Shown: one piece after another, positions 1-64,000 of the stretch | Numbering within the stretch: position 1 is the stretch's first letter | How the letters are laid out: the number at the start of each line of letters is the position of its first letter | Assembly: GCF_001719125.1 (NCBI RefSeq) | Contig: NZ_CP017006.1 | Coordinates: forward strand, 992,001-1,056,000 | Reading direction: 5' to 3' | Source of the DNA: Sulfolobus sp. A20 | Lineage (GTDB): Archaea > Thermoproteota > Thermoprotei_A > Sulfolobales > Sulfolobaceae | DNA length: 64,000 nucleotides | Translations under genes and position numbers: made by a program | Notes under the pieces: model-generated | Told to the model about the DNA's origin: nothing | The model's database searches: none | What the model saw: only the letters and a program-made list of their open reading frames with translations

Positions 1-18
1 TTGTGGCAAAAGAATTAG
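1..18 (+). CDS. rpl13: 50S ribosomal protein L13 (uL13), C-terminal end only
   Basis: The first 18 bases read in frame 1 as L-W-Q-K-N followed by a TAG stop. They end 10 bases before the uS9 start. In archaea uL13 precedes uS9 and RpoN in one operon, so this is most likely the last five codons of uL13. The identity rests on gene order and a very short peptide. Confidence 0.6.
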   Translation: MWQKN

Positions 19-28
19 GGTGGTCTGG

Positions 29-442
29 ATGAGTCAACAAGAGCAAGTGATTATAACGAGCGCTAGAAGGAAGATGGCCAGAGCTACATGTTATTTATAT
101 CCCGGCAAAGGTAGGGTGTACGTAAATAAGACTCCTATAGAATTAGTTCCAATAGAGATGGTTAGATTAAAAATAATGGAGCCGTTACTACTCGCTGGTG
201 AAAACGTTAGATCTAAAATTGATTGCTGGATATTTACTAGCGGAGGAGGAATCATGGGTCAAGCGGATGCTGCTAGAATGGCACTAGCTAGGGCAATTCT
301 TAAGTATACAAATAGTGATGAATTAGCTAAAATTTATAGATCATATGATAGGACTATGTTAGCCGGAGATCCAAGACAAACAGAATCAGAGAAGTGGATG
401 AGATACAGTGCAAGAAGGTGGAGGCAAAAGTCATATAGGTGA
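29..442 (+). CDS. rps9: 30S ribosomal protein S9 (uS9)
   Basis: Small-subunit ribosomal protein whose basic C-terminal tail reaches towards the P site of the ribosome. The 137-residue protein has the archaeal S9 pattern: an N-terminal TSARRKMARAT segment, a GGGIMGQADAARMALARA stretch in the middle and the basic ending RRWRQKSYR. I chose the ATG at 29 rather than the in-frame GTG at 20, because a GGGTGGT ribosome-binding sequence lies just ahead and the GTG would almost touch the uL13 stop. It is followed by RpoN after 6 bases, so the genes are very likely one transcript. Confidence 0.95.
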   Translation: MSQQEQVIITSARRKMARATCYLYPGKGRVYVNKTPIELVPIEMVRLKIMEPLLLAGENVRSKIDCWIFTSGGGIMGQADAARMALARAILKYTNSDELAKIYRSYDRTMLAGDPRQTESEKWMRYSARRWRQKSYR

Positions 443-448
443 TATGGT

Positions 449-649
449 ATGATCATACCTATAAGATGTTTTACATGTGGTTCGTTAATAGCAGATAAGT
501 GGGAAATCTTTATCAATAGAGTGAATACGGGAGAAGATCCCGGGAAAGTTTTAGACGATCTAGGCGTTAAAAGATATTGTTGTAGGAGGATGTTCCTCTC
601 ACATGTAGATATAATACACGAAATCATACACTATACTAGACCTATTTAG
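449..649 (+). CDS. rpoN: DNA-directed RNA polymerase subunit N
   Basis: Small zinc-binding subunit of archaeal RNA polymerase, homologous to eukaryotic Rpb10. The 66 residues carry the diagnostic zinc site: a CxxC pair (C7, C10) and the adjacent cysteines C44-C45 in RYCCRRM. Full length for the family. It sits between uS9 and uS2, the usual archaeal arrangement, with only 11 bases before the uS2 start. Confidence 0.97.
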
Positions 650-660
650 GGGGAGATGAG

Positions 661-1341
661 TTGGCTGAAAAGGAAGAAAAAGAAGGAGAATTGACAGAAG
701 CTGAAAAAGAAGAACTTAGAAAGTCAGAGAAAGGAGCCATAATTGAATTATTAGTTCCAGTAGATACTTACCTATCAGCTGGAGTTCATATAGGTACTCA
801 TAGTTGTACTAAAAATATGGAAAAATTCATTTATAGGGTAAGACCGGAAGGACTATATGTACTAGATGTAAGGAAGATAGATGAACGTATTAGGGTAGCG
901 GGTAGGTTCTTGGCTAGGTATGAGCCTCAAGACGTAGTTGCTGTAGCAGCTAGACCTTATGCTTATAGACCAGTTCAGAAATTTGCGGAAGTAATTGGAG
1001 GTAAGGCATTAGTAGGCAGAGTAATACCTGGTACGTTTACAAACCCCTATTTATCGACGTACTTAGAACCTAAGGTATTATTAGTCTCTGATCCAAGAAC
1101 AGATGTTCAAGCAATAAAGGAGGCGTCAAAAGTAGGAATACCTATAGTAGCCTTTGCCGATACTGATGCTAAAGTTGACTTTGTAGATTTAATAATCCCG
1201 GCTAATAACAAAGGAAGAAAGTCATTAGCCTTACTGTATTGGCTTTTAGCTAGACAAGTACTTAGAGAAAGAAGAGTTATCCCGCCAGATGGAGATCTGG
1301 CCGTACAAGTGAATGAGTTCGAGATGAGGTTATCTGAATGA
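661..1341 (+). CDS. rps2: 30S ribosomal protein S2 (uS2)
   Basis: Small-subunit ribosomal protein of the head-body junction. The 226-residue protein begins at TTG with a strong GGGGGAGATGAG ribosome-binding sequence directly before it. A charged 20-residue N-terminal extension is followed by the conserved [19 protein letters not shown] core and [11 protein letters not shown]. Two Ile-Pro segments ([12 protein letters not shown] and [13 protein letters not shown]) match the archaeal/eukaryotic form. The stop overlaps the start of the MEMO gene (ATGA), showing translational coupling. Confidence 0.95.
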
Positions 1342-2192
1342 AAAGATTACCGGCAGTTGCTGGCTCGTTCTATGAGGCTGACCCAGTTAAGTTAAAAGCA
1401 CAAATAGAGTGGTCTTTTAAGCATCAAGTTGGACCAGGATACTTACCTAAAATACCACAAAAAAAGGGACCTAGAGATAATTTATTTTTTGTTGTTCCTC
1501 ACGCGGGTTATATTTATAGTGGGCCAGTAGCTGCTTATTCATATTATCATTTAGCATCAGAAGGAAAGCCAGATACTGTGATAATTTTAGGCCCTAATCA
1601 TTCTGGTCTAGGTTCTTACGTTTCTGCTTGGCCTAAGGGAGAATGGATAACTCCTTTAGGTAATGTAACGATCGATGAAGACATATTGCTTCAGTTAGTT
1701 AAGGAGTCTGAAGTAATAGATTTGGAGGAGGAAGCTCATATATACGAACATTCCATAGAAGTTCAAATACCGTTCTTGCAATACTTTTTTGGAGATCAAT
1801 TTAAAATTGTTCCTATTGCGATACTAATGCAAACTCCAGAGATATCAGAAATGCTAGCTCAAGCAATTTATAATGTAATGACCAAAAACAACGATAAAGA
1901 TATAGTAGTTTTGGCAAGTAGTGACATGAATCACTATGATCCTCATGAGGTGACTTTAAAGAAAGATGAGCATGCAATTGAGAAGATAAAAGATCTTGAT
2001 TACAAGGGACTTTATGAGGTTGTAGAGGAGAAGGATGTTACATTATGTGGATATGGACCCATAATGACTGTGATGATCTTAGCTAAGAAGTTCGGTAAGA
2101 AACCATACATCTTAAAGCACGCAACATCTGGAGATACTTCAGGTCCTAAGGACTCTGTCGTGGGATATCTTGCAGTCCGTTTTGGAAGTTAA
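1338..2192 (+). CDS. MEMO1 family protein (AmmeMemoRadiSam protein B)
   Basis: Member of the MEMO family, metal-site proteins related to non-haem iron dioxygenases; the archaeal function is unknown. The 284 residues start with [14 protein letters not shown] and contain [18 protein letters not shown], the NHSG motif and [10 protein letters not shown], which carry the His and Asp residues expected at the metal site. A late cysteine in LCGYGP also fits the family. The ATG overlaps the uS2 stop by 4 bases. Why it travels with ribosomal and isoprenoid genes in Sulfolobales is not known. Confidence 0.9.
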
Positions 2193-2813
2193 CATACCAT
2201 TCCTTGGGATACCTATAAAGGGTATAAACAATCCAATACTAGTTATAAAAGCGCTTATTGCTGTGGATGAGGAAAAGGTAATTGAGACTGATATTTTTAA
2301 TAAATTCGCAAAAGAGTTCAATGATGCTACTGGCTTTGATTGCGCTAAAGGCTATGAATATTGGAATTATTCCTTCCCATTCTCCTCATATTATGTGTAT
2401 ATAACCGAAAAAATCACCACAGAAGCTATAGGCAAATGTGATATCCCAATAAATCATGATGAAAAGTATGAAATTATTCAATTAATAGATGAAGCACTAT
2501 TTCCGGAAAATTCAGTAATTAAAGCACTTAGAATATCAAGAAGATTAGGAAAACAAATATTATTTAGAAGCGGAGAAGAACCAATTGAGGTTAATACTAA
2601 AAGCCTCAAAGTAAAGGTTTTATATTCATTTCCATTAGAGCTTAGCCCAAACTATATTGACAATTCACTAATTCATCTATTAGGAGTTATTCCTATAGAG
2701 TTTGTAGAAACGAACATGCTAAACCTTATACAGTTTGAGAACGGGCTCTGGAGCGCAATTTACTCTCTATCTTTTCCACAAGTTAAAAATTGGAAGTGGA
2801 TATGGGATGCTAA

Positions 2814-5608
<2,795 letters not shown>

Positions 5609-6577
5609 ATGAATGTCATAACGATAGTTGTTTCGTCTTTAATCTCTTTTATAGTTGGTTATTTTTCAACTGTGTGGATCTCTAAGCAAGCTAAGAAGAG
5701 AGGATTTATTGGTAAGGATATTAACAAGATTAATAAGCCAGAAGTTCCACTAATGGGAGGAGTAGGGGTTATATCGGGATTTGTAGCAGGTGCATTTACT
5801 CTCTTACTGACTGATATTAGAAGCGAGAGAGTAATACCAGCCGTCATTTTATCCTCTCTTCTCATAGCGTTTTTAGGTCTTCTAGATGACATTCTAGATA
5901 TAAGACAATCAGTCAGAGCACTTTTACCGATATTTGCGTCAATACCGTTGATAGTTTATAGTGTAGGTCACTCAGTAATATCCATACCGTTTGTAGGACC
6001 AGTAAATTTCGGAATATTTTATTATATCATCATTATACCGGTAGCGTTAACTATTACAGCTAATGCATTTAACATGTTGGAAGGCCTAAACGGCTTAGGA
6101 GCTGGAATGGGAATAATAATGCTATCAGCATTAGCTTACATTGGTTTAACTAGGAAAGGACCAAGTTATGAGGCAGGTCTACTTGCATTGGTAAGTATAT
6201 TCTCGCTCTTTGCATTCCTTCTCCTCAATAAGTATCCAGCCAAGATATTCCCGGGTAATGTAGGGACGTATTTCATTGGAGCTCTAGTTGGAGCTATAGG
6301 CATAGCAGGGTTTATGTATACAGCATTAGTTATACTTTATATACCATATGTAATAGAGTTTGTACTTAAAGCTAGAACTAAGTTTAAGGGAATATCATTT
6401 GGGAAAGTTGATAATAATGGTAGATTGTATTGGGATGAGTTTCCGAACTCTTTAACTCATGTAGTAATGAAAATTGGGAGATTTAAAGAATACCAAATAG
6501 TCCTTATTCTGTGGTTAATTGAAGCTATTTTTGCCGTGATCGCAGTATATTTACAAACAACTATAATTGTCTTTTAA
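5609..6577 (+). CDS. aglH: UDP-GlcNAc:dolichyl-phosphate GlcNAc-1-phosphate transferase (AglH/MraY/Alg7 family)
   Basis: Polytopic membrane enzyme (322 aa, about 10 hydrophobic segments) of the MraY/WecA/Alg7 family, which transfers a sugar-1-phosphate to a polyprenyl phosphate and starts N-glycan assembly. Diagnostic pieces are the LMGG segment after the first helix, LGLLDDILDIRQ (Asp pair for Mg), NAFNMLEGLNGLGAG, and PGNVGTYFIGA. Sulfolobus AglH has the same position downstream of GGPP synthase. The lipid operon thus ends with the first user of its dolichyl phosphate. Confidence 0.88.
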   Translation: MNVITIVVSSLISFIVGYFSTVWISKQAKKRGFIGKDINKINKPEVPLMGGVGVISGFVAGAFTLLLTDIRSERVIPAVILSSLLIAFLGLLDDILDIRQSVRALLPIFASIPLIVYSVGHSVISIPFVGPVNFGIFYYIIIIPVALTITANAFNMLEGLNGLGAGMGIIMLSALAYIGLTRKGPSYEAGLLALVSIFSLFAFLLLNKYPAKIFPGNVGTYFIGALVGAIGIAGFMYTALVILYIPYVIEFVLKARTKFKGISFGKVDNNGRLYWDEFPNSLTHVVMKIGRFKEYQIVLILWLIEAIFAVIAVYLQTTIIVF

Positions 6578-7694
6578 CAGTTTCAGGTATTTGAGTAGCC
6601 GAGACTAAAACTAAAAATGAAGATATGATAGTAGAAATAGCTAGATCTCTCCCTAAGCCAAAAGGCATCAGAAGTACTAATGTTACTCCAAATCCTCCAC
6701 CTATTAATCTTCCTAGAAAGAGCGTAATATTAGTTCCAGTGGCTTTGAAATTAACTGGATAAACCTCACTCATCCAAACTCCAAAATAAGCAAAAAATGA
6801 AGACCCAATCATTAGTACTATAAAAGAGATAATCAACAAAATTGAATCAAAAAGCATAGCGCCTACGAAGAGAATAATAGAAGAGATTATACTAATTATA
6901 CCAAATATATAACTCGCTAGTCTCCTACCAATCTTATCTGAAACCCTTCCAGATATCATGAAGCCTATCATTCCTAGTATGAATGCCGAAAAGATCACAA
7001 CATAAAGCCTAGAACCCAGAAAGGAAAATAAAGTAAAACTTAAGGAAACTAATGGAACTAAAAACAAAAACGAGCCTATAGAGAACAGTGATCCAAATAT
7101 CGTTACCTTGATCAAGTCCTTTGGTAATTTAAAAGAAAAATTTCCCCTCCACTTTGACTCTGGAATAAATATCCATAAAGGTATGCTAATTAACGATAAA
7201 ATAGATATTATTAAAAAGTAGATGAAGATATTACCCCTAACCACGAATGAGATAAGAAGACCTAAGATTGCTCCCAAAAAATAGAAGCCTTGCATAATAC
7301 TTCCTATGAATCCCCTAGTTTTAGTAGGTGCCAATTCCGCGACGTAGACATAACTTATACCGTTTACAGCATTAACCCCAAATCCGATCAGAAACCAAAT
7401 TATATAAAAGAATACAATATTAGGTTCAATCAGATTTGCCAATATAGGTAATGCGAAAAGTATAATTGAAATTAATAAGGCGTACCTCTTACTCCTAATA
7501 TCCCCAAAAATACCCATAACTAAACCTCCTATTCCCCCTCCTATCCAACTCAAAGCTATTGAAAATGCTACAGCTTCACCATATTTCGCTATAAGACTCG
7601 GTAATACAAAGCTTATAGAGTAGATAGCTAAAGCCGAAAATAAGAATATGATAAGCAAAGAAGTTAGGGCTAGATATTTATTATCTTCTCCCAT
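6561..7694 (-). CDS. MFS transporter
   Basis: Secondary transporter with about 12 hydrophobic segments, 377 residues from ATG 7694. It has GRVSDKIGRRLASY in the middle loop, matching the MFS G-x-x-x-D-x-x-G-R-R signature, and a related GIFGDIRSKR loop between the second and third helices. Residues such as FVLPSLIAKYG and ELAPTKTRGF resemble the metabolite:proton symporter branch, but the substrate is unknown. I prefer the ATG at 7694 to the upstream in-frame one at 7712, because an AT-rich box near 7716-7724 fits a leaderless start there. Its 3' end overlaps the AglH gene tail to tail by 17 bases. Confidence 0.88.
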   Translation of the reverse strand: MGEDNKYLALTSLLIIFLFSALAIYSISFVLPSLIAKYGEAVAFSIALSWIGGGIGGLVMGIFGDIRSKRYALLISIILFALPILANLIEPNIVFFYIIWFLIGFGVNAVNGISYVYVAELAPTKTRGFIGSIMQGFYFLGAILGLLISFVVRGNIFIYFLIISILSLISIPLWIFIPESKWRGNFSFKLPKDLIKVTIFGSLFSIGSFLFLVPLVSLSFTLFSFLGSRLYVVIFSAFILGMIGFMISGRVSDKIGRRLASYIFGIISIISSIILFVGAMLFDSILLIISFIVLMIGSSFFAYFGVWMSEVYPVNFKATGTNITLFLGRLIGGGFGVTLVLLMPFGLGRDLAISTIISSFLVLVSATQIPETVKRQL

Positions 7695-7767
7695 AAAATC
7701 AATTATAATCAATAATAATAAATAGGTTTGTTAGATAGCTTACTATTTAATCTATAGCTAACAAAAT

Positions 7768-7915
7768 AAGGAAAGTCTTCAAGGCGAAGATAGCAAGGTA
7801 TCTAAACTGCCTTTTTCCTAACATCAACATGAATGAGAGGGATTATCTGATTCTCTTTGTTCGCTCTTAAATGAAAATTGATAAGGTAAACCTTGAATGG
7901 GGAGAGGCAGACTAA
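7768..7915 (+). ncRNA. candidate structured RNA of unknown family upstream of SRP RNA
   Basis: This non-coding stretch has more base pairing than expected. A 12-bp helix can form between 7807-7818 and 7899-7910 (G-U pairs allowed). Inside is a perfect AAGG/CCTT hairpin with a TAAA loop at 7883-7894. Before it lies a hairpin GTCTTC/GAAGAT (7775-7780 with 7786-7791). AGTCT near 7774 could also pair with AGACT at 7908-7912. It begins with GGAAAGTCTT (7770-7779), also present at 9300-9309. It lacks the conserved cores of RNase P RNA as I know them. Strand and transcription are inferred. Confidence 0.4.
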
Positions 7916-7923
7916 TTACGCGA

Positions 7924-7934
7924 TACTTTTATTT
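7924..7934 (+). promoter_or_regulatory. TATA box of the SRP RNA gene
   Basis: The ACTTTTATTT stretch lies about 27 bases ahead of the predicted 5' end of the SRP RNA, the standard spacing for an archaeal TATA box. Confidence 0.55.
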
Positions 7935-7955
7935 TGACAGAAGACTATACAATAG

Positions 7956-8268
7956 TGGGGTCAGGTAGGGTGGGGAGGCTCGCCACCTCCTGTGACCTGC
8001 TTGGCGTAATGCAGGCACCAGTAACCCCTATTCCATGGTTACTCCTGCCTAAAGGTCCTGACGGATCGATGAAGCCCGCCCAGTGGGGCTTGATGGATGT
8101 GGGCTTTCCTTCCGGAGGGAGGGAAAGTACCACATTAGCCGGGGGAACCGACGAGGCCCGGAAGGGAGCAGTCGTGCCCGGACATCAGCGTTCACTGGTC
8201 TACGGGCTGAGTGAGGTCAGGGTTTACCCTTTAGGCAGGCAGGCCATGGAGTAGGGGAGCTGACCCCG
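7956..8268 (+). ncRNA. ffs: signal recognition particle RNA (7S RNA)
   Basis: RNA core of the archaeal signal recognition particle, which binds SRP19 and SRP54 and targets membrane and secreted proteins. It is GC-rich in an AT-rich region and about 313 nt, the usual archaeal length. The ends pair (GGGGTCA at 7957-7963 with TGACCCC at 8261-8267, helix 1). The SRP54-binding helix 8 is recognisable from CCCGGAAGGGAGCAG around 8157-8171. The 5' domain shows the GTAACC loop segments. An open frame through this region is only an artefact of base composition. Confidence 0.93.
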
Positions 8269-8306
8269 TAAAGAATATAAATCCTTACTTTATAAAATAT
8301 AACAGT

Positions 8307-8404
<98 letters not shown>

Positions 8405-8622
8405 CATATCATCGAGAACTTATTAAATGCTCTTACGAAATTTACATATATGGCAAAAAGATCTATAATCAGCCTTTATGTGCCTTTCTAGAATTAGAGG
8501 AGGTTGCTTAGAAGTCTAGTAAAGCTAGAAAGGCTTTATCAAAAATATTTCCATACTTCATTGCGTTTGGAGCTTCAATATCAATAAGCTGGGCGGAAGT
8601 AAGTTATGAAGAAGGTTATAAT

Positions 8623-8844
8623 ATGGTTAAGAAGAAGGCAGAGGAACTAGAAGAGATGTATAATAGGTTATTACAAGAACTTGTTGGAAATCCACCACTA
8701 GTTACTAATAGATATGCCTACGATTTGTGGTATCAATATAAAGCTAAAGTTGAATCTTGTGCACAAGAAACTATTGCATATCACCCAGATTATGACTATG
8801 ATCTACTAAAGGAAGTAGTAAAAAGTTGTGCCCAATCAAGCTAG
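8623..8844 (+). CDS. small hypothetical protein
   Basis: A 73-residue open frame from ATG, rich in charged residues at the N-terminus (KKKAEELEEMYNRLL, a likely amphipathic helix) with two CAQ motifs (SCAQE and SCAQS). I do not recognise it. The frame stays open for 37 codons upstream (from 8512) and would encode a hydrophobic stretch (ALSKIFPYFIAFGASISISWAEVSYEEGYN), but no ATG, GTG or TTG occurs there. A good ribosome-binding sequence, GAGGAGG, lies near 8497-8503. The real start may be non-standard or lost. Confidence 0.5.
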   Translation: MVKKKAEELEEMYNRLLQELVGNPPLVTNRYAYDLWYQYKAKVESCAQETIAYHPDYDYDLLKEVVKSCAQSS

Positions 8845-8914
8845 TGTTTAATCAAGATTGTCACTAATTGTGTCATGACTTTATAGAAAATTAAGGAAAA
8901 AAGTAAAGAACTAG

Positions 8915-9000
8915 CGCCGGAGGGAGGACTCGAACCTCCGACCACCCGGTTTCTATGCGCCCTTAACAGCCGGGCGCTCTGCCGACTGAGCTACTCCGGC
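8915..9000 (-). tRNA. tRNA-Asn(GTT) with a short intron
   Basis: On the minus strand the acceptor GCCGGAG (ending at 9000) pairs with CTCCGGC, with discriminator G at 8915. The D arm is TAGCTCAGTCGGCAGAGC and the T arm GGAGG-TTCGAGT-CCTCC. The anticodon stem CCCGG/CCGGG encloses 20 nt: CT-GTT-AA plus about 13 nt, so the anticodon is GTT (complement of 8965-8967) and a 13-nt intron lies near 8950-8962. CCA is not encoded. Confidence 0.93.
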
Positions 9001-9048
9001 GTTATAACTATTTTCTTACGATCCTAAAAAGTTTTCCTTTAATTCTTA

Positions 9049-9205
9049 GTGTGTGAGCGTGATGCCGTTATATGGGTAAAAATCCACGAGTATATCAGTT
9101 ATATTTGTCGTGGACTTTCCTAAATTTGAATCATCATAATGACATTCAAGTGTGTGAGTAAGTTGCCGTTATTAAAGTACAAATTATGGTCATAGTCAAA
9201 TTTCA
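9049..9205. repeat. imperfect direct repeats around a hairpin
   Basis: A 23-base segment GTGTGTGAG-5 nt-TGCCGTTAT occurs at 9049-9071 and again at 9150-9172, 101 bases apart; only the five central bases differ. Between them is a hairpin with a perfect 7-bp stem, TCCACGA (9083-9089) and TCGTGGA (9108-9114). A weaker third copy of the beginning (TTCAAGCGTGTATAGTG) follows near 9202. No open frame is present. Possibly a small mobile-element remnant or a regulatory cluster. Confidence 0.5.
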
Positions 9206-9280
9206 AGCGTGTATAGTGCATAATCAAATGTTTCCATTTAATGCCTTTGATGCTCTCTTAAGTCTAACTGACAAGTTATT

Positions 9281-9513
9281 ATTCTCGTTTACGAAATGAG
9301 GAAAGTCTTGTCTTCAAGATGGCAAAAGTTTTTGAGTTTAAAAGCCGATTCTGGAGATGGACGGGAGGGATCTCCTAACCCTCTCGACTGCCTCTAGAAC
9401 GAGAATCGATGATTGGAACCTATGAACCGCCAAAGGAATCCTAGTCCTTTAGGGCGGGGAGGAAGTCAGAAAAGAGAAGAAAAGTTCTATTCTCGTCCTA
9501 ATAACTAACTAAA
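9281..9513 (+). mobile_element. relic 3' end of a tnpB (IS200/IS605-type) with possible omega-RNA fold
   Basis: Reading in one frame, with two stops, gives a TnpB-like C-terminal tail that ends MNRQRNPSPLGRGGSQK before a TAA near 9510. It finishes with AGGGCGGGGAGGAAGTCAG (9451-9469), which shares its GGAAGTCAG end with the 3' end of the decayed tnpB at 12232-12248. No upstream TnpB domains remain. ATTCTCGTT at 9281-9289 is the exact complement of AACGAGAAT at 9398-9406, and ATTCTCGT recurs at 9489-9496, so alternative stems are possible. I infer a truncated element end whose guide-RNA-like region is still foldable. Confidence 0.5.
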
Positions 9514-9588
9514 AACTTTTCCAGATAAAGAAAATTCAATTTATATTAAAATAACAAAATTGTTATCAGCACGTAAGTTTTACTTAAA

Positions 9589-9599
9589 AATATTTATAA
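9589..9599 (+). promoter_or_regulatory. TATA box of the SRPBCC gene
   Basis: AATATTTATAA centred about 31 bases before ATG 9626. The spacing supports a leaderless transcript and the choice of that start. Confidence 0.5.
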
Positions 9600-9625
9600 C
9601 AATTAGCTACAAGTTTCTTATAATT

Positions 9626-10039
9626 ATGATAGAGTTTTCCATTGAGAAGAAGATAGATTGTGATCCTAGGAAGGTTTGGGATATTGTTAAAGACTTAAGT
9701 TCATTTACTAAGTATTGGCATGGAACTAGAGAGCTTAATTTAAGAGAGGTTGAGAAAAACGTTTATGAGGGAGAATTGAGGTTTGCGTTTCCCGCTAAAG
9801 GTAGGGTTAAAATTAGTATATTAGAAAATGATAGAAAAGTAATTATAAATTATTTGAAAGGTCCCTTTATAGGTACTATGTCGATCACAGTTTATGATGA
9901 TAAGATAGTTTCCACATGGAGAGTGGAGATGAAGGGTATTTATAAACTATTTGAAAAGTGGAATGAGAAACATTTTAAAGAAGGTACCATTCATGCTCTC
10001 GAAAGAATTGAACAAACTTTACAAATAAGGGAATATTAA
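9626..10039 (+). CDS. SRPBCC (START-like) family protein
   Basis: A 137-residue protein with the helix-grip fold pattern of the SRPBCC superfamily, which binds hydrophobic ligands in a cavity. The N-terminus MIEFSIEKKIDCDPRKVWDIVKDLSSFTKYW is the typical first strand plus helices. Alternating strands follow (VYEGELRFAF, GRVKISILE, TMSITVYDD, VSTWRVEMKG), then the long C-terminal helix. Ligand and role are unknown. The start at 9626 is preferred over the upstream TTG at 9560 because of the TATA spacing. It stands alone between non-coding stretches. Confidence 0.75.
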   Translation: MIEFSIEKKIDCDPRKVWDIVKDLSSFTKYWHGTRELNLREVEKNVYEGELRFAFPAKGRVKISILENDRKVIINYLKGPFIGTMSITVYDDKIVSTWRVEMKGIYKLFEKWNEKHFKEGTIHALERIEQTLQIREY

Positions 10040-10358
10040 TTAAGCTTCGTTACTGTCTTTAACATAGAATCCTTCGATAGCTCTTTCCGTTTAAGTGTTT
10101 CATGATGTTTATTCTATTGCTAAATTAAAGTAGAGTAGTTTCAAGTAAATAAAACCAGATTAAGTTATTAATTTCCATACATGCTTAAAATAAATATCTA
10201 TCAAACTAATAATACCCTTTGGTAAATCTTGAATAGACTGTTTTGTTGGCGTAAATATAACTCTCTGGATTCATGTTTTATCCACAGCGGGTTCGCTTCT
10301 ATTTACACTACGAATTTACTAATTTAATAGAACTAATATCTTTTAAAATACTAAATTA
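10040..10358. other. 319-base gap without a convincing gene
   Basis: AT-rich spacer. On the minus strand around 10165-10300 a short stretch reads as protein-like in two frames interrupted by stops (for example IQRVIFTPTKQSIQDLPKG), which could be a decayed gene, but I cannot assign it. An AT-rich box near 10338-10350 probably serves the gene starting at 10359. Confidence 0.35.
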
Positions 10359-10904
10359 GTGAGAGAGATAACTCTCCTTCTAAAATACGTGAAATTGGCT
10401 TTAAGTGAAAAGATAAAGCCATTTAATACATCATTAATTAATGTGAGTAGTAGAAAAGAAATTGCTTTGAGACATCTATCACAAGTTATTAAGAGGATAA
10501 GAATAGCTATACTTTTTTTAAGCGCTCACCACATAGACGAGGCTAGTAAGGAGGCTCAGAAATCGTGGAGATATCTACTATCTACTCTCCTTCTAATTAA
10601 TTTGTATGAAGAGGGAAGTGCAGTTAACTATTACACGGTTCCTAGGTCTAAAATATTTACGTTTTCAAAATCTCTAGAAGATAGGGGTTATAAGGATTTA
10701 GTGAAATTGTCTGCAATATATTTTGTGTTGATTCAGGATATCCCGCGTTCTGAGAAGAAGATATTAACTGAAGTACTAATAAGGGAGGAGTTAAATTACA
10801 TTAAGGAGTGGTTTTCAAATATATGGTCAGACGATTTTGAAAAGGAACTTAATGAGGCTTTTAATGAATTTACAAAATTAGAAAAACAGTCTAACAAGTC
10901 ATAA
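10359..10904 (+). CDS. hypothetical helical protein, possibly PaREP1/HEPN-like
   Basis: A 181-residue protein starting at GTG. It is almost entirely helical by composition, with SRKEIALRHLSQVIKRIRIAI followed by ASKEAQKSWRYLLSTLLLIN, a pattern like the paired helices of PaREP1/HEPN-type archaeal proteins. The canonical HEPN R-x4-6-H motif is not obvious. A TTTTAAAATA box about 20 bases upstream and the absence of a ribosome-binding sequence suggest a leaderless message. The C-terminus is charged (KLEKQSNKS). Function unknown. Confidence 0.6.
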   Translation: MREITLLLKYVKLALSEKIKPFNTSLINVSSRKEIALRHLSQVIKRIRIAILFLSAHHIDEASKEAQKSWRYLLSTLLLINLYEEGSAVNYYTVPRSKIFTFSKSLEDRGYKDLVKLSAIYFVLIQDIPRSEKKILTEVLIREELNYIKEWFSNIWSDDFEKELNEAFNEFTKLEKQSNKS

Positions 10905-11112
10905 AATCTTTAAAGTAGATTTGAAATAGATGTCTTATCGTCTGTTTAATTATATTATTATCATATGGCTGTAAAAAAATAGATCGCTTGTATCCGGGTT
11001 ATTCATGTACTAGATTTGTCTAAATTTCCCTCATGACACAGCTATATTTACAAAGTTATGAAAGCTTTGCAGGGCGGGGATGAAAAGTATATAAACCCAT
11101 TTCTCTTCAGCT

Positions 11113-12261
11113 GCAAGTAGGAGGGCTAATAAGAAGGGTGGGTTAGGAATTAAGGCTACTATTAGCCTTATGATTCCCTTATTCCTCTCCTACTCAGCCT
11201 TGTTGGAAGATGTGAAAAAGGGTTTAAAATATGTCATTAATTGGTTGAGGGAAAGTTAACTTGAGAAGAACTTAATTAAGGAAGTTCATAAGGCAAATTA
11301 TGAATTTTTTGAAGGAAAAGTTTAGCCTTCATCCAAAAGTTAGCCCAAGATTGTTATAGGTATACAATAGCTATATACAAGGGTTGGTTAAAGAATCCTA
11401 AGAAAGGTGAGTGTCCTAGGGTTCATAAAGTATCAGTTTGGTTGACTCCCATAAGTTAGATCTTGAAAATATGGAGTTTTGGATTAAGCAAGTTAGTGAG
11501 TTACCAATACTAGGTTATTTATCATTTTACAAGGATTGGGAAGTGAGAGAGGTTAGTCTTGAGGGATGGTAAGGCATTTTTGAAGGTGTCTCTTTTAAAG
11601 AGTTATAGTGAGTCCTTAGCTAAAGATGGTGTTGAGATTAATATGGCTGATGTTGTGGTTGGTAAAGATGATAAACAGTACGTTAGGATGCTAACTCGTT
11701 TGGATGGTGCTCATCATTATAAGAGTTTAGCTGAAAATTTGCAAATGATAAGGGATGGAAGGAGAATGACAGGATTTTAAACAGAATTAAGGCTTTCCAC
11801 AAGAAGGCTAAGAACATATTGGAGGATTCTGTTAGGAAAGTTGGGAAATGGATTGTTGATATGGCTACGTCATTTAACGTTTCAGCAATTTTTTAGAGGA
11901 TTTAAATAATATGATTAAGAGTGTTAAGAGTTTGTCAATAGAATTTAGGGATAAGCTATATTTGATGTAGTATCGTAGGGTAACAATATTGAATTGAATG
12001 GGAGGCTAAAAAGTATGGTCTTAAAGTTGTTTATGTTATCCCTAATTTTTCCTCTACCATTGTCCTAAATGTGGCAAGGATATGAAAGAGGTCGCTTATA
12101 GGTATTTGCGTTGCTCAAAATGTTGCTATGAGAACGATAGGGACGTAATTGCAACTATGAATTTATATAGTCCTCTGGGCCTCCCAATATATGAGAGGTG
12201 TAAACACGAATTGATGATGGGAGCCCTGCATGGTGGGAAGGAAGTCAGTTCATCTTCCTAA
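11113..12261 (+). pseudogene. tnpB: degenerate tnpB (IS200/IS605 family), frameshifted
   Basis: TnpB segments occur in the right order but in different frames. They include the N-terminal SRRANKKGGLGIKATISL helix region, DWEVREVSL, INMADVVVGKDDKQYV with TRLDGAHHYKSLAENLQ, then KAFHKKAKNILEDSVRKVGKWIV with FLEDLNN. The zinc ribbon [29 protein letters not shown] and a GGKEVSSSS ending close it. At least four frameshifts or stops separate the pieces. The first RuvC catalytic position reads GVEIN where active relatives have GxDIN, an Asp to Glu change. No tnpA is nearby. Intact pieces such as 11559-11780 should not be annotated as separate genes. Confidence 0.85.
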
Positions 12262-12300
12262 CAGTTAACCATATAAAGCATTAAAGAATAGTAGTTATGT

Positions 12301-12376
12301 GGGGCCGTAGTCTAGCCTGGACTAGGACGCCAGGCTTGGGCCCTGGTGATCAGGGGTTCAAATCCCCTCGGCCCCA
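12301..12376 (+). tRNA. tRNA-Pro(TGG)
   Basis: Acceptor GGGGCCG (12301-12307) pairs with CGGCCCC (12369-12375), discriminator A at 12376. The anticodon stem CCAGG/CCTGG encloses CTTGGGC, giving anticodon TGG. The T arm is AGGGG-TTCAAAT-CCCCT. No intron and no encoded CCA. It lies 39 bases after the decayed tnpB. Confidence 0.93.
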
Positions 12377-12574
12377 TTTACTATATTATTAGATCTTTGT
12401 TTTTGTTAAATACAAAATTTTAATCTATATTCTGCTGTAAATACCAATAAATTCTGAGACAAGGAGGTTTTAAATTATCTTCTACTAATCTAATCTTAGC
12501 GTTTTTGTTATATACTTTGAGTTTAGCGTTATAACTTCTGAGCAGATTTGGTCATTCGAAGTCACTTTTAAAAG

Positions 12575-12676
12575 ATGTCTCGGATATATTCTAGGCGAAT
12601 AGCTTACGCTACCATCTTAACTATAGCGTTCTCGTTTATTATGCGTTTAAGTATAGGTTATTATAGATCATTTTGA
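12575..12676 (+). pseudogene. truncated N-terminus of a membrane transporter (MFS-like)
   Basis: A 33-codon frame starting with MSRIYSRR followed by a hydrophobic first helix (IAYATILTIAFSFIMRLSIG) stops at 12674-12676. The stop falls inside a 15-base tandem duplication (ATAGATCATTTTGAC at 12663-12677 and 12678-12692). It resembles the start of Sulfolobales MFS permeases, whose remaining 350 or so residues are absent. I infer a gene fragment left by a deletion. Confidence 0.35.
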
Positions 12677-12692
12677 CATAGATCATTTTGAC
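12663..12692. repeat. 15-base tandem duplication
   Basis: ATAGATCATTTTGAC occurs twice in direct succession in the gap before the oxidase operon. It coincides with the end of the truncated transporter frame. Confidence 0.85.
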
Positions 12693-12909
12693 TATGTGTA
12701 ACATATTTCGATATCTTTCAGTTGGTTTTCTTAATCTAATTTTGTTAACGTTATATTTCGAATAATTCCATTTTCCATATTATATAGAATAAACTAAATT
12801 AGCAAAAAATATTGACTATTTTATTAACAGCGTTAATTTAAACTAATAAAGAGTTTATAAGAAAAATATTTAAAGTACGATTATCTTTATTTATTTTGGT
12901 GCAAGTGAT

Positions 12910-14670
12910 ATGGGACTTAAAGAAGTAATTATTGATCTTTTCCAGCTAGACAAAGATTGGACTACAAGAATGGTCATGGCTATGTTAGTTTTAGGTGTGG
13001 TATGGGGATTATTAGGAGTTATAGATTCTCTTATGGTTAGGACTGTAGAAGCATCATGGGGTTTGGGGGCTAATTTGGTTTTAACTCCTCAAGAATATTA
13101 TGCTGGGATAACTTTACATGCGGAAAGAGATCTGTTTGGTTTCGCGCAGCAGGTAATTTATGCGATATTTATTTATTTTACTATAAAACTATTGAACATT
13201 CAACCAAGGGCTAAATGGTTGTTAGGACTAGGCTTCATCTTGATTAACATTTCAATGATGTTTATGGAAGGACCTATACTAATAATACCAGCTTCTGGTT
13301 TTGACAATTATTTTTCAGCAACCATATGGTATTATTTATCTCCTCTTGGGATACCAGGCTATTCAATGTATGTTGCAAGTCCGCTATTCTTCTGGGGATG
13401 GATATTCTTAGATGCTTTTACATATATTGATGGTTTCTGGATAGTCTACCATTATTACTTAGCTAGTAAGAATATGAAGGAGAAGTTACCAGTCCCCTTA
13501 GTATACTTCTTGATGGTTACATTAATGTTTATGATAGGCTATTCTGGGGTTACGGCAGCTGATGTTTGGGATATCTTAGCTTTCTATCATGTGATTGGAT
13601 TAGATCCTATAGCGAATCAAATAGCATTCTGGATATTTGGGCATTCAATAGTTTACATGGCGTGGGTTCCTGCAGTAGGCGCGTTATACCTTTTCATACC
13701 GTTACTTGCAAATAGGCCATTATATAGTGATAGAATGGCTAGGGTCTCTGCTTTATTATACTTGATATTCTCTAATAACGTTCCTATACATCACTTATAT
13801 ATGGTTAACTTACCAGTTGAATTAAAGATATTACAAGAAATTCTAACGTACTCAGTCGTTGTTCCTAGTATGATGACTTTCTTCAACTTGTGGGCAACTG
13901 CCAGAGGGGCTAATGTAAACTTTAATGTGTTAACAGCCTGGATAGTTACATCCTTTGCTGGAGCTATTGGTGCAGGTGTGACGGGAATATCTAATGCTAC
14001 TGTAAGCTTTGACGCTATAATTCACAATACAGACTGGGTTGTAGGTCACTTCCACGCTATGATATTATGGTCTATAGTTCCAGCAGCTTTTGCAGTATTA
14101 TATGTTATGATTTCGATGATGAGCGGTAAATTATGGTTCTCTAGAGGATTAGCCTGGTTGCATTACATTGGTTACATGATAGGAACTGCTCTTCTAATAG
14201 TAGGTTTTGAACTAATTGGGTTTTATGGTATAGTTAGGAGAGCGATGATTTATCCCAGAGTGCCGGGGTTAGTCGATGCTGAAGTTATGGCTACTGCAGG
14301 AGCCTTAATAGCAGATATAGCTACTTTAGCATGGGCTCTAAATCTTGTATTGACTTTAGTTAGAGGTAGGAATGCTAGGCTAGAAGGGTTATCCTTACCT
14401 CAGATAGCAGGAGTAGTTGCGATGAGTTTAGAATGGCCATCAAATATCTCTTTACCTATTACATCTGAATTAGTTAAAATAGCTAGAAAAGCTATGTCTC
14501 CAATGATAGGCATGTCCATATTTGGTGCTATACTAATAGTGATCAGTGCTTTTATTTTGGCACTTGCTGGAAACATTTATACTCCTCAAGCATGGCTTTG
14601 GATTGGTATGCTTACAATAGGTATAATATTAGCTGCAATAGGTTCTCTCAAGGGGATGAAGTCAATATGA
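12910..14670 (+). CDS. doxB: terminal quinol oxidase subunit I (DoxB-type haem-copper oxidase)
   Basis: Catalytic membrane subunit of a terminal oxidase that reduces oxygen with electrons from caldariella-type quinols. The 586 residues form about 14 hydrophobic segments. Ligands visible: the low-spin haem His in [10 protein letters not shown], the CuB His and cross-link Tyr in IFGHSIVYM (His and Tyr four residues apart), the CuB pair in NVPIHHLYM, and the haem a3/b His residues in VVGHFHAM. The HPEVY sequence of A-type oxidases is changed to HSIVY, as expected for the B-type/Dox branch. The operon continues with doxC and doxE. Confidence 0.93.
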
Positions 14671-14705
14671 TTTTTACACAAAACCCGTGGTATAGGGTGA
14701 TCTAA

Positions 14706-15758
14706 TTGGATAAGAAAGAAAAATATGAGTTATATTGGGTAATATTTGTGATTTTCTTGTTTGTAATAGTTATTGGAAGTACAGTTCCATTAGTTTTTAC
14801 TGTGGGAGGCAATCCTACTTCTGTCCAGCCTGGTAGTTTAATACCTATAGCTGCTGTAGATCAGAACAAAGTGATACAAGCTACCTTATATGCTTATCAG
14901 TATTACTTTGCAGTTAGTGAAAATGGAGGGGGTATTAAGTCCAATGAGTTAGGAAATTCGTATTATGATAACGTTATGGTTGCTCATCCCGGTGAGTATA
15001 TAAACTTGACGATGTATGCTGGTCCACATAGTGCAACTACTAATTTCTACTTTCCAGATTATGCGACACATGTTGATGACGTTCAGATAGTGCCGGGTTT
15101 AGTCCAATACGCTCCAGTAGTAGTTCCTAATATTTCTGGAGTATTCGCCTTCCTAAATGGTGAGTATAATGGTCCATGGTTTAGTAATCAAGTTGGATTA
15201 TTGCTTGTGTTACCTCAGCAAGGTTATATTTCTCAGTCAGATATTAATGAATATATTCAACAGACACATTCAGCTCAAACTTCTACGCTGGTTGGAGATC
15301 CATATAATCCTCCAATAGTAATTTATAATTCTTCAACACCTACAATATATTTGGTAGCAGATAAGTATGCCGTATTTAATAATTCTGTTCCTGGCCCCAC
15401 CTTAGTGGTTCCTGTAAATTCTACAATGACCATAAAGATGTATATTCCAATACCTAATAATGATGATAATTTCCTTTATAACTATTCTGCGAGTGGACAG
15501 CCTTATCCAGTAACTAATGTAGATATAGGAGTTTATGCCGTATGGTGGAATGGTAGTATTACTCTTGTTAAACAAGTTCCTATACAGTACAATACTACTG
15601 TAACTTTTACTGTAAAAGCAGAAGCACCAGCCTATTTATATGGTCTAATAACTCCGGTATTTTATAATTATAACTTCATGAATATGTCAAATGATCTGAC
15701 GGGTGAGCAATATGGTTATGTTATGGGATTATGGGGAGCTATATTAGTTGAGGGGTGA
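14706..15758 (+). CDS. doxC: quinol oxidase subunit II (DoxC-type)
   Basis: Membrane-anchored subunit with one N-terminal helix (WVIFVIFLFVIVIGSTVPLVF) and a large extracellular part, 350 aa. It shows two cupredoxin-like regions (YINLTMYAGPHSATTNFYFPDYATHVDDVQIVPG and GPTLVVPVNSTMTIKMYIPIP). The CuA-binding C-x3-C-x3-H of cytochrome-c oxidases is absent: the corresponding loop reads GEYNGPWFSNQVG, so electrons must come from quinol. The TTG start at 14706 follows a GGGTGATCT sequence. A 12-codon frame lies between doxB and this gene but is probably just spacer. Confidence 0.88.
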   Translation: MDKKEKYELYWVIFVIFLFVIVIGSTVPLVFTVGGNPTSVQPGSLIPIAAVDQNKVIQATLYAYQYYFAVSENGGGIKSNELGNSYYDNVMVAHPGEYINLTMYAGPHSATTNFYFPDYATHVDDVQIVPGLVQYAPVVVPNISGVFAFLNGEYNGPWFSNQVGLLLVLPQQGYISQSDINEYIQQTHSAQTSTLVGDPYNPPIVIYNSSTPTIYLVADKYAVFNNSVPGPTLVVPVNSTMTIKMYIPIPNNDDNFLYNYSASGQPYPVTNVDIGVYAVWWNGSITLVKQVPIQYNTTVTFTVKAEAPAYLYGLITPVFYNYNFMNMSNDLTGEQYGYVMGLWGAILVEG

Positions 15759-15946
15759 TAAAAATGGTTAGTTTCTTCAAGTTGTTGGGTATAGGTTACA
15801 TACTAGCTATAATGTTACTGGTATGGGAAATAGCTATGGAGACTTTTCATAAAGCCGCTACCAGCTATACTTTAGTTTTTATGATAACAGCCTTCATTGG
15901 ATTTATAGCGTTTTTCTTATTTGTATACTTTGCTCCAAAGGAGTGA
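15755..15946 (+). CDS. doxE: quinol oxidase small subunit (DoxE-like)
   Basis: A 63-residue membrane protein with two hydrophobic segments (LGIGYILAIMLLVWEIAM and FMITAFIGFIAFFLFVYFA). Its start overlaps the doxC stop by 4 bases, so it is translationally coupled. The Acidianus ambivalens oxidase has a small DoxE subunit at the same place; the assignment rests on size, topology and position. The T-rich run after the stop probably terminates the transcript. Confidence 0.75.
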   Translation: MIKMVSFFKLLGIGYILAIMLLVWEIAMETFHKAATSYTLVFMITAFIGFIAFFLFVYFAPKE

Positions 15947-15957
15947 GAAATAAGTAT

Positions 15958-15998
15958 TAAGCTATTTTCCTTTTTTTAATTATTTTTGATTTTTCTCT
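15958..15998 (+). terminator. T-rich terminator after doxBCE
   Basis: Several runs of T (for example CCTTTTTTTAATTATTTTTGATTTTTC) directly follow doxE, the typical form of archaeal termination signals. Confidence 0.5.
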
Positions 15999-16052
15999 AA
16001 TTCAGTTAAGCTTTTTAACCTAAATTACTTAATTAAATATAGGGATTAGGGA

Positions 16053-16256
16053 ATGAAGATTCAAAGTATACCAATGTTCATGAGCGGATTGGTAATTCTT
16101 ATACTCTCAGTTATAATGATGTCGTTCGCTATATTTCAGTCTTCAATGTTAGCTTGGCTAGCTCCTGAGCCAAGATATTATATTCCTACTATTGGTTTAA
16201 TACTTTCAATGTTCTTATTAGCTTGTTGTTATTCTTCTCCCTCTGAGGAGAGATGA
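16053..16256 (+). CDS. small membrane protein, possible DoxF-like oxidase subunit
   Basis: A 67-residue protein with two hydrophobic segments (FMSGLVILILSVIMMSFAIF and YYIPTIGLILSMFLLACC) separated by a short polar loop. It lies about 100 bases after doxE behind a T-rich stretch and its own AT-rich promoter region, so it may be transcribed separately. The A. ambivalens dox operon ends with a similar-sized DoxF, which makes this a candidate counterpart. The 3' end overlaps the convergent tatD gene by 39 bases. Confidence 0.65.
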   Translation: MKIQSIPMFMSGLVILILSVIMMSFAIFQSSMLAWLAPEPRYYIPTIGLILSMFLLACCYSSPSEER

Positions 16257-16964
16257 GAAATTATTAACAACTTTTTCTTTAACTTCATCTTCACTTAGAT
16301 TTTTCAGTTTGCTTAACTCTTCTATTACTATTTTAACGTTGCAAGGCTTGTTTCTAACCATTTTCTCAGCAGACATAAATGGTGAATCTGTCTCTGTTAG
16401 TATATAATCTAGTGGTATCTCTTGAGCAACTCTTTGCCTATATTTGTCTCTTTTGATTATTGGTGGGAAAGATATCATGCCTCCTAGTTCTATTATTTGA
16501 TTAGCTGTTTTAGTATTACCCTCGTAAGCATGTACTACAAATTTAACTTTATATGAACTAATTATGTTCAAGAAATCGTTCATTCCTCCTCGTATATGAA
16601 TGATTACAGGTTTCGATTGTTTTTCTGCTTTTTCCAAAAATTTTTGTAATACTTCTACTTGCTTTCTCTTGTATTCGTTCTCCTTTATCCAGAAATAATC
16701 CAAACCTACTTCACTAATTATTTCACCATGATCAGTTAATTCTAAGCACTTATCTACTTCATGGTATTTTTCTTTTATGAATTCGGGATGAAAACCTATT
16801 GCTGGGACTACATTTTTATACATTTTAGATAACTCCAATGTCTTTACGTTACTTTGAAAATCTACTCCAGCATTAACAATGATTATTTCACATTCATTAA
16901 CTATTTCGTTTCTATCTTGGTCAAATTCACTAACATCTATATGGGCGTGAGAATCAATTAGCAT
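16218..16964 (-). CDS. tatD: TatD family metal-dependent hydrolase
   Basis: TIM-barrel hydrolase of the TatD DNase family. All metal ligands are visible: the HAHID motif at the N-terminus, Glu in ISEVGLDYF, His in VIIHIRG, His in FVVHAYEG and Asp in LTETDSPF. 248 residues from ATG 16964 (MLIDSHAHID). The frame extends 14 codons further upstream, but the family starts just before the HxH motif and the upstream part overlaps the AbrB-like gene. Substrate uncertain; relatives act as 3' exonucleases. Confidence 0.9.
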   Translation of the reverse strand: MLIDSHAHIDVSEFDQDRNEIVNECEIIIVNAGVDFQSNVKTLELSKMYKNVVPAIGFHPEFIKEKYHEVDKCLELTDHGEIISEVGLDYFWIKENEYKRKQVEVLQKFLEKAEKQSKPVIIHIRGGMNDFLNIISSYKVKFVVHAYEGNTKTANQIIELGGMISFPPIIKRDKYRQRVAQEIPLDYILTETDSPFMSAEKMVRNKPCNVKIVIEELSKLKNLSEDEVKEKVVNNFSSLLRGRRITTS

Positions 16965-16996
16965 TAAATAAAAAAACTTGTAAGATAAATAAAAAA

Positions 16997-17170
16997 CTAC
17001 TTCCAAGGTTCCTTTAATAGCTGTATTTTAACTACTCCTTCGTTTTCATCATACAATACTTTAACTAAGTCTCCTTCCTTTATTTGGAATTTTTGTCTAA
17101 CCTTTGCGGGTATTGTGACTTGATAGTTTCTGGACACTTTTACTATTTCTTCTACTGCCAATATATTCAC
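16997..17170 (-). CDS. AbrB/SpoVT-type small DNA-binding protein
   Basis: A short gene encoding 54-57 residues with the swapped-hairpin AbrB pattern: VSRNYQVTIPAKVRQKFQIKEGDLVKVLYDENEGVVKIQLL. Such proteins are transcription factors or antitoxins. The start is either GTG 17170 or TTG 17161. A TTTAAATATT box at about 17195-17204 fits the GTG as a leaderless start, while TTGGTG ahead of the TTG could act as ribosome-binding sequence. No toxin gene is adjacent; tatD follows on the same strand. Confidence 0.8.
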   Translation of the reverse strand: MNILAVEEIVKVSRNYQVTIPAKVRQKFQIKEGDLVKVLYDENEGVVKIQLLKEPWK

Positions 17171-17410
17171 CAAATGACACTTTTACTATTCTAATATTTA
17201 AATCTTTCTCACTATCTGTAATTAATAGTTAGTAGGATATAAGTGAGAATGATGTAGTAAGCTTTTATATCTAAAGAGTGTTAGTAATACTTTAGGCTAA
17301 ATTATTTTGTATAAAACATGCAGATGAAGTTTAAAGATTCAATACTTTCCTTACTGTGGGTGGAAAAAATTTTTATATGAGAGGATTTAGATTCTTTATT
17401 AGTGAGATAA

Positions 17411-17800
17411 ATGTCTGAAACACAATTAAGTGAAGGTACAAGAATAAAGTTACCATCTGGAAAGGATGCCGGTTTAGTAGATATTCTGTCATTCTGCTAT
17501 GGATTGTCAGAAACAGATGTTACGGTGTTATTGGCGTTAATGAAGGGTGATGCCAGAGGTACAGAAGAGTTAGAAAGTGATCTTAAGTTGTCTAAGGCTT
17601 CAATTAATAGAAGTCTAAACAAATTATTGGAGATGGGTTTAGTTATGAGAATTAAAGAGCCAGGTAATAAAGCAGGAAGACCAAGGTATTTATATAAAGC
17701 AAGAGATTACGCGGAACTAAAATCTAAGATGCTAGGCGATATAAAGGATTGTGCTGATAAAATGGCTCAGTTAGTGGAGAAAGAATTTAGACCCATTTAA
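17411..17800 (+). CDS. winged-helix transcriptional regulator (Lrs14/AbfR1-like)
   Basis: A 129-residue regulator: N-terminal tail, then helix-turn-helix (GTEELESDLKLSKASINRSLNKLLEMGLV), a wing (RIKEPGNKAGRPRYLYKA) and a C-terminal dimerisation helix (KMLGDIKDCADKMAQLVEKEF). Size and layout match the Lrs14-like regulators abundant in Sulfolobales, some of which (AbfR1) control biofilm formation and motility. TrmB-type regulators are an alternative. A TTTTTATATGAG stretch about 35 bases upstream is the probable TATA box. T-rich runs follow the stop. Confidence 0.8.
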   Translation: MSETQLSEGTRIKLPSGKDAGLVDILSFCYGLSETDVTVLLALMKGDARGTEELESDLKLSKASINRSLNKLLEMGLVMRIKEPGNKAGRPRYLYKARDYAELKSKMLGDIKDCADKMAQLVEKEFRPI

Positions 17801-17801
17801 A

Positions 17802-17835
17802 ATATTCCTATTTTTTATCCACTGTTTTTTAATTA
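17802..17835 (+). terminator. T-rich terminator
   Basis: TATTTTTTATCC and CTGTTTTTTAAT runs follow the regulator stop and also precede the end of the convergent PadR gene. Confidence 0.4.
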
Positions 17836-17847
17836 AAGTCTGAAGGA

Positions 17848-18249
17848 CTATAGTATTTTTGACAATTCTTCTATAACTCTCTTTAACTTATTTTTATCAT
17901 CCATAGAAAGCTTCTCGTAATTTTCTATTAGATATCTTGCTGAGAACTCTAATTGAGAAATAGCTTCCTTTACCTTATCCTCTTCTTCCACTACCCCAAT
18001 AACTTTCCTACCCTCTGGTGTTAGCTCATAATATTTTTTCCATTTTTCAACTTTACTAATTCTTATTAAACCTTCCGACTCTAACGCATCTAATGCTGGA
18101 TATACTGAGCCGGGAGATGGTCTCCACATTCCGTAACTCATCTTTTCTATCTCATCCATTATCTGTGCTCCGGTCATTGGTCCCTTTGACAAAATGTATA
18201 GAATCAACCATCTAAGTCCCCTTTTATGATGCCAATACACAAATTTCAC
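17848..18249 (-). CDS. PadR family transcriptional regulator
   Basis: A 133-residue PadR-type regulator. It has GLRWLILYILSKGPMTGAQIMDEIEKMSYGMWRPSPGSVYPALDALESEGLI, the signature winged helix with the RPSPGSVYPAL wing-recognition core, followed by LTPEGRKVI and a helical dimerisation tail. PadR proteins repress phenolic or multidrug-response genes; the target is unknown, though an ABC-2 exporter is about 1 kb away. The ATG at 18249 is the only strong start. Confidence 0.9.
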   Translation of the reverse strand: MKFVYWHHKRGLRWLILYILSKGPMTGAQIMDEIEKMSYGMWRPSPGSVYPALDALESEGLIRISKVEKWKKYYELTPEGRKVIGVVEEEDKVKEAISQLEFSARYLIENYEKLSMDDKNKLKRVIEELSKIL

Positions 18250-18454
18250 CCTAACTGTTTATGAATAATCAATTCTTAGCATGTCTTATATATTCTGCTA
18301 CTATTTAAGTAAGTTAATAAGAATTTTGTCCTAATACATATTTTTTGTCTTAAAGCTCCGTGCATAAACAAAATATTTGTAAAAGTGATTTTACGTCCTT
18401 CCCCTTTTATACTCGCTATTAAGCTTTATATTGTCTTAGTTATAAATATTCTCT

Positions 18455-19219
18455 ATGATTGAAGTTGAGGAATATAATAGTTACTATTTACTTAAGTTTT
18501 ACTCTAAAGATCAAAAATACAATCTATTCAATATTAATTTTATGACTCAGTTTATTGACGTTCTTCATAATTTGAGTTATGATAAAACAAGAAAGTTTCT
18601 AATTTTAAGAGGAGAGGATAATTTTGGTGCAGGAGCCGATTTAAAGGAATTATTAAGGGCTACAACTAATAATGAGTTCGCTTCAACCTTCTTCAATTAC
18701 ATGAGGGAGATCTATCATCTTCTAATGGATATAAATAAGATTGTTATTTCTCAAGTCAAAAAGATTGCATATGGAGCATCATTAGAGATCTTACTTCTCT
18801 CGGATTACGTAATAGCAGAGACTAATACTAGGTTTGCAGCTCCTGCAGTGAGATTAGGACTTTTCCCGCCCGTACTCTCTTCAATTGGTTCATTTATTAT
18901 AGGATATAATAATGTAAAAAGATTAGTTTACAGGGGAGATATTCTAGATGCCGAAGAGGCAAAATCTATAGGACTAGTTAACGTTGTCACTAATGATATA
19001 GAAAAAGAAACGGAGGAAATATTAAAAGAATATAGTAAAATGTCTATCTCAGCTATCCTATTAGCTAAGAGAAATATGATAAGACCGTTTAGGCAGTATA
19101 TTGACAAGGCCTTCGAGGACCTTATACTCCAAGTAGCAACTGACGAAGCTAGGGAAGGAATCTTGAGTTATATAAATAAGACAGATCCTCCTTGGCTAAT
19201 CGATTTCTCTAAGTCTTAA
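18455..19219 (+). CDS. enoyl-CoA hydratase/isomerase family protein
   Basis: Crotonase-fold protein of 254 residues. It has the first oxyanion-hole segment GAGADLKELL and the second, AYGASLEILLLSDYVIAET, with the first catalytic Glu (SLEIL). The second Glu of true hydratases (QPE in rat enoyl-CoA hydratase) is replaced: this region reads FAAPAVRLGLFPP. So it is probably not a standard hydratase and may be an isomerase or other crotonase. The start is leaderless with a TTATAAATAT box about 20 bases upstream. It converges on the ABC permease gene with 24 bases of overlap. Confidence 0.85.
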   Translation: MIEVEEYNSYYLLKFYSKDQKYNLFNINFMTQFIDVLHNLSYDKTRKFLILRGEDNFGAGADLKELLRATTNNEFASTFFNYMREIYHLLMDINKIVISQVKKIAYGASLEILLLSDYVIAETNTRFAAPAVRLGLFPPVLSSIGSFIIGYNNVKRLVYRGDILDAEEAKSIGLVNVVTNDIEKETEEILKEYSKMSISAILLAKRNMIRPFRQYIDKAFEDLILQVATDEAREGILSYINKTDPPWLIDFSKS

Positions 19220-20206
19220 TAATTTATATGAACTAATGTATAGTAGAACGAGAGCCAGAATTAATATAACGATAATTTCTAATAGGTTTGGTAAAGTATT
19301 GTATATGGTCAGATCTCTAATATCTGTTATTATTATCGATAATGGTTGATATTCAATAAAAACTCTAGCTATAGGCGGATATACGTACGATGGAAAGAAG
19401 GCGTTACTTAAGAACATTAGTGGGAACACTAGAACGTTCGCTACAACTTCTGATAGGAAAATTTTATCTTTGGGAGTTAGACCGTATATGACGGTACCAA
19501 GGCTACTAAAGAATAATGTAGATATTACTAGAACTAGGATAAACGTTAGGCTTATTAATGGAATAAATCCATAGATTATACCGAGAATTATTATAACTAG
19601 CATGGAAATTATAGTTATTATAATGACGTAAATTACTAAAGATAATACCCACTCATAACTTTTAAGAGGAGATGTAGCCAATCTCTCTATTAATCTGTCC
19701 CTATAATAACCAGCTGAAACACCTATAACACCCAATATTCCATTAGACAGTGTAATAATTCCGAGCATTCCAGATATTAAGTAGTCATAGTATGTGAAAT
19801 TTGATACTTTCACTACATTAAATTCTACATTACTTGATAGGCTTTGATGTAGATACTCATTAATTATTGCCTCAAGAGATGGTATGAATATTTCATTCTG
19901 TTGGCTAGTATATAAAGTGAAATTATTATTGTTAACATTAACATATATATAGTTATGTTGTAATGCATATTCAAAAGGTATACTTGTGACACCTTCGAAT
20001 ATTCTGGTAGTGTTTAGAAATTTTGCTAATTCATCATTACCATTAACAACTACTACAACATGGAAATAACTACTAAACCCTCCAAATACTAAGGAAAATA
20101 GTAGTGTAAGTAATAATGGGAATATAATGATCCAAAATATTACAAACCTATTTCTTAGGTTGTCTTTAATTAACGCGGATACCGTTAACAATATTCTATT
20201 TGCCAT
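19196..20206 (-). CDS. ABC-2 type transporter permease
   Basis: 336-residue membrane protein: one N-terminal helix (FVIFWIIIFPLLLTLLFSLVFGGF), an extracellular domain of about 120 residues, then five further hydrophobic segments. The YYRDRLIERLATSPLKSYEW coupling segment is typical of ABC-2 exporters. The gene overlaps the ATPase gene upstream by 11 bases. Together they form an export pump of unknown substrate (drug or lipid-type). Confidence 0.9.
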   Translation of the reverse strand: MANRILLTVSALIKDNLRNRFVIFWIIIFPLLLTLLFSLVFGGFSSYFHVVVVVNGNDELAKFLNTTRIFEGVTSIPFEYALQHNYIYVNVNNNNFTLYTSQQNEIFIPSLEAIINEYLHQSLSSNVEFNVVKVSNFTYYDYLISGMLGIITLSNGILGVIGVSAGYYRDRLIERLATSPLKSYEWVLSLVIYVIIITIISMLVIIILGIIYGFIPLISLTFILVLVISTLFFSSLGTVIYGLTPKDKIFLSEVVANVLVFPLMFLSNAFFPSYVYPPIARVFIEYQPLSIIITDIRDLTIYNTLPNLLEIIVILILALVLLYISSYKLLRLREID

Positions 20207-20936
20207 TTTCTTCCTCCAGTGAATTTATTAATTCCAAATAAGCATCCTCCAAGTTTTGAGTCTTGAATTCTTCCAATAATTGTTCTGGAGTAGAAATTTT
20301 CACTAAATTACCCTTATATAATATACCTACTCTATCAGCTAATTTTTGTGCCTCATCTAAATAATGTGTAGTTAATAGTATTGTTACTCCTGAACTCTTT
20401 ATTCTCTTAAGTAATTCCCAGAATTCTCTTCTTGCCTTAGGATCTAGTCCTACAGTTGGCTCATCTAAAAATAAAATTCCTTGATTACCGGCAAATGCAG
20501 AAGCTAATCCAACCCTTCTTCTATAACCTCCGGATAAGTTTCGCATTTTTTCGTTGCTCACCTCATCTAGTTTGAACATGGATATTAGTTCATTTACCTT
20601 ATTCTCTTTGCCGTTATAGAGTTTCACAAAATATTCTATATTTTCCCTTACAGTCAGATCCATAAAGCCTTGATAATCTTGCGGCATAACTCCTATATTT
20701 TCCCTTACTTTCTTGCAGTCCTCAGGAACTTTATAATCAAAGACCGATATATAGCCCTCAGAAGGTTTTAAGACGCAAGATAATACTTTTACAGTAGTAG
20801 TTTTTCCAGCTCCGTTTGGACCTAGTAAAGAGAATATCTCCCCCTTGTAAACGTTAAACGTAATTCCCTTCAGTACTTCCTTACCCTTAAAGCTCTTATG
20901 TAAGTCTCTAACTTGAATAACTATACCATTATTCAT
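20196..20936 (-). CDS. ABC transporter ATP-binding protein
   Basis: 246-residue ATPase of an ABC-2 exporter. Walker A GPNGAGKTT at 39-47, Q-loop QDYQG near 86, signature LSGGYRRR at 134-141 and Walker B ILFLDEPT at 154-161 are all intact. The following LTTHYLDEA segment has the switch His. The C-terminal LEDAYLELI piece matches the drug-export (DrrA/CcmA-like) subfamily. It is the first gene of a two-gene operon and lies 29 bases from the divergent AIR-synthase-like gene. Confidence 0.95.
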   Translation of the reverse strand: MNNGIVIQVRDLHKSFKGKEVLKGITFNVYKGEIFSLLGPNGAGKTTTVKVLSCVLKPSEGYISVFDYKVPEDCKKVRENIGVMPQDYQGFMDLTVRENIEYFVKLYNGKENKVNELISMFKLDEVSNEKMRNLSGGYRRRVGLASAFAGNQGILFLDEPTVGLDPKARREFWELLKRIKSSGVTILLTTHYLDEAQKLADRVGILYKGNLVKISTPEQLLEEFKTQNLEDAYLELINSLEEENGK

Positions 20937-20965
20937 ATATCCTAAAATAATTAATAATAGTTAAT

Positions 20966-21922
20966 GTGAGTTTCGGTAAAATTCCAGTAAACAAGTTTAT
21001 TAATAAATTACCCATAGGAGATTGTGAAATATGCCCTTCGATAGGCGAAGATGCTGGAGTTATAGAGCTAAATGAGAAGTATCTGATTATTCACTCAGAC
21101 CCTATAACAGAAACTAGAGAAGACGCTGGATTTCTGTCAGTAGCTGTTGCCTGCAATGATATAAATATGAAAGGAGTTAAGTGTAAATGGGTTATTAACA
21201 CTATACTTCTCTCTCATGTTACTCATCTGGAGAAAATAATAACTGGTATTTCAGAAGCGTGTAATATTATTGGTTGTAAGATATTAGGTGGGCATACTGA
21301 AGTTACTGATGGGATAAGCAAAGATATTGTAGTAACTACAGCATTGTCAACTAGTAACAGTTTTCTAAGCTACAACAGTGTAAAGGAGGGAATGAAAGTG
21401 ATATTAGTTGGTAATCCGGGAATAGAAGGTACGTGGATTTTAGCTAAAGACTACGAGGATTTATTAATCTTAAAAGGAGTTGATAAGAAAATTATTGAGA
21501 ATGCTAAAAAGTTTAGAAATGATATCATTATACAAGATAAAGCCTTGAAAGTAAAGGATTATGTAGCTGTGATGCACGATGCTACCGAAGGTGGAATCTT
21601 GCAAGCCTTATTGGAAATAGCTAAAGCTTCAAACCATAAAGTAGTAGTCGATTTAGGAAAAATTAAGCTAAGAGAGGAGACGAGAGTAATCTCTTCAGCT
21701 TTAAATATTGATCCATTAAAGTTAATATCTTCTGGCGCATTTATAGCTATTTCTGATAAGCCTGATCTGATCATAAATTCGGTGAGCGATGCTTATATAA
21801 TTGGTGAAGTGTTAAATGGTGATCCGATACTTCATGTAAAAGGAGTAGGAGAATTTAATGAAGATTTTGAAGAGGAGTTAGTTAAATTTGAAAGCCGTTA
21901 TAATGGCTGGAGGAAAGGGTAA
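20966..21922 (+). CDS. AIR synthase-related protein (HypE/ThiL/SelD superfamily)
   Basis: 318-residue ATP-binding protein of the PurM-like superfamily: the N-terminal GEDAGVIELNEKYLIIHSDPITE motif, VACNDINMKG, GCKILGGHTEV, and the C-terminal DATEGGILQALLEIA. The layout resembles HypE more than PurM. No hydrogenase maturation genes are in the window and a ThiN protein lies three genes down, so a ThiL-like or unknown phosphate-transfer role is possible. The GTG at 20966 starts essentially without leader. It overlaps the next gene by 35 bases. Confidence 0.8.
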   Translation: MSFGKIPVNKFINKLPIGDCEICPSIGEDAGVIELNEKYLIIHSDPITETREDAGFLSVAVACNDINMKGVKCKWVINTILLSHVTHLEKIITGISEACNIIGCKILGGHTEVTDGISKDIVVTTALSTSNSFLSYNSVKEGMKVILVGNPGIEGTWILAKDYEDLLILKGVDKKIIENAKKFRNDIIIQDKALKVKDYVAVMHDATEGGILQALLEIAKASNHKVVVDLGKIKLREETRVISSALNIDPLKLISSGAFIAISDKPDLIINSVSDAYIIGEVLNGDPILHVKGVGEFNEDFEEELVKFESRYNGWRKG

Positions 21923-22385
21923 GAGGATTTCTATCTATAAGCCTTTTCTTAATGTTTGTGGCAAGCCTTTAGTATCGTGGGTTTATGATGCAGCAAGTAG
22001 TATTACCAGTGAAGTTTATTTAGCAATTAGTAATCGCCATCCGCTGTTTCCTATTTTTGAGCATTCTGTCTTTAAAATATTAAATACCTATGATAATGAT
22101 TACGTTGAGGATTTGATGTTAATTATCAACAAGTTAGGATTTCCACTTTTAGTATTACCTATTGATGTGGCATTCCTCACTACTGATGTTTTGCGTTACT
22201 TAATAAACTCTTGCCACGCTGATATATGCTCGCTGATATATGAGGACGATTTTTTAGGCATATCTTATTGGAGGGGAAACGATTTCAACAACTATATGAA
22301 TGTTCACTTTAAAGGAAAAAAGATATATAATGTCAATACATGGGATAAGTATATTAAGGCTAATCATGAGTGTAATAAGCAGTGA
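21888..22385 (+). CDS. NTP transferase (CobY/MobA-like)
   Basis: 165-residue nucleotidyltransferase with the signature AVIMAGGKGKRISIYKPFLNVCGKPLVSW at the N-terminus and LPIDVAFLTTDV as metal-binding segment. Size and sequence resemble archaeal GTP:adenosylcobinamide-phosphate guanylyltransferase CobY; a MobA-like role is the alternative. The acid residue expected in the LPxD loop is present. Overlaps both neighbours, so it is part of a tight four-gene operon. Confidence 0.75.
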   Translation: MKAVIMAGGKGKRISIYKPFLNVCGKPLVSWVYDAASSITSEVYLAISNRHPLFPIFEHSVFKILNTYDNDYVEDLMLIINKLGFPLLVLPIDVAFLTTDVLRYLINSCHADICSLIYEDDFLGISYWRGNDFNNYMNVHFKGKKIYNVNTWDKYIKANHECNKQ

Positions 22386-23110
22386 AGAGGATAATAGTTC
22401 TTTCTCCATTTAGGGGTTTTTTTAGAACTATAGTATACTTCTTACTAGGTTTAATTATGGCGTTAGTCTCAGCAGGATATTTTTCTCAATTGCTAAGTAC
22501 TATAGGTATAAATAGAGACGTTGCAATACTAGTTGCATTACTAATATCCTTTGTTAGTTTATTCACGAGCCCCTTAAACTTAATATTGAAGGAGGTGAAG
22601 AGAGAAGCTGAAGTTATAGAACAAGATGTTATATTCTTCTTTGGTTATCCTATATTTATACCTAGGATAACTAAGATAAGTGCTAATACGTTAATAGCGG
22701 TAAATTTTGGTGGTGCATTAATTCCCGCTACAGTTTCTATTTTTTTAGTCTATGAACTGAGGGCTTATTTATATCTTTTATTAATAAATGTGATTCTAGT
22801 CGCTCTTTTATCAAAGTTATTTTCAAGAGTAATAAGAGGAGTAGGTGTAGTAATGCATCCGCTAATTCCTAGCTTATTTTCTGTCATATTTAGTTATATT
22901 CTATTTTATAAGTTACACATACTTATTCCGCTTTCCGCCTACGTGGGAAGTGTTTTAGGGACACTTATAGGGGCTGATCTATTGAACCTTAAAAGGATAA
23001 TTGATGATGCTAGACCCCAGATAATTAGTATAGGAGGCATGGGAACTTTTGATGGAATTTTTGTGTCTGGGATTATAGCCATATTCATAAGCGAGCTGTT
23101 ATTATTGTAA
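22382..23110 (+). CDS. DUF1614 family membrane protein
   Basis: 242-residue protein with about 7 hydrophobic segments. The motifs VNFGGALIPATVSIFL, ARPQIISIGGMGTFDGIFVSGIIA and LGTLIGADLLNL are characteristic of the DUF1614 family, whose function is unknown but which looks transporter-like. It overlaps the CobY-like gene by 4 bases and precedes the ThiN-type gene, so a link to a cofactor or vitamin is plausible. Confidence 0.8.
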   Translation: MKRIIVLSPFRGFFRTIVYFLLGLIMALVSAGYFSQLLSTIGINRDVAILVALLISFVSLFTSPLNLILKEVKREAEVIEQDVIFFFGYPIFIPRITKISANTLIAVNFGGALIPATVSIFLVYELRAYLYLLLINVILVALLSKLFSRVIRGVGVVMHPLIPSLFSVIFSYILFYKLHILIPLSAYVGSVLGTLIGADLLNLKRIIDDARPQIISIGGMGTFDGIFVSGIIAIFISELLLL

Positions 23111-23144
23111 GACTTTTTACTTAATGTTTTATTTGAAATTTGAT

Positions 23145-23708
23145 ATGAGCGAGATTTCTGAGAGGGAATTTATCTTGAAGAGATTAAAAGAAGCTGTAGA
23201 TAAATTTGTGTTTAATGAAAAAACATATCTGCTAATCCCAGAAGTTAGAACCAATATAGGCTATGCCTTATCTAACGCTAAGACAATTAATGATGTTGCC
23301 GCTATACCTGGTAGGTTAACCGTAGCTTTTAATAGAGTTATCTATTGCATGCTTCCCGCATTCGGGGCATCAGATCACATTGCAAGAGTTATCTTGTCGA
23401 CTATGAAATATGATAAAAATATGAGAAGTGCTATAAATTTGAAATATTATGATACTATAAGAAATAATCTCGATAAATCTAATTTATTTATTTTTGATAG
23501 GTCAACTGAGCCACATGAGGTTAAGAATAAGGAAGGAGGAAGTATGCAATTTATGATTAGTAAAGCTTTTGAGGCACTAGGTAAAGTTCCAAATTATATA
23601 ATAGATTTAGGGGATTATGGTAAAGAACCCTCAGTTTTTGTAATAGATAAAGATCCTATAGAGGTTGTTGATAAATCGCTGAAATTGCTAGATTATATTA
23701 ATGCATAA
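23145..23708 (+). CDS. ThiN-type thiamine-phosphate synthase family protein
   Basis: 187 residues from ATG 23145. It carries the ThiN pattern: IPEVRTNIGYALSNAKTINDVAAIPGR, GASDHIARVILSTMKYD, DRSTEPHEVKNKEGGSM and DLGDYGKEPSVFVIDKDPIEVV. ThiN joins the pyrimidine and thiazole halves of thiamine in archaea. I prefer 23145 over the ATG at 23124 because a CTTTTTAC box near 23112-23119 gives correct leaderless spacing. Usually ThiN is fused to ThiD; here ThiD is separate (56727-57929) with a different tail. Confidence 0.85.
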   Translation: MSEISEREFILKRLKEAVDKFVFNEKTYLLIPEVRTNIGYALSNAKTINDVAAIPGRLTVAFNRVIYCMLPAFGASDHIARVILSTMKYDKNMRSAINLKYYDTIRNNLDKSNLFIFDRSTEPHEVKNKEGGSMQFMISKAFEALGKVPNYIIDLGDYGKEPSVFVIDKDPIEVVDKSLKLLDYINA

Positions 23709-23828
23709 ATTTGATGGCGTAAAATATTTAATTTTCAACAATTCCAATATTTTCTTGTTCATTATGCAACGAATATTATGCTTGTCGAATAGTTATTGTC
23801 TACTTCCCAAGCCTCAAAGTATAACATG

Positions 23829-24302
23829 TTAAGTAAGTATTTTCTTAAGTTCCTCCCTGCATTCACTAAGTTTATCTAGAATTTTTTGCGAATTTGATTC
23901 ATTTATTTTAGTTTTATTTTCATACAAGAAGAACGCTGTTTTTAGTAACTCCTCTAATATTGGTCTAATTAAATTAGGCTTACCGCCAAATAGTAGCTCT
24001 GATTTATTCTTAACCAACTCTTCAAAATGTTTCTTGCCACTGTCTGTAATTTTGTACATTTTTTTTCCATCTCTAATTTCTACTTGTATGTAACCTGAGT
24101 CTAATAAATTTTTTAATATTGGATAAATTGATCCAGTGCTAGGTCTATAATAGCCTTGGAACTTATTTTCTATAACCTTTATTATTTCGTACGCATGCAT
24201 AGGTTTTTCATTTAAACACTCCAAAACTAAGTACTTTAGAGCTCCTTTTCTTAACCTCTGAAAGTTTAACTTTGATATCACGATATAAATATAACGTATC
24301 AA
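23829..24302 (-). CDS. PadR family transcriptional regulator
   Basis: 157-residue PadR-type protein: RKGALKYLVLECLNEKPMHAYEIIKVIENKFQGYYRPSTGSIYPILKNLLDSGYIQV holds the winged helix with the YRPSTGSIYP core, followed by ITDSGKKHFEEL and a helical tail. It is the second PadR regulator in 6.5 kb. The start is unsure: ATG 24302, or GTG 24281, which would remove seven hydrophobic residues. Confidence 0.88.
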   Translation of the reverse strand: MIRYIYIVISKLNFQRLRKGALKYLVLECLNEKPMHAYEIIKVIENKFQGYYRPSTGSIYPILKNLLDSGYIQVEIRDGKKMYKITDSGKKHFEELVKNKSELLFGGKPNLIRPILEELLKTAFFLYENKTKINESNSQKILDKLSECREELKKILT

Positions 24303-24347
24303 AAAATTAATAATTATCTAGGAATTAGACGAGTGAACTATTCTTGC

Positions 24348-26033
24348 TTATGCTGTGATTGTCGTATTAAACGGATAGTATAAATTACTATTAATCATAA
24401 TGAGGAAAGGTGCGTTGTAATTTATGTTTAACGTTATTGGCCTGAAGCCTATAAAGTTTACATAGTAGTACACAACCCATGTATTGTAATAGAGATCCCA
24501 TATAGGGTTTGTAGTAAAATAGTCTACAAGTGGATATTCTAATTGTAAATAACCACTACTAGAAGGCAAAAATCCAGTTACAATTTGCGGATTAGTATAG
24601 TTGTTACCTACTCTCATAGCAAATCGGGATAAAGTATAGTATATATACGAGTCACTAGGATTAATTATGGTTGAATTAATTAAGTCTAATGACAAGCTTA
24701 TTTGAGAATTAGGACTAATGTATACGATTATAGAACTTACTACGTTTAAGCTAACGTTAAAATACCATACATATGAATAATTAAGCAGATTTGATACAAT
24801 ATTTCCACTAGTGTTATAGTCTAAATTTCCTCCACTTATCATCATAACTAGCTCAGTTGATCGTGTTTCGCTTATACTTGTAATATTTATATATTCTGTA
24901 GAATTTATTTCCGTAACTTGTAGATATGGAGCAAAATATGGATAGCCAGAGGAAATTATACTAGCCTTATAGGTCGAAAATAATTCACCATTAGCCAAAG
25001 AATAATTATTATACCCGGGCAAAGCAATATTAATCAGATTTGGTCCTACACCAGTTCCTAATTCTCCTAATTCAGCTGAGCCATATTCCATATTTGTAGC
25101 TACTATATTTCCTAAGTAGGTATAATTTATAAGCTGTATAAAATCGCCTTGGTTTCCGTAATATAACACTCCATTATGTCTTGTTAAGAAGTATATCATA
25201 TTATATGTTACATAACTTAATTCAATACAATAAGTTTCATACACTTTATAACCTGAGGAATATATTCCTACTTTCAAAGTAACGTTATATAACGGCACTG
25301 TGTAGTAATTTTTCTCATTAATATTAAATTCTAATGGTAAATAATATGAATATGGCACTGAGGTTCCTGCATAAACTTCTCCATTATAAGGTATCGCGAT
25401 GTCAAAATAGTTAAAGGTTGTCGTCTGGTTTATTTTCAATGGAACACGCACTACTCCTTGATTTTCGCTAGTCTCCACTATGGCATTCGTTATACCATAA
25501 GGAGTATATGATGATAAACTATTTGATATCAATGTCCATTGGGAAGGATTGATATCATTACCATAAATTGCAGGTTTCACTCCAGGGCTAAGTTTACCAT
25601 CTTGATTCACAATTGAAGAATATACATTGAATACTCTATAGTCTGCGATATTAGGGATAACTATTCTTTGATCGGAAATATTATACCATTGTCCATTGTT
25701 TAATACAATAATCACCCAAGGATATCCATTAAAGTTAATATAAGTTCCATCAGACGGGATAGGAAGGTTAGTACTCGTGATAGCACCGTTTGGATAAATG
25801 ATATATTTAATCGAAATGGGATATGCGGTAGAAGAGAGTATTTTAGGACCATTGATTGTAGGTAATACAGTAATTGGAGCATTTTGTAGTTCACTCATCA
25901 TTTGTGTATATTCTGCGTCATATATTTTAGTATTCAATGAAGTAAAATAAAGAATTAGAGCTAATGATAACGCAACTATCTGAATAACAACTATAGCTCC
26001 TAAAATTGACGAAATGCCTTTTTTCCTATTCAT
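24348..26033 (-). CDS. large secreted protein with pilin-like N-terminus
   Basis: 561-residue surface protein. The N-terminus MNRKKGISSILGAIVVIQIVALSLALILYF is a class III (type IV pilin/archaellin) signal: basic residues, then a cleavage site before ISSILG and a hydrophobic helix. The rest is rich in Tyr, Asn, Ser and Thr with many N-x-S/T sites, as in extracellular glycoproteins of Sulfolobales. No known domain is recognised. At this length it is more like a cell-surface anchored protein or adhesin than a standard pilin. No pilus assembly genes are adjacent. Confidence 0.75.
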   Translation of the reverse strand: MNRKKGISSILGAIVVIQIVALSLALILYFTSLNTKIYDAEYTQMMSELQNAPITVLPTINGPKILSSTAYPISIKYIIYPNGAITSTNLPIPSDGTYINFNGYPWVIIVLNNGQWYNISDQRIVIPNIADYRVFNVYSSIVNQDGKLSPGVKPAIYGNDINPSQWTLISNSLSSYTPYGITNAIVETSENQGVVRVPLKINQTTTFNYFDIAIPYNGEVYAGTSVPYSYYLPLEFNINEKNYYTVPLYNVTLKVGIYSSGYKVYETYCIELSYVTYNMIYFLTRHNGVLYYGNQGDFIQLINYTYLGNIVATNMEYGSAELGELGTGVGPNLINIALPGYNNYSLANGELFSTYKASIISSGYPYFAPYLQVTEINSTEYINITSISETRSTELVMMISGGNLDYNTSGNIVSNLLNYSYVWYFNVSLNVVSSIIVYISPNSQISLSLDLINSTIINPSDSYIYYTLSRFAMRVGNNYTNPQIVTGFLPSSSGYLQLEYPLVDYFTTNPIWDLYYNTWVVYYYVNFIGFRPITLNINYNAPFLIMINSNLYYPFNTTITA

Positions 26034-26100
26034 GCTAGTATAGTTGGTAAAAATATTGGGACAGACTACTCCGAAAATTGTGTCTCTAACTTATGTAAGA

Positions 26101-26592
26101 TCAATATAAGGGATTGTCCGTGCAAAGAGCGTTTCTTATTGATGTTATATAATCTAATAAATCTTTAAGTTGAAAGTAAGCCTTAACCACATTTCTCTTA
26201 TCTTTTCCGATTATCATAAAATGTTTATTTCCTAAACAATACATGAGTTGAGTAGAGAGGTAATTCCCGCATATTTTTGAGTAATGTTCCTTAATGTCTT
26301 TTATACTTATATCTTTAATTAGGATATCTTCTATGTATATGGATGTTTTCTGATTCTTGAAAAAAAGTCTAGATTCTTTTATTCTCCCTAGGGAGACTAA
26401 AATAGAGGATATTCTATAATCACCATTATAAGGGATAATAATGCTTTTATATAAAATAGTATTTTTTAATACTTTGAAATTTAATTCAAAACAATTGTCT
26501 AGGACTTGATTTCCAGTCTCTATAGTCTTAAGCTTCCAGTTTAGAGTTAAACCATCTAGACTGACGATCTCACAATTCCCACATAATTTCAT
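26101..26592 (-). CDS. hypothetical protein
   Basis: 163 residues, unrecognised. It has cysteine pairs at the N-terminus (CGNC) and two further central Cys (ICGN, YCLGN), which might bind a metal. It is otherwise a mix of strands and helices without signal or membrane segment. It sits alone between the secreted protein gene and segB. Confidence 0.6.
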   Translation of the reverse strand: MKLCGNCEIVSLDGLTLNWKLKTIETGNQVLDNCFELNFKVLKNTILYKSIIIPYNGDYRISSILVSLGRIKESRLFFKNQKTSIYIEDILIKDISIKDIKEHYSKICGNYLSTQLMYCLGNKHFMIIGKDKRNVVKAYFQLKDLLDYITSIRNALCTDNPLY

Positions 26593-26808
26593 TTTTCTAA
26601 TTTCAATTCCATTACAATAAAAAGTTTATCCCTCCAAATGTTCTTATTAAGTTACTTGTAAATCTAGTTATAATAAAAATTTTTACCTTCAATTATTAAT
26701 CCGTCCAATTTTTATACAGAAATCAACAAAATAGATTCTCTCTATTTTCAATAAATGTTTATGTGATAAGGAGTTACATCTTATTTTTAAAATTTATTTG
26801 TAATACAT

Positions 26809-26826
26809 CCTAGTATTATTACTAGG
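26809..26826. terminator. inverted repeat directly after segB
   Basis: CCTAGTA (26809-26815), a TTAT loop and TACTAGG (26820-26826) form a perfect 7-bp stem, ending 2 bases beyond the segB stop. It could act as a terminator hairpin or as a binding site. Confidence 0.45.
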
Positions 26827-26828
26827 TT

Positions 26829-27164
26829 TTACTGTTTATTTTCCGATGATAATTTTTCCGCAACTTCAAATAAATCTGGATACATTTCTTTTAACCCCTT
26901 TTCTAAAGCCTCTTTAGCTACTCTACTCATTTTAAAACCTGGAACCGTATGGTAAAGATATTGTAGCACGAGAAACGCGGGATAACTCCACACTCCTATT
27001 TTTGGATCTTTGTTAATGTATTTCATCATTTCTACTTTAATCTTATCTTTTTCATTAAAGTTTTCAACTTTATTTTCTGTAGATTCTTTGTTCTCACCTA
27101 AGATAGGTTGAGTCTCAACGTTATTGCTCTTTCTCTTTTTCAGAATAAAGTCTAACTCGCTCAT
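26829..27164 (-). CDS. segB: SegB chromosome segregation DNA-binding protein
   Basis: 111-residue partner of SegA. The N-terminal half is charged and probably disordered (KKRKSNNVETQ, EKDKIKVEM), a site for SegA interaction in the known system. The C-terminal half (MKYINKDPKIGVWSYPAFLVLQYLYHTVPGFKMSRVAKEALEKGLKEMYPDLF) fits the ribbon-helix-helix-type DNA-binding fold of SegB. The start overlaps the segA stop by 4 bases, as in the known segAB operon of Saccharolobus solfataricus. The assignment relies on the pairing as well as on sequence. Confidence 0.85.
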   Translation of the reverse strand: MSELDFILKKRKSNNVETQPILGENKESTENKVENFNEKDKIKVEMMKYINKDPKIGVWSYPAFLVLQYLYHTVPGFKMSRVAKEALEKGLKEMYPDLFEVAEKLSSENKQ

Positions 27165-27823
27165 TCCTCTAACACCTTAGATAGTTGTTGAAAATACGTT
27201 ACTAATTTTGGTCTCTTCACTCTAACCTCTTCATATCTCAAGGCTGGAACTCCGAGTCTAGAGGCTTCTATGAATAATCTGGACGGAGGGACGGCTATAT
27301 CAGTACATTTAATTGAAATTAAATTATCTACCTTTATAGGTTTCTTAGAGAAATTAGTAATTGAGTAAGCAGTTTTTTCTAGATTTTTCAGTCTAGAGTC
27401 TAAATTTTTCATCGCCTCTAAAGATAAGGGTTGCGGTGTGACTGGTGATACTATCTTATTAGCAGTGATCATTGCAGATATGGCTAGAGTTCCTAAATTA
27501 GGAGGTGTATCTATTACTAGATAATCGAACTGATCTCCTATTTTCTTTATTTTGTTACTTATCTCGTCTACATCTCCACTTAATTCCATCTTTAATAATC
27601 CAATGTTTGCCGGGAATACTTCAACGTTAAATATGTTTACGCTTTTAGATCCTAAATCTAGTTCCTTCATTTCCCTTTTCATGCCATAAGAGACTGTAGC
27701 TCCTCCCTCAGGATCTAGATCCAGTAATGCGGTTTTTTTAACTTTACTAAGATAATAAGCTAAATTGACGGAAGTAGTGGTTTTTCCTACTCCTCCTTTT
27801 TGGTTTATTATCGTGATAATCAT
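27161..27823 (-). CDS. segA: SegA ParA-type chromosome segregation ATPase
   Basis: 220-residue Walker-type ATPase that drives chromosome partition with SegB in Sulfolobales. The deviant Walker A KGGVGKTTT is at 9-17, Walker A' LLDLDPEGGA follows, and Walker B is YLVIDTPPN. A ParA-like DNA-binding Lys/Arg cluster lies at the end (YEEVRVKRPK). Full length for SegA. ATG 27823 is preceded at the right spacing by a TATA box, so the message is probably leaderless, and a GTCTAGAC palindrome abuts the start. Confidence 0.93.
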   Translation of the reverse strand: MIITIINQKGGVGKTTTSVNLAYYLSKVKKTALLDLDPEGGATVSYGMKREMKELDLGSKSVNIFNVEVFPANIGLLKMELSGDVDEISNKIKKIGDQFDYLVIDTPPNLGTLAISAMITANKIVSPVTPQPLSLEAMKNLDSRLKNLEKTAYSITNFSKKPIKVDNLISIKCTDIAVPPSRLFIEASRLGVPALRYEEVRVKRPKLVTYFQQLSKVLEE

Positions 27824-27831
27824 GTCTAGAC
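27824..27831. promoter_or_regulatory. candidate SegB operator GTCTAGAC at the segA start
   Basis: A perfect 8-base palindrome touches the segA start codon and lies between its TATA box (about 27847-27857, TTTAAA core) and the start. SegB is known to bind palindromic sites just upstream of segA; this site would block initiation. A second inverted repeat, GATGT-6 nt-ACATC, occurs about 30 bases further upstream. Confidence 0.5.
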
Positions 27832-27846
27832 TATTCAGTTAGTATG

Positions 27847-27857
27847 ATTTAAAAATG
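27847..27857 (-). promoter_or_regulatory. TATA box of segAB
   Basis: TTTTTAAATC on the minus strand lies about 28 bases ahead of ATG 27823, fitting a leaderless transcript. Confidence 0.5.
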
Positions 27858-27950
27858 AAAGTAGATGTAATACGACATCATATCTTAGCTTAGCCTCCTC
27901 TAAAACTATAATGATAATATTTATAGGTATGTTTTTTAAAAAGTATAAGC

Positions 27951-28442
27951 ATGTACATTGAACTCTTTAATGCCATAATTTATGCGGAGGAATTCAAAAA
28001 ATTGTTACTAAATCAAGATTTAGATGATCTGGAAACGGCTGCGGGTTATATTGCGTATCTTTATCCTAATATTCCGATAATAGGTAAGAATTTATGTGCT
28101 GGTTTCGTTAGAGCAGGTCTAAATGCTATTTTCAATGTGACTAATAATGGTGAGGTTATATTTCCTAAGTATAAACTATTCAAGATACCTCGGGGAGATG
28201 GTATTTGTGTAGGATGTAATAACTCACGTATAGTAATTAAGGTATCTGAAGAAGGATACGAACCCGATGATCTTCTAGAGTCTATGTCCCTTTACTCTAG
28301 AGTATTCATTAAGAGAGGATTTAAGCTGAAGAGTATGGAGAATATAAAGGAGAGACTAGATATTGAGTCTATTAGGAATAAAGCTAAAAAGGAAATACTA
28401 ACCTTAATGATCAGCGCCGGTGGTACTCTTCATCACCTCTGA
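27951..28442 (+). CDS. hypothetical protein divergent from segAB
   Basis: 163 residues, not recognised. It has four Cys, with CVGCNNSR forming a possible half metal site, and a mixed alpha/beta composition. An AATATTTATAG box 27-35 bases upstream of ATG 27951 indicates a leaderless message. It shares the divergent control region with segAB and is followed by a box C/D sRNA. Function unknown. Confidence 0.7.
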   Translation: MYIELFNAIIYAEEFKKLLLNQDLDDLETAAGYIAYLYPNIPIIGKNLCAGFVRAGLNAIFNVTNNGEVIFPKYKLFKIPRGDGICVGCNNSRIVIKVSEEGYEPDDLLESMSLYSRVFIKRGFKLKSMENIKERLDIESIRNKAKKEILTLMISAGGTLHHL

Positions 28443-28453
28443 AAAGAGCGCGC

Positions 28454-28516
28454 TCATCATGATGACTAAGCCCCAGTCTGAAAGATGATGTGAAAACTTA
28501 GCCGGCTCTGATTCTT
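28454..28516 (+). ncRNA. box C/D sRNA
   Basis: All four boxes occur in order: C box ATGATGA (28459-28465), a 12-nt guide, D' CTGA (28478-28481), C' GATGATGTGA (28484-28493), a guide of about 14 nt, and D CTGA (28508-28511). Spacing is standard for archaeal methylation guides. GAGCG/CGCTC before the C box may form part of the closing stem. Guide targets (complements of CTAAGCCCCAGT and of AAACTTAGCCGGCT) should lie in rRNA or tRNA; I could not check. Confidence 0.8.
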
Positions 28517-28561
28517 CACTCTCGTTAACTATTTTAAACTTAACTAAAATATTATGCTAAA

Positions 28562-29362
28562 ATGAGTTCTCTTAACATATTGTCCGCCTATAACCAGCTA
28601 GATACTCTAGTCGATATAGCAAAAAAGTATTCTACCGAAATGAATCTAGTACCCGTAATTCATGCTTACTTGGAGGATAAAATAATATCAAATGTAGTAA
28701 AGAGTCTAGAAACTGTGGTAAGAAATTTATATGAGCAGTATAAATTTGAAAGAACTACGTTTATTAAGAATGCACTTAAGTCGTTAAACTTCCCTGATGA
28801 GAACTTGCCATTTTATCCATACTACACCATACCTATAAGTGAGGAAACAATAGTAAAATTTATTGATAACTCAAGTATACCACCTAAGGCCATAATTATA
28901 CAAGGCGAAGTAAGATTTACATTCATGTTATATAGTTCATTTTCAGAGCTCGAAGAACATGTAAGAAACAGGCAAGATGAAGACATAATAGTTAAGTTTG
29001 AAGATGGTAAAGTGATAAAATATGATAGAAGGAGGAACATTTTTACTGATGCTAATGTTGTAAATAAGATCGTGTACTCTAAGAGCCAAGTAGCTGTGAA
29101 TTTAACGTTACCAAAAAAATATTACCTAGTACCTTCCTTACTTGCGATGAATGTTATCCCTCATGGTAACAAGGTAATAATAAGAAGAAAAAATGAGGAC
29201 TTAAATTTTGAGATAGTTGATGGTAAAGTGTCTGGTGAAAAAGTCATGAGCGGAGAAACTCTTAATCCCAAGTTTAAATTGGAGATATATTATGATTATA
29301 AATCAAAAAGATTGTTGAGTAAGGAAGATATAATAAAGGGTTTAATATCTAAAATAATATGA
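28562..29362 (+). CDS. hypothetical protein
   Basis: 266 residues, unrecognised. The N-terminal 100 residues look helical (LDTLVDIAKKYSTEMNLVPVIHAYLEDKI) and the C-terminal part consists of alternating strands (KAIIIQGEVRFTFMLYSS, NKVIIRRKNEDLNFEIVDGKVSG). No membrane segment or known motif. It lies after the sRNA and converges with the nitrilase gene, with the stops one base apart. Confidence 0.7.
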   Translation: MSSLNILSAYNQLDTLVDIAKKYSTEMNLVPVIHAYLEDKIISNVVKSLETVVRNLYEQYKFERTTFIKNALKSLNFPDENLPFYPYYTIPISEETIVKFIDNSSIPPKAIIIQGEVRFTFMLYSSFSELEEHVRNRQDEDIIVKFEDGKVIKYDRRRNIFTDANVVNKIVYSKSQVAVNLTLPKKYYLVPSLLAMNVIPHGNKVIIRRKNEDLNFEIVDGKVSGEKVMSGETLNPKFKLEIYYDYKSKRLLSKEDIIKGLISKII

Positions 29363-30082
29363 CTATAGCTGTTTTATGGTGAATTTTACAACCTCATTTA
29401 ACCTATTTTTCCTAAGTTGAATGAATCTAAGTGGGTCAACGTTCACAACTAAATAATTTTCCTCATTTCCAAGTTCACCAAGTATTTTTGGTAATACGAT
29501 GCCAGTGTTATTATCCTTTTCTGGTACTATTACTATACTATTTCCTGTGAACTCAGGTGGGTTATATGCATTAGCGTTTACTATTCCTATTCTATTTTCA
29601 AGTACCCTTATCCTAAGATAATCTTTCCAAATTTGAATTCCCGTGCTCCTAACCTTTGATGGGACTAATACTATTTCTACTCCATTAAGGAACATCTCCC
29701 TTATAAATTCTGGAAAATCTACGTCATAACATATAGAAATTCCAAACTTAATTCCCCTATATGTAAACATTACTCCTTCATTTCCCGGGAATAATCTAGT
29801 CTTCTCTTCTTCAAATAGGTGAACTTTCTTAGAAATTCCTTTCAAATTACCTGTATCATCTATTATAGGTGAAACTACTGAGACACCATCCTCAAATGCT
29901 CCAGGTATAATGTATGCCGTATATTTTCTAGCTAAATTTTGAAATTCTGAAAGTGGTACTTCATCCAGACTTTTAGTCCATTTCTCTGGCAAAAGAACTA
30001 ATTCTGCTCCTTCTTCTAATGCTTTTTCCGTTAGATTTAACGCTGATCTCGCATTAGAAGGTTGGATTACTCCAATTTTCAA
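29363..30082 (-). CDS. carbon-nitrogen hydrolase (nitrilase superfamily)
   Basis: 239-residue amidase of the nitrilase fold. The catalytic triad is visible: Glu in LLPEKWTKS, Lys in ISKKVHLFEEEK and Cys in GISICYDVDFPE. It probably hydrolyses an amide such as omega-amidated keto acids or carbamoyl compounds; the substrate cannot be read from the sequence. Its start overlaps the end of the CBS gene by 4 bases, so they share an operon. Confidence 0.9.
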   Translation of the reverse strand: MKIGVIQPSNARSALNLTEKALEEGAELVLLPEKWTKSLDEVPLSEFQNLARKYTAYIIPGAFEDGVSVVSPIIDDTGNLKGISKKVHLFEEEKTRLFPGNEGVMFTYRGIKFGISICYDVDFPEFIREMFLNGVEIVLVPSKVRSTGIQIWKDYLRIRVLENRIGIVNANAYNPPEFTGNSIVIVPEKDNNTGIVLPKILGELGNEENYLVVNVDPLRFIQLRKNRLNEVVKFTIKQL

Positions 30083-31215
30083 GCCTCTTCTGCCTTTACT
30101 CCCTTTTTACTCTCTTCTATCTTCCTCAATTTTCTTAATATTCTTTTCTCTATCTTTTCTACAGCGTTCTTAATTGCAACTGTTGGTTCCCAATCAGTAT
30201 CTTTAGCTATATAATCTCCAATTTTCGTCGTTACCTTAACGGTTGCTGTATACAATTTTTTATCGCTTTTGCTACTGCTCATTTCTTCCTTGAAAGAGAC
30301 TTTAAATCCTATTACATCCGTAAGTCTTTCTATCTTACTTAAATACCTCTCTAGAATACCATCTATGTTTGCCTTAAAATCAAGGTTAGATTTTAAGGTT
30401 TGTGGAATTTTTGCCTCTATTGGTATACTCAATTGCATCTTTTCAGTAACAGCTTTGATTACATCTAAACCACTTATAACTCCGCTTACCATTTCCCCTT
30501 CCATCACTGGTAAACCTGATATATTAAATTTCAGTATTTTTGTTACTACATCTTGTAAACTATCATTACCGTTTATCGTAATTACCGGATACTTCATAAT
30601 TTCTTTAATGGGCATTGCCATAACTCTTTCCTCATCTTTCATGATAGATTCTCTTTTTCTTCCACTAAAACTGTAAAGAGCGTCAACAATATCTCTGGCA
30701 GTAACTATTCCAGTCAATTTTTTCTCCTTCATTACTGGCAACCTACTAATATTGTCCCTTATCATAATCCATCTAGCTCTAGCTACAGAATCGTCTTCAT
30801 TAATCACAGTAGGAGGAGACGACATATACTCTCTAGCTTTTTTATTAGGTATTTGATTTGACTTCATTAAGTAAGATAAAAGGGACTCTCTCGTAATTAA
30901 CCCAAGAAATTCCCTTTTATCATTTACCACTGGTATTACCCTAGCCTTGCTTGTGTAAAATTTTGTAATTATTTTATCTATACTATCATTTATATTTACT
31001 GAAATAATCGGGTTCATTATGTTTATTACTTTAGTCTCTAGACTCACTCTTCTAGACAGAAGATCTTTATAAGAAATTAATCCTAACAATTTCTTATCCT
31101 TTACCACCGGGATAGTCCACATCTTAGTTTCCTTCATTTTAGAGATGATATCGTTTAATTTATCCATAGCATGAGCAATATATTCAGGTCTTATAATCAA
31201 AGAATCTTCTATCAT
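30079..31215 (-). CDS. four-CBS-domain protein with hibernation-factor-like C-terminus
   Basis: 378 residues from ATG 31215. Two tandem CBS pairs (LGLISYKDLL, LGLITRESLL, TGIVTARDIV, SGVISGLDVI) normally bind adenosine nucleotides. The last 100 residues (IPIEAKIPQTLKSNL to the basic end) have the beta-alpha-beta-beta-beta-alpha order of ribosome hibernation factors (HPF/RaiA-like): TATVKVTTKIGDYIAKDTDWEPTVAIKNAVEKIEKRI. I infer an energy-sensing ribosome-binding protein. The longer frame to 31311 overlaps the divergent HDAC gene and is less likely. Confidence 0.8.
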   Translation of the reverse strand: MIEDSLIIRPEYIAHAMDKLNDIISKMKETKMWTIPVVKDKKLLGLISYKDLLSRRVSLETKVINIMNPIISVNINDSIDKIITKFYTSKARVIPVVNDKREFLGLITRESLLSYLMKSNQIPNKKAREYMSSPPTVINEDDSVARARWIMIRDNISRLPVMKEKKLTGIVTARDIVDALYSFSGRKRESIMKDEERVMAMPIKEIMKYPVITINGNDSLQDVVTKILKFNISGLPVMEGEMVSGVISGLDVIKAVTEKMQLSIPIEAKIPQTLKSNLDFKANIDGILERYLSKIERLTDVIGFKVSFKEEMSSSKSDKKLYTATVKVTTKIGDYIAKDTDWEPTVAIKNAVEKIEKRILRKLRKIEESKKGVKAEEA

Positions 31216-31262
31216 ACTAGATAAGTATTTTAAATTGAAAAATAAAAAAGTATTGATAGCGA

Positions 31263-32318
31263 TTGCATAGGACAGCCTTTGTTTGGAGTGATGATTATTA
31301 TAAATATTCATTTCCGGACGATCATCCGTTTAAATCGCTGAGGGAAAGTATGGCTAAAAGGTATTTAGAGGACAGAGGAGCATTTCATTATATAGACATA
31401 GTGAGTCCGCAATTGGTCTCAGATGATATATTACAGATAGTACACTCTAGAGAATATATAGAATTCGTTAGAAAGAAGAGTCTAGAGGGAATAGGGTATT
31501 TAGACGAGGGAGATACTCCCGCGTTTAAAGGTATATATGAAGCATCATTAGTTAGGATAAGTGGAAGCGTTACAGCACTTAATCTCTTGCTTAATGGAGA
31601 ATATGAGCACACTATAAATATTGGAGGGGGATTTCATCATGCAAAGAGAAATAAAGCAGGAGGGTTTTGTGTATTTAACGATGTTGCGTTAGTAGCTAAA
31701 TTAGCGGAGAACAAACTCTCTAAGATAGCTATAGTAGATATTGATGGACATCATGGCGATGGCACTCAAGAGCTACTTTATGATGACGATAAGGTATTAA
31801 AAATTTCTTTACATATGTATCATCCTAATTTTTTCCCTGGAAGCGGAAGTGTCAATGAGATAGGGACGGGAAAGGCTAGTGGATATACTGTAAATGTCCC
31901 TTTACCTCCAGGTACTGGTGATGACGGATATCTTCTAGCTTTTAATGAGGTAGTCGTGCCTATATTAGAAAGATATAAGCCAGAAGTGATAATTCTCATG
32001 GAAGGGGGGGATTCACATTTTGATGATCCCCTAGTAGAGTTAAAATTATCTACATACGGATATCTCGATGTGGTTACTAAGGTTCACAATATAGCTCATA
32101 GATATGCTGGAGGAAAATTATTAATGTTAGGAGGAGGTGGCTATAACTATGACGCAACTGCCAGAACCTGGGTTTTATCTATAGCTCAAATAGCTGATAT
32201 TTATGACGCTGAGTATGAACTTTTGCATGATCAATACCATACTAAATCATCATCTTTTGTAATGGATAGAATCAAAGATATAATAAGCCAATTAAAGAAA
32301 ATCCATTCACTTGATTAA
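31263..32318 (+). CDS. histone deacetylase family protein (class II-like)
   Basis: 351-residue zinc-dependent deacetylase. It has [20 protein letters not shown] (catalytic His pair), [18 protein letters not shown] (zinc Asp and His), and [12 protein letters not shown] plus [14 protein letters not shown] for the second zinc Asp and active-site Tyr. Archaeal members may deacetylate polyamines, acetoin-type compounds or proteins such as chromatin factors. The TTG start is the first in frame. A second, more distant paralogue is at 52356-53345. Confidence 0.9.
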
Positions 32319-33500
32319 TATTATTGAAGAGGCTTTTCTAACTTTCTCTAATGCGTCTTCTACACTATTCCCAGTAGCTAAAACCAGACCCATTCTTCTC
32401 TTATCATAAGTCACAGGTTTTCCAAATAGTCTTATTTGAACACCAGAAATCTCTAACGCTTTCTCTACATTTATGTATTTTGGACCCCATATATCGTCAC
32501 GTGGAGCTAAGATGACATGGGCTGCAGCTGGAGATACTAATTTTACATCTGGTGTAGGTAATCCAAGAGCACTTCTAATATGTATCTGAAATTCATTAAT
32601 ATCGCTACTGGCAAGCGTGACTAAACCAGTATCATGAGGTCTAGGAGCTACTTCACTGAATAGTACTCTATCCTCTGTCACGATTATTTCTACCCCGTAT
32701 ATTCCGAAACCTCCTAATTCTTCAACTATTTTATACGCAATTTCTCTCGATTTTTCCTTAACATTCTGAGGAACGGTAGAAGGATGCCATGATTCGACGT
32801 AATAATAACTAGGTCTCTTATGCTCTATTGGTTCTATGGTTTTAGTTACTATATTACCAGATGAGGAATAATATCTATACGTTAATACAGTAAGCTCTGT
32901 GTTTATCTTAACGTATTCCTCTACTATTACTTTTCTACTTTTACCTCTTGCATGTGAAATGGATTCCTTGTAAGCTTTTTCTACATCTTCTTCTCGCTCT
33001 ACTAAAACATGACCGTGACCACTGGAGCTCATTTCAGGTTTAATAAGACAAGGAAATCCAATATCCTTACACGCCTTTTTAACCTCTTCTTCATTCTCTG
33101 CGAAAGCATACTTAGTGGTAGGTAATTTTAGTTTTTCTGAAGCTAACCTTCTAAGTTCTATTCTATTCATACATACTTTAACTGCATTTGCGTTAGGAGC
33201 CACTTTATAACCAGAGTTCTCTAGTTCAATTAGAGCATCAGTGTTAATTGCCTCTATTTCAGCTATTATCGCATCAGGCTCTTCTCTCTTGACTATTGCT
33301 TTTATTGCATTAGGATTCAACATGTCGATGACGTATTTTCTATGTGCTACATGCATTGCTGGAGCTAAACCATATCTATCGACTGCAATAGTCTCTATTC
33401 CCATTCTTTGCGCCTCTATTACCATTTCCTTTCCTAACTCTCCGCTTCCTAAAAGTAGAACCTTCTTAGCCCCTTCAAATAATGGAGTCCCTATTTCCAT
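32307..33500 (-). CDS. purT: formate-dependent phosphoribosylglycinamide formyltransferase
   Basis: ATP-grasp enzyme of purine synthesis that makes formyl-GAR from GAR, formate and ATP. 397 residues with [27 protein letters not shown] at the N-terminus, the [13 protein letters not shown] flexible loop, [15 protein letters not shown] and the C-terminal [18 protein letters not shown]. Full length. Its 3' end overlaps the HDAC-like gene by 12 bases. Other purine genes are not in the window. Confidence 0.95.
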
Positions 33501-33507
33501 ATGGCAT

Positions 33508-34122
33508 TTATTTTGAGCTAGATAATAAACTTTCCAGAACCAAATAGAACCTCTGTTTCTCCTTAAGAAGATTAAAGAAACACAGCCAATTCCTCGGAAC
33601 TCTACACTCTCCAGTAAATGGGAATACGACTATTCCTTTCTTGAAATACTTCGAATAATCTAGAGTCTGTTGATAGTTGTTTTTACTCACCTTAGCCTCT
33701 ACTACTACCTTATTTTCTACTATAAAGTCTGGCCTATTTGACCATCTAGTAAATGTAAAGCTATATAATGTAGGGTAGAGTTCTTTTTGTCTAGTAACTT
33801 TATACTTACTAGAAAGTAGAGTATAGACATAATCTTCGAAAATTTTTCCCATTAGTTTATTTAACATCAGTATCCTTTGGTTAAAGTTGGGGTAAGCTAA
33901 GATAGTTCTCTCATCGATATTCATTCCCACTAAATTAGCTAAGTATCTTAGTTTATCGAGAAGCTTACCCTCATCTTTCAAATATTTAAATTTTACATCT
34001 TTCAGTTCATTTCCCTTATCGTCATATATCATTATTAAATTGTTCTCTAAAAATATTGTAATATTGCCATTTTCATCTGGAACTAGATAACCATCGCTTA
34101 GCTTGTACTTGTAAATTCTCAT
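33508..34122 (-). CDS. PD-(D/E)XK nuclease-like protein
   Basis: 204 residues. The C-terminal half carries a restriction-endonuclease-like core: [21 protein letters not shown] (alpha helix with Glu), [18 protein letters not shown] (Asp and ExK) and a following helix and strand ([18 protein letters not shown]). The N-terminal half is beta-rich. Biological role unknown: it could be a repair nuclease or a degenerate defence enzyme. Stands 7 bases from the purT start. Confidence 0.7.
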
Positions 34123-34175
34123 TATTCAAAAAATGCTGGGTTAATTTTTAAATACTTACCCAACATCTATCTAAG

Positions 34176-34820
34176 ATGATAATTAGTATTAAAGATATCA
34201 TTTGGGGAATCGTACTGACTTTATGGGTAGCTTTCGTAACACTTTATATATCTAAACTGATTTCTAAAAAATTTGGGGTTTATGTTACAAGAAAGGTAAT
34301 TCATATGTTAGGGGGCGGAGTAGTAGCTGCTCTTTCACCTATAGTGTTTAATTCACCTATAGTACCTATAATCACCTCATACCTGCTAATGCTATACCTA
34401 ATCCTAATAAGGATTAGGAGGAGGGAGATGAGGTGGTTCATGGAAAAGGAGAATCTAGGAGAAATATACTTTACTTTCTCTTTTGGAACAATTTTATTAA
34501 TAATGTTTATATTAGATCACAATTACTGGCAAAATAACTCCGTTTACATAGCAATACTTCCTTTACTTTTCATGTCCTTTGGTGATGGAATAACTGGTAT
34601 AATAAGGAATGCTGTATATAAAAGGAGAGTTAAAGGTTTATGGGGTTCATTAGGTATGCTAGTTTTCTGCTCGGTCCTAGGCTATTTAGTTTTCGGGATA
34701 ATAGGTATAATAGCCGGAGTAATAGCAACGATCATGGAAATAGTTCCTATAGTTGACGATAATATTTCGGTTCCTTTTGCCTCTTTTATTTTTCTCTACT
34801 TATTTATAAAGATCATTTAA
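34176..34820 (+). CDS. dolichol kinase / phytol kinase-like CTP-dependent membrane enzyme
   Basis: 214-residue integral membrane protein with about 7 helices. The motifs [48 protein letters not shown] (the CTP-binding region of CTP-dependent polyprenol kinases and phosphatidate cytidylyltransferases) and the late [13 protein letters not shown] are characteristic. It probably phosphorylates dolichol or geranylgeraniol and may feed the AglH pathway. Convergent overlap of 21 bases with the next gene. Confidence 0.82.
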
Positions 34821-35423
34821 TTTCATGTATTCTCTTATATCCAATATTCTTACTTTTAAGTCACTTACATTTATTATCATAATTCCGTCTAATTTAACGT
34901 CTTTAACTTGAATATCGTTTATATCAATTACTTTATTATTTTTTCTCGCCATAGTAATCAACGCTTTTATTCTCTTTTCTTGGTCTAATTCAAATAACTC
35001 CTTAGGTATAGGAGGTAGGTAAAAAGATGGAACTGCTATATAAAATTTAGAGGTAAAATTGCTATATCTTAGTATTTTTAAAGCTAATTTATTTCTTAGA
35101 TATTCTTCCGGATTAAGCGCGATCGAATTAGGGACATAACCATATTCCACTTCTATACCGATTTCATCATCCTTCACCGCATAAACGTCAAATAATCTAT
35201 TTCGCTTTTCATATTCAACGAAGACCCTATACCCTAGACTCTTTAAGTAAGCTGAAAGTATCATCTGAATACTCGAATTATTTATATTAGTCAGACCTAG
35301 CTCATAATATTGAATTAGTCTGTTTTTTATATCGTTAAGACTGATATTACTATAATTTTTCATTAATCTACTTTCTAATATTTCAATATCTTTTATGAAA
35401 AATTCTTTACTATTTGACTTCAT
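34800..35423 (-). CDS. hypothetical protein with restriction-nuclease-like core
   Basis: 207 residues from ATG 35423. The middle, [44 protein letters not shown], has the order helix, Glu, Asp, E-x-E of PD-(D/E)XK-type folds, with the usual Lys replaced. The function is not known and activity is uncertain. The start is chosen because GAGGTTGATT is directly upstream; the TTG at 35432 would extend into the D box of the adjacent C/D sRNA. Confidence 0.65.
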
Positions 35424-35429
35424 CTCAAT

Positions 35430-35488
35430 CAACCTCAGTGAGGGGAATGGTCTTCACAACTCAGTAAACCGTCACTTCATCATACTTA
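35430..35488 (-). ncRNA. box C/D sRNA in the leader of the adjacent gene
   Basis: On the minus strand the boxes are C ATGATGA (complement of 35477-35483), guide AGTGACGGTTTA, D' CTGA (complement of 35461-35464), C' region TTGTGAAG (complement of 35452-35459), guide ACCATTCCCCTCA, and D CTGA (complement of 35435-35438). Spacing is ideal. The D box lies 12 bases before the ATG of the nuclease-like gene at 35423, so the sRNA may be processed from its leader. Confidence 0.75.
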
Positions 35489-35524
35489 GATAGATTAATT
35501 ATCTCAATAATAAAAATTCTAATT

Positions 35525-35965
35525 ATGCTCTCATGGCTAATAGGTTCACCATCTCCTCCTTGGACTGACTTAGATGAAATTTTTGAAGATTATCGTAATG
35601 TAGCGATATACGTTGACGAACAAGAAATTATACAACTAGTAAAAGTTAGTGATATAGATGATTTTTATTCTCAATTTTCAGTTTTAATACATCCTAAATA
35701 TTTTAAAAAATATAAATTATATTATTTAAAAATGGAAAAATATGTAGCGTTTCCTACGATGTCAGAAAATATAATAAAGTTTCTAGTTAATTTGAAAGGC
35801 TGGAGAGGAATTAGATATTACTATAATGATGAGTTCTTAGGTGGGTGGATTTTATATGATTGTGAAAGATGTAAAGAGAAACAAAGAATTCATTTGAGTT
35901 TTAAAGAAGAAGAACACTCTGTCAGCGAGGTGATTAATTTTCATTTAAAAATCTATAATTCATGA
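35525..35965 (+). CDS. hypothetical protein
   Basis: 146 residues, not recognised. Acidic and aromatic-rich, with PSPPWTDLDEIFEDY at the start and a CERC pair near residue 115. No membrane segment. The ATG is preceded by an AT-rich promoter region (AATAATAAAAATTC) and the end converges with the oxidoreductase gene by 13 bases. Confidence 0.65.
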   Translation: MLSWLIGSPSPPWTDLDEIFEDYRNVAIYVDEQEIIQLVKVSDIDDFYSQFSVLIHPKYFKKYKLYYLKMEKYVAFPTMSENIIKFLVNLKGWRGIRYYYNDEFLGGWILYDCERCKEKQRIHLSFKEEEHSVSEVINFHLKIYNS

Positions 35966-36963
35966 GGTTCTTTACCTATTTCGAAATCATCATTAAATTT
36001 GCTGAATCTATCTATTCGATACTCTTTATAATTATCTACCTCCTTGTTAGTCAATATCTCTTCGCTTAAAACAGTAGCCAACCCCGGTCCTACTTCAGCA
36101 CCATATCCATTAAATCCACCGATATAGTATACGTTTTCAGCAACTTTGCCATAAGCAGGTCTCATGTCAATAGTGGCTTCGCAGAAATTACCACTTGTAT
36201 ATAGCTCTTTCACAAATCCTAACCTGTTTGAAATCTTTTGGAGAACCTCTTCTTTATCTGTTATACAAACCTTATTGTATGGTGGTGATTCGATAATTTT
36301 CCCATCACCCGCTATAGCGAAGGGAAGCCCTAAGCCGATTATAGGTCTAGAATAGAAATAATTAACATAATCGTATATAATAAACTTTCCAACCTGCCTT
36401 TTATTAGATATTATTGACATAGCCCAACAATAGTATGTCTTGACAGGTAAACTAACATTTATTATATACTTACTCCATGCACCTGCAGCTAAAATTATAA
36501 TATCAGCTTCATGTGTTGAGTTTCCTATCTTCAAAAAGCCTTTATTATTCTTTACTTCTATACGAGGATTAGTGATTATCCTTTCAGTTAGGTTAATTAG
36601 TCCGCTTATCGAAACTAGTCTATCGCCTCCTATAGCCTCAATGGCATTAGTATTTAGCCAGTCAACATATTTCTCATTTAACTCAACGCCAACTGAGTTC
36701 CATAGATTCAAGAGTCTAGAGTCTACCTTACCTATAGTATAAGATATAAAATCTCTATATGATATCTTAAATTTTCTATAGAAATCTAGAGACAATTTAG
36801 CTAACTCTACATCCTTATCCTTTAATAACAATGAATGAATTAAGGTTGGAAAAGGTCTCCTTTTAACGTTAGAGTCAATTAAGATGACGTTAAAACCGTT
36901 TTTCTTTAAAATAAGGTAAAGCGAACTGCCAGTAATTCCACCACCTACTATTATAATCCTCAA
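35953..36963 (-). CDS. FAD-dependent oxidoreductase (DAO family)
   Basis: 336 residues with the dinucleotide-binding motif IIIVGGGITGSSLYLILKKNGFNVILID at the N-terminus and the C-terminal VYYIGGFNGYGAEVGPGLATVLSEEIL, typical for glycine/D-amino-acid or sarcosine-type oxidases. The middle IILAAGAWSK is the standard second FAD contact. Substrate unknown. It is close to the size of soluble amine oxidases. Confidence 0.88.
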   Translation of the reverse strand: MRIIIVGGGITGSSLYLILKKNGFNVILIDSNVKRRPFPTLIHSLLLKDKDVELAKLSLDFYRKFKISYRDFISYTIGKVDSRLLNLWNSVGVELNEKYVDWLNTNAIEAIGGDRLVSISGLINLTERIITNPRIEVKNNKGFLKIGNSTHEADIIILAAGAWSKYIINVSLPVKTYYCWAMSIISNKRQVGKFIIYDYVNYFYSRPIIGLGLPFAIAGDGKIIESPPYNKVCITDKEEVLQKISNRLGFVKELYTSGNFCEATIDMRPAYGKVAENVYYIGGFNGYGAEVGPGLATVLSEEILTNKEVDNYKEYRIDRFSKFNDDFEIGKEPHEL

Positions 36964-37005
36964 AGCAAGTTAGTCATAAATTTGTAGTTTTTATTAAAAT
37001 TAACT

Positions 37006-37815
37006 ATGAAGCAAATAGTGGAAGGGTATTTTTTAAAGTATGGAAACGCCATTTGGGCTGTTAAAGGTTGTTTTCACCCTGATGGGTATGCCGTAGCATT
37101 ACCTAGAATGTATAACGGAATAAAAATTAAGAGGTTGAACGACGCTTTAGAACTAGCTAAGAAAAATTTCCCTCACTTAATTAGATATGTAAAAGAACTA
37201 GGTTTTGAAGTACCTCTTGTTCCCTTAAAGGACAGTGAAATTCTCGATCCCTTTTCCGTTAGTGTTAATGACAACATTTTATTGGAATTTATGAAATATT
37301 TTGACGAAAAGTTAGGGGTGACTGGTAGTTACTTGTACCAAAGAAAAGGGAAAGATTTAGACTTTCTAAGTTTTAACAAATCTCATTACTTAACGTTAAA
37401 GATACTTAGGGAAAGGAACATTACAAAACCTTTAAACTTCGTTGAAGAGTCTGAAGTAGAGAGTCTGGACTATAATAGCTTCAAAATTTTGAAAAATAAA
37501 AGAGTATTGGAAGGTATTTTTATTGATAAACAGTACACTTTTAAGATTGTTGAATGTGAAGACTTTGGCTCTGTAATTGATTCTAGGAGTTTTAAGGGAA
37601 GAGTGAAGATAATGAAAAGTGTTAAACCTTATTCGATTCCAGTTAAGTATTTAGGCAAAGATGAAAACGGTAATGAGTATATACTAACTAGTTTTAGAAT
37701 AAGATTCACTGAAATTCCTGAGAGCACAGTTTTATACATTAATGGTAGTGTCCTAATAAGGGATAACTTTCTAGATTTAGATTTGGACATCGCTAAAGAA
37801 GTACATTTACTTTAA
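37006..37815 (+). CDS. predicted nucleotidyltransferase-like protein
   Basis: 269 residues, archaeal conserved type. The motif VTGSYLYQRKGKDLDFLSF contains G-S at 107-108 and D-x-D at 117/119, the signature of the polymerase-beta nucleotidyltransferase fold, so a nucleotidyl- or adenylyl-transfer role is possible. The N-terminal 100 residues contain FHPDGYAVALPRMYNG. No obvious partner gene. Identification is at the fold level only. Confidence 0.6.
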   Translation: MKQIVEGYFLKYGNAIWAVKGCFHPDGYAVALPRMYNGIKIKRLNDALELAKKNFPHLIRYVKELGFEVPLVPLKDSEILDPFSVSVNDNILLEFMKYFDEKLGVTGSYLYQRKGKDLDFLSFNKSHYLTLKILRERNITKPLNFVEESEVESLDYNSFKILKNKRVLEGIFIDKQYTFKIVECEDFGSVIDSRSFKGRVKIMKSVKPYSIPVKYLGKDENGNEYILTSFRIRFTEIPESTVLYINGSVLIRDNFLDLDLDIAKEVHLL

Positions 37816-38088
37816 TATCCTTAGATTTCTGACTTCCTCTCCCGCCATAAATATCCAAGCTTTCCTCATTTTGTAAGATTTTAAAAGGTTTTATTATAGC
37901 TGATTAATTTAAAATTAATCTGTTAGAGTTTCTTATGTACGGATAAAATTTTAGTTAGCAAAATTATTATAAATATCAAATATAATTTATAAATCTAATA
38001 TAAATCACCACGGATAATCATCATGATATGATAAAATATCCAATCATTTACACAGTATTTATATTACTTTTACCTAAAATGTGATTAT
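37816..38088. other. intergenic region before moaB
   Basis: AT-rich 273 bases with no gene. ATCATCATGATATGAT near 38017-38032 is a loosely palindromic stretch. AT-rich box sequences around 38056-38065 (TATTTATATT) fit a promoter for moaB, whose ATG is at 38089. Confidence 0.5.
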
Positions 38089-38625
38089 ATGACAGCCCAT
38101 AAGGAACATAGGTTACATGCTCCGAAGAACATAAATTTCTACGTGATCACTATAAGTACTTCTAGGTATGAAAAATTGATAAGAAAAGAGCCAGTTGTTG
38201 ATGAGTCTGGAGACATAATAAAACAACTAATTATAAGTTCTGGATATACTGTGGTTGGATACGATTTGATACCCGACGATAAGATTAAAATACTTAAGGC
38301 ATTTGTTTTAGCTCTTGAAAACCCACAAGTGGATGTGATTATTTCAACCGGTGGTACTGGTTATTCATTAACTGATGTCACAGTAGAGACTATTAGACCA
38401 TTATTTGATAGAGAAATTGAGGGCTTTTCCGATATATTTAGGTTGGTAAGTTATAATGATCCAGAAGTCAAGTCTGCCTCTTATCTGACTAAAGCTACTG
38501 CTGGCATAATCGGCGATAAAATACTGTATCTACTACCAGGATCACCAGACGCTGTAAAGTTGGCAATGAAAGAATTAATATTACCCGAAATCGGTCATTT
38601 AATTTACATAGCTAGGAGAAAATAA
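38089..38625 (+). CDS. moaB: molybdenum cofactor biosynthesis protein MoaB (MogA-type)
   Basis: 178-residue molybdopterin adenylyltransferase-type protein. It has [10 protein letters not shown], the [15 protein letters not shown] loop that binds the pterin, and [24 protein letters not shown]. It adenylates molybdopterin before Mo/W insertion; Sulfolobales use the cofactor in aldehyde- and sulfur-oxidising enzymes. The end overlaps the convergent FAD/Fe-S gene by 14 bases. Confidence 0.93.
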
Positions 38626-40468
38626 TCTTCTCTATCTCACTTACTATAATTTTTTTCAGATTTTCATCTATATTATCTAATTTTTGTGCAAAGAAGTAAA
38701 ATGTAATCAGATTCTCAAAACTCTCATCCTTTATCACACTATTAACTATTGATGAGTATAAATTCTCGTAAATCATATTATCTATCCCACTATACCAATT
38801 TATATCCTCTAAAACATCACCTACATCATTTATAGACTGTTTAATCCTATCGAGAATTTTGTTTGCTATATTGTGATCTGAATTGTAATTTAATATGTCT
38901 AATGGTGTAGGAATTCCAAGCTCCTTGCCAGTTAATGGACACAATGTAATTTTATTTTTAATTTCCTTGTTGATGTTATCTTTTCCATTTAATAAATTCA
39001 AAAATGCATTACTACAAACGATTTTATTTGTTTTTACGTCAGATCTTAATAGGCAAGGAACGTGAACATCATCTATATTTATATTAAGTTCTTCCAAGAT
39101 TAATGTTTGTATATTATAAATATCTACTATATTCTTTGCCAATAATCTCTTCAAGTAAAAATATTCTTCTGGTGAGATCACGTAAATCTCTTTCACTCCT
39201 TCCAATTCCTTAAGGTTTATCTCGTTTTTAACTATTTTAGAAAAATTATAGGGCAAATAAATTATTCCTATCTTCTTTCCTTTTCTTACTAGATATATTA
39301 TCGACTTTATTATTAAGTCGTAAAAGCCTTCACTAATTGGTGTAATTACCAAGACAGACGACTTAGGTTTAATGACACTAATTATATAGTTAGGATTTAT
39401 TTCTCTTAAGCTAGAATTTTTTCTTAATTCTGAGGTTATATCTAGTTTCATTGGGCAAACTTCTTCACATAAACCGCATAGGTGGCAATTGGCTATGTCT
39501 CCAACTTGGTTAAAATATGAAAATGAATAAAATCCAAGCGGAGTGTAAAAAATGTCATTATTTTGCTTACCGTAAGGGCAGACGGTAATACAGTTTCCGC
39601 AAAGTATGCATCCCTTAAATAGATTTTCGTTCTCTAGAGTCGAGTAATCTAGACTCTTTTCTAAACCTACTATTGGTTTATCAGAATAGATGGAGTAAGC
39701 TATTTTATTTTTTCTAAATCGAATTATTGAGAATTTTGATTCATAAATCTTTTTAATAATTTCATCAAATTTAATAAAATCTAGATATCCAAAATACCAA
39801 AATTTATACGCCAAACTATCATATTCGATTTTATTGATATCATTAAAATCATTAATAAAATTTTTTACTAATCCTTCTCTTATTTTCGGATAAGAAACTG
39901 ACAAATAAATTTCCTCATCTTTTTTTATTATGCTAACATCTCTAAAAGGAGGAATTCCACCGGCGTACCATTTTCTAACTATATCGAATAAATTTTCCAA
40001 TTTAGTATCATATTTTACCTTATGCGCTATTTCCCTAATCTCTTTCCTAATATATACATTTATGATTATTCCTCCGTTGTATTTTCCGAGGTAAGGATTT
40101 TGATTGCCAATCGCATCAACTTCTACTTTGTCCCTTATTTCTCCAAATTCATTAAAACCAAATATCGGGTCATTAAAATATACTGAGCCAGCTACACTAA
40201 AATCAAGGTTAGACCATAATTCAACGTTATACTTTATTATATCTCTCCATCTTGTTCCACCCTTGACCTTAACCTTATCTCCTAAATCCTCTACACCTAC
40301 ATAGTCGGTAAAGTCCACAACGTACTCTCCTTCTACACCCCTAAAATATTCATATCGCGGAACACTCTTACTTGTAATATTAATTCCGTCCCTATACTTT
40401 ATTACATTTTTTATCTCCGTATTACCTACTTTAGTTGGTTTTAGTATTCTATAAAAGTTCTCATGCAA
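38612..40468 (-). CDS. FAD-type/4Fe-4S ferredoxin oxidoreductase fusion
   Basis: 618 residues. The N-terminal 270 look like a shortened FAD-linked oxidase (glycolate/lactate dehydrogenase type): [10 protein letters not shown] near 69-78 and [10 protein letters not shown]. The middle has two complete 4Fe-4S sites, C287-x2-C-x2-C-x3-C297P and C328-x2-C-x2-C-x3-C338P. The last 280 residues are a helical/Rossmann-like domain with isolated Cys instead of the usual CCG domains. I infer an electron-transfer dehydrogenase of unknown substrate. Its start overlaps the helicase gene by 8 bases, so they are co-transcribed. Confidence 0.7.
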
Positions 40469-42689
40469 TTGGACTTCCCTCCACGCTTTCTGATCTTTTA
40501 TTTAATTTCCCTTCTATCACATCATTTATTAATCTAAATGATTTTCTTCTAGATAAAAATTTATTATTATTACCACAATATGGGCTATAAACGCAATTAG
40601 GGCAACCATCTTCACAGCTGCAACTTTTTACAATATCTAAAGAAATCTCGTAAGCTTGTTCTAATCTTTCAAAAAGTAGTTTTGCAACCCCAGTACCACC
40701 AATTGCTGAGTCATAAATAACTACATGGCCACTAGGAAAACTAATTCCGCCTAAATCAGTTAGCGAAGCCCCGGCAACAACTCTAGCTGAGGATATTAAA
40801 ACATGTTCAGTAGCATGATAAGCTTCCATGTGATCAATTAAATTAAAATCATCAACTAAGGGATGGTGAATCATTAGCCCTTTAGTTACATAAGTAAAAT
40901 TAATAGGTTCATTATAGGTATATTCGTTTTTAGTTTTCTCCTTTCTTGTAGAATAGATATCATAAGTCAAATAGCCTAAAACTGACATGAGGAGTTTCAT
41001 ATCACCGTATTCCACCTTGACACCATAGACTTCTCTTTCGTCTTTTTTATGAAATTCTAACAAATCCATAGTGTAAAGTGGCTTAGTATAATAGGGCAAA
41101 TCGTTATTCATTCTCTTTACTTTAGCAATTAACGAATTTAAATTTAATTCTTCTACAAGATAAGTTTTCTTAGATATTAAATATATTGCATTAGGATATA
41201 GATCATGTAAAGCTTGAGGTAACTCTCTCTCACCTATTTTCTTATCTTTTTCATAGATTCTAATTATAGGACCAATACTTCTTAATGACGTTGATGATAC
41301 GAATTTTCTCGTATTATGAGTAGCGTAAACGTAAGAATTTATTATTTTAGCCATACCTTCTTCATTAAGTACCTTATAAGCCCTTCTCCATAGTTCCGGT
41401 AACTTATCCAAATTCACTCTGAATTTTTCAGCCAGATAAGCAGCAGCATGAATCTTTAGCACTTCCAAATTAGTACGGTCAAAAGTAAGAGAGTTTATTT
41501 GTCTTTCAAAGAATTCTTTCGGATGTCTTAAATAATAACTATCTATAGGATCTTCCCCTAGTATTGTAAATATCAACGCTACTTTATTTCTCCTCCCTGC
41601 TCTACCCGCTCTTTGAAGATATTTAGTGAAGTTGGGCGGATTCTCAGCCATTATTACTGCATCAATTGCACCTATATCTAAGCCTAATTCCAGCGTAGGA
41701 GTGGCTACCACACCATCTATTTTTCCAGATCTCAATTTCTCCTCAGTGCTTATTCTCTCCTCAACATTTAGTCCAGCTCTATGAACCTCTAGATTTATCC
41801 CAAATTTATCAGCTATTTTAGCGACCAGCTCAGACATCTGCTGAGAATCTGTAAATATGAGCACCTTTAGCCCCTTTTTAATTAAAATAGCAGATAGGAA
41901 AGCAGACAATGTCCACCTACTAGCCCCTTTACTATTTATTAGTGAGTGTATTGCTACACCCCTTCTTCGTTTACTACCTTCTATTATATCTCCTTCCACT
42001 CCAAATAATTCTTCTAATAAATATTTTGTAGCCTTAATCGTGGCACTGGATCCAACTATATGGATCTCTTTATTAAACTCTCTTATCCTATCAACTAGAT
42101 TCCTTAGGTGTGAACCTAAGACTCCCTCATAAACATGGATTTCATCGAATACAAAATGATCAGCCGTTCTAAGTAGGAACTTAAATCTTTCACTTAACGC
42201 TAAACCAATATGTATCATATCTGGATTAGTAATTAAGATATGAGGAGGATCACGATATAGTCTCTCTCTTTCTTTCTCTGGAGTATCGCCATCAAATATT
42301 CCTACATTTAATCCAAGTTCTTTCACTAAAGAGTATATTCTGTTAAGTTGATCTCTTGCTAAGGCTTTAGTTGGGTAAACCAAAACAGTTCTTTCTCCTT
42401 TAATCGCTAAATCAATAATAGGTATGAGAAAAGCTTCAGTTTTACCAGTTCCGGTTCCAGATATTATTAGGACGTTCTCTCTATTTTTTATTTTCTTATA
42501 TGCATCGTATTGATATTTATACAATTTTTTTATCCCATATTGTAAAATGGCTCTCTTTAATTTCTCATCGATGTCTAGTTCATTAATATCAGGTCCTAAT
42601 TCTGGGTCTAACGCTGTTTCAGTGTATACGTGAGCTATCTCGGCGTTAAAAAGTTTTAGCCTTTCATTAATCTCATCTAGAATTTCCAC
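40461..42689 (-). CDS. SF2 DEAD/DEAH helicase with DUF1998 domain (MrfA/Hrq1-like)
   Basis: 742-residue helicase. Walker A SGTGTGKT at 77-84, then TNPDMIH, DEIH in [17 protein letters not shown], and QRAGRAGRR (motif VI). The C-terminal [40 protein letters not shown] and four-Cys [16 protein letters not shown] are the DUF1998 zinc-binding module of MrfA/Hrq1-type DNA repair helicases. Bacterial MrfA removes interstrand crosslinks. Full length. Confidence 0.92.
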
Positions 42690-42722
42690 AATTTTATTAA
42701 CTATGTTACTGGGATTAAAAGT

Positions 42723-42941
42723 ATGGCGGACGTGCTAGTAAATGAAAAGGAAGTAGAACGATATTTAAATATACAAAAGAATAAGAGTAAAAAAGGAGAT
42801 ATTATAGATATTATAGTAGCTGAAGATTTATTAGAAAAATTACCTTCAATTGTAAATAAATATGGCTTTTCGATAGTTGATGGAGATAATATAGAGGCAA
42901 GACTAGTCAGAATTGTACTTGAGTTTAGACAGCTTTTTTAA
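42723..42941 (+). CDS. small hypothetical protein
   Basis: 72 residues, acidic and basic mix ([39 protein letters not shown]). Not recognised; no metal or DNA motif is certain. It lies 24 bases upstream of gat-queC on the same strand and 33 bases from the divergent helicase gene, so it shares the helicase promoter region. Confidence 0.6.
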
Positions 42942-42965
42942 TGCCAAGATTTTCACTATGAAATA

Positions 42966-44360
42966 ATGTGCAGTGTATCCGGTATCCTTATACTAAATCC
43001 AAAAAATTATGATAAAGTAGAAAGGAAATTTGCCAATATTCTTAAGAAGGCTGAAGATAGAGGAAGGGACAGTTTTGGTATCGTTGTTATTCAAAAGGAC
43101 GGGAGTTTAAAAGTGAGAAAATCTCTAGGAAGACCCTCTGAGAAGGAAGAATTATTGTATGGTATCCTTGACGAAGACTCTAGAGTAGTGATAGCCAATA
43201 ACAGAGCCGAACCTACAACTGAATACGTTAGACAGAAGACTCTAGATGACATTCAACCGTTTGTAGGGGAAAGATATATTATTACACATAACGGTATAAT
43301 TGCGAATGATATAGAATTAGAAAAGAAATATGAGTTATCTAGAAAAACTAGAATCGATAGCGCGATACTTCCTCCCATGCTAGATAAAATGTGGAATGGC
43401 AGTATAGAAGATTTAAGAGATATAATTAATCAGATCAGGGGAAGTTATGCTTTAGTGATAGGAGATAAATTATATCCTGATAGAATATTTCTAGTAAATA
43501 ACTTTAAACCTCTCTATATGGCTTACGATTACCACTTGGATGCAGTGTTTTTCTCATCTCTTGACGATTATTTTGAAGTTAAGCCTTTTGATCCCGTGAA
43601 CGTAACTAAGCTGGAGCCATATTCAATAACTATGGTAAATCTAAAGAAGGAGATCTATAGTGTACCTTTAATTGAAAAAAAGAATAACAAGAGGGTTTTG
43701 GTTATAGCAAGCGGTGGTCTAGACTCTACCGTAGCAGCTACTAAATTAATAAGAGAAGGTTATGAGGTAGCATTACTTCACTTCAATTATCATCATAAGG
43801 CAGAAGAAAAGGAAAGAGAAGCCATTAAGAAAATCTCAGAATATCTGAATGTTCCGTTGATAGAAATAAGTACTGATTTATTCAAAATGATAGGACATAC
43901 CACCTTATTGAAAGGAGGGGGTGAAATAGTTAAAGATAGAAAAGGAGAAGAGGGAGCTGAATTCGCACATGAGTGGGTTCCGGCTAGGAATTTAATATTC
44001 ATGTCAGTTGCCTTAGCAATAGCTGAGGCTTATAACTATGATGCAATTGCATCTGGTATAAATCTGGAAGAAGCTGGAGCTTACCCTGATAATGAAATGG
44101 AATTCATTAGAATGTTACAAAAACTAAGCCCATATGCTACTGGACCTAACAAAAAGATCGATGTATTAATGCCAGTAGGTAATTTGGTAAAGCATGAAAT
44201 AGTAAAGCTTGGTTTGAAAATGGGAGCTCCATTGCATTTAACGTGGAGCTGTTATGAAGGTGGAGATAAGCATTGTGGAAAATGCGGACCTTGTTATATG
44301 AGGAAAACTGCCTTCAAAATAAATGGTGTTAAGGACCCTGTCGAATATGAGAATGAGTAG
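42966..44360 (+). CDS. gat-queC: Gat-QueC fusion, archaeosine synthesis amidotransferase
   Basis: 464 residues. The N-terminal glutaminase domain of the Ntn type has the nucleophile Cys2 (MCSVSGI), RDSFGIVVI and NNRAEP. The C-terminal QueC domain has the PP-loop SGGLDST at 249-255 and the zinc Cys C429, C437, C440, C443. Crenarchaea that lack the usual ArcS use this fusion to convert preQ0 in tRNA to archaeosine. No other queuosine genes are in the window. Preceded by a small hypothetical gene. Confidence 0.93.
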
Positions 44361-44390
44361 TTTTAAAAATGACAGAATTTATATCTATGT

Positions 44391-45251
44391 ATGTTACCTC
44401 CATTAGAATTTTTTATAGCAATCGTTCTAATAAGTGCATTAAGTGGTATATTAGGCTCATTAACAGGGTTAGGAGGAGCAACCTTTCTAGTTCCAATCTA
44501 TACACTGTATTTAGGAATTCCAATAGTGTACGCGTCAGGGGCTAGTCTAATATCAACAATAGCTACGTCTAGTGGTGCTGCTAGTGCATATATCAAGGAT
44601 AGAATTACAAACGTTAGAATAGGAATGGGCTTAGAGATAGCCACTACAACTGGCTCTATAGCTGGCGCATTAACTGTAGCCTATATTTATTCTCATCATT
44701 TACAATTTATAGTTTACATTGTTTTTGGAATTGTTTTACTGTCTCAAGTATACGTTCAATTAACTAGATCTAGGTTTGAGCTTCCAAAACCTATAAAACC
44801 TGATTGGACTACTAAGATATTTCAGCTTTATGGCAAATATTATGATGCAGCATTAAACCAAGAGGTTGAATATTACGGAATAAGGTGGTGGTTAGGTGAA
44901 ATAATAATGTTTTTTGCGGGTTATATCTCCGGGTTATTAGGCATAGGTTCTGGAGCTTTAAAGGTGTTAGGCATGGATTGGGCAATGAATTTACCAATGA
45001 AGGTAAGCACGACAACTAGTAATTTTATGATAGGAGTTACTGCAGCCACAGGAAGCTCAATATACTGGCTTTTTGGCTACATTGAGCCATTCTTAGCTGC
45101 GGGAACGGCTATAGGTGTACTAATTGGAGCTTACATTGGCACCAAAATACTAGTTAGGATAACTAACAAAACAATAAGATATATCTTTACGGCAATTTTA
45201 GTATTTTTAGGTATACAGATGATTATGAGGGGACTGGGGTATGGATTTTAA
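44391..45251 (+). CDS. TauE/SafE family sulfite/organosulfonate exporter
   Basis: 286-residue membrane protein with about 8 helices. Duplicated motif: GILGSLTGLGGATFLVPIY near the N-terminus and ISGLLGIGSGALKVLGMDW in the second half, as in TauE/SafE proteins. It overlaps the DUF1634 gene start by 11 bases, the usual pairing in archaea. Probably exports a sulfur oxyanion or organic acid. Confidence 0.88.
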   Translation: MLPPLEFFIAIVLISALSGILGSLTGLGGATFLVPIYTLYLGIPIVYASGASLISTIATSSGAASAYIKDRITNVRIGMGLEIATTTGSIAGALTVAYIYSHHLQFIVYIVFGIVLLSQVYVQLTRSRFELPKPIKPDWTTKIFQLYGKYYDAALNQEVEYYGIRWWLGEIIMFFAGYISGLLGIGSGALKVLGMDWAMNLPMKVSTTTSNFMIGVTAATGSSIYWLFGYIEPFLAAGTAIGVLIGAYIGTKILVRITNKTIRYIFTAILVFLGIQMIMRGLGYGF

Positions 45252-45624
45252 CGATATAATTGGTTATGCGCTCAGAATAGGGGTAATAATTAGCGCAATA
45301 ATAATATTATTAGGAGTAGGAATACTGTTTCTCCATGATTCATCTAATGGATTTACTATCTCCCAGATAGCTGCTCCTAATTCTATAGTTAATAGTTCAT
45401 TATTTAAGCCAAATGAAGTGTTCAGCGGTATACCTAAGCTAGATGCTTTAGACTTCATATATTTAGGATTGATGGTTCTAATAGCTACTCCTGTGATCAG
45501 AGTATTGTTAGGTATTGTACAGTTTGCTAGCGAGAGAAACAAATTGTATACTATAATAACAGCCATAGTATTCTTCAATCTAATGTTTGCTATATTTATA
45601 TTACCAATAATTATTGGTAAATAG
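45241..45624 (+). CDS. DUF1634 family membrane protein
   Basis: 127 residues with three hydrophobic segments (LRIGVIISAIIILLGVGILFL, FIYLGLMVLIATPVIRVLLGIV, YTIITAIVFFNLMFAIFILPIIIG). LDFIYLGLMVLIATPVIRV is the DUF1634 signature. It is regularly next to TauE/SafE transporters and likely an accessory subunit. Overlaps the convergent HipA-like gene by 14 bases. Confidence 0.85.
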   Translation: MDFNDIIGYALRIGVIISAIIILLGVGILFLHDSSNGFTISQIAAPNSIVNSSLFKPNEVFSGIPKLDALDFIYLGLMVLIATPVIRVLLGIVQFASERNKLYTIITAIVFFNLMFAIFILPIIIGK

Positions 45625-46219
45625 TATTTTTTATACTTTCCAATATACTTGCTCGTTTTTCCAATAATCTTAGTGATAGATCAAAATATTCTTCAGCAAC
45701 TTGCCCAGTGAAAAGTTTACAAAAATTAGCCTCTTGAACTTCGGAGAAACTTTCCCTTAGTAGTTCCTTAATTGTCTTATTATCTATAGATTTAACTAAT
45801 TCTATTCCTTCAGAAAAATCTTCTTCTTCAGCCCATAAATTAAACCTAGTGACTCTTTTATCTATAATTTGAGCGATATAGTATAACGGTTTCCACGCTG
45901 AGATTGCATGTCCATGATCAATAATATATCCCTTATTTTCCTTAGCTAACACGTGCTCCTCTTTTAAGTCTATATTTAGTATCCACTCTTCAAATGCCAA
46001 ACTCTTCCTAATTTCTGCAATGTTGCTTATTCTTTGGTCAGCTTTCTCTGGTAAGTAGTCCATGAGTAATCCCATTGAATTCTTGAACTTAGTTAGAGTT
46101 ACATCAAGTATAGGTAGATTGAGAATTTTTGCTATCTTTGATGCAAATAATTCGGACACGATCTCTAACGCTATATGGATGTTTTTTTCGTTCTTAACAG
46201 GTTTAAAGTATACTAGCAA
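45611..46219 (-). CDS. HipA-like kinase-fold protein, start uncertain
   Basis: 202 residues. LPILDVTLTKFKNSMGLLMDYLP, then EEWILNIDLKEEHVLAKENKGYIIDHGHAI match the HipA-like (pfam HipA_2) group: a degenerate D-x-x-E-x-N catalytic loop and DHG for DFG. The region ahead of TTG 46219 stays open for 30 codons with plausible strand sequence (SKYNFKFAYYPSLNAL) but has no start codon, so the glycine-rich N-terminal lobe appears incomplete. No HipB-type antitoxin is adjacent. Activity uncertain. Confidence 0.6.
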   Translation of the reverse strand: MLVYFKPVKNEKNIHIALEIVSELFASKIAKILNLPILDVTLTKFKNSMGLLMDYLPEKADQRISNIAEIRKSLAFEEWILNIDLKEEHVLAKENKGYIIDHGHAISAWKPLYYIAQIIDKRVTRFNLWAEEEDFSEGIELVKSIDNKTIKELLRESFSEVQEANFCKLFTGQVAEEYFDLSLRLLEKRASILESIKNTIYQ

Positions 46220-46620
46220 TGCGTTTAGAGAAGGATAGTATGCGAATTTAAAGTTATATTTAGATTTTGGTCTTATTATATTATTTTCTCTCTGTAGATG
46301 AATATGAATCGTTTACTCTAATGTATACTAAAATAAATATCTAAGAGTTTTTTTGGAAAATTCTGATCTAATGATTTAAATAATTCTATCATAGTATTAA
46401 ATATAAGTATATATAAGATTTATGTCTTTTTCCAAGATTAATATTTACTAAAATTATTCATAAGGAGTATAACTAACTATGTAAAATTTATTTATTTGAA
46501 AAGAATCTAACGGTTCATAATAAATATCTGTTAATAAGCATTTAAATAATTTAGGGCTTATATATGGTTAGGTCGCATTTATAAACCTTGTTATTCATTA
46601 GAACTTTTTTAACACAAAAC
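46220..46620. other. about 400-base gap, mostly featureless
   Basis: Very AT-rich. The part next to 46219 may hold the lost N-terminal codons of the HipA-like protein (to about 46309). Beyond that I see no gene, repeat or RNA signature. Confidence 0.5.
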
Positions 46621-46634
46621 TTATTTTTATATTT
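46621..46634 (+). promoter_or_regulatory. TATA box of the small winged-helix gene
   Basis: TTATTTTTATATTT, centred about 25 bases before ATG 46651. Supports that start rather than the ATG at 46588. Confidence 0.55.
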
Positions 46635-46650
46635 GTACTATAATATACTA

Positions 46651-46830
46651 ATGGAAGACATAAAACATTCAGTAGAAAGAATATTAAAAGATAGAGAATG
46701 GGCTACATTTAATGATATACTTAAATATGTGCCATATCCAGCTCCCGAAGTGTACTCGGCTTTATCTGAATTGATAAAAGAGAACAAAGTAGGAAGAAGA
46801 GGAAGGTACTTTTATTATATCAAGAAATAG
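46651..46830 (+). CDS. small winged-helix DNA-binding protein
   Basis: 59 residues from ATG 46651: MEDIKHSVERILKDREWATFNDILKYVPYPAPEVYSALSELIKENKVGRRGRYFYYIKK. Three helices followed by a basic hairpin wing form a minimal winged helix. The promoter position excludes the longer frame, whose N-terminus is promoter DNA. Regulator of unknown target; it converges on the M20 peptidase gene. Confidence 0.7.
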   Translation: MEDIKHSVERILKDREWATFNDILKYVPYPAPEVYSALSELIKENKVGRRGRYFYYIKK

Positions 46831-46835
46831 TATTA

Positions 46836-47984
46836 TTAATCATTTATTAGTTCAAAGAAATGTTTCAACACCCTATAACTCCTATTCAACTCGTCAAAAC
46901 TTACAAACTCATTATAGTTATGGGCTACACCTAGTTCACCTGGACCATAAACTATTACCGGTACACCTTTATATCTAAAGAATCTACCATCTGTAGCCCC
47001 AGTTATTATTATCTTCTTAGCCTTTACACCAATTACTTCTTTAATAGCTTTGTCGAATATTTTCACATAGTTGTCATTAGGTGAGGTATAATTAGGGTCA
47101 GAAAGATCGATAGGTTCCACTATTGTTTCCTTAATTACGTTATTTTTTACATAATCTAGAAGACTATTCGAGCTTATACCTGGGGGTATTCTCATGTCAA
47201 TTTCTATCTCACAATAATCTGGCACAACGTTTGTTTTAACTCCTCCTTTAATTACTGAGGGATTAAATGAGATCTTAAATACCTCAGGTAAATTATATAT
47301 AGTCTCTGTGTCCTTAATAATTTCCTCTAAGTCGGAAGGAAGATCTATGTTTATCTTATTTATTTCAGTGTTCAGTCTTTCTAAATCTCTCATGACTTTG
47401 AGAATAGCATTATCCCCCAAAGAGGGGAGGCTACCATGAGCCAGTCTACCAAATCCTTTTAGCTTTAATTGGAATAGACCCTTTTCAGCTAGAGTCATTG
47501 AGGTTGAGCCAGACGGTTCTCCAATCACAACTAAATTTGAATCATAGATTTGAGCTAGTTTCAAAGATCCATGCAATCCTCCTATCTCCTCATCGGGTAC
47601 TGCAGAAAACACTATCTTATATTTCTTGGTATCTATCTCTGAAAACACTTTCATTAAGACTGCTAATCCTCCTTTCATGTCTGTTGCACCTCTCCCAAAC
47701 ACCTTATTGTCCTTGATATATCCACTAAATGGGTCTGTGTCCCATTTCTTTAAATCGCCTGGCGGTACTACATCATAATGACCGTTCAAGATAATTATAT
47801 TATCTCCATCCCCCTTTTCAGCAACTACAGTATACCATCCGGGATCAAACTCATTGACTTTAGCTTTAACCCCTGCATAATCGTTTAACCAATCTTTAAT
47901 AAATTCAGATATTTCCTTTTGATTACTTCCGCTTATGCTAGGAATTTTAATTAGTTCTGAGGTTAATTTTATGATGTCATTCAT
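46836..47984 (-). CDS. M20 family metallopeptidase (ArgE/DapE/LysK-like)
   Basis: 382-residue zinc peptidase or deacylase. LNGHYDVVPPG (metal His and Asp), GRGATDMKGGLAVLM, the catalytic Glu pair in PDEEIGG, VIGEPSG and the late His in VAHNYNEFVS are present. It removes acyl or amino-acid groups in amino-acid metabolism or peptide breakdown; the exact substrate is unknown. The start overlaps the stop of the small membrane protein by 4 bases, as part of an operon with the large surface protein. Confidence 0.88.
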   Translation of the reverse strand: MNDIIKLTSELIKIPSISGSNQKEISEFIKDWLNDYAGVKAKVNEFDPGWYTVVAEKGDGDNIIILNGHYDVVPPGDLKKWDTDPFSGYIKDNKVFGRGATDMKGGLAVLMKVFSEIDTKKYKIVFSAVPDEEIGGLHGSLKLAQIYDSNLVVIGEPSGSTSMTLAEKGLFQLKLKGFGRLAHGSLPSLGDNAILKVMRDLERLNTEINKINIDLPSDLEEIIKDTETIYNLPEVFKISFNPSVIKGGVKTNVVPDYCEIEIDMRIPPGISSNSLLDYVKNNVIKETIVEPIDLSDPNYTSPNDNYVKIFDKAIKEVIGVKAKKIIITGATDGRFFRYKGVPVIVYGPGELGVAHNYNEFVSFDELNRSYRVLKHFFELIND

Positions 47985-48145
47985 ATTTTTCTCACTTTCA
48001 GTAAATTCTCAAATAACTTAATAAATATTGATATAATGACTAAAAATCCAATAACAATAATTATAGATAACGAGAATAATATTGCGGTCTCTGAGTAAAT
48101 TGGTCTAAAAAACACAAGAAGAAGTATAAGTGCTCTTATCATCAT
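47981..48145 (-). CDS. small membrane protein
   Basis: 54 codons from ATG 48145 (or 48142): MMIRALILLLVFFRPIYS, then a second hydrophobic segment (TAILFSLSIIIVIGFLVIISIFIKLF) and a basic end. It lies 12 bases after the large surface protein stop and overlaps the peptidase start by 4 bases (ATGA), strong evidence for a real coupled gene. Possibly a membrane anchor or helper of the surface protein. Confidence 0.7.
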   Translation of the reverse strand: MMIRALILLLVFFRPIYSETAILFSLSIIIVIGFLVIISIFIKLFENLLKVRKI

Positions 48146-48157
48146 TTTAAAAAAGGA

Positions 48158-51073
48158 CTATTTCCTTTTATTTCTTGCTCTCAAAAATACTATTGCTACT
48201 ACTATTATTACTATGATAATTATAGCGATTAATGCATATCCAACTGGAGAGCTAAATAGATGTTCATAGAATGGAGCCGAAATGGTCACATAGAACGTAT
48301 CTGCTTGCTCAAATGGGAATAACGATCCAGTTTGGTTCCAAACAAGTGCTATAGCTAACGGATATGTACCTGGGGACGCTCCACCACTAATATCTACAAC
48401 GAAAGTAACGTTAACTTCTTGTCCAGGATTTATATCACCAATGAATACTTCAGACGCAGTCAATGCTTGTAATGGGTTAGAAGAGCTGACATGAGGATAG
48501 ATGACATCCGAGGTACCTAACCTTACGATAACGTTCTTGGCTGTAGCGTTTCCAGTATTCTTTAACGTTACTGTAATGGGTACCTTTGAATAACCGGGGT
48601 TTAGTGTTGGATAATAGACATTAGCTACAATAATGTTTGCTTTAGGATAAATATTTAACGCATATTGATATTCAATTTTTCCTCCATCATATGATATACT
48701 AAAGTTGATTATATACGTCTTTGGAGATGTATCATTTGGAATATTTATTAGGAAAGTGGTATTAATTGGAATACCTGCAGGTAGTGCACCTAAGTGAACT
48801 ATAGGTGAGGAAACTACTTGAAAAGGTGATTGTATACTTACATTAGTATTCTCAGCTATTCCGCTGCCGTAATTTGTCAATATTACTAAAAGCCTTACGT
48901 CATAATAACTGGGGAAGACTTGTGGTGGTATAGTAACTACATTGACCGAAATATTTGGCGAATATATAACAACGGGTACTGATATCGTAGTAATATGGTT
49001 GAAGTAATTCAAGGTAGCTGGTATATAATAAACTCCAGGGGTAGCATTGGGGAATACACTAACAGTAACAGTTCCGTAATTCTCCTCTCCCGCTGGTATT
49101 ATACCTACTTGAGCTGTAGTCTGATGGAATATTAAGGGATATTCTATGGGCTGGAAGGTTAAAGTAGCATTCAGAATATTTACATCTCCAGTGTTTCTTA
49201 AAACAACAGTTAGAGGTACTTGGCTCTCTCCTGGAGATACAGTAATAGGTGAGCTTATACTACCCCACAGAGATTGCGCTTGTATTGTAATATATCCCAG
49301 TATTTGAACGGTAGCCATCACGGTTTCTTTGTATCCGTTGTATATTTGTACTGTTATTGGTATGTAGTATACTCCTGGTGTTGCGTTTGAGTATACGTTT
49401 GCTATTACTGTTGCGTAGTTGTAACTTCCTGCTGGGACGAAGCCTACTGTTGCGTTGTTTTGTAGGAATTGTATTGGGTAGTGTGATTGTAGCATAAGCG
49501 TTACATTAGATAACAAATTCTCACCAAGATTCTTAACAACTAAAGTTAAAGGTACGTTATTTTCACCCGGTGCAACAACTTCTGGATTGGACAATGAGCC
49601 CCATATGCCCTCTAGCGAAATCTCATTGTTAGACTGTATGTAAATAGGCACTTTAATTATTTGTTTTACTCCATTATAATATACTATTTTCAAGTGAATA
49701 TAATACACTCCAGTAGTGCTTATGTTAGGATACACGTTAGCTAGTACCGTTACTGGTATCGGCTGTCCTACTGGTATATTTCCTACGCTAACATTACTTT
49801 GTAAAAACTCAACTGGATATTGTGATTGTAATATCAGTGTAGCATTTGTCACTGTAGCTATCCCCGTATCTTGTAGTATTATTGTTAGTGGTACGTTATT
49901 TTCTCCTGGTCCTACTACCATTGGACTTGAAGTTGTTCCCCAGACTGATGATGCTGAGAAATTAACATAACCCAGAATGTATACTGGCATTCTGAAAACT
50001 TGCCTGTATCCGTTGTATATTTGTACTGTTATTGGTATGTAGTATACTCCTGGTGTTGCGTTTGAGTATACGTTTGCTATTACTGTTGCGTAGTTGTAAC
50101 TTCCTGCTGGGACGAAGCCTACTGTTGCGTTGTTTTGTAGGAATTGTATTGGGTAGTGTGATTGTAGCATAAGCGTTACATTAGATAACAAATTCTCACC
50201 AAGATTCTCGACATATATGGTTAATGGCAGTAGCGTTTCTCCAGGAGCTGCTATTTGTGGATCAGATGGAGTTCCCCAAGCGTCTACTAATGACACTTGA
50301 TTAGATGCTCCAATATCTACTGGTAATAGAACGTATTGTGTATCGTTGTGATAATAAATTATTTTTAGTTTAATATAATAAAGTCCCTCTGTAGCATTTG
50401 GATATACTGAAGCCATTACTGTAACTTCTCCATAATATCCAGGTTCAATGGCTGAAATACTGGCATTACTTTGTAAGAATCTAACTGGGAATTGTGAGTT
50501 AAGATCTAATGTTATATTAGTAACTAAGCTATTTCCAAGATTTTGTAGTATTATTGTTAGTGGTACGTTATTTTCTCCTGGTCCTACTACCATTGGACTT
50601 GAAGTTGTTCCCCAGACTGATGATGCTGAGAAATTAACATAACCCAAGACTGGTACAGCAACTAGTACTGTCGTATCAATTGTTTGTCCAAACTGACCGA
50701 TCCCTTGTATAGCTATAGCTTCAGAATATACGCCATCTTTAGCAGTGTTAGAGATATTGAATAAGAACGTGACATTTATCGTTTGGCCTACATTCCATAA
50801 AGGTACGTGGATAATCTTTGTTGAGTTGTAGTAGTTATAAACATAGAATGGATAAGTGTTAGTTGCAATAATTGATACATCTGTCAGATTAAATGGGCCC
50901 AAGTTAGTTAAATGAAATGTTATAGGAACTTCTATCTCACCGGGCGAAATAGGTTCTAGCGTTGATGAATATCCTTGGAAGTAGTTTGTAGCTGAAGTGG
51001 TTGTTAATATAAACAAGGGTGATAATAAAAATATTACAATCATTAAGTAAGTCAGAAATACTTTCCTATTCAT
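48158..51073 (-). CDS. large surface/secreted protein with repeated beta-sandwich domains (COG1361-like)
   Basis: 971 residues. Signal peptide (RKVFLTYLMIVIFLLSPLFILTTTSA), then about eight repeats of roughly 110-130 residues with SPGE/APGE..VPLTI..LGEN and VYYIPITVQIYNG, resembling S-layer-associated COG1361/NEW3 domains. A C-terminal membrane anchor ends with a basic tail (LIAIIIIVIIVVAIVFLRARNKRK). Many N-x-S/T sites suggest heavy glycosylation. Exact 204-bp and 104-bp DNA repeats occur inside it. Co-transcribed with the small membrane protein and M20 peptidase. Confidence 0.85.
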   Translation of the reverse strand: MNRKVFLTYLMIVIFLLSPLFILTTTSATNYFQGYSSTLEPISPGEIEVPITFHLTNLGPFNLTDVSIIATNTYPFYVYNYYNSTKIIHVPLWNVGQTINVTFLFNISNTAKDGVYSEAIAIQGIGQFGQTIDTTVLVAVPVLGYVNFSASSVWGTTSSPMVVGPGENNVPLTIILQNLGNSLVTNITLDLNSQFPVRFLQSNASISAIEPGYYGEVTVMASVYPNATEGLYYIKLKIIYYHNDTQYVLLPVDIGASNQVSLVDAWGTPSDPQIAAPGETLLPLTIYVENLGENLLSNVTLMLQSHYPIQFLQNNATVGFVPAGSYNYATVIANVYSNATPGVYYIPITVQIYNGYRQVFRMPVYILGYVNFSASSVWGTTSSPMVVGPGENNVPLTIILQDTGIATVTNATLILQSQYPVEFLQSNVSVGNIPVGQPIPVTVLANVYPNISTTGVYYIHLKIVYYNGVKQIIKVPIYIQSNNEISLEGIWGSLSNPEVVAPGENNVPLTLVVKNLGENLLSNVTLMLQSHYPIQFLQNNATVGFVPAGSYNYATVIANVYSNATPGVYYIPITVQIYNGYKETVMATVQILGYITIQAQSLWGSISSPITVSPGESQVPLTVVLRNTGDVNILNATLTFQPIEYPLIFHQTTAQVGIIPAGEENYGTVTVSVFPNATPGVYYIPATLNYFNHITTISVPVVIYSPNISVNVVTIPPQVFPSYYDVRLLVILTNYGSGIAENTNVSIQSPFQVVSSPIVHLGALPAGIPINTTFLINIPNDTSPKTYIINFSISYDGGKIEYQYALNIYPKANIIVANVYYPTLNPGYSKVPITVTLKNTGNATAKNVIVRLGTSDVIYPHVSSSNPLQALTASEVFIGDINPGQEVNVTFVVDISGGASPGTYPLAIALVWNQTGSLFPFEQADTFYVTISAPFYEHLFSSPVGYALIAIIIIVIIVVAIVFLRARNKRK
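49330..49533. repeat. 204-bp exact internal repeat, copy 1
   Basis: Identical, as far as I can read, to 50003-50206 in the surface-protein gene, while flanking bases differ. Translated parts include VYYIPITVQIYNGY. Perfect DNA identity, including silent positions, points to recent duplication or gene conversion. Confidence 0.93.
49871..49974. repeat. 104-bp exact internal repeat, copy 1
   Basis: Identical to 50543-50646, also 672 bases away. It encodes NFSASSVWGTTSSPMVVGPG and adjoining residues at a domain junction. Confidence 0.93.
50003..50206. repeat. 204-bp exact internal repeat, copy 2
   Basis: Second copy of the 204-bp repeat at 49330-49533, 673 bases away, in the same reading frame. 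Confidence 0.93.
50543..50646. repeat. 104-bp exact internal repeat, copy 2
   Basis: Second copy of the 104-bp repeat. With the 204-bp pair it shows that a unit of about 672 bp was duplicated or converted. Confidence 0.93.
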
Positions 51074-51262
51074 ACTTCACCACACTACAAAAAGATATAT
51101 CTAAATATTTAAGTGTTTTTATCAGTTAAACCTTTTATCTGGCACTAATGTGCATTTATGGCATTTTTGAAGTATAGAGGGAGCCTTTTGGGTACGTACT
51201 GTTTAATATCTTATAATAATAACATATAATAAAATAAAGGAATTTCTTTAAGGTTTAATAGT

Positions 51263-52321
51263 TTATATGATAAACAGTTCCTTATCTAATGAGTTTAATA
51301 CCTTACTTGTACCATAATGTATCAGTATTTCATCCTCTATTCTTATTCCAAATTTGTTAGGTAGGTATATTCCGGGTTCTATTGTAAATATTTCACCATT
51401 CTCTATCTTCTCATTGTTATCTGATGAGATATAAGGGGCTTCATGAACGTCTATTCCAATTCCATGCCCTGTCCTGTGTATAAAGAACTTTCCGTACCCA
51501 TTAATCTCTATGATTTTCCTAGCTTCTAAGTCAATTTCACTTGCAAGTACTCCCTTTCTCGCAAACCTTTCCGCTGCTTCGTTAGCCTCCTTTACAATTT
51601 CAAATATCTTCTTGACATCAAGATCACTTGGATTTCCCAAAGAGACAACTCTCGTCGTATCAGTAGAGTATCCCTTATACTTTATTCCAAAATCAAAGAT
51701 AATAACGTCTCCCTTCTTTACTTTTCTTTCTGTGCATTTAAGGTGAGGCATGGAGGTATTTGGACCAGAAGTAAGTATAGGTTCAAAAGATATTTCACCT
51801 GCATTCTCTATTATATAACTCTTGAATTTTCTTTGTATTTCGCATTCTGTTAATCCTTCTGTTAAGGTCTGTATAAAGCGAAGGAACAATTCCTCTGCTA
51901 TCCTTACTCCTTCCGACATTCTCGAAATTTCATCTTCATCTTTTACCATACGTAATTTGTCCAGTATTGTCGAAGCCCTATAAACGCGTCTAGATTTTAT
52001 TGTACTAAGAATTTCTATCGTAAATAGTGAATACAATTTGTCATCTATAAGTAAACTTGAATTCTCCTTAAGATTAAGTTTGGAATACGGGTTTTCTCCA
52101 TCACTATAAACTATCAAAGGAAATTTTGATAGTTGTTCTTCATATAATTTTGGAGCAAGAATATAATAATCGTCTTGTGAAATTATCAGCAACAGAGGTC
52201 TTTCCATCTGTTCCTCTATGAAATCAATTAAGTATTGCATGTTACTAGTAGGTCCTATGATAGCGTAATCAATATTGTTTTTTACAAGCTCCTCTTGCAA
52301 TCTCTTAACTCTATTATTCAT
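51263..52321 (-). CDS. pepQ: Xaa-Pro peptidase (M24 family)
   Basis: 352-residue metallopeptidase. The dinuclear metal ligands are intact: Asp in IIFDFGIKYKGYSTDTTR (two), His in HRTGHGIGIDVHE, Glu in FTIEPGIY and Glu in IRIEDEILI. It removes proline-containing N-termini or dipeptides in the cytosol. The N-terminal creatinase-like domain is present (VKRLQEELVKNNIDYAIIG). Divergent from the second HDAC gene with 34 bases between starts. Confidence 0.93.
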   Translation of the reverse strand: MNNRVKRLQEELVKNNIDYAIIGPTSNMQYLIDFIEEQMERPLLLIISQDDYYILAPKLYEEQLSKFPLIVYSDGENPYSKLNLKENSSLLIDDKLYSLFTIEILSTIKSRRVYRASTILDKLRMVKDEDEISRMSEGVRIAEELFLRFIQTLTEGLTECEIQRKFKSYIIENAGEISFEPILTSGPNTSMPHLKCTERKVKKGDVIIFDFGIKYKGYSTDTTRVVSLGNPSDLDVKKIFEIVKEANEAAERFARKGVLASEIDLEARKIIEINGYGKFFIHRTGHGIGIDVHEAPYISSDNNEKIENGEIFTIEPGIYLPNKFGIRIEDEILIHYGTSKVLNSLDKELFII

Positions 52322-52355
52322 AAAAATAAATTGGTCGTATGTACTATAAATTAAT

Positions 52356-53345
52356 ATGGACGAACTACACGTAATTTATGATGAAATATATAAGTCCCAT
52401 TATCCGAGAAGCTTTCATGTAGAGAACCCTGAAAGGTTGACCAAAGCGTTATCTATCTTAAGAGAGTTCAAGGTAAAGTCTGAGAAACCCGTGAAAGTTG
52501 AAGATCCTCAGATTGTGCATTCTGAAGACTATATTAATTTAGTTTCCAAATCGTCTAGCCTAGAAGAGAATTTAGACGTTGACACTTACGTAAATAAAAA
52601 CACTTATGAAGTGGCGTTACATGCTCTTGGTGGATCCTTAAGAGCATTTGAATTAAATGGTTTAGCATTATTAAGACCACCTGGTCATCATGCAGGAATT
52701 AATGGTAGAGCTTTTAACGCCCCTACATTAGGTTTCTGTATCTTTAATAATATAGCTTATCCCGTGAAAAAGCTTAATTTAAGGAAAGTCGTTGTAATTG
52801 ATTTTGACGTACATTATGGCAATGGTACTCAAGAAATCTTTTATGATAATCCAGAGGTGTTGCACATTGACATTCATCAGGATCCTAGGACTCTATATCC
52901 TGGTACTGGCTTCCCAGATATGGTTGGAGAAGGAGAAGCTGAGGGGACTAAAGTTAACTTATTGATACCTCCATTAGGAGGTGATGATCTTTATGAGGAG
53001 TTATTCCCCATAATCGAGTCAATTTTAGATGATTTTGAACCGGTAATTATGGCTATTTCAGCTGGCTTTGATGCATTTAAGGATGATGGATTAGCAAACG
53101 TTAATGCCACTGAACGTACTTTTTATAACTTTGGAAGGTTGAGCAGGAGGTTTAGTAAACGATTTGCAGTACTAGAGGGGGGATATAGTGTAGGTTTGCA
53201 AAGAGGTTTAAAGTCGTTTTTAGAGGGATTTTTGAATATAGAAAAGGAATACCCTATATTTCGTTCTTCTGATGCTGTAAGAACTAGATTTTTGAATTAT
53301 CTGAGTGATGAAAAGAGTATATTGAGAAAATACTGGAGTATCTAA
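52356..53345 (+). CDS. histone deacetylase family protein, second paralogue
   Basis: 329-residue deacetylase: RPPGHHAG (catalytic His pair), VIDFDVHYGNGTQEIFYDN, HIDIHQDPRTLYPGTG, and SAGFDAFKDDGLAN with the second zinc Asp. LEGGYSVGLQRG is near the end. The sequence is closer to AcuC/HDAC-like amidohydrolases such as acetylpolyamine hydrolases than the copy at 31263. ATG directly after an AT-rich promoter. Substrate unknown. Confidence 0.92.
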   Translation: MDELHVIYDEIYKSHYPRSFHVENPERLTKALSILREFKVKSEKPVKVEDPQIVHSEDYINLVSKSSSLEENLDVDTYVNKNTYEVALHALGGSLRAFELNGLALLRPPGHHAGINGRAFNAPTLGFCIFNNIAYPVKKLNLRKVVVIDFDVHYGNGTQEIFYDNPEVLHIDIHQDPRTLYPGTGFPDMVGEGEAEGTKVNLLIPPLGGDDLYEELFPIIESILDDFEPVIMAISAGFDAFKDDGLANVNATERTFYNFGRLSRRFSKRFAVLEGGYSVGLQRGLKSFLEGFLNIEKEYPIFRSSDAVRTRFLNYLSDEKSILRKYWSI

Positions 53346-53436
53346 GTATATATCTGATTCAAAATACCTATAGAATTGTAAGTCTTCTATTAGTAATTGT
53401 GTTAAATAGTATACGGGATTAGGTATTGAGAAACGA

Positions 53437-54285
53437 TTAGCATGTATAATAACATTTTAGGGCGATATTAAATGCAGCGTTAAAATCTCTATCAGCTTTG
53501 TATCCGCAAGAGGGACATACGAAAATAGACCCCATTACCTCTCCCTTTTTATATCCACATTTTGAACAAATTTTAGAAGTATTATAAGGATCCACTTTCT
53601 TATATTTTATACCCCTTTTCCTTAATTCAGACTCTAACATTGATTGTAAAGCTCTCAAACCTTTACCTGCCTTAGTCTCAAATGAGTTAAGATCTTCTAG
53701 AGCAACTACGTTTGGCTCTAGATTTTCAATGAAGTTTATAGCTTCATATACTATTTTTTTAGATTTATTTTTGAATTCCTCTAACATTAGAACTCCTTGC
53801 TCGTCTCCTAAATAATTTAGGAAATATTCCATTAGCTTTGGCTCATCAAAAAATCTTACTTTCCATAATTTATTTTCTTTCAAACTTACTATCGTAATCA
53901 AGTGTCTTATCCCAAGATCAATTCCTGCTATTATTGGTTTCTCCCTATATGCTAAGTAAACTTTTATACCATCGTCCCTATATTCCACTACGGCATACAA
54001 AGGCGTTTCATTTATTTCCTTAGATTCAATCAATGCGTTATAGCCCTTTATCTTGAATATATTTTTTCTAATTATATCGAGTTGTAAGGGTCCATCTCTA
54101 GGTATACCTCCGCTCATCATAGAGGATATTATGGGTTTAGGAATATTGGGGGGAGGATTGACTTTCTCTTTAACTCCGCTTTTCCTTAAAGACTCTATAT
54201 ATAATTTATAGTAGATAATGTCTTTATGTATATCTTTCAGCTTTCCATAATCTATAATTTTCGCCTCTATAAGACTCTCTTTCAT
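53437..54285 (-). CDS. compact TnpB-like (IS605 OrfB-related) protein
   Basis: 282 residues. RuvC-like active site intact: Asp123 in IAGIDLGIRH, Glu197 in VALEDLNSF and Asp in KADRDFNAAFNIA (D265/D267), with a zinc ribbon C240-x2-C243...C257-x2-C260. The N-terminal domain (1-118) is much shorter than in normal TnpB of about 400 residues. No tnpA, terminal GGAAGTCAG motif or other IS end is nearby, and the ORF has no frameshift. I infer a domesticated or reduced TnpB-type nuclease. The alternative is an internally deleted, dead copy. Confidence 0.75.
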   Translation of the reverse strand: MKESLIEAKIIDYGKLKDIHKDIIYYKLYIESLRKSGVKEKVNPPPNIPKPIISSMMSGGIPRDGPLQLDIIRKNIFKIKGYNALIESKEINETPLYAVVEYRDDGIKVYLAYREKPIIAGIDLGIRHLITIVSLKENKLWKVRFFDEPKLMEYFLNYLGDEQGVLMLEEFKNKSKKIVYEAINFIENLEPNVVALEDLNSFETKAGKGLRALQSMLESELRKRGIKYKKVDPYNTSKICSKCGYKKGEVMGSIFVCPSCGYKADRDFNAAFNIALKCYYTC

Positions 54286-54362
54286 AAAACTATAATATGA
54301 AAAACTGACTTATGAGTTTATACCCAATAATTAAAAACACTAGCTAAAGATTAATAAATAGT

Positions 54363-55091
54363 TCATAGTTCAACAATATTACCCAACTCTAGTTCCTTGC
54401 TCTCCCGCTCATTTAAGTAGTATTTGACAGTTGAAGGAATAATATAGTTCTCTTCATTTATGTATAGTTTATAGTACTCCTCTGAAACACTGCTCGTTAC
54501 TCTACTTACATTATAATAATACGCAACTAATAAAGTAGGTCCGTTATTCTTATCAAAGTAAATTAATGAAGAATTTAAACTGGTTGCATAATCTTTCAGT
54601 CTTTGAATTGTAGAAAAGTAAGCTTCTAATGGTACTTGATTATCGCTTTCAATTAAGGTTTTGATTTCCTCCAAAATCAAGTAGCTATCAGTATAAGGTC
54701 TATAGGGATCTCTGAAAGCTTTTCTCATAACTGAACCGTTATGTGCGAAGTATAAGTCATAAGGGCCAGCCCTTAGAAAATATGGATGACAATGAGTTAA
54801 CCCTACTAAGAATTTCTTGGATGATCTTCTAGCGTGTACAATTCCGACTATTTCATCTCCTCTTATTGATTCTAGAAATTGTAATCCATTTTCATCTTGA
54901 TAAATAGGTTCTTCAGATCTATAATACCACACTCTCCACTTTTGGCTTAATTTAACAAATATTACATAACCCCATCCATCAGAATGAGATCTATATTTCG
55001 AAAAAACGTCATTATAGCTGGCTTTTAAAAGTCCATCTAAGTATTTCTTCTTTATTTCTCCTTTTGTATGAAATGCAATAAATCTACACAT
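54363..55091 (-). CDS. class II glutamine amidotransferase-like protein
   Basis: 242-residue Ntn-hydrolase with nucleophile Cys2 (MCRFIAF), HSDGWGYVIF, VHARRSSKKFLVGLTHCHPYFL and HNGSVMRKAF, as in YafJ/EgtC-type stand-alone glutamine amidotransferases. Partner synthase unknown. Its start overlaps the metallo-hydrolase stop by 8 bases. Confidence 0.88.
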   Translation of the reverse strand: MCRFIAFHTKGEIKKKYLDGLLKASYNDVFSKYRSHSDGWGYVIFVKLSQKWRVWYYRSEEPIYQDENGLQFLESIRGDEIVGIVHARRSSKKFLVGLTHCHPYFLRAGPYDLYFAHNGSVMRKAFRDPYRPYTDSYLILEEIKTLIESDNQVPLEAYFSTIQRLKDYATSLNSSLIYFDKNNGPTLLVAYYYNVSRVTSSVSEEYYKLYINEENYIIPSTVKYYLNERESKELELGNIVEL

Positions 55092-55779
55092 CTATAGACA
55101 ACCCATCAAAGGCTATTATCACCTTACCTTCACCTAATTTTTTTATTTCTTCTTCTTCATGTATTGGGATATGTGTTATTATCACTTTTCTCTTCCTATC
55201 AAACAAGTTTATTATTTGATTGATCGAAGTGTGTCCCCATGCGCTACAATCGTTAACGCAGGTAGTTTCATGTATTATTAAATCTGAATCTTTAGCCTCC
55301 TCTAAAATATTATCACAAGGCTCTAACGTATCACCAGTATAAATTACCTTTCTACTCTTATCTCTAACTACATAGCTTACGGCATAGATCGAATGGCAAG
55401 CTTTAACAGAGTAAACTTCTAAATCGTCTATTTTTCCTCTAGGTAATTGTGACTCGTATATTTTGGTTGATATTTTATTGCCTACAGTAACGTAAGACTC
55501 AAGAATTTTTTCTATCCCTTGCGGGGAGTAAATTTCCAAATCCTTAATGCCTCTAATTTTCCTTTGAACTAAATAGTCAAATAATCCATTAAAGTGATCT
55601 ACATGAAGATGGGTAATAAATAAAGCCTTAGGTTTATCATAAATTTTAAGATCTTCCAATTTGAGATCAGCCCCAGGACCTAAATCGAATAATATAGACT
55701 CGTTTACTAAAATACTTGATTTAACTCTTTTAGTACCTATGCTTGAACCAGCTCCAGTGCCTATGAAAGTTATTCTCAT
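55084..55779 (-). CDS. MBL-fold metallo-hydrolase (RNase Z-like)
   Basis: 231 residues. HxHxDH motif in FITHLHVDHFNGL, then GDTLEPCDNI, HETTCVND, SAWGHTS and the late His in ITHIPIHEEEE. The pattern matches RNase Z/ElaC-like enzymes but is shorter than the usual about 300 residues and lacks a clear exosite, so the substrate may differ. First gene of an operon with the amidotransferase. Confidence 0.82.
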   Translation of the reverse strand: MRITFIGTGAGSSIGTKRVKSSILVNESILFDLGPGADLKLEDLKIYDKPKALFITHLHVDHFNGLFDYLVQRKIRGIKDLEIYSPQGIEKILESYVTVGNKISTKIYESQLPRGKIDDLEVYSVKACHSIYAVSYVVRDKSRKVIYTGDTLEPCDNILEEAKDSDLIIHETTCVNDCSAWGHTSINQIINLFDRKRKVIITHIPIHEEEEIKKLGEGKVIIAFDGLSIDV

Positions 55780-55842
55780 ATATCATCACGTTGAGTTATA
55801 TCGACTAGATCACAAAATCCACCTACACATGGTTGATTTATT

Positions 55843-56730
55843 TTAACTTTTTTCCTCCTCACTGATTTCCTCAAGGAACTTATTCACCTCATCTAATTTA
55901 GGTCCTAACGCACCTATCTTAGTAACTGAAAGTGCAGCCACCTTATTAGCGTATTCTACTGCACTTTCTAAGTCATAATTCTTCTCCAAGTAGACTGCTA
56001 ATGCAGCATTAAATACATCACCTGCACCTGTTTCATCTACCACATTAACCTTAGGTGCTCTAATTATTACCTTTTTTCCGTCTTTTGTGGCTAGTAAGGC
56101 ACCTCTTTCCCCTAAAGTTACTATGACAGCTTTTCTTACTCTTTTAAGGAGCATTTCTAATCCATATTCGAAATCATCTGTATTAACTATTTCTTTAAAT
56201 TCTATCTCGTTTGGTGTTATTATATCTGTTAACTTAATAATTTCTTGGTCACTGAGAACTGCAGGAGCAGGGTTTAATATTTTTATCCCCGGGAATTCTC
56301 TTAGAGCCTTCTTCACAACGCTTTCCTTTATCTCTAACTGGGTTAATAGAATATCTCCGCGTAATCCATCATCTAAATCATCTTCAGTTAAATAATAATT
56401 GGCACCTCTGTTAACTGCAATTACGTTTCTCCCTTTCTTATCCACAAGGATGTAAGCAGCTCCAGTACTTATGTCTTTCATCTTAACGTAGTCGACATCT
56501 ATTTTTTCATTTTTCCAGAAATTTATGGCATTGTATCCGTAAACGTCTTTGCCTACAGCAGCTATTATTCTTACATTGCTTCCTAGTCTTGATGCAGAGA
56601 CAGCTTGGTTAGAACCTTTACCGCCATGACTCGTATATGTTTCCTCTGCAATAACGGTTTCTCCAACTTCTGGAAGCTTATTAACTTTTAATATTATATC
56701 TACGTTATAACTCCCAACTACTGTTATCAA
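55843..56730 (-). CDS. PfkB family sugar kinase (ribokinase-like)
   Basis: 295 residues with GGKGSNQAVSASRLGS near the N-terminus and the C-terminal ATP motif VDETGAGDVFNAALAVYLEKNYD, whose GAGD Asp is the catalytic base. Substrate probably ribose, a nucleoside or another sugar. Overlaps the ThiD gene by 4 bases and is translated downstream of it. Confidence 0.92.
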   Translation of the reverse strand: MITVVGSYNVDIILKVNKLPEVGETVIAEETYTSHGGKGSNQAVSASRLGSNVRIIAAVGKDVYGYNAINFWKNEKIDVDYVKMKDISTGAAYILVDKKGRNVIAVNRGANYYLTEDDLDDGLRGDILLTQLEIKESVVKKALREFPGIKILNPAPAVLSDQEIIKLTDIITPNEIEFKEIVNTDDFEYGLEMLLKRVRKAVIVTLGERGALLATKDGKKVIIRAPKVNVVDETGAGDVFNAALAVYLEKNYDLESAVEYANKVAALSVTKIGALGPKLDEVNKFLEEISEEEKS

Positions 56731-57929
56731 CTCTTGATTACCTCACTTAGCTTCTTAATTAAGTCATTCTTATCACTCGCAGTAATCAGCACTACGTTAG
56801 CTTGTAGTAGAGTGTCTCCATCTAAACCGCTCGTAGTAAGTTTAATAATTCCCTTTTCAGCCGCGTTAAGAATCTTTTGAGATAGCGGTATCAATACACC
56901 TACCTTTCCATCTATTTTTTTCATTAGGCTAGTTATATCATTATCAATATTATTCAGTATAGGGCCATCAATTTTTATCTTATTCAAATATTTTATAAAA
57001 CCTCCAGCTAGGCTTAGTATATCGTTGTACTTAGTTTTATAGGCTATGTTAGCTTTGAAACTATCAGTTAGTAATTGAAGCGTAATATTTACATTATTTT
57101 CAATATACCACATAATATCTTCTATAACTTTTCTTCCCTCTTCTCTCTCCACTATAGATTCTGGATATGCAAAAGGGTCAATTGGTCCATATCCTTCTCC
57201 AAGATCTAAATTGAATCTTATTGAAAATGTAGTAAATTCTTTAGCCTTTATCACGGCTTCCCTTAACTTATAGCCTAGAGCTAAATATGATGTTATAGCT
57301 GCGGAGAATACATCACCACTACCGTGAGTATTTTTTGTATTTATTGTATTTCCCTTTAATTCAATATCCTCACCATCTATTATTGCGTAATCTTCACCAT
57401 TAAATCCTTTAACTACCACATTCCCGTAATTGGCATATAGAAGCTTTGCAACTCTCTTAACATCTTCTTGATTGGATATTTTAGTGCCGGAGAGTAATTC
57501 AGCCTCATACCTATTGGGAGTTGAAATTATAGCTTCTTTCATCGCACTTCTTAATTTCTCCGAGATATCTTCTATTACAAGTAACGAACCTGACTTAGCT
57601 ATCATTACCGGATCTAAAACCAGAGTTACGCTGTATTCCTTAATCTTCCTTATCACCAAGTCGATAATTTTATTCGAACCTAACATACCAGTTTTAGCAT
57701 ACTTTGGTTTTAGGTCGGGAAAAACAGCGTCAAATTGTGCTTCAATGAAATCTAAGGGTAACTCATGAACTTTTATTACCCCTTTAGTGTTTTGCGCAGT
57801 TAAACCAGTTACAATCGTAGTTCCGAAAACCCCTAAGGACGTGAATGTCTTTAAATCAGCCTGTAATCCTGCCCCTCCCCCACTATCACTGCCAGCAATT
57901 GTGGCAACAACTGGTCTCCTATACATCAA
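56727..57929 (-). CDS. thiD: ThiD hydroxymethylpyrimidine (phosphate) kinase with an extra C-terminal domain
   Basis: 400 residues. The N-terminal 260 are ThiD: TIAGSDSGGGAGLQADLKTF, VLDPVMIAKSG, TPNRYEAELLSG and the catalytic NTKNTHGSGDVFSAAIT. The last 130 residues (from EEGRKVIEDIMWYI) form a helical then beta domain ending KVGVLIPLSQKILNAAEKG..TSGLDGDTLLQANVVLIT, without ThiN hallmarks. Archaeal ThiD is often fused to ThiN, but here ThiN is a separate gene at 23145. The extra domain is not recognised. Confidence 0.9.
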   Translation of the reverse strand: MMYRRPVVATIAGSDSGGGAGLQADLKTFTSLGVFGTTIVTGLTAQNTKGVIKVHELPLDFIEAQFDAVFPDLKPKYAKTGMLGSNKIIDLVIRKIKEYSVTLVLDPVMIAKSGSLLVIEDISEKLRSAMKEAIISTPNRYEAELLSGTKISNQEDVKRVAKLLYANYGNVVVKGFNGEDYAIIDGEDIELKGNTINTKNTHGSGDVFSAAITSYLALGYKLREAVIKAKEFTTFSIRFNLDLGEGYGPIDPFAYPESIVEREEGRKVIEDIMWYIENNVNITLQLLTDSFKANIAYKTKYNDILSLAGGFIKYLNKIKIDGPILNNIDNDITSLMKKIDGKVGVLIPLSQKILNAAEKGIIKLTTSGLDGDTLLQANVVLITASDKNDLIKKLSEVIKS

Positions 57930-57955
57930 ATAAGCTTTTACTCAGATAAAAATAA

Positions 57956-58561
57956 TTAAGCTTTCTTTGATGGGCAAATTATAGAAAAAATACAATATCT
58001 ACACTCCCAATCAAATCTAGGAACTCCTCTCATAGTAATAGTATCCTCAATCAATCTAATAATTGTTGATTCATCTAATGGATCATTAACCTCATATTCA
58101 GTTATTCTATCTGGAGTAATGTAAGTTAATATACCTTTTTTAGCTTCAAATAGCCATAAATAAATTTGTAGCTGCATCTTGTGATGCAAGCGTGGTAACC
58201 CTCTATCACTTCGTGCTGACTTAATTTCTATCACTACTTTTTGGTCGTTAATGTTAACTATTGCATCAGCTCTTCCCTTGATTTTATATGCCTTTCCCGA
58301 TACTTGCAATTCTTTCTCGTTTTCAACTTCAACTTCAGCGTTAAGATTAGTCTTTATGAAACTCTCTAGCCCAGCGTGAACCAGATCTCCTAATAAAGTC
58401 GATGGTTCATAAACTTGTGATATCGCAAGTTCTTTATATTCTTCTTCATATTTAATCTTCTTTGGGCACCTTATTAGATCTGTCACGTATAATGTATTTG
58501 TCTCTTTTGAATGGCTTAAATATTCCTCAAGTTTTTTCTTTAGAAGAAGTTCTGTTATCAA
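57956..58561 (-). CDS. cas4: Cas4-family Fe-S exonuclease, not in a CRISPR locus
   Basis: 201 residues. RecB-like active site: His62 in GDLVHAGLES, Asp99 in GRADAIV, E112-x-K114 in IEIKSA, and QLQIYLW. The 4Fe-4S Cys are C32, C187, C190 and C196. Length fits the isolated Cas4 SSO0001 of Saccharolobus solfataricus. No CRISPR array or other cas gene is in the window. Its start overlaps the glycosyltransferase stop by 4 bases, suggesting a general DNA repair role. Confidence 0.88.
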   Translation of the reverse strand: MITELLLKKKLEEYLSHSKETNTLYVTDLIRCPKKIKYEEEYKELAISQVYEPSTLLGDLVHAGLESFIKTNLNAEVEVENEKELQVSGKAYKIKGRADAIVNINDQKVVIEIKSARSDRGLPRLHHKMQLQIYLWLFEAKKGILTYITPDRITEYEVNDPLDESTIIRLIEDTITMRGVPRFDWECRYCIFSIICPSKKA

Positions 58562-59739
58562 GCCATTACATCTCCTGCAATTTTTCCACTTCTTTCAGTT
58601 TTTACCCAAGTCCGTTGTGCTCTTAGCATCTCTAAGAGAATAGCCGTAAAATTTAAGGCTACAATGAAATTCATGTACATAAAAGAAGGTATCATGTAGA
58701 AGTACTCGATCATATGTCTTCTTTGAATGAATATGATTAGGATTAACGATAGTAGTGACGCCGTGGATATGAGTCCTACTGTAATCATGTATAACGAAGG
58801 AGAATATACTAATACTACGAAGTAATTAACGATATTTAGTACCATGAAAACCGGCGTGAGTACTATTAACATACCATCTATTAATCTCCAATCTATTTTC
58901 CTTATCTTTCCTAATGAGACTTCTAGATGTCCTCTATACCATCTTAACCTCTGCTTAATCAATACCTTAAGACTTATTGGAACTTCTCTCCAACTCACTA
59001 CTGTAGGGGAGTAAACTATTTTATAACCTTTGCTTGTTAACTTTAAACTAAGATCAAGATCCTCCGTAAGTGAAAACTCGTTCCAACCTCCTACTTCCTC
59101 AATTGTACTTTTTCTGATGAAAGTACAAGTACCCTCTATGGGTACAAATAATCCTATCCGAGCTCTTCCTGCTATTGAATACTCATATATTAATTCTTCA
59201 ATTGAGGCTAATCTACTTATTGGGCTTTCTCTTATATTTATAGGAATTAGTTTACCTTGAACTGCAGCCACATACTCATCTTTAAATTTTGGTTCAACAT
59301 ATTCTAATATATCTAACCGAGGTACAGTGTCAGCATCGAATATGCCAATAATTTCTCCTTTACTTATTTTTAATGCGAAGTTTAATGCTCTACTTTTACC
59401 GTTGGGCACGTTCGAAGGAGGTAAACTATAGCATTTTATTGTATTTACATACTTTTCTTCATATTCCTTGCAAATATTTAATGTATTATCAGTTGATCCG
59501 TCTTCTATAACTATTACTTCATATTTAGACTTATCATATTCCAGATTAACGAGTCTATCTAGTAATCTGCCTAATACTTTTTCCTCATTCTTTGCTGGTA
59601 TGATCAAGGAAAACGTCTTACCACTGATATCCTTTCTCTCTATAGGTCTCCACGTTATCCCTAATAACGATATACTACCATTATAGATAGTCCAGCTAGA
59701 AACAAGCGTACTTAACGTCACTATTATAAGATCAAGCAT
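58558..59739 (-). CDS. membrane glycosyltransferase family 2
   Basis: 393 residues: an N-terminal helix, GT-A domain with KVLGRLLDRLVNLEYDKSKYEVIVIEDGSTD and FDADTVPRLD, the acceptor motif GWNEFSLTEDLDL, QRLRWYRGH (QxxRW), and three or four C-terminal helices. It resembles processive synthases (cellulose/hyaluronan type) or lipid-linked glycosyltransferases. Likely acts on membrane or surface glycans. Confidence 0.88.
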   Translation of the reverse strand: MLDLIIVTLSTLVSSWTIYNGSISLLGITWRPIERKDISGKTFSLIIPAKNEEKVLGRLLDRLVNLEYDKSKYEVIVIEDGSTDNTLNICKEYEEKYVNTIKCYSLPPSNVPNGKSRALNFALKISKGEIIGIFDADTVPRLDILEYVEPKFKDEYVAAVQGKLIPINIRESPISRLASIEELIYEYSIAGRARIGLFVPIEGTCTFIRKSTIEEVGGWNEFSLTEDLDLSLKLTSKGYKIVYSPTVVSWREVPISLKVLIKQRLRWYRGHLEVSLGKIRKIDWRLIDGMLIVLTPVFMVLNIVNYFVVLVYSPSLYMITVGLISTASLLSLILIIFIQRRHMIEYFYMIPSFMYMNFIVALNFTAILLEMLRAQRTWVKTERSGKIAGDVMA

Positions 59740-59838
59740 TAGTGATATTATGAATAATTGATAATTTATTTTTTGTCTATCGTCATACCTTCTTGTTGGG
59801 TATACATCTTTTAATCCAAATTAGGCAATAGAAATGAT

Positions 59839-60090
59839 ATGGTAAGAGATCTTTTGGGGGATTACGAACCGAGGGGAAGAGTAATTCAAGGTGTAGGAAG
59901 ATTTATAGCATTTGGACTTGATGATCCATTTCATATAACTACGGTATCTGGTCTAACTATATATGCTATAGGAAAGTTTGTCGAGAAAAGAAGCACTAGA
60001 TATGGAATAAGAATGGCTAAAATAGATATGGAGAAGATTAGAAAGGATATAAGGGAGCTAACACTGGATATTAGTGGTATCCATTTTTAA
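59839..60090 (+). CDS. conserved small hypothetical protein
   Basis: 83 residues, unrecognised: MVRDLLGDYEPRGRVIQGVGRFIAFGLDDPFHITTVSGLTIYAIGKFVEKRSTRYGIRMAKI. It has a weak hydrophobic centre and a charged C-terminus, with no signal peptide. It lies 24 bases before the UPF0282 gene and is probably co-transcribed. Confidence 0.7.
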   Translation: MVRDLLGDYEPRGRVIQGVGRFIAFGLDDPFHITTVSGLTIYAIGKFVEKRSTRYGIRMAKIDMEKIRKDIRELTLDISGIHF

Positions 60091-60114
60091 ATATCAAAGC
60101 TAAAGATTAATCTA

Positions 60115-61041
60115 ATGATAATAACACCACTAGCATTTGAAAGCTTAGGAGTCAGGTCACAAGCTACGCTGATAGAAACCAGTAGTCTAAGAATATTAAT
60201 TGATCCTGCAGTTTCCTTAGCACCTCGAAGATATGGCTTACCTCCCCATGAGTTAGAGGTAGAAAAACTAACGGAATTGGCTAAAAAAATAGTAGAAGTA
60301 TCTAAGGATGTTGACGTAATAATTGTTTCACATTATCATTATGATCATCATGATCCAGGGTACGTGATACCAACTACGATATACAAAGATAAGATAGTTT
60401 TCATTAAAGATCCCCAAAATATGATAAACAATAGTCAGAAATATAGAAGGGCCCCTCGGTTTCTAAGAGCTATAAAAGATAAGCCTACGAGAATTGAAGT
60501 AGCAGATGGTAAATCGTTTAAATTTGGTGAAACCACTATAACTTTTTCCCCTGCTGTTCCTCATGGAGCTGATGAGAAACTCGGATATGTTGTGCAAGTA
60601 GCAATAAACGATAAAGATTCAACAATAGTTTTTACTTCAGATATTGAAGGGGCACCTAAAGATTTACATATAAAATTTACCGAACGGATCAAACCCAATT
60701 TCATTGTAATAGATGGACCTCTAAGTTATCTTCTTGGAAGAGCTTTAAGTGAAGAAGATCTCGATAAATCTTTAAAAAATATAGAAAATATTGTAAAAAA
60801 TGGATTAGAAACGTTAATCATAGATCATCACGTTTTAAGGGATATTAACTATAAGCAAATATTGAAACCAGTTTATGACATTGCAAAAGATTTAGGAGTT
60901 AGAGTGATTAGTGCCGCAGAATATCTTAATTTAGAGCCTACCTTGTTAGAAGCATATAGAAGGCAGTTATTTGAAAAAGAATATAAACCAGCTAAAATAC
61001 CACGAGGATTATCAGAGCTATTAAGAGCCGGCGATGGTTAA
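60115..61041 (+). CDS. UPF0282 family MBL-fold hydrolase
   Basis: 308 residues. [12 protein letters not shown] carries the HxHxDH metal site; [24 protein letters not shown] and [10 protein letters not shown] complete the family pattern. UPF0282 proteins are archaeal metallo-beta-lactamase-like enzymes of unknown substrate. Full length; the start ATG has an AT-rich upstream. Confidence 0.9.
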
Positions 61042-61376
61042 GTAGTAAATTTAGGCTCAAGTATTTATTCAGTATTAAGATTTCCGGATTTTTTAATATT
61101 AAATTTCTGGAATATTCGATCTTAAGCTCTCGTGCGCAATATTTTCTAGATTTCAATGTGAACGCTTAGTTTATTTATCTAAGTTATTGTAAATAATTGT
61201 TTTTCCCATTTCACTAAATTTTTTTAAATATAGTTTAACAACTAAATCGTAGTAGCTCCTCTAGTTTAAAATAAGAGAGTTAATTGGATTTTTAAGAAAG
61301 ACTTGATAACTTCTTAAATTACAAAAATACTCTTAAGGGATAAGAAGGTAGGACTTTATCGGTTAATTCAAAATAA
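61042..61376. other. 335-base non-coding gap
   Basis: AT-rich region between two convergent genes. I see no RNA gene, repeat or IS end. T-rich runs (CATTTCACTAAATTTTTTTAAATATAG around 61217-61240) may hold terminators. Confidence 0.5.
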
Positions 61377-62120
61377 TCATGGTAGGAACGTCGCAGGTAT
61401 AAAGTGTGCTAAGAGTATACCTGCAATATAACTGCCTACTAATGCTATCAAACCTGTTCCAATTTGTTCTAATGCTCCTTTATGTTTTGTGAGTCCGGTA
61501 TATTTAGTTCCGATTATTCCAAATATTCCCAAAGTTATTATTATTAATGTCATAGCTGAGGCTACTGCAAGGCTAAATTGAAATTGCCTAATTAAATATG
61601 ATATTATAAATGGAACCATAGGTATTATTCCTCCAACTATTAGGTATAAGGACATTAAGAATCCTAATTTTACTGGACTCTCAAACTCTTCGGGGAAAAC
61701 TTTTAGCTCATGCATTAGCATTTCTTCTAACGCTACGTTTTCATTTTTTAATAAGAAATCAGCAATCTTTTCTGAGGTTTCCTTACTGAATCCCTTCTTA
61801 ATATAAAACTGTACTAACTCTTCTTTTTCCATTTCTGGATATTTTTGTAGTTGGTACTTTTCCTTCTTTATTTCGTTATTGATTATTTGCATCCTTACTC
61901 TTGTACTTATATATTCTCCTATTCCCATTGAGAAAGCTTGCCCTATAGTTGCGAGTAATCCCGCTACGATAACGGCTAAAGTATCATGTGAAAATCCTGC
62001 TGCACCTAAAATTATAGAGCCTACACCAATTAGTCCATCTTGAATACCAAATACTCTTGTTCTAAAACTGTCAGCTTCATTAATGTAATGAACTAATTCC
62101 TCACCTTTTTCCTTTTCCAT
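61377..62120 (-). CDS. VIT1/CCC1-type divalent metal transporter
   Basis: 247 residues. N-terminal helix region with FRTRVFGIQDGLIGVGSIILGAAG and SMGIGEYISTRVRMQ (the conserved VIT family helix pair), a cytosolic helical bundle rich in Glu (EKYQLQKYPEMEKEELVQFYIKK, ENVALEEMLMHE) typical for metal binding, then three C-terminal helices. Probably exports or stores Fe2+/Mn2+. Confidence 0.9.
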   Translation of the reverse strand: MEKEKGEELVHYINEADSFRTRVFGIQDGLIGVGSIILGAAGFSHDTLAVIVAGLLATIGQAFSMGIGEYISTRVRMQIINNEIKKEKYQLQKYPEMEKEELVQFYIKKGFSKETSEKIADFLLKNENVALEEMLMHELKVFPEEFESPVKLGFLMSLYLIVGGIIPMVPFIISYLIRQFQFSLAVASAMTLIIITLGIFGIIGTKYTGLTKHKGALEQIGTGLIALVGSYIAGILLAHFIPATFLP

Positions 62121-62167
62121 ACTTGTTAAGTTGTTTAATTTTACTTAAATACCTCTCTAGCATTACG

Positions 62168-62638
62168 CTAAGTCGTAACTACTAAAAATTTCTCCCCCTC
62201 CTTCTTTAGAAGTCCAGAATAAACTCCCCATTCAACTAAAGTAATTTGTAAATCGTACAATCCTTCTGGACTGTTATAAAGCTGAATCCCCTTTTTTTGT
62301 AAAACATTTTTTAATTGCTCGATAGTGAATTCTTTTAATTCTATAGCTGTTTTGAAGGGTTCTATTCTCCTTAAGGAATCTCGAATCATCTCTTTCCTCT
62401 TTTTTATGTTGGACTTAAGAAATTCAAGTCCTTTATCCGTAATGATTATATCTCCTTCTCCTACCGTAATGAAGCCTAGCGTATTAGCTGAATGGACAAT
62501 AGGCATGAGGTCATCTAGGTCTACTTCCATTTCTTTTTCTAGCATATATAAGTCCGTTTTTCCATTAAATGTAGTTTCTAGGGAGTATAATAATCCTACA
62601 AGATCAGCTACTCTTGCATGAGGATCTAGAACTTCCAC
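62168..62638 (-). CDS. AAA-associated (AAA_assoc_C) domain protein, stand-alone
   Basis: 156 residues. LDPHARVADLVGLLYSLETTFNGKTDLYMLEKEMEVDLDDLMPIVHSANTLGFI and LTDKG-type winged-helix end resemble the C-terminal domain of some ABC transporter ATPases of the nitrate/sulfonate type. Here it stands without the ATPase, so it is likely a regulator. Follows the membrane protein gene on the same strand. Confidence 0.75.
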   Translation of the reverse strand: MEVLDPHARVADLVGLLYSLETTFNGKTDLYMLEKEMEVDLDDLMPIVHSANTLGFITVGEGDIIITDKGLEFLKSNIKKRKEMIRDSLRRIEPFKTAIELKEFTIEQLKNVLQKKGIQLYNSPEGLYDLQITLVEWGVYSGLLKKEGEKFLVVTT

Positions 62639-62650
62639 AAGAGTATATTA

Positions 62651-63013
62651 TTAGTATCTTCTCCTTTTTAAATTTTCCCTAATAAAGGATAAAATGTATA
62701 GTATTGGTCCCACATAAAATCCCAAAATCATCAAAATATCCAAAACTGTAATATACTCTGAACTTCCAATTTCCTCTAACGCATTCAAGTGAGCGGTAGA
62801 GACTGAAGATGAAATAATAGCTAGCAAGGCTAGAAGCAATAAAATGTATTTAACGATTGCAAATCTATCAAGAAGGATTAAGAGTATTAGAAGTAGAAAG
62901 ACTATAGAGTATGTACCTATAGATAGAATAATCGGTACTTTTCCAAGTAAAAGTAATCCTCCAAATATCAATGAAATTATCGATAATATTATTGAATAAT
63001 GAGCAAGTTTCAT
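62651..63013 (-). CDS. small membrane protein
   Basis: 120 residues with four hydrophobic segments (SIILSIISLIFGGLLLLGKVPIIL, SIVFLLLILLILLDRFAIVKYILLLLALLAIISSS, VLDILMILGFYVGPILYILSFI) and a basic C-terminus. Not recognised. It is transcribed ahead of the AAA-associated protein with a 12-base gap, so the two may work together. Confidence 0.7.
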   Translation of the reverse strand: MKLAHYSIILSIISLIFGGLLLLGKVPIILSIGTYSIVFLLLILLILLDRFAIVKYILLLLALLAIISSSVSTAHLNALEEIGSSEYITVLDILMILGFYVGPILYILSFIRENLKRRRY

Positions 63014-63246
63014 AATGTAAGATAGCAGATAGAGATTTTATATGTTATGGACTACCGTTAGATAATTCTTAGTTATAATTTAAATTTAACCGATATTATC
63101 AATGATCTTCTTAAGTATTCTTCAAATTTAGTGTCGATCCAAAACCTTCTTCATCTTCTATAGGTTTATAACTAATATTAGGAGTTATATGAACGTAATA
63201 GTGTGATAACTAGCTTTTAAAATAATACTTTATATATTATACTGAT

Positions 63247-63612
63247 GTGGAGGCATTAGATTTAAGCAAAAGAAATTTTTACTCATATTTAATATCTATA
63301 TCAAAGTTCTATTACGAAGAAAGTAATTCGTCAAATTCTTTGCAGAATATATGTGAAAAATTATATGAATCAATAAGTGCTGGTCTAAGAGTATTATCTT
63401 ATTATTTCTCGCTTCAAGATAAGTCAAGAAGTGAAGCCGTAAGGGATCTAGCCAACATTCTAGGAGACTGGGTAGAGGATTATTGGAATTTAGGTTTATC
63501 ACTACATTACGATTGTTATTTAGGTGGAAACGTAGATGAAGAGTATTTGCCATTATACTCTAAACAAGTAAAGAACTTCATATCTAGAGTGGAAGAAGTC
63601 ATATTTGATTAA
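63247..63612 (+). CDS. PaREP1/HEPN-like helical protein
   Basis: 121 residues starting at GTG. The core NSLQNICEKLYESISAGLRVLSYYFSLQDKS and VRDLANILGDWVEDYWNLGLSLHYDCYLGGNVDEEYLPLYSKQVKNFISRVEEVI is the PaREP1-type pattern of crenarchaeal HEPN-like proteins: paired helices and a late LH(Y/F) motif. Possibly one half of a toxin-antitoxin-like pair, but no nucleotidyltransferase partner is adjacent. Confidence 0.7.
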   Translation: MEALDLSKRNFYSYLISISKFYYEESNSSNSLQNICEKLYESISAGLRVLSYYFSLQDKSRSEAVRDLANILGDWVEDYWNLGLSLHYDCYLGGNVDEEYLPLYSKQVKNFISRVEEVIFD

Positions 63613-64000
63613 TATTTTCCTAATACGAAGCAAATTTATATTTCAATTGCTTATTATTTTCCTATTTTGATATATTTATTTATATTTACGTAAATATAAT
63701 TAAATTTGACACTTAAAGATTGTAGTGAAATATTTTGAGGTACAAATTAAGAATAACATTTTACACAGATTTAGAATGTAGGAGAATATTGATATCGATA
63801 TTTATACTGTTATTATTAGTTTGTTGAATCGTAAAGTTTGTATTGCTAAATGTCATTTATAATTTCTAAACTCCTTAATAAAGTAAATCAAAGCTTTCAA
63901 GTGTTAACGTCATATTGGCTTATACGATGCCATAATGAAGTTGGTGAGAGGTTAAGGAAGATATCCAAGAAGCTTCTAATGTTATCTTAGGGAGTTCAAC
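63613..64000. other. non-coding tail of the window, possible transposase remnant
   Basis: AT-rich. Near the end (about 63915-63990) a short frame reads YWLIRCHNEVGERLRKISKKLLMLS and then stops, a sequence resembling the last residues of a Sulfolobales transposase. Nothing upstream supports a complete element. Confidence 0.3.

Follow-up and report, generated by a model that had tools for sequence, protein, structure and literature searches.

A HibA-family protein of Sulfolobus sp. A20 joins four CBS domains to an HPF/RaiA domain and is a probable ribosome hibernation factor

HibA, a protein that carries an HPF/RaiA domain behind a module of four CBS domains, was described in April 2026 (Nat Commun; PMC13324472) after cryo-EM had revealed it on 70S ribosomes from stressed Pyrococcus abyssi. 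The HPF domain of P. abyssi HibA fills the mRNA/tRNA channel of the 30S subunit, and its CBS module explores the tRNA sites of the 50S subunit (PMC13324472). HibA inhibits translation in vitro, aids recovery from stationary phase in Thermococcus barophilus, and was detected in 47% of archaeal genomes; the main text of that paper does not name the Sulfolobales (PMC13324472). CBS modules of the same overall fold occur in Dri of Pyrobaculum calidifontis (9e6q/9e7f) and in SriA-D of Methanosarcina, which also bind ribosomes (PMC13324472). These proteins lack an HPF domain, however, and Dri carries two CBS modules per chain rather than one. Bacterial HPF/RaiA proteins, conversely, are stand-alone or of the lHPF type and have no CBS domains.

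The window analyzed here is a stretch of 64,000 nucleotides from the genome of Sulfolobus sp. A20, a single contig of 2.69 Mb; window coordinates equal genome positions minus 992000. An intact frame of 378 codons on the minus strand (30079-31215) encodes an N-terminal CBS module followed by a C-terminal HPF/RaiA domain. Relatives that share the same start residue favor the ATG at 31215 as its start, and the longest open frame, which begins at 31311, is probably an over-extension. When a full-length family profile was compared with the PDB, the best match was P. abyssi HibA (9sr9 chain H, labeled 'Dehydrogenase' in the deposition), aligned over 3-367 versus 6-378 with E=1.1e-44. Sequence identity with P. 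abyssi HibA was low, at 24% across 305 aligned positions and 20% within the HPF part. Because the profile alignment is continuous from end to end, an independent, convergent origin of the CBS-HPF fusion was set aside. The fusion proposed in the initial annotation is real; the idea is not new, however, since the gene encodes a member of the published HibA family. Like HibA (Pab0961), the protein has four CBS domains and then HPF/RaiA in the same order, a similar size (378 versus 392 aa), a long loop between CBS3 and CBS4, a hairpin insertion in the HPF domain, and (S/T)xxD motifs in CBS3 and CBS4. Our result confirms this family and does not reveal a new kind of protein; what we add is its presence in all 31 Sulfolobaceae genomes searched and a conserved gene neighborhood in that family, which P. 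abyssi HibA does not share.

Pfam PF00571 (E=2.5e-42) marked four CBS stretches, all on the minus strand: CBS1 at 31051..31191 (genome 1023051-1023191), CBS2 at 30865..31020, CBS3 at 30673..30837, and CBS4 at 30445..30609. The AlphaFold2 model and fold matches to known CBS modules confirmed this N-terminal arrangement. The earlier count of four was correct, but the wording 'four CBS modules' was not, as the four domains form a single module. A fold search with the whole protein matched CBS modules including AMP-bound SSO3205 (3ddj), AMPK gamma, and the ribosome-bound SriA/B/D and Dri chains. The (S/T)xxD nucleotide motif is retained in CBS3 (GIVTARD) and CBS4 (GVISGLD) and has drifted in CBS1 and CBS2; G169 and D175 in CBS3 and G245 and D251 in CBS4 were invariant among 27 sequences. 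This pattern agrees with P. abyssi HibA, which has one AMP/ATP site, located between CBS3 and CBS4, and whose CBS module binds AMP (Kd about 12 uM), ADP, and ATP (PMC13324472). From these motifs, an adenine nucleotide, most likely AMP, is predicted probably to bind between CBS3 and CBS4 in the Sulfolobus protein as well.

The long connector between CBS3 and CBS4 (residues 182-199; 30619..30672, minus strand) lies at the position of the 'PTC loop' of P. abyssi HibA. The distance from D175 to M207 is 33 residues, compared with 34 in the P. abyssi alignment as counted by eye. In the AlphaFold2 model, the loop has low pLDDT at 185-187 and is helical thereafter. At the end of the loop region, E195 and E196 were invariant in 27/27 Thermoproteota sequences, and this pair is unmatched in the P. 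abyssi alignment. We also considered whether the whole region is unusually conserved, and rejected the idea: residues 182-199 averaged 2.49 bits against 2.61 for the protein overall, with E195 and E196 the only invariant positions.

The Ribosomal_S30AE family (PF02482) matched residues 277-366 (30118..30387, minus strand; folded unit approximately 265-378) with 24.7 bits, barely above the curated cut-off of 23.7. Such a score might suggest that the match is incidental and that another small alpha/beta RNA-binding fold, such as a dsRBD, is attached to the CBS domains. The score is not a chance result, however, because all 27 orthologues scanned matched both the CBS and the Ribosomal_S30AE families (best E for PF02482, 1.4e-8) and because a C-terminal HMM from which the window sequence had been left out gave the window domain 125 bits, whereas none of 1000 shuffles exceeded 10.1 bits. 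With the same HMM, the gene was the sole stand-out among 92 six-frame frames of the window. A phmmer search with the C-terminal 113 residues alone returned nothing significant (best, 0.047 for 9sr9_H), so a profile was needed. The C-terminal profile placed 9sr9_H first in the PDB (2.9e-7), followed by 9l96_a (8.4e-5), a 406-aa CBS domain-containing protein that likewise ends in an HPF-like part and is the second-best solved relative of this region, and then by bacterial RaiA/YfiA, to which the similarity is weak but significant (approximately 4e-4). The family profile, in other words, favors HibA and RaiA by sequence.

The predicted fold pointed in the same direction. In the AlphaFold2 model of the whole protein (16 aligned sequences; mean pLDDT 83.5), the C-terminal part consists of a strand (266-269), a helix (278-298), three strands (301-311, 321-330, and 333-341), and a helix (344-377), which is the HPF order that the initial annotation had read from the sequence. 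Since the full-length fold search was swamped by CBS and AMPK-gamma chains, the C-terminal domain was folded separately; it showed the identical order of strands and helices (pLDDT 76.8), and its best 28 Foldseek matches in the PDB were all HPF, RaiA, YfiA, PSRP1, or pY. A predicted C-terminal fold that did not resemble HPF had been named beforehand as an outcome that would refute the annotation, but the predicted fold is that of HPF. dsRBD chains did appear in the search, but lower, with E values of 0.014 and worse, and the dsRBD-type reading, which we consider highly improbable, is largely ruled out already. Relative to bacterial HPF/RaiA/YfiA, including E. coli RaiA/YfiA, the fold in common is extended by a beta-hairpin insertion (residues 312-320; 30256..30282, minus strand) between HPF strands 2 and 3, which fits the second archaeal-specific insertion of HibA (P. 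abyssi 324-330). The model also contains a short extra helix of low confidence (272-275), a tentative candidate for the first archaeal insertion, which follows HPF strand 1 (P. abyssi 283-285).

We propose, with a probability of roughly 0.93, that this gene is the Sulfolobaceae orthologue of hibA and encodes a hibernation factor that would place its HPF domain in the 30S channel and its CBS module on the 50S subunit and so keep idle 70S ribosomes silent. The domain architecture, the fold, the end-to-end homology to HibA, and the conserved nucleotide-site motifs are its basis in this analysis; ribosome binding, inhibition of translation, and stationary-phase recovery are inferred from P. abyssi and T. 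barophilus. By orthology, the small subunit would hold the C-terminal HPF/RaiA domain in its mRNA/tRNA channel, and the four-CBS module would take the vacant tRNA sites of the large subunit, from which the long CBS3-CBS4 loop may be able to extend to the peptidyl-transferase center. Idle 70S ribosomes would then stay assembled, silent, and protected until regrowth. The suggestion of a crenarchaeal hibernation factor in the initial annotation is thus supported by HibA orthology, whereas the accompanying idea that adenylate sensing is joined to ribosome silencing fared less well. Nucleotides do bind to P. abyssi HibA, but its binding to ribosomes was not clearly affected by AMP or ATP (PMC13324472), and the sensing link is accordingly unproven and weaker than that of ribosome binding and silencing. 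A literature search turned up no report on ribosome association, expression, or gene knockout for any protein of this type in the Sulfolobales, and a paper on the S. acidocaldarius ribosome mentions neither hibernation nor CBS nor HPF.

Full-length orthologues were found in 31/31 Sulfolobaceae genomes and were missing from many other families of the same order. The C-terminal profile matched in 129 of 398 genomes of the phylum, mostly in frames of approximately 370-440 residues, which correspond to the fused form. In a set of ammonia oxidizers (AmoA in 22/22), the matching frames were mostly of 112-134 residues, which correspond to the unfused form. At three ammonia-oxidizer loci (L061, L064, and L065), a stand-alone HPF-like gene of approximately 113-130 aa adjoins genes judged by eye to be universal-stress-protein-like; a divergent CBS-domain gene (approximately 284-287 aa) also lies beside it in all three, indicating that CBS and HPF are still neighbors where they are unfused. 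Two other loci from the same family (L053 and L066) contain the fused form. A search for related loci with a single protein as the query returned nothing, and a search with an alignment as the query succeeded; the named relatives of the gene include Metallosphaera and Sulfolobales records.

Sulfolobus sp. A20 has a single PF02482 match in its genome, as expected for the sole HPF-type factor. A PF00571 scan of the same genome detected no frame with more than four CBS matches, which indicates that Dri is absent. Members of the genus Sulfolobus are Thermoproteota that can be manipulated genetically. The presence of HibA in every Sulfolobaceae genome searched, together with one HPF-type protein and no Dri-like frame in Sulfolobus sp. 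A20, offers a clean system for asking whether nucleotide binding by the CBS domains controls hibernation. Sulfolobus sp. A20 also encodes two stand-alone four-CBS proteins, of 290 aa (genome positions 1089300-1090700) and 248 aa (2164600-2165900). The former is the orthologue of S. solfataricus SSO3205 (PDB 3ddj, E=4.7e-136), and both match the ribosome-bound Sri proteins of Methanosarcina by sequence.

On the minus strand directly downstream of hibA lies a gene for a carbon-nitrogen hydrolase of the nitrilase superfamily (PF00795; 29363..30082), with an overlap of 4 bases between its frame and the hibA stop; this hydrolase is downstream of hibA in 30 of the 31 Sulfolobaceae. A histone-deacetylase-fold gene (PF00850; 31263..32318, plus strand) is separated from hibA by a short intergenic stretch and points away from it in 29/31, and the whole trio (29363-32318 in the window) is likewise kept in 29/31. 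Such conservation would fit a HibA-family protein that in the Sulfolobaceae had lost or changed its ribosome binding and now acted mainly as an adenylate-responsive regulator of another process, for example of the neighboring deacetylase-fold or hydrolase enzymes, as would the reported pull-down of P. abyssi HibA with DNA replication and recombination proteins (PMC13324472). We regard this regulator as improbable, though less so than a dsRBD. All 27 members scanned retain the HPF domain, in which F304, K305, Y322, and basic residues are conserved, and the conservation of this region is close to that of the remaining protein (2.52 versus 2.61 bits); moreover, the neighbors are not conserved outside the Sulfolobaceae, whereas the CBS-HPF fusion is. 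The arrangement may therefore mirror shared regulation within the Sulfolobaceae and tells little about the mechanism of HibA.

If the protein is a hibernation factor, its conserved divergent locus, with a hydrolase that may be co-transcribed, raises the speculative and rather doubtful possibility that ribosome dormancy is tied to the turnover of acetylated or amide metabolites, and that the invariant E195-E196 pair is a Thermoproteota-specific contact with the peptidyl-transferase center. Our promoter and terminator scan used a sigma-70 model and was uninformative for an archaeon. Beyond the hydrolase, a 266-aa gene without a Pfam or NCBIfam match (28562-29362) has relatives close to hibA in several Sulfolobaceae, some of them in reversed orientation. 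Farther along, a 111-aa frame (26829-27164) and a gene for a ParA-like ATPase (27161-27823) share four bases. The gene adjacent to this pair (27951-28442), encoded on the opposite strand, matches NCBIfam SegC with E=9.8e-49, although the match falls below the cut-off. This region near hibA (26829-28442) is likely a segAB/segC chromosome-segregation locus.

What the first reader, a model, noticed from the sequence alone, without database searches (positions are those of the whole stretch)
53437..54285. Compact TnpB-like protein with intact active site and no IS context
Only 282 residues, yet RuvC-like Asp123, Glu197 and the DRDFNAA Asp plus the four zinc Cys are kept, and the frame is clean. 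It lacks tnpA and transposon ends. The other tnpB copies in this window (11113-12261, 9281-9513) are decayed, so selection on this one suggests a domesticated nuclease.
Basis: partly seen in the sequence, partly recalled or inferred. Interest (0 to 1): 0.6.

Follow-up and report, generated by a model that had tools for sequence, protein, structure and literature searches.

The report
Domesticated mini-TnpB fixed in Sulfolobaceae
A shrunken relative of the transposon enzyme TnpB, the ancestor of CRISPR-Cas12 scissors, has become a lasting, strongly conserved host gene in a family of hot-acid archaea; its cutting site is intact, but much of what TnpB uses to hold a guide RNA and find its target is missing.

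Summary
In detail: window 53437-54285(-) is an intact 282-aa TnpB-like frame with RuvC D123/E197/D267, four zinc cysteines and no insertion-sequence context. It is not a stray solo tnpB. A full-length orthologue is in 30 of 31 Sulfolobaceae genomes, one copy each; the exception is a 79%-complete assembly. None is found at E<=1e-25 in 183 other genomes of the order. Triad and zinc ligands are identical in 30 of 30. 27 of 30 keep a tested flanking gene. Genera group vertically. dN/dS is 0.01-0.095 in 15 of 16 estimable pairs. Compared with TnpBs, REC is about halved and most basic charge is gone. In 12 of 21 loci the 3' neighbour lies within 6 bp or overlaps and 3' synonymous sites are not constrained, so a 3' guide RNA is unlikely. 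Best reading: TnpB exapted once, before the sampled Sulfolobaceae diverged, into a host RuvC-type nuclease that probably works without a cis-encoded guide. Exaptation is near certain; nuclease activity and substrate are inferred. Ten literature searches found no description.

The parts
53437..54285 (-). coding sequence of the compact TnpB-like protein, 282 aa
53941..54285 (-). residues 1-115: WED-like barrel with a reduced REC insert (helices 16-36 and 50-57)
   Evidence: models; weak fold matches to TnpB/Cas12 (Foldseek not significant)
53917..53919 (-). RuvC-I catalytic Asp123
   Evidence: invariant 30 of 30
53695..53697 (-). RuvC-II catalytic Glu197
   Evidence: invariant 30 of 30
53506..53568 (-). 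zinc ribbon C240-C243...C257-C260 of the TNB domain
53485..53487 (-). RuvC-III catalytic Asp267 (DRDFNAA)
   Evidence: invariant 30 of 30
54309..54314 (-). place of the TATA-like hexamer; the window copy departs from the strict pattern
   Evidence: pattern at -31 to -27 in 23 of 30 orthologues, not in the window's own copy
54363..55091 (-). conserved upstream neighbour, 242 aa, no Pfam match (resembles class-II glutamine amidotransferases by recall)
   Evidence: adjacent in 26 of 30 genomes; Pfam none
52356..53345 (+). convergent 3' neighbour, histone-deacetylase-fold protein
   Evidence: Pfam Hist_deacetyl; found in the 1.5-kb 3' flank of 14 of 30 loci

Best explanation
A TnpB of IS200/IS605 type was captured once, before the sampled Sulfolobaceae diverged, and became a fixed host gene. 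It lost the transposon ends and any adjacent guide-RNA gene, about half of the REC insert, the variable C-terminal tail and most of the positive charge that TnpBs use to hold guide RNA. It kept a WED-like barrel, the RuvC fold with an unchanged D-E-D metal site and the zinc-ribbon TNB domain. Most likely it works as a metal-dependent RuvC-type endonuclease that is brought to single-stranded or branched DNA by shape rather than by a cis-encoded guide, in DNA maintenance of the cell. Shown here: homology, single copy, vertical descent, purifying selection, intact triad, lost element context, reduced REC and charge. Inferred: cleavage, absence of any guide, the substrate class, the cellular process.
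For: 30 of 31 Sulfolobaceae genomes carry it, one copy each at E<=1e-25. Flanking gene kept in 27 of 30. Genus labels need 9 changes on the tree, the minimum. dN/dS 0.010-0.095 in 15 of 16 estimable pairs, in the range of its neighbours for most pairs. Triad and zinc ligands invariant in 30 of 30. RuvC-TNB part superposes on Cas12f (8j1j_A Z 16.9, rmsd 2.8, 157 aligned) and on RuvC resolvase (4ld0_B Z 13.9, rmsd 3.2, 135 aligned). REC about 50 residues with two helices against 104 residues with four helices in ISDra2 TnpB (PMC10097598, passages). Mean net charge +8.9 against +36.8; before RuvC-I +2.7 against +19.9. 3' neighbour within 6 bp or overlapping in 12 of 21 loci. No sign of a constrained RNA in the 3' end, no Rfam RNA there.
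Against: No biochemical, expression or genetic data were available. Intact triads are also kept in RNA-guided TnpBs, so the triad does not show loss of guidance. A guide RNA could be encoded elsewhere, or overlap the coding sequence or the convergent gene. The protein is still basic (pI about 9.1), and part of the charge difference follows from its smaller size. Ranges of charge between RuvC-I and RuvC-II touch (-2 to +6 against +5 to +20). Three genomes (G004, G020, G021) keep none of the four tested neighbours, and in G004 no standard start codon precedes the conserved frame. One pair (L011-L012) has dN/dS 0.37 at dS 0.04, the highest of the five genes compared for that pair. Neighbour functions give no clear DNA-repair hint.
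Confidence: 0.5

Rival explanations
1. Still RNA-guided, with the guide supplied in trans: the host gene keeps TnpB chemistry and takes guides from another locus, for example from omegaRNAs of resident IS elements.
For: Triad, TNB domain and a WED-like barrel are kept. S. islandicus IS605-type tnpBs do make 3' guide RNAs (PMC11043419 section 6). The protein is still basic.
Against: REC is about halved and charge is largely lost where guide RNA and heteroduplex bind. G006 and G018 hold no other TnpB match at E<=1e-3 for this query, yet keep the gene. No guide locus beside the gene.
Confidence: 0.22
2. A binding protein, for example a transcription or chromatin factor, in which the triad is kept for structure or metal binding rather than cleavage.
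For: Other TnpB relatives (TldR) became RNA-guided repressors (PMC13418256, passages). The zinc ribbon end is the most conserved part (mean majority fraction 0.85 against 0.55 for residues 1-115).
Against: TldRs lost the triad, here it is unchanged in 30 of 30.
Confidence: 0.15
3. An RNA-processing nuclease: the RuvC site acts on a host RNA, as TnpBs are reported to process their own omegaRNA (abstract of PMC10278001 seen in the listing).
For: Same fold and site; absence of a DNA-targeting apparatus.
Against: No conserved RNA beside the gene; RuvC-fold nucleases with this triad mostly cut DNA (recalled).
Confidence: 0.1
4. An ordinary solo tnpB (IS1341-like) that happens to be intact in this genome.
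For: TnpB homology and no tnpA; solo copies are common in S. islandicus.
Against: One copy at E<=1e-25 in each of 30 genomes, same locus in most, vertical descent, no element ends, neighbours abut or overlap.
Confidence: 0.02

Closest known systems
IS200/IS605 TnpB (ISDra2 TnpB; SisTnpB1 and TnpB7 of Sulfolobus islandicus)
   Same: RuvC D-E-D triad, zinc-ribbon TNB domain, WED-like barrel at the N-terminus
   Different: 272-282 aa instead of about 380-430; REC about halved, short tail, low charge; no tnpA, no element ends, single copy and fixed locus
TldR (TnpB-like nuclease-dead repressors)
   Same: TnpB-derived and domesticated beside host genes (PMC13418256, passages)
   Different: TldRs lost the nuclease site and kept a guide RNA; here the site is intact and no adjacent guide RNA was found
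Cas12f and other type V CRISPR effectors
   Same: RuvC-TNB core (8j1j_A Z 16.9; Pfam Cas12f1-like_TNB)
   Different: no repeat array in window 43000-64000; reduced REC; a family-wide core gene
RuvC Holliday-junction resolvase
   Same: RNase H-like fold with an acidic metal site (4ld0_B Z 13.9, rmsd 3.2, 135 aligned)
   Different: carries WED-like and zinc-ribbon parts and groups by sequence with TnpB/Cas12; no RuvC model among the Pfam hits

Membership tests
IS200/IS605 TnpB RNA-guided nuclease | RuvC D-E-D triad and four-cysteine zinc ribbon | tested here: met
   invariant in 30 of 30 orthologues
IS200/IS605 TnpB RNA-guided nuclease | passes the curated guided_TnpB model cut-off | tested here: not met
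   NF040570 78.8 bits against 100
IS200/IS605 TnpB RNA-guided nuclease | full REC domain of four helices between WED strands 1 and 2 | tested here: not met
   about 50 residues with helices 16-36 and 50-57 in the model against residues 13-116 in ISDra2; 112-122 residues before RuvC-I against 179-250 in 26 TnpBs
IS200/IS605 TnpB RNA-guided nuclease | element context: tnpA or element ends, multiple or variable insertion sites | tested here: not met
IS200/IS605 TnpB RNA-guided nuclease | omegaRNA at the 3' end of the gene | tested here: inconclusive
   no space in 12 of 21 loci, no synonymous constraint, no Rfam hit; an RNA overlapping coding sequence or the convergent gene is not excluded
IS200/IS605 TnpB RNA-guided nuclease | RNA-guided cleavage of DNA | not testable with these tools
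   needs biochemistry
TldR | inactivated RuvC site | tested here: not met
   triad intact in 30 of 30
Type V CRISPR effector (Cas12f) | CRISPR array near the gene | tested here: not met
   no direct repeats of 22 nt or more within 120 bp of each other in window 43000-64000; other genomes not checked
RuvC resolvase | RuvC-family sequence model and Holliday-junction resolution | tested here: inconclusive
   fold match Z 13.9 to 4ld0_B, no RuvC model among the Pfam hits up to E 1; activity not testable here

The most novel reading that the evidence does not exclude
A TnpB/Cas12-superfamily protein has been turned into a guide-free, catalytically active host nuclease specific for DNA structure, part of the core genome of an archaeal family: an evolutionary route out of RNA guidance opposite to that of TldRs, which kept the guide and lost the nuclease.
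Probability: 0.4. Interest if true: 0.82.

Novelty: new variant of a known kind. Interest (0 to 1): 0.64.

Why it matters
The exaptations of TnpB that I am aware of (Cas12 effectors, TldR repressors; Fanzor by recall) keep RNA guidance. Here the RuvC chemistry is under strong selection while much of the guide-binding apparatus and any adjacent guide locus seem to be gone, in a family with genetically tractable members such as S. islandicus. It makes directly testable whether the Cas12 nuclease core can work as a stand-alone host enzyme, and gives a naturally REC-reduced core of 272-282 residues for structure work. It also warns that a gene that looks like a transposon accessory can be a core host gene.

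Tried and rejected
Ordinary IS insertion: rejected. Recent transfer by plasmid or virus: none of 383 matching plasmid records and none of 48 matching phage records covers 80% of the protein; the 37 viral-contig loci match only from residue 105 onwards. TldR: rejected by the intact triad. CRISPR effector: no array in window 43000-64000. Hidden 3' omegaRNA: looked for as reduced synonymous divergence at the 3' end, not found; Rfam shows none there. Defence-system membership: 23 PADLOC models match, all named Cas12 variants except one named Csx1. A new fold for the N-terminal part: not claimed. Folded alone it has no Foldseek match at E<=0.001 (best ISDra2 TnpB, E 0.36), but 32 of the 36 VIA rows are TnpB/Cas12 chains, at Z 5.0 or less; and with a profile of the 30 orthologues 3 of 32 TnpB-like frames align from profile position 3-6 onwards. 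Neighbour function: the scanned neighbours (beta-lactamase fold, PfkB sugar kinase, phosphomethylpyrimidine kinase, glycosyltransferase, peptidase M24, histone-deacetylase fold) give no clear hint of a DNA role, apart from a PD-(D/E)XK/Cas4-like protein at 57956-58561.

Limits. NG86 distances are saturated in 6 of 22 close pairs, and dS is above 2.5 in 4 of the 16 estimable ones. The tree against TnpBs used 12 of 30 orthologues, chosen to spread over genera, and 30 of 32 TnpB-like frames: one was dropped for unknown residues, one as a short atypical frame. Both trees carry long-branch warnings. Charges used 31 of the 32 frames, and 4 of 30 truncated frames were set aside for the N-terminal comparison. 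The TnpB comparators were picked by hand from the hits, not drawn at random. The TATA-like pattern was chosen after seeing the upstream sequences, and its control is a simple base shuffle, so it is suggestive only. ORFs are mechanical (70 aa or more). G005 lacks the gene, but that assembly is 79% complete. An earlier count gave 14 of 15 pairs for dN/dS; the recount is 15 of 16. The label GATase in my notes and scripts for the upstream neighbour is recalled; Pfam has no match for it.

Literature. All 10 searches found no paper that describes this gene; the library holds only openly licensed papers. The TnpB classification paper (PMC10691335) and the TldR paper (PMC11702177) are not held. Seen: PMC10640517 part 1 of 2 of the text; PMC11043419 passages and section 6; passages only of PMC6249222, PMC8987985, PMC12558985, PMC12669027, PMC13418256, PMC13337030, PMC8100216 and PMC10097598; PMC5127849 and PMC10278001 only as listed abstracts. 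PMC11043419 reports 26 TnpB homologues in S. islandicus REY15A; I could not see whether this gene is among them. In the essential-genome paper PMC6249222 the main text does not mention TnpB; its tables were not seen, so essentiality is unknown.

Full report
What is there. The frame at 53437-54285 on the minus strand is intact and 282 codons long. It carries the RuvC triad D123, E197, D267 and a four-cysteine zinc ribbon. Pfam recognises with confidence only the Cas12f1-like TNB domain (7.4e-22); the NCBIfam TnpB model matches residues 73-276 but below its cut-off (78.8 against 100 bits). The window's genome is one contig of 2,688,317 bases, the length given for Sulfolobus sp. A20 in the abstract of PMC5127849 (search listing). 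No transposase is among the ten neighbouring proteins scanned, and no matched terminal repeats flank the gene.

It is a family-wide gene. A search of 31 Sulfolobaceae genomes found a full-length orthologue in 30: the window's own and 29 others at 36-71% identity. The one genome without it, G005, is 79% complete. A profile search over 214 genomes of the order found the same 30, with one match each, and none in the 183 genomes of other families at E<=1e-25. In the class search at E<=1e-10 (229 genomes, most of them the same) the orthologues score at least 387 bits and the next listed match 88, and the listed TnpB matches begin at profile position 109 or later. In an even draw of 398 genomes of the phylum the 19 hits are all Sulfolobaceae. 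In G006 and G018 it is the only match at E<=1e-3, so its presence does not depend on resident TnpB elements.

Same locus, vertical descent, purifying selection. The same upstream gene (54363-55091 in the window) lies in the 1.5-kb flank in 26 of 30 genomes, and 27 of 30 keep at least one of four tested neighbours; the exceptions are G004, G020 and G021. Among 20 longer loci 18 keep the upstream gene. In a tree of all 30, each genus with two or more rows is one side of a branch, and all genus labels together need 9 changes, the minimum. Against 30 TnpBs, 12 chosen orthologues form one side of a branch with 100/100 support and a length of 1.28. NG86 dN/dS is 0.010-0.095 in 15 of 16 estimable close pairs; the sixteenth, L011-L012, is 0.37 at dS 0.04. 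For nine pairs compared with up to four neighbours the values are mostly similar or lower; for L011-L012 the focal gene is the highest. The triad and zinc ligands are among 37 positions invariant in all 30. R127-H128, just after D123, is invariant here and variable in the 30 TnpBs, as are G248, G252 and Y280; I read these as marks of a new function, an inference.

What was lost. In ISDra2 TnpB the WED domain is residues 1-12 and 117-176 and the REC domain, four helices, is residues 13-116; REC and WED read the TAM, and basic residues of RuvC helices 1 and 2 hold the omegaRNA (PMC10097598, passages). In the model of this protein (pLDDT 90.7) strand 3-12 is followed by helices 16-36 and 50-57 and by strands from 63 on, so REC is about halved. 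The part before the RuvC aspartate is 112-122 residues against 179-250 in 26 TnpBs, with mean net charge +2.7 against +19.9; between RuvC-I and RuvC-II the mean is +2.8 against +11.2, with ranges that touch. The tail after RuvC-III is 14-15 residues, and the whole protein has net charge +6 to +13 against +20 to +54 in 31 TnpB-like frames; part of this follows from size. The RuvC-TNB part superposes on Cas12f (8j1j_A, Z 16.9, rmsd 2.8, 157 aligned) and on RuvC resolvase (4ld0_B, Z 13.9, rmsd 3.2, 135 aligned). The N-terminal part folded alone matches weakly: no significant Foldseek hit and best VIA rows 9i8y_A (Z 5.0, rmsd 4.8, 112 aligned) and ISDra2 TnpB 8exa_A (Z 4.9, rmsd 5.1, 112 aligned). 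That it is a reduced WED/REC rests on these, on strand order and on profile alignments that reach into it in 3 of 32 TnpB-like frames.

Little room for a guide. On the 3' side the next frame lies 0-6 bp away or overlaps in 12 of 21 loci (20 fetched loci and the window). Four-fold sites in close pairs vary more in the last 40 codons (103 of 196) than in the first 40 (37 of 111), so there is no sign of an RNA under selection inside the 3' end. Rfam finds only SRP RNA and three tRNAs in the window, all before position 12400. On the 5' side a TATA-like hexamer starts at -31 to -27 in 23 of 30 orthologues against a shuffled mean of 4.25, which fits the leaderless promoters usual in Sulfolobus (recalled); the pattern was chosen after viewing the sequences, and the window's own copy is among the 7 without it. 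The TAM of S. islandicus IS605 elements, TTTAA, resembles this hexamer, so a relic of an element end is a weaker alternative reading.

How it most likely works. Exaptation is as good as shown. Because the acidic triad is untouched down to 36% identity while other parts changed, metal-dependent cleavage is the likeliest activity. Because REC, basic charge and any adjacent guide locus shrank or vanished, a cis-encoded guide is unlikely, and recognition of single-stranded or branched DNA by the RuvC-TNB core is the simplest remaining mode. These last steps are inferred. A trans-encoded guide, a binding-only role and an RNase role remain as rivals.

Relation to known systems. It descends from TnpB but fails three tested features of TnpBs of IS200/IS605 elements (model cut-off, REC, element context), and it fails the defining feature of TldRs, a dead triad (PMC13418256, passages). 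In the passages seen, a review of recruited mobile elements (PMC8987985) mentions TnpB as a source of Cas12. Ten literature searches found no description of this gene; the library is limited to openly licensed papers.

Noticed in passing
   Followed up: partly
   Followed up: partly
L048, L049, L050 and L060, between the upstream neighbour and the TnpB-like gene: an extra frame of 87-89 aa on the same strand in these four of 20 loci; not characterised
   Followed up: no
window 57956-58561 (-): PD-(D/E)XK nuclease with a Cas4 (DUF83) match, conserved in the same gene neighbourhood in many of the 20 loci
   Followed up: no
L037 / L061 (G004): the orthologue has no ATG, GTG or TTG in frame before the conserved start region: an odd start, a sequencing error or early decay
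   Followed up: no
window 54363-55091 (-): conserved 242-aa neighbour without any Pfam match at E<=1e-4
   Followed up: no
L108, L109, L110 (865-1917), L117: TnpB-like frames with Q in place of the third RuvC aspartate (4 of 30 comparators): possible nuclease-dead TnpBs in Sulfolobales
   Followed up: no
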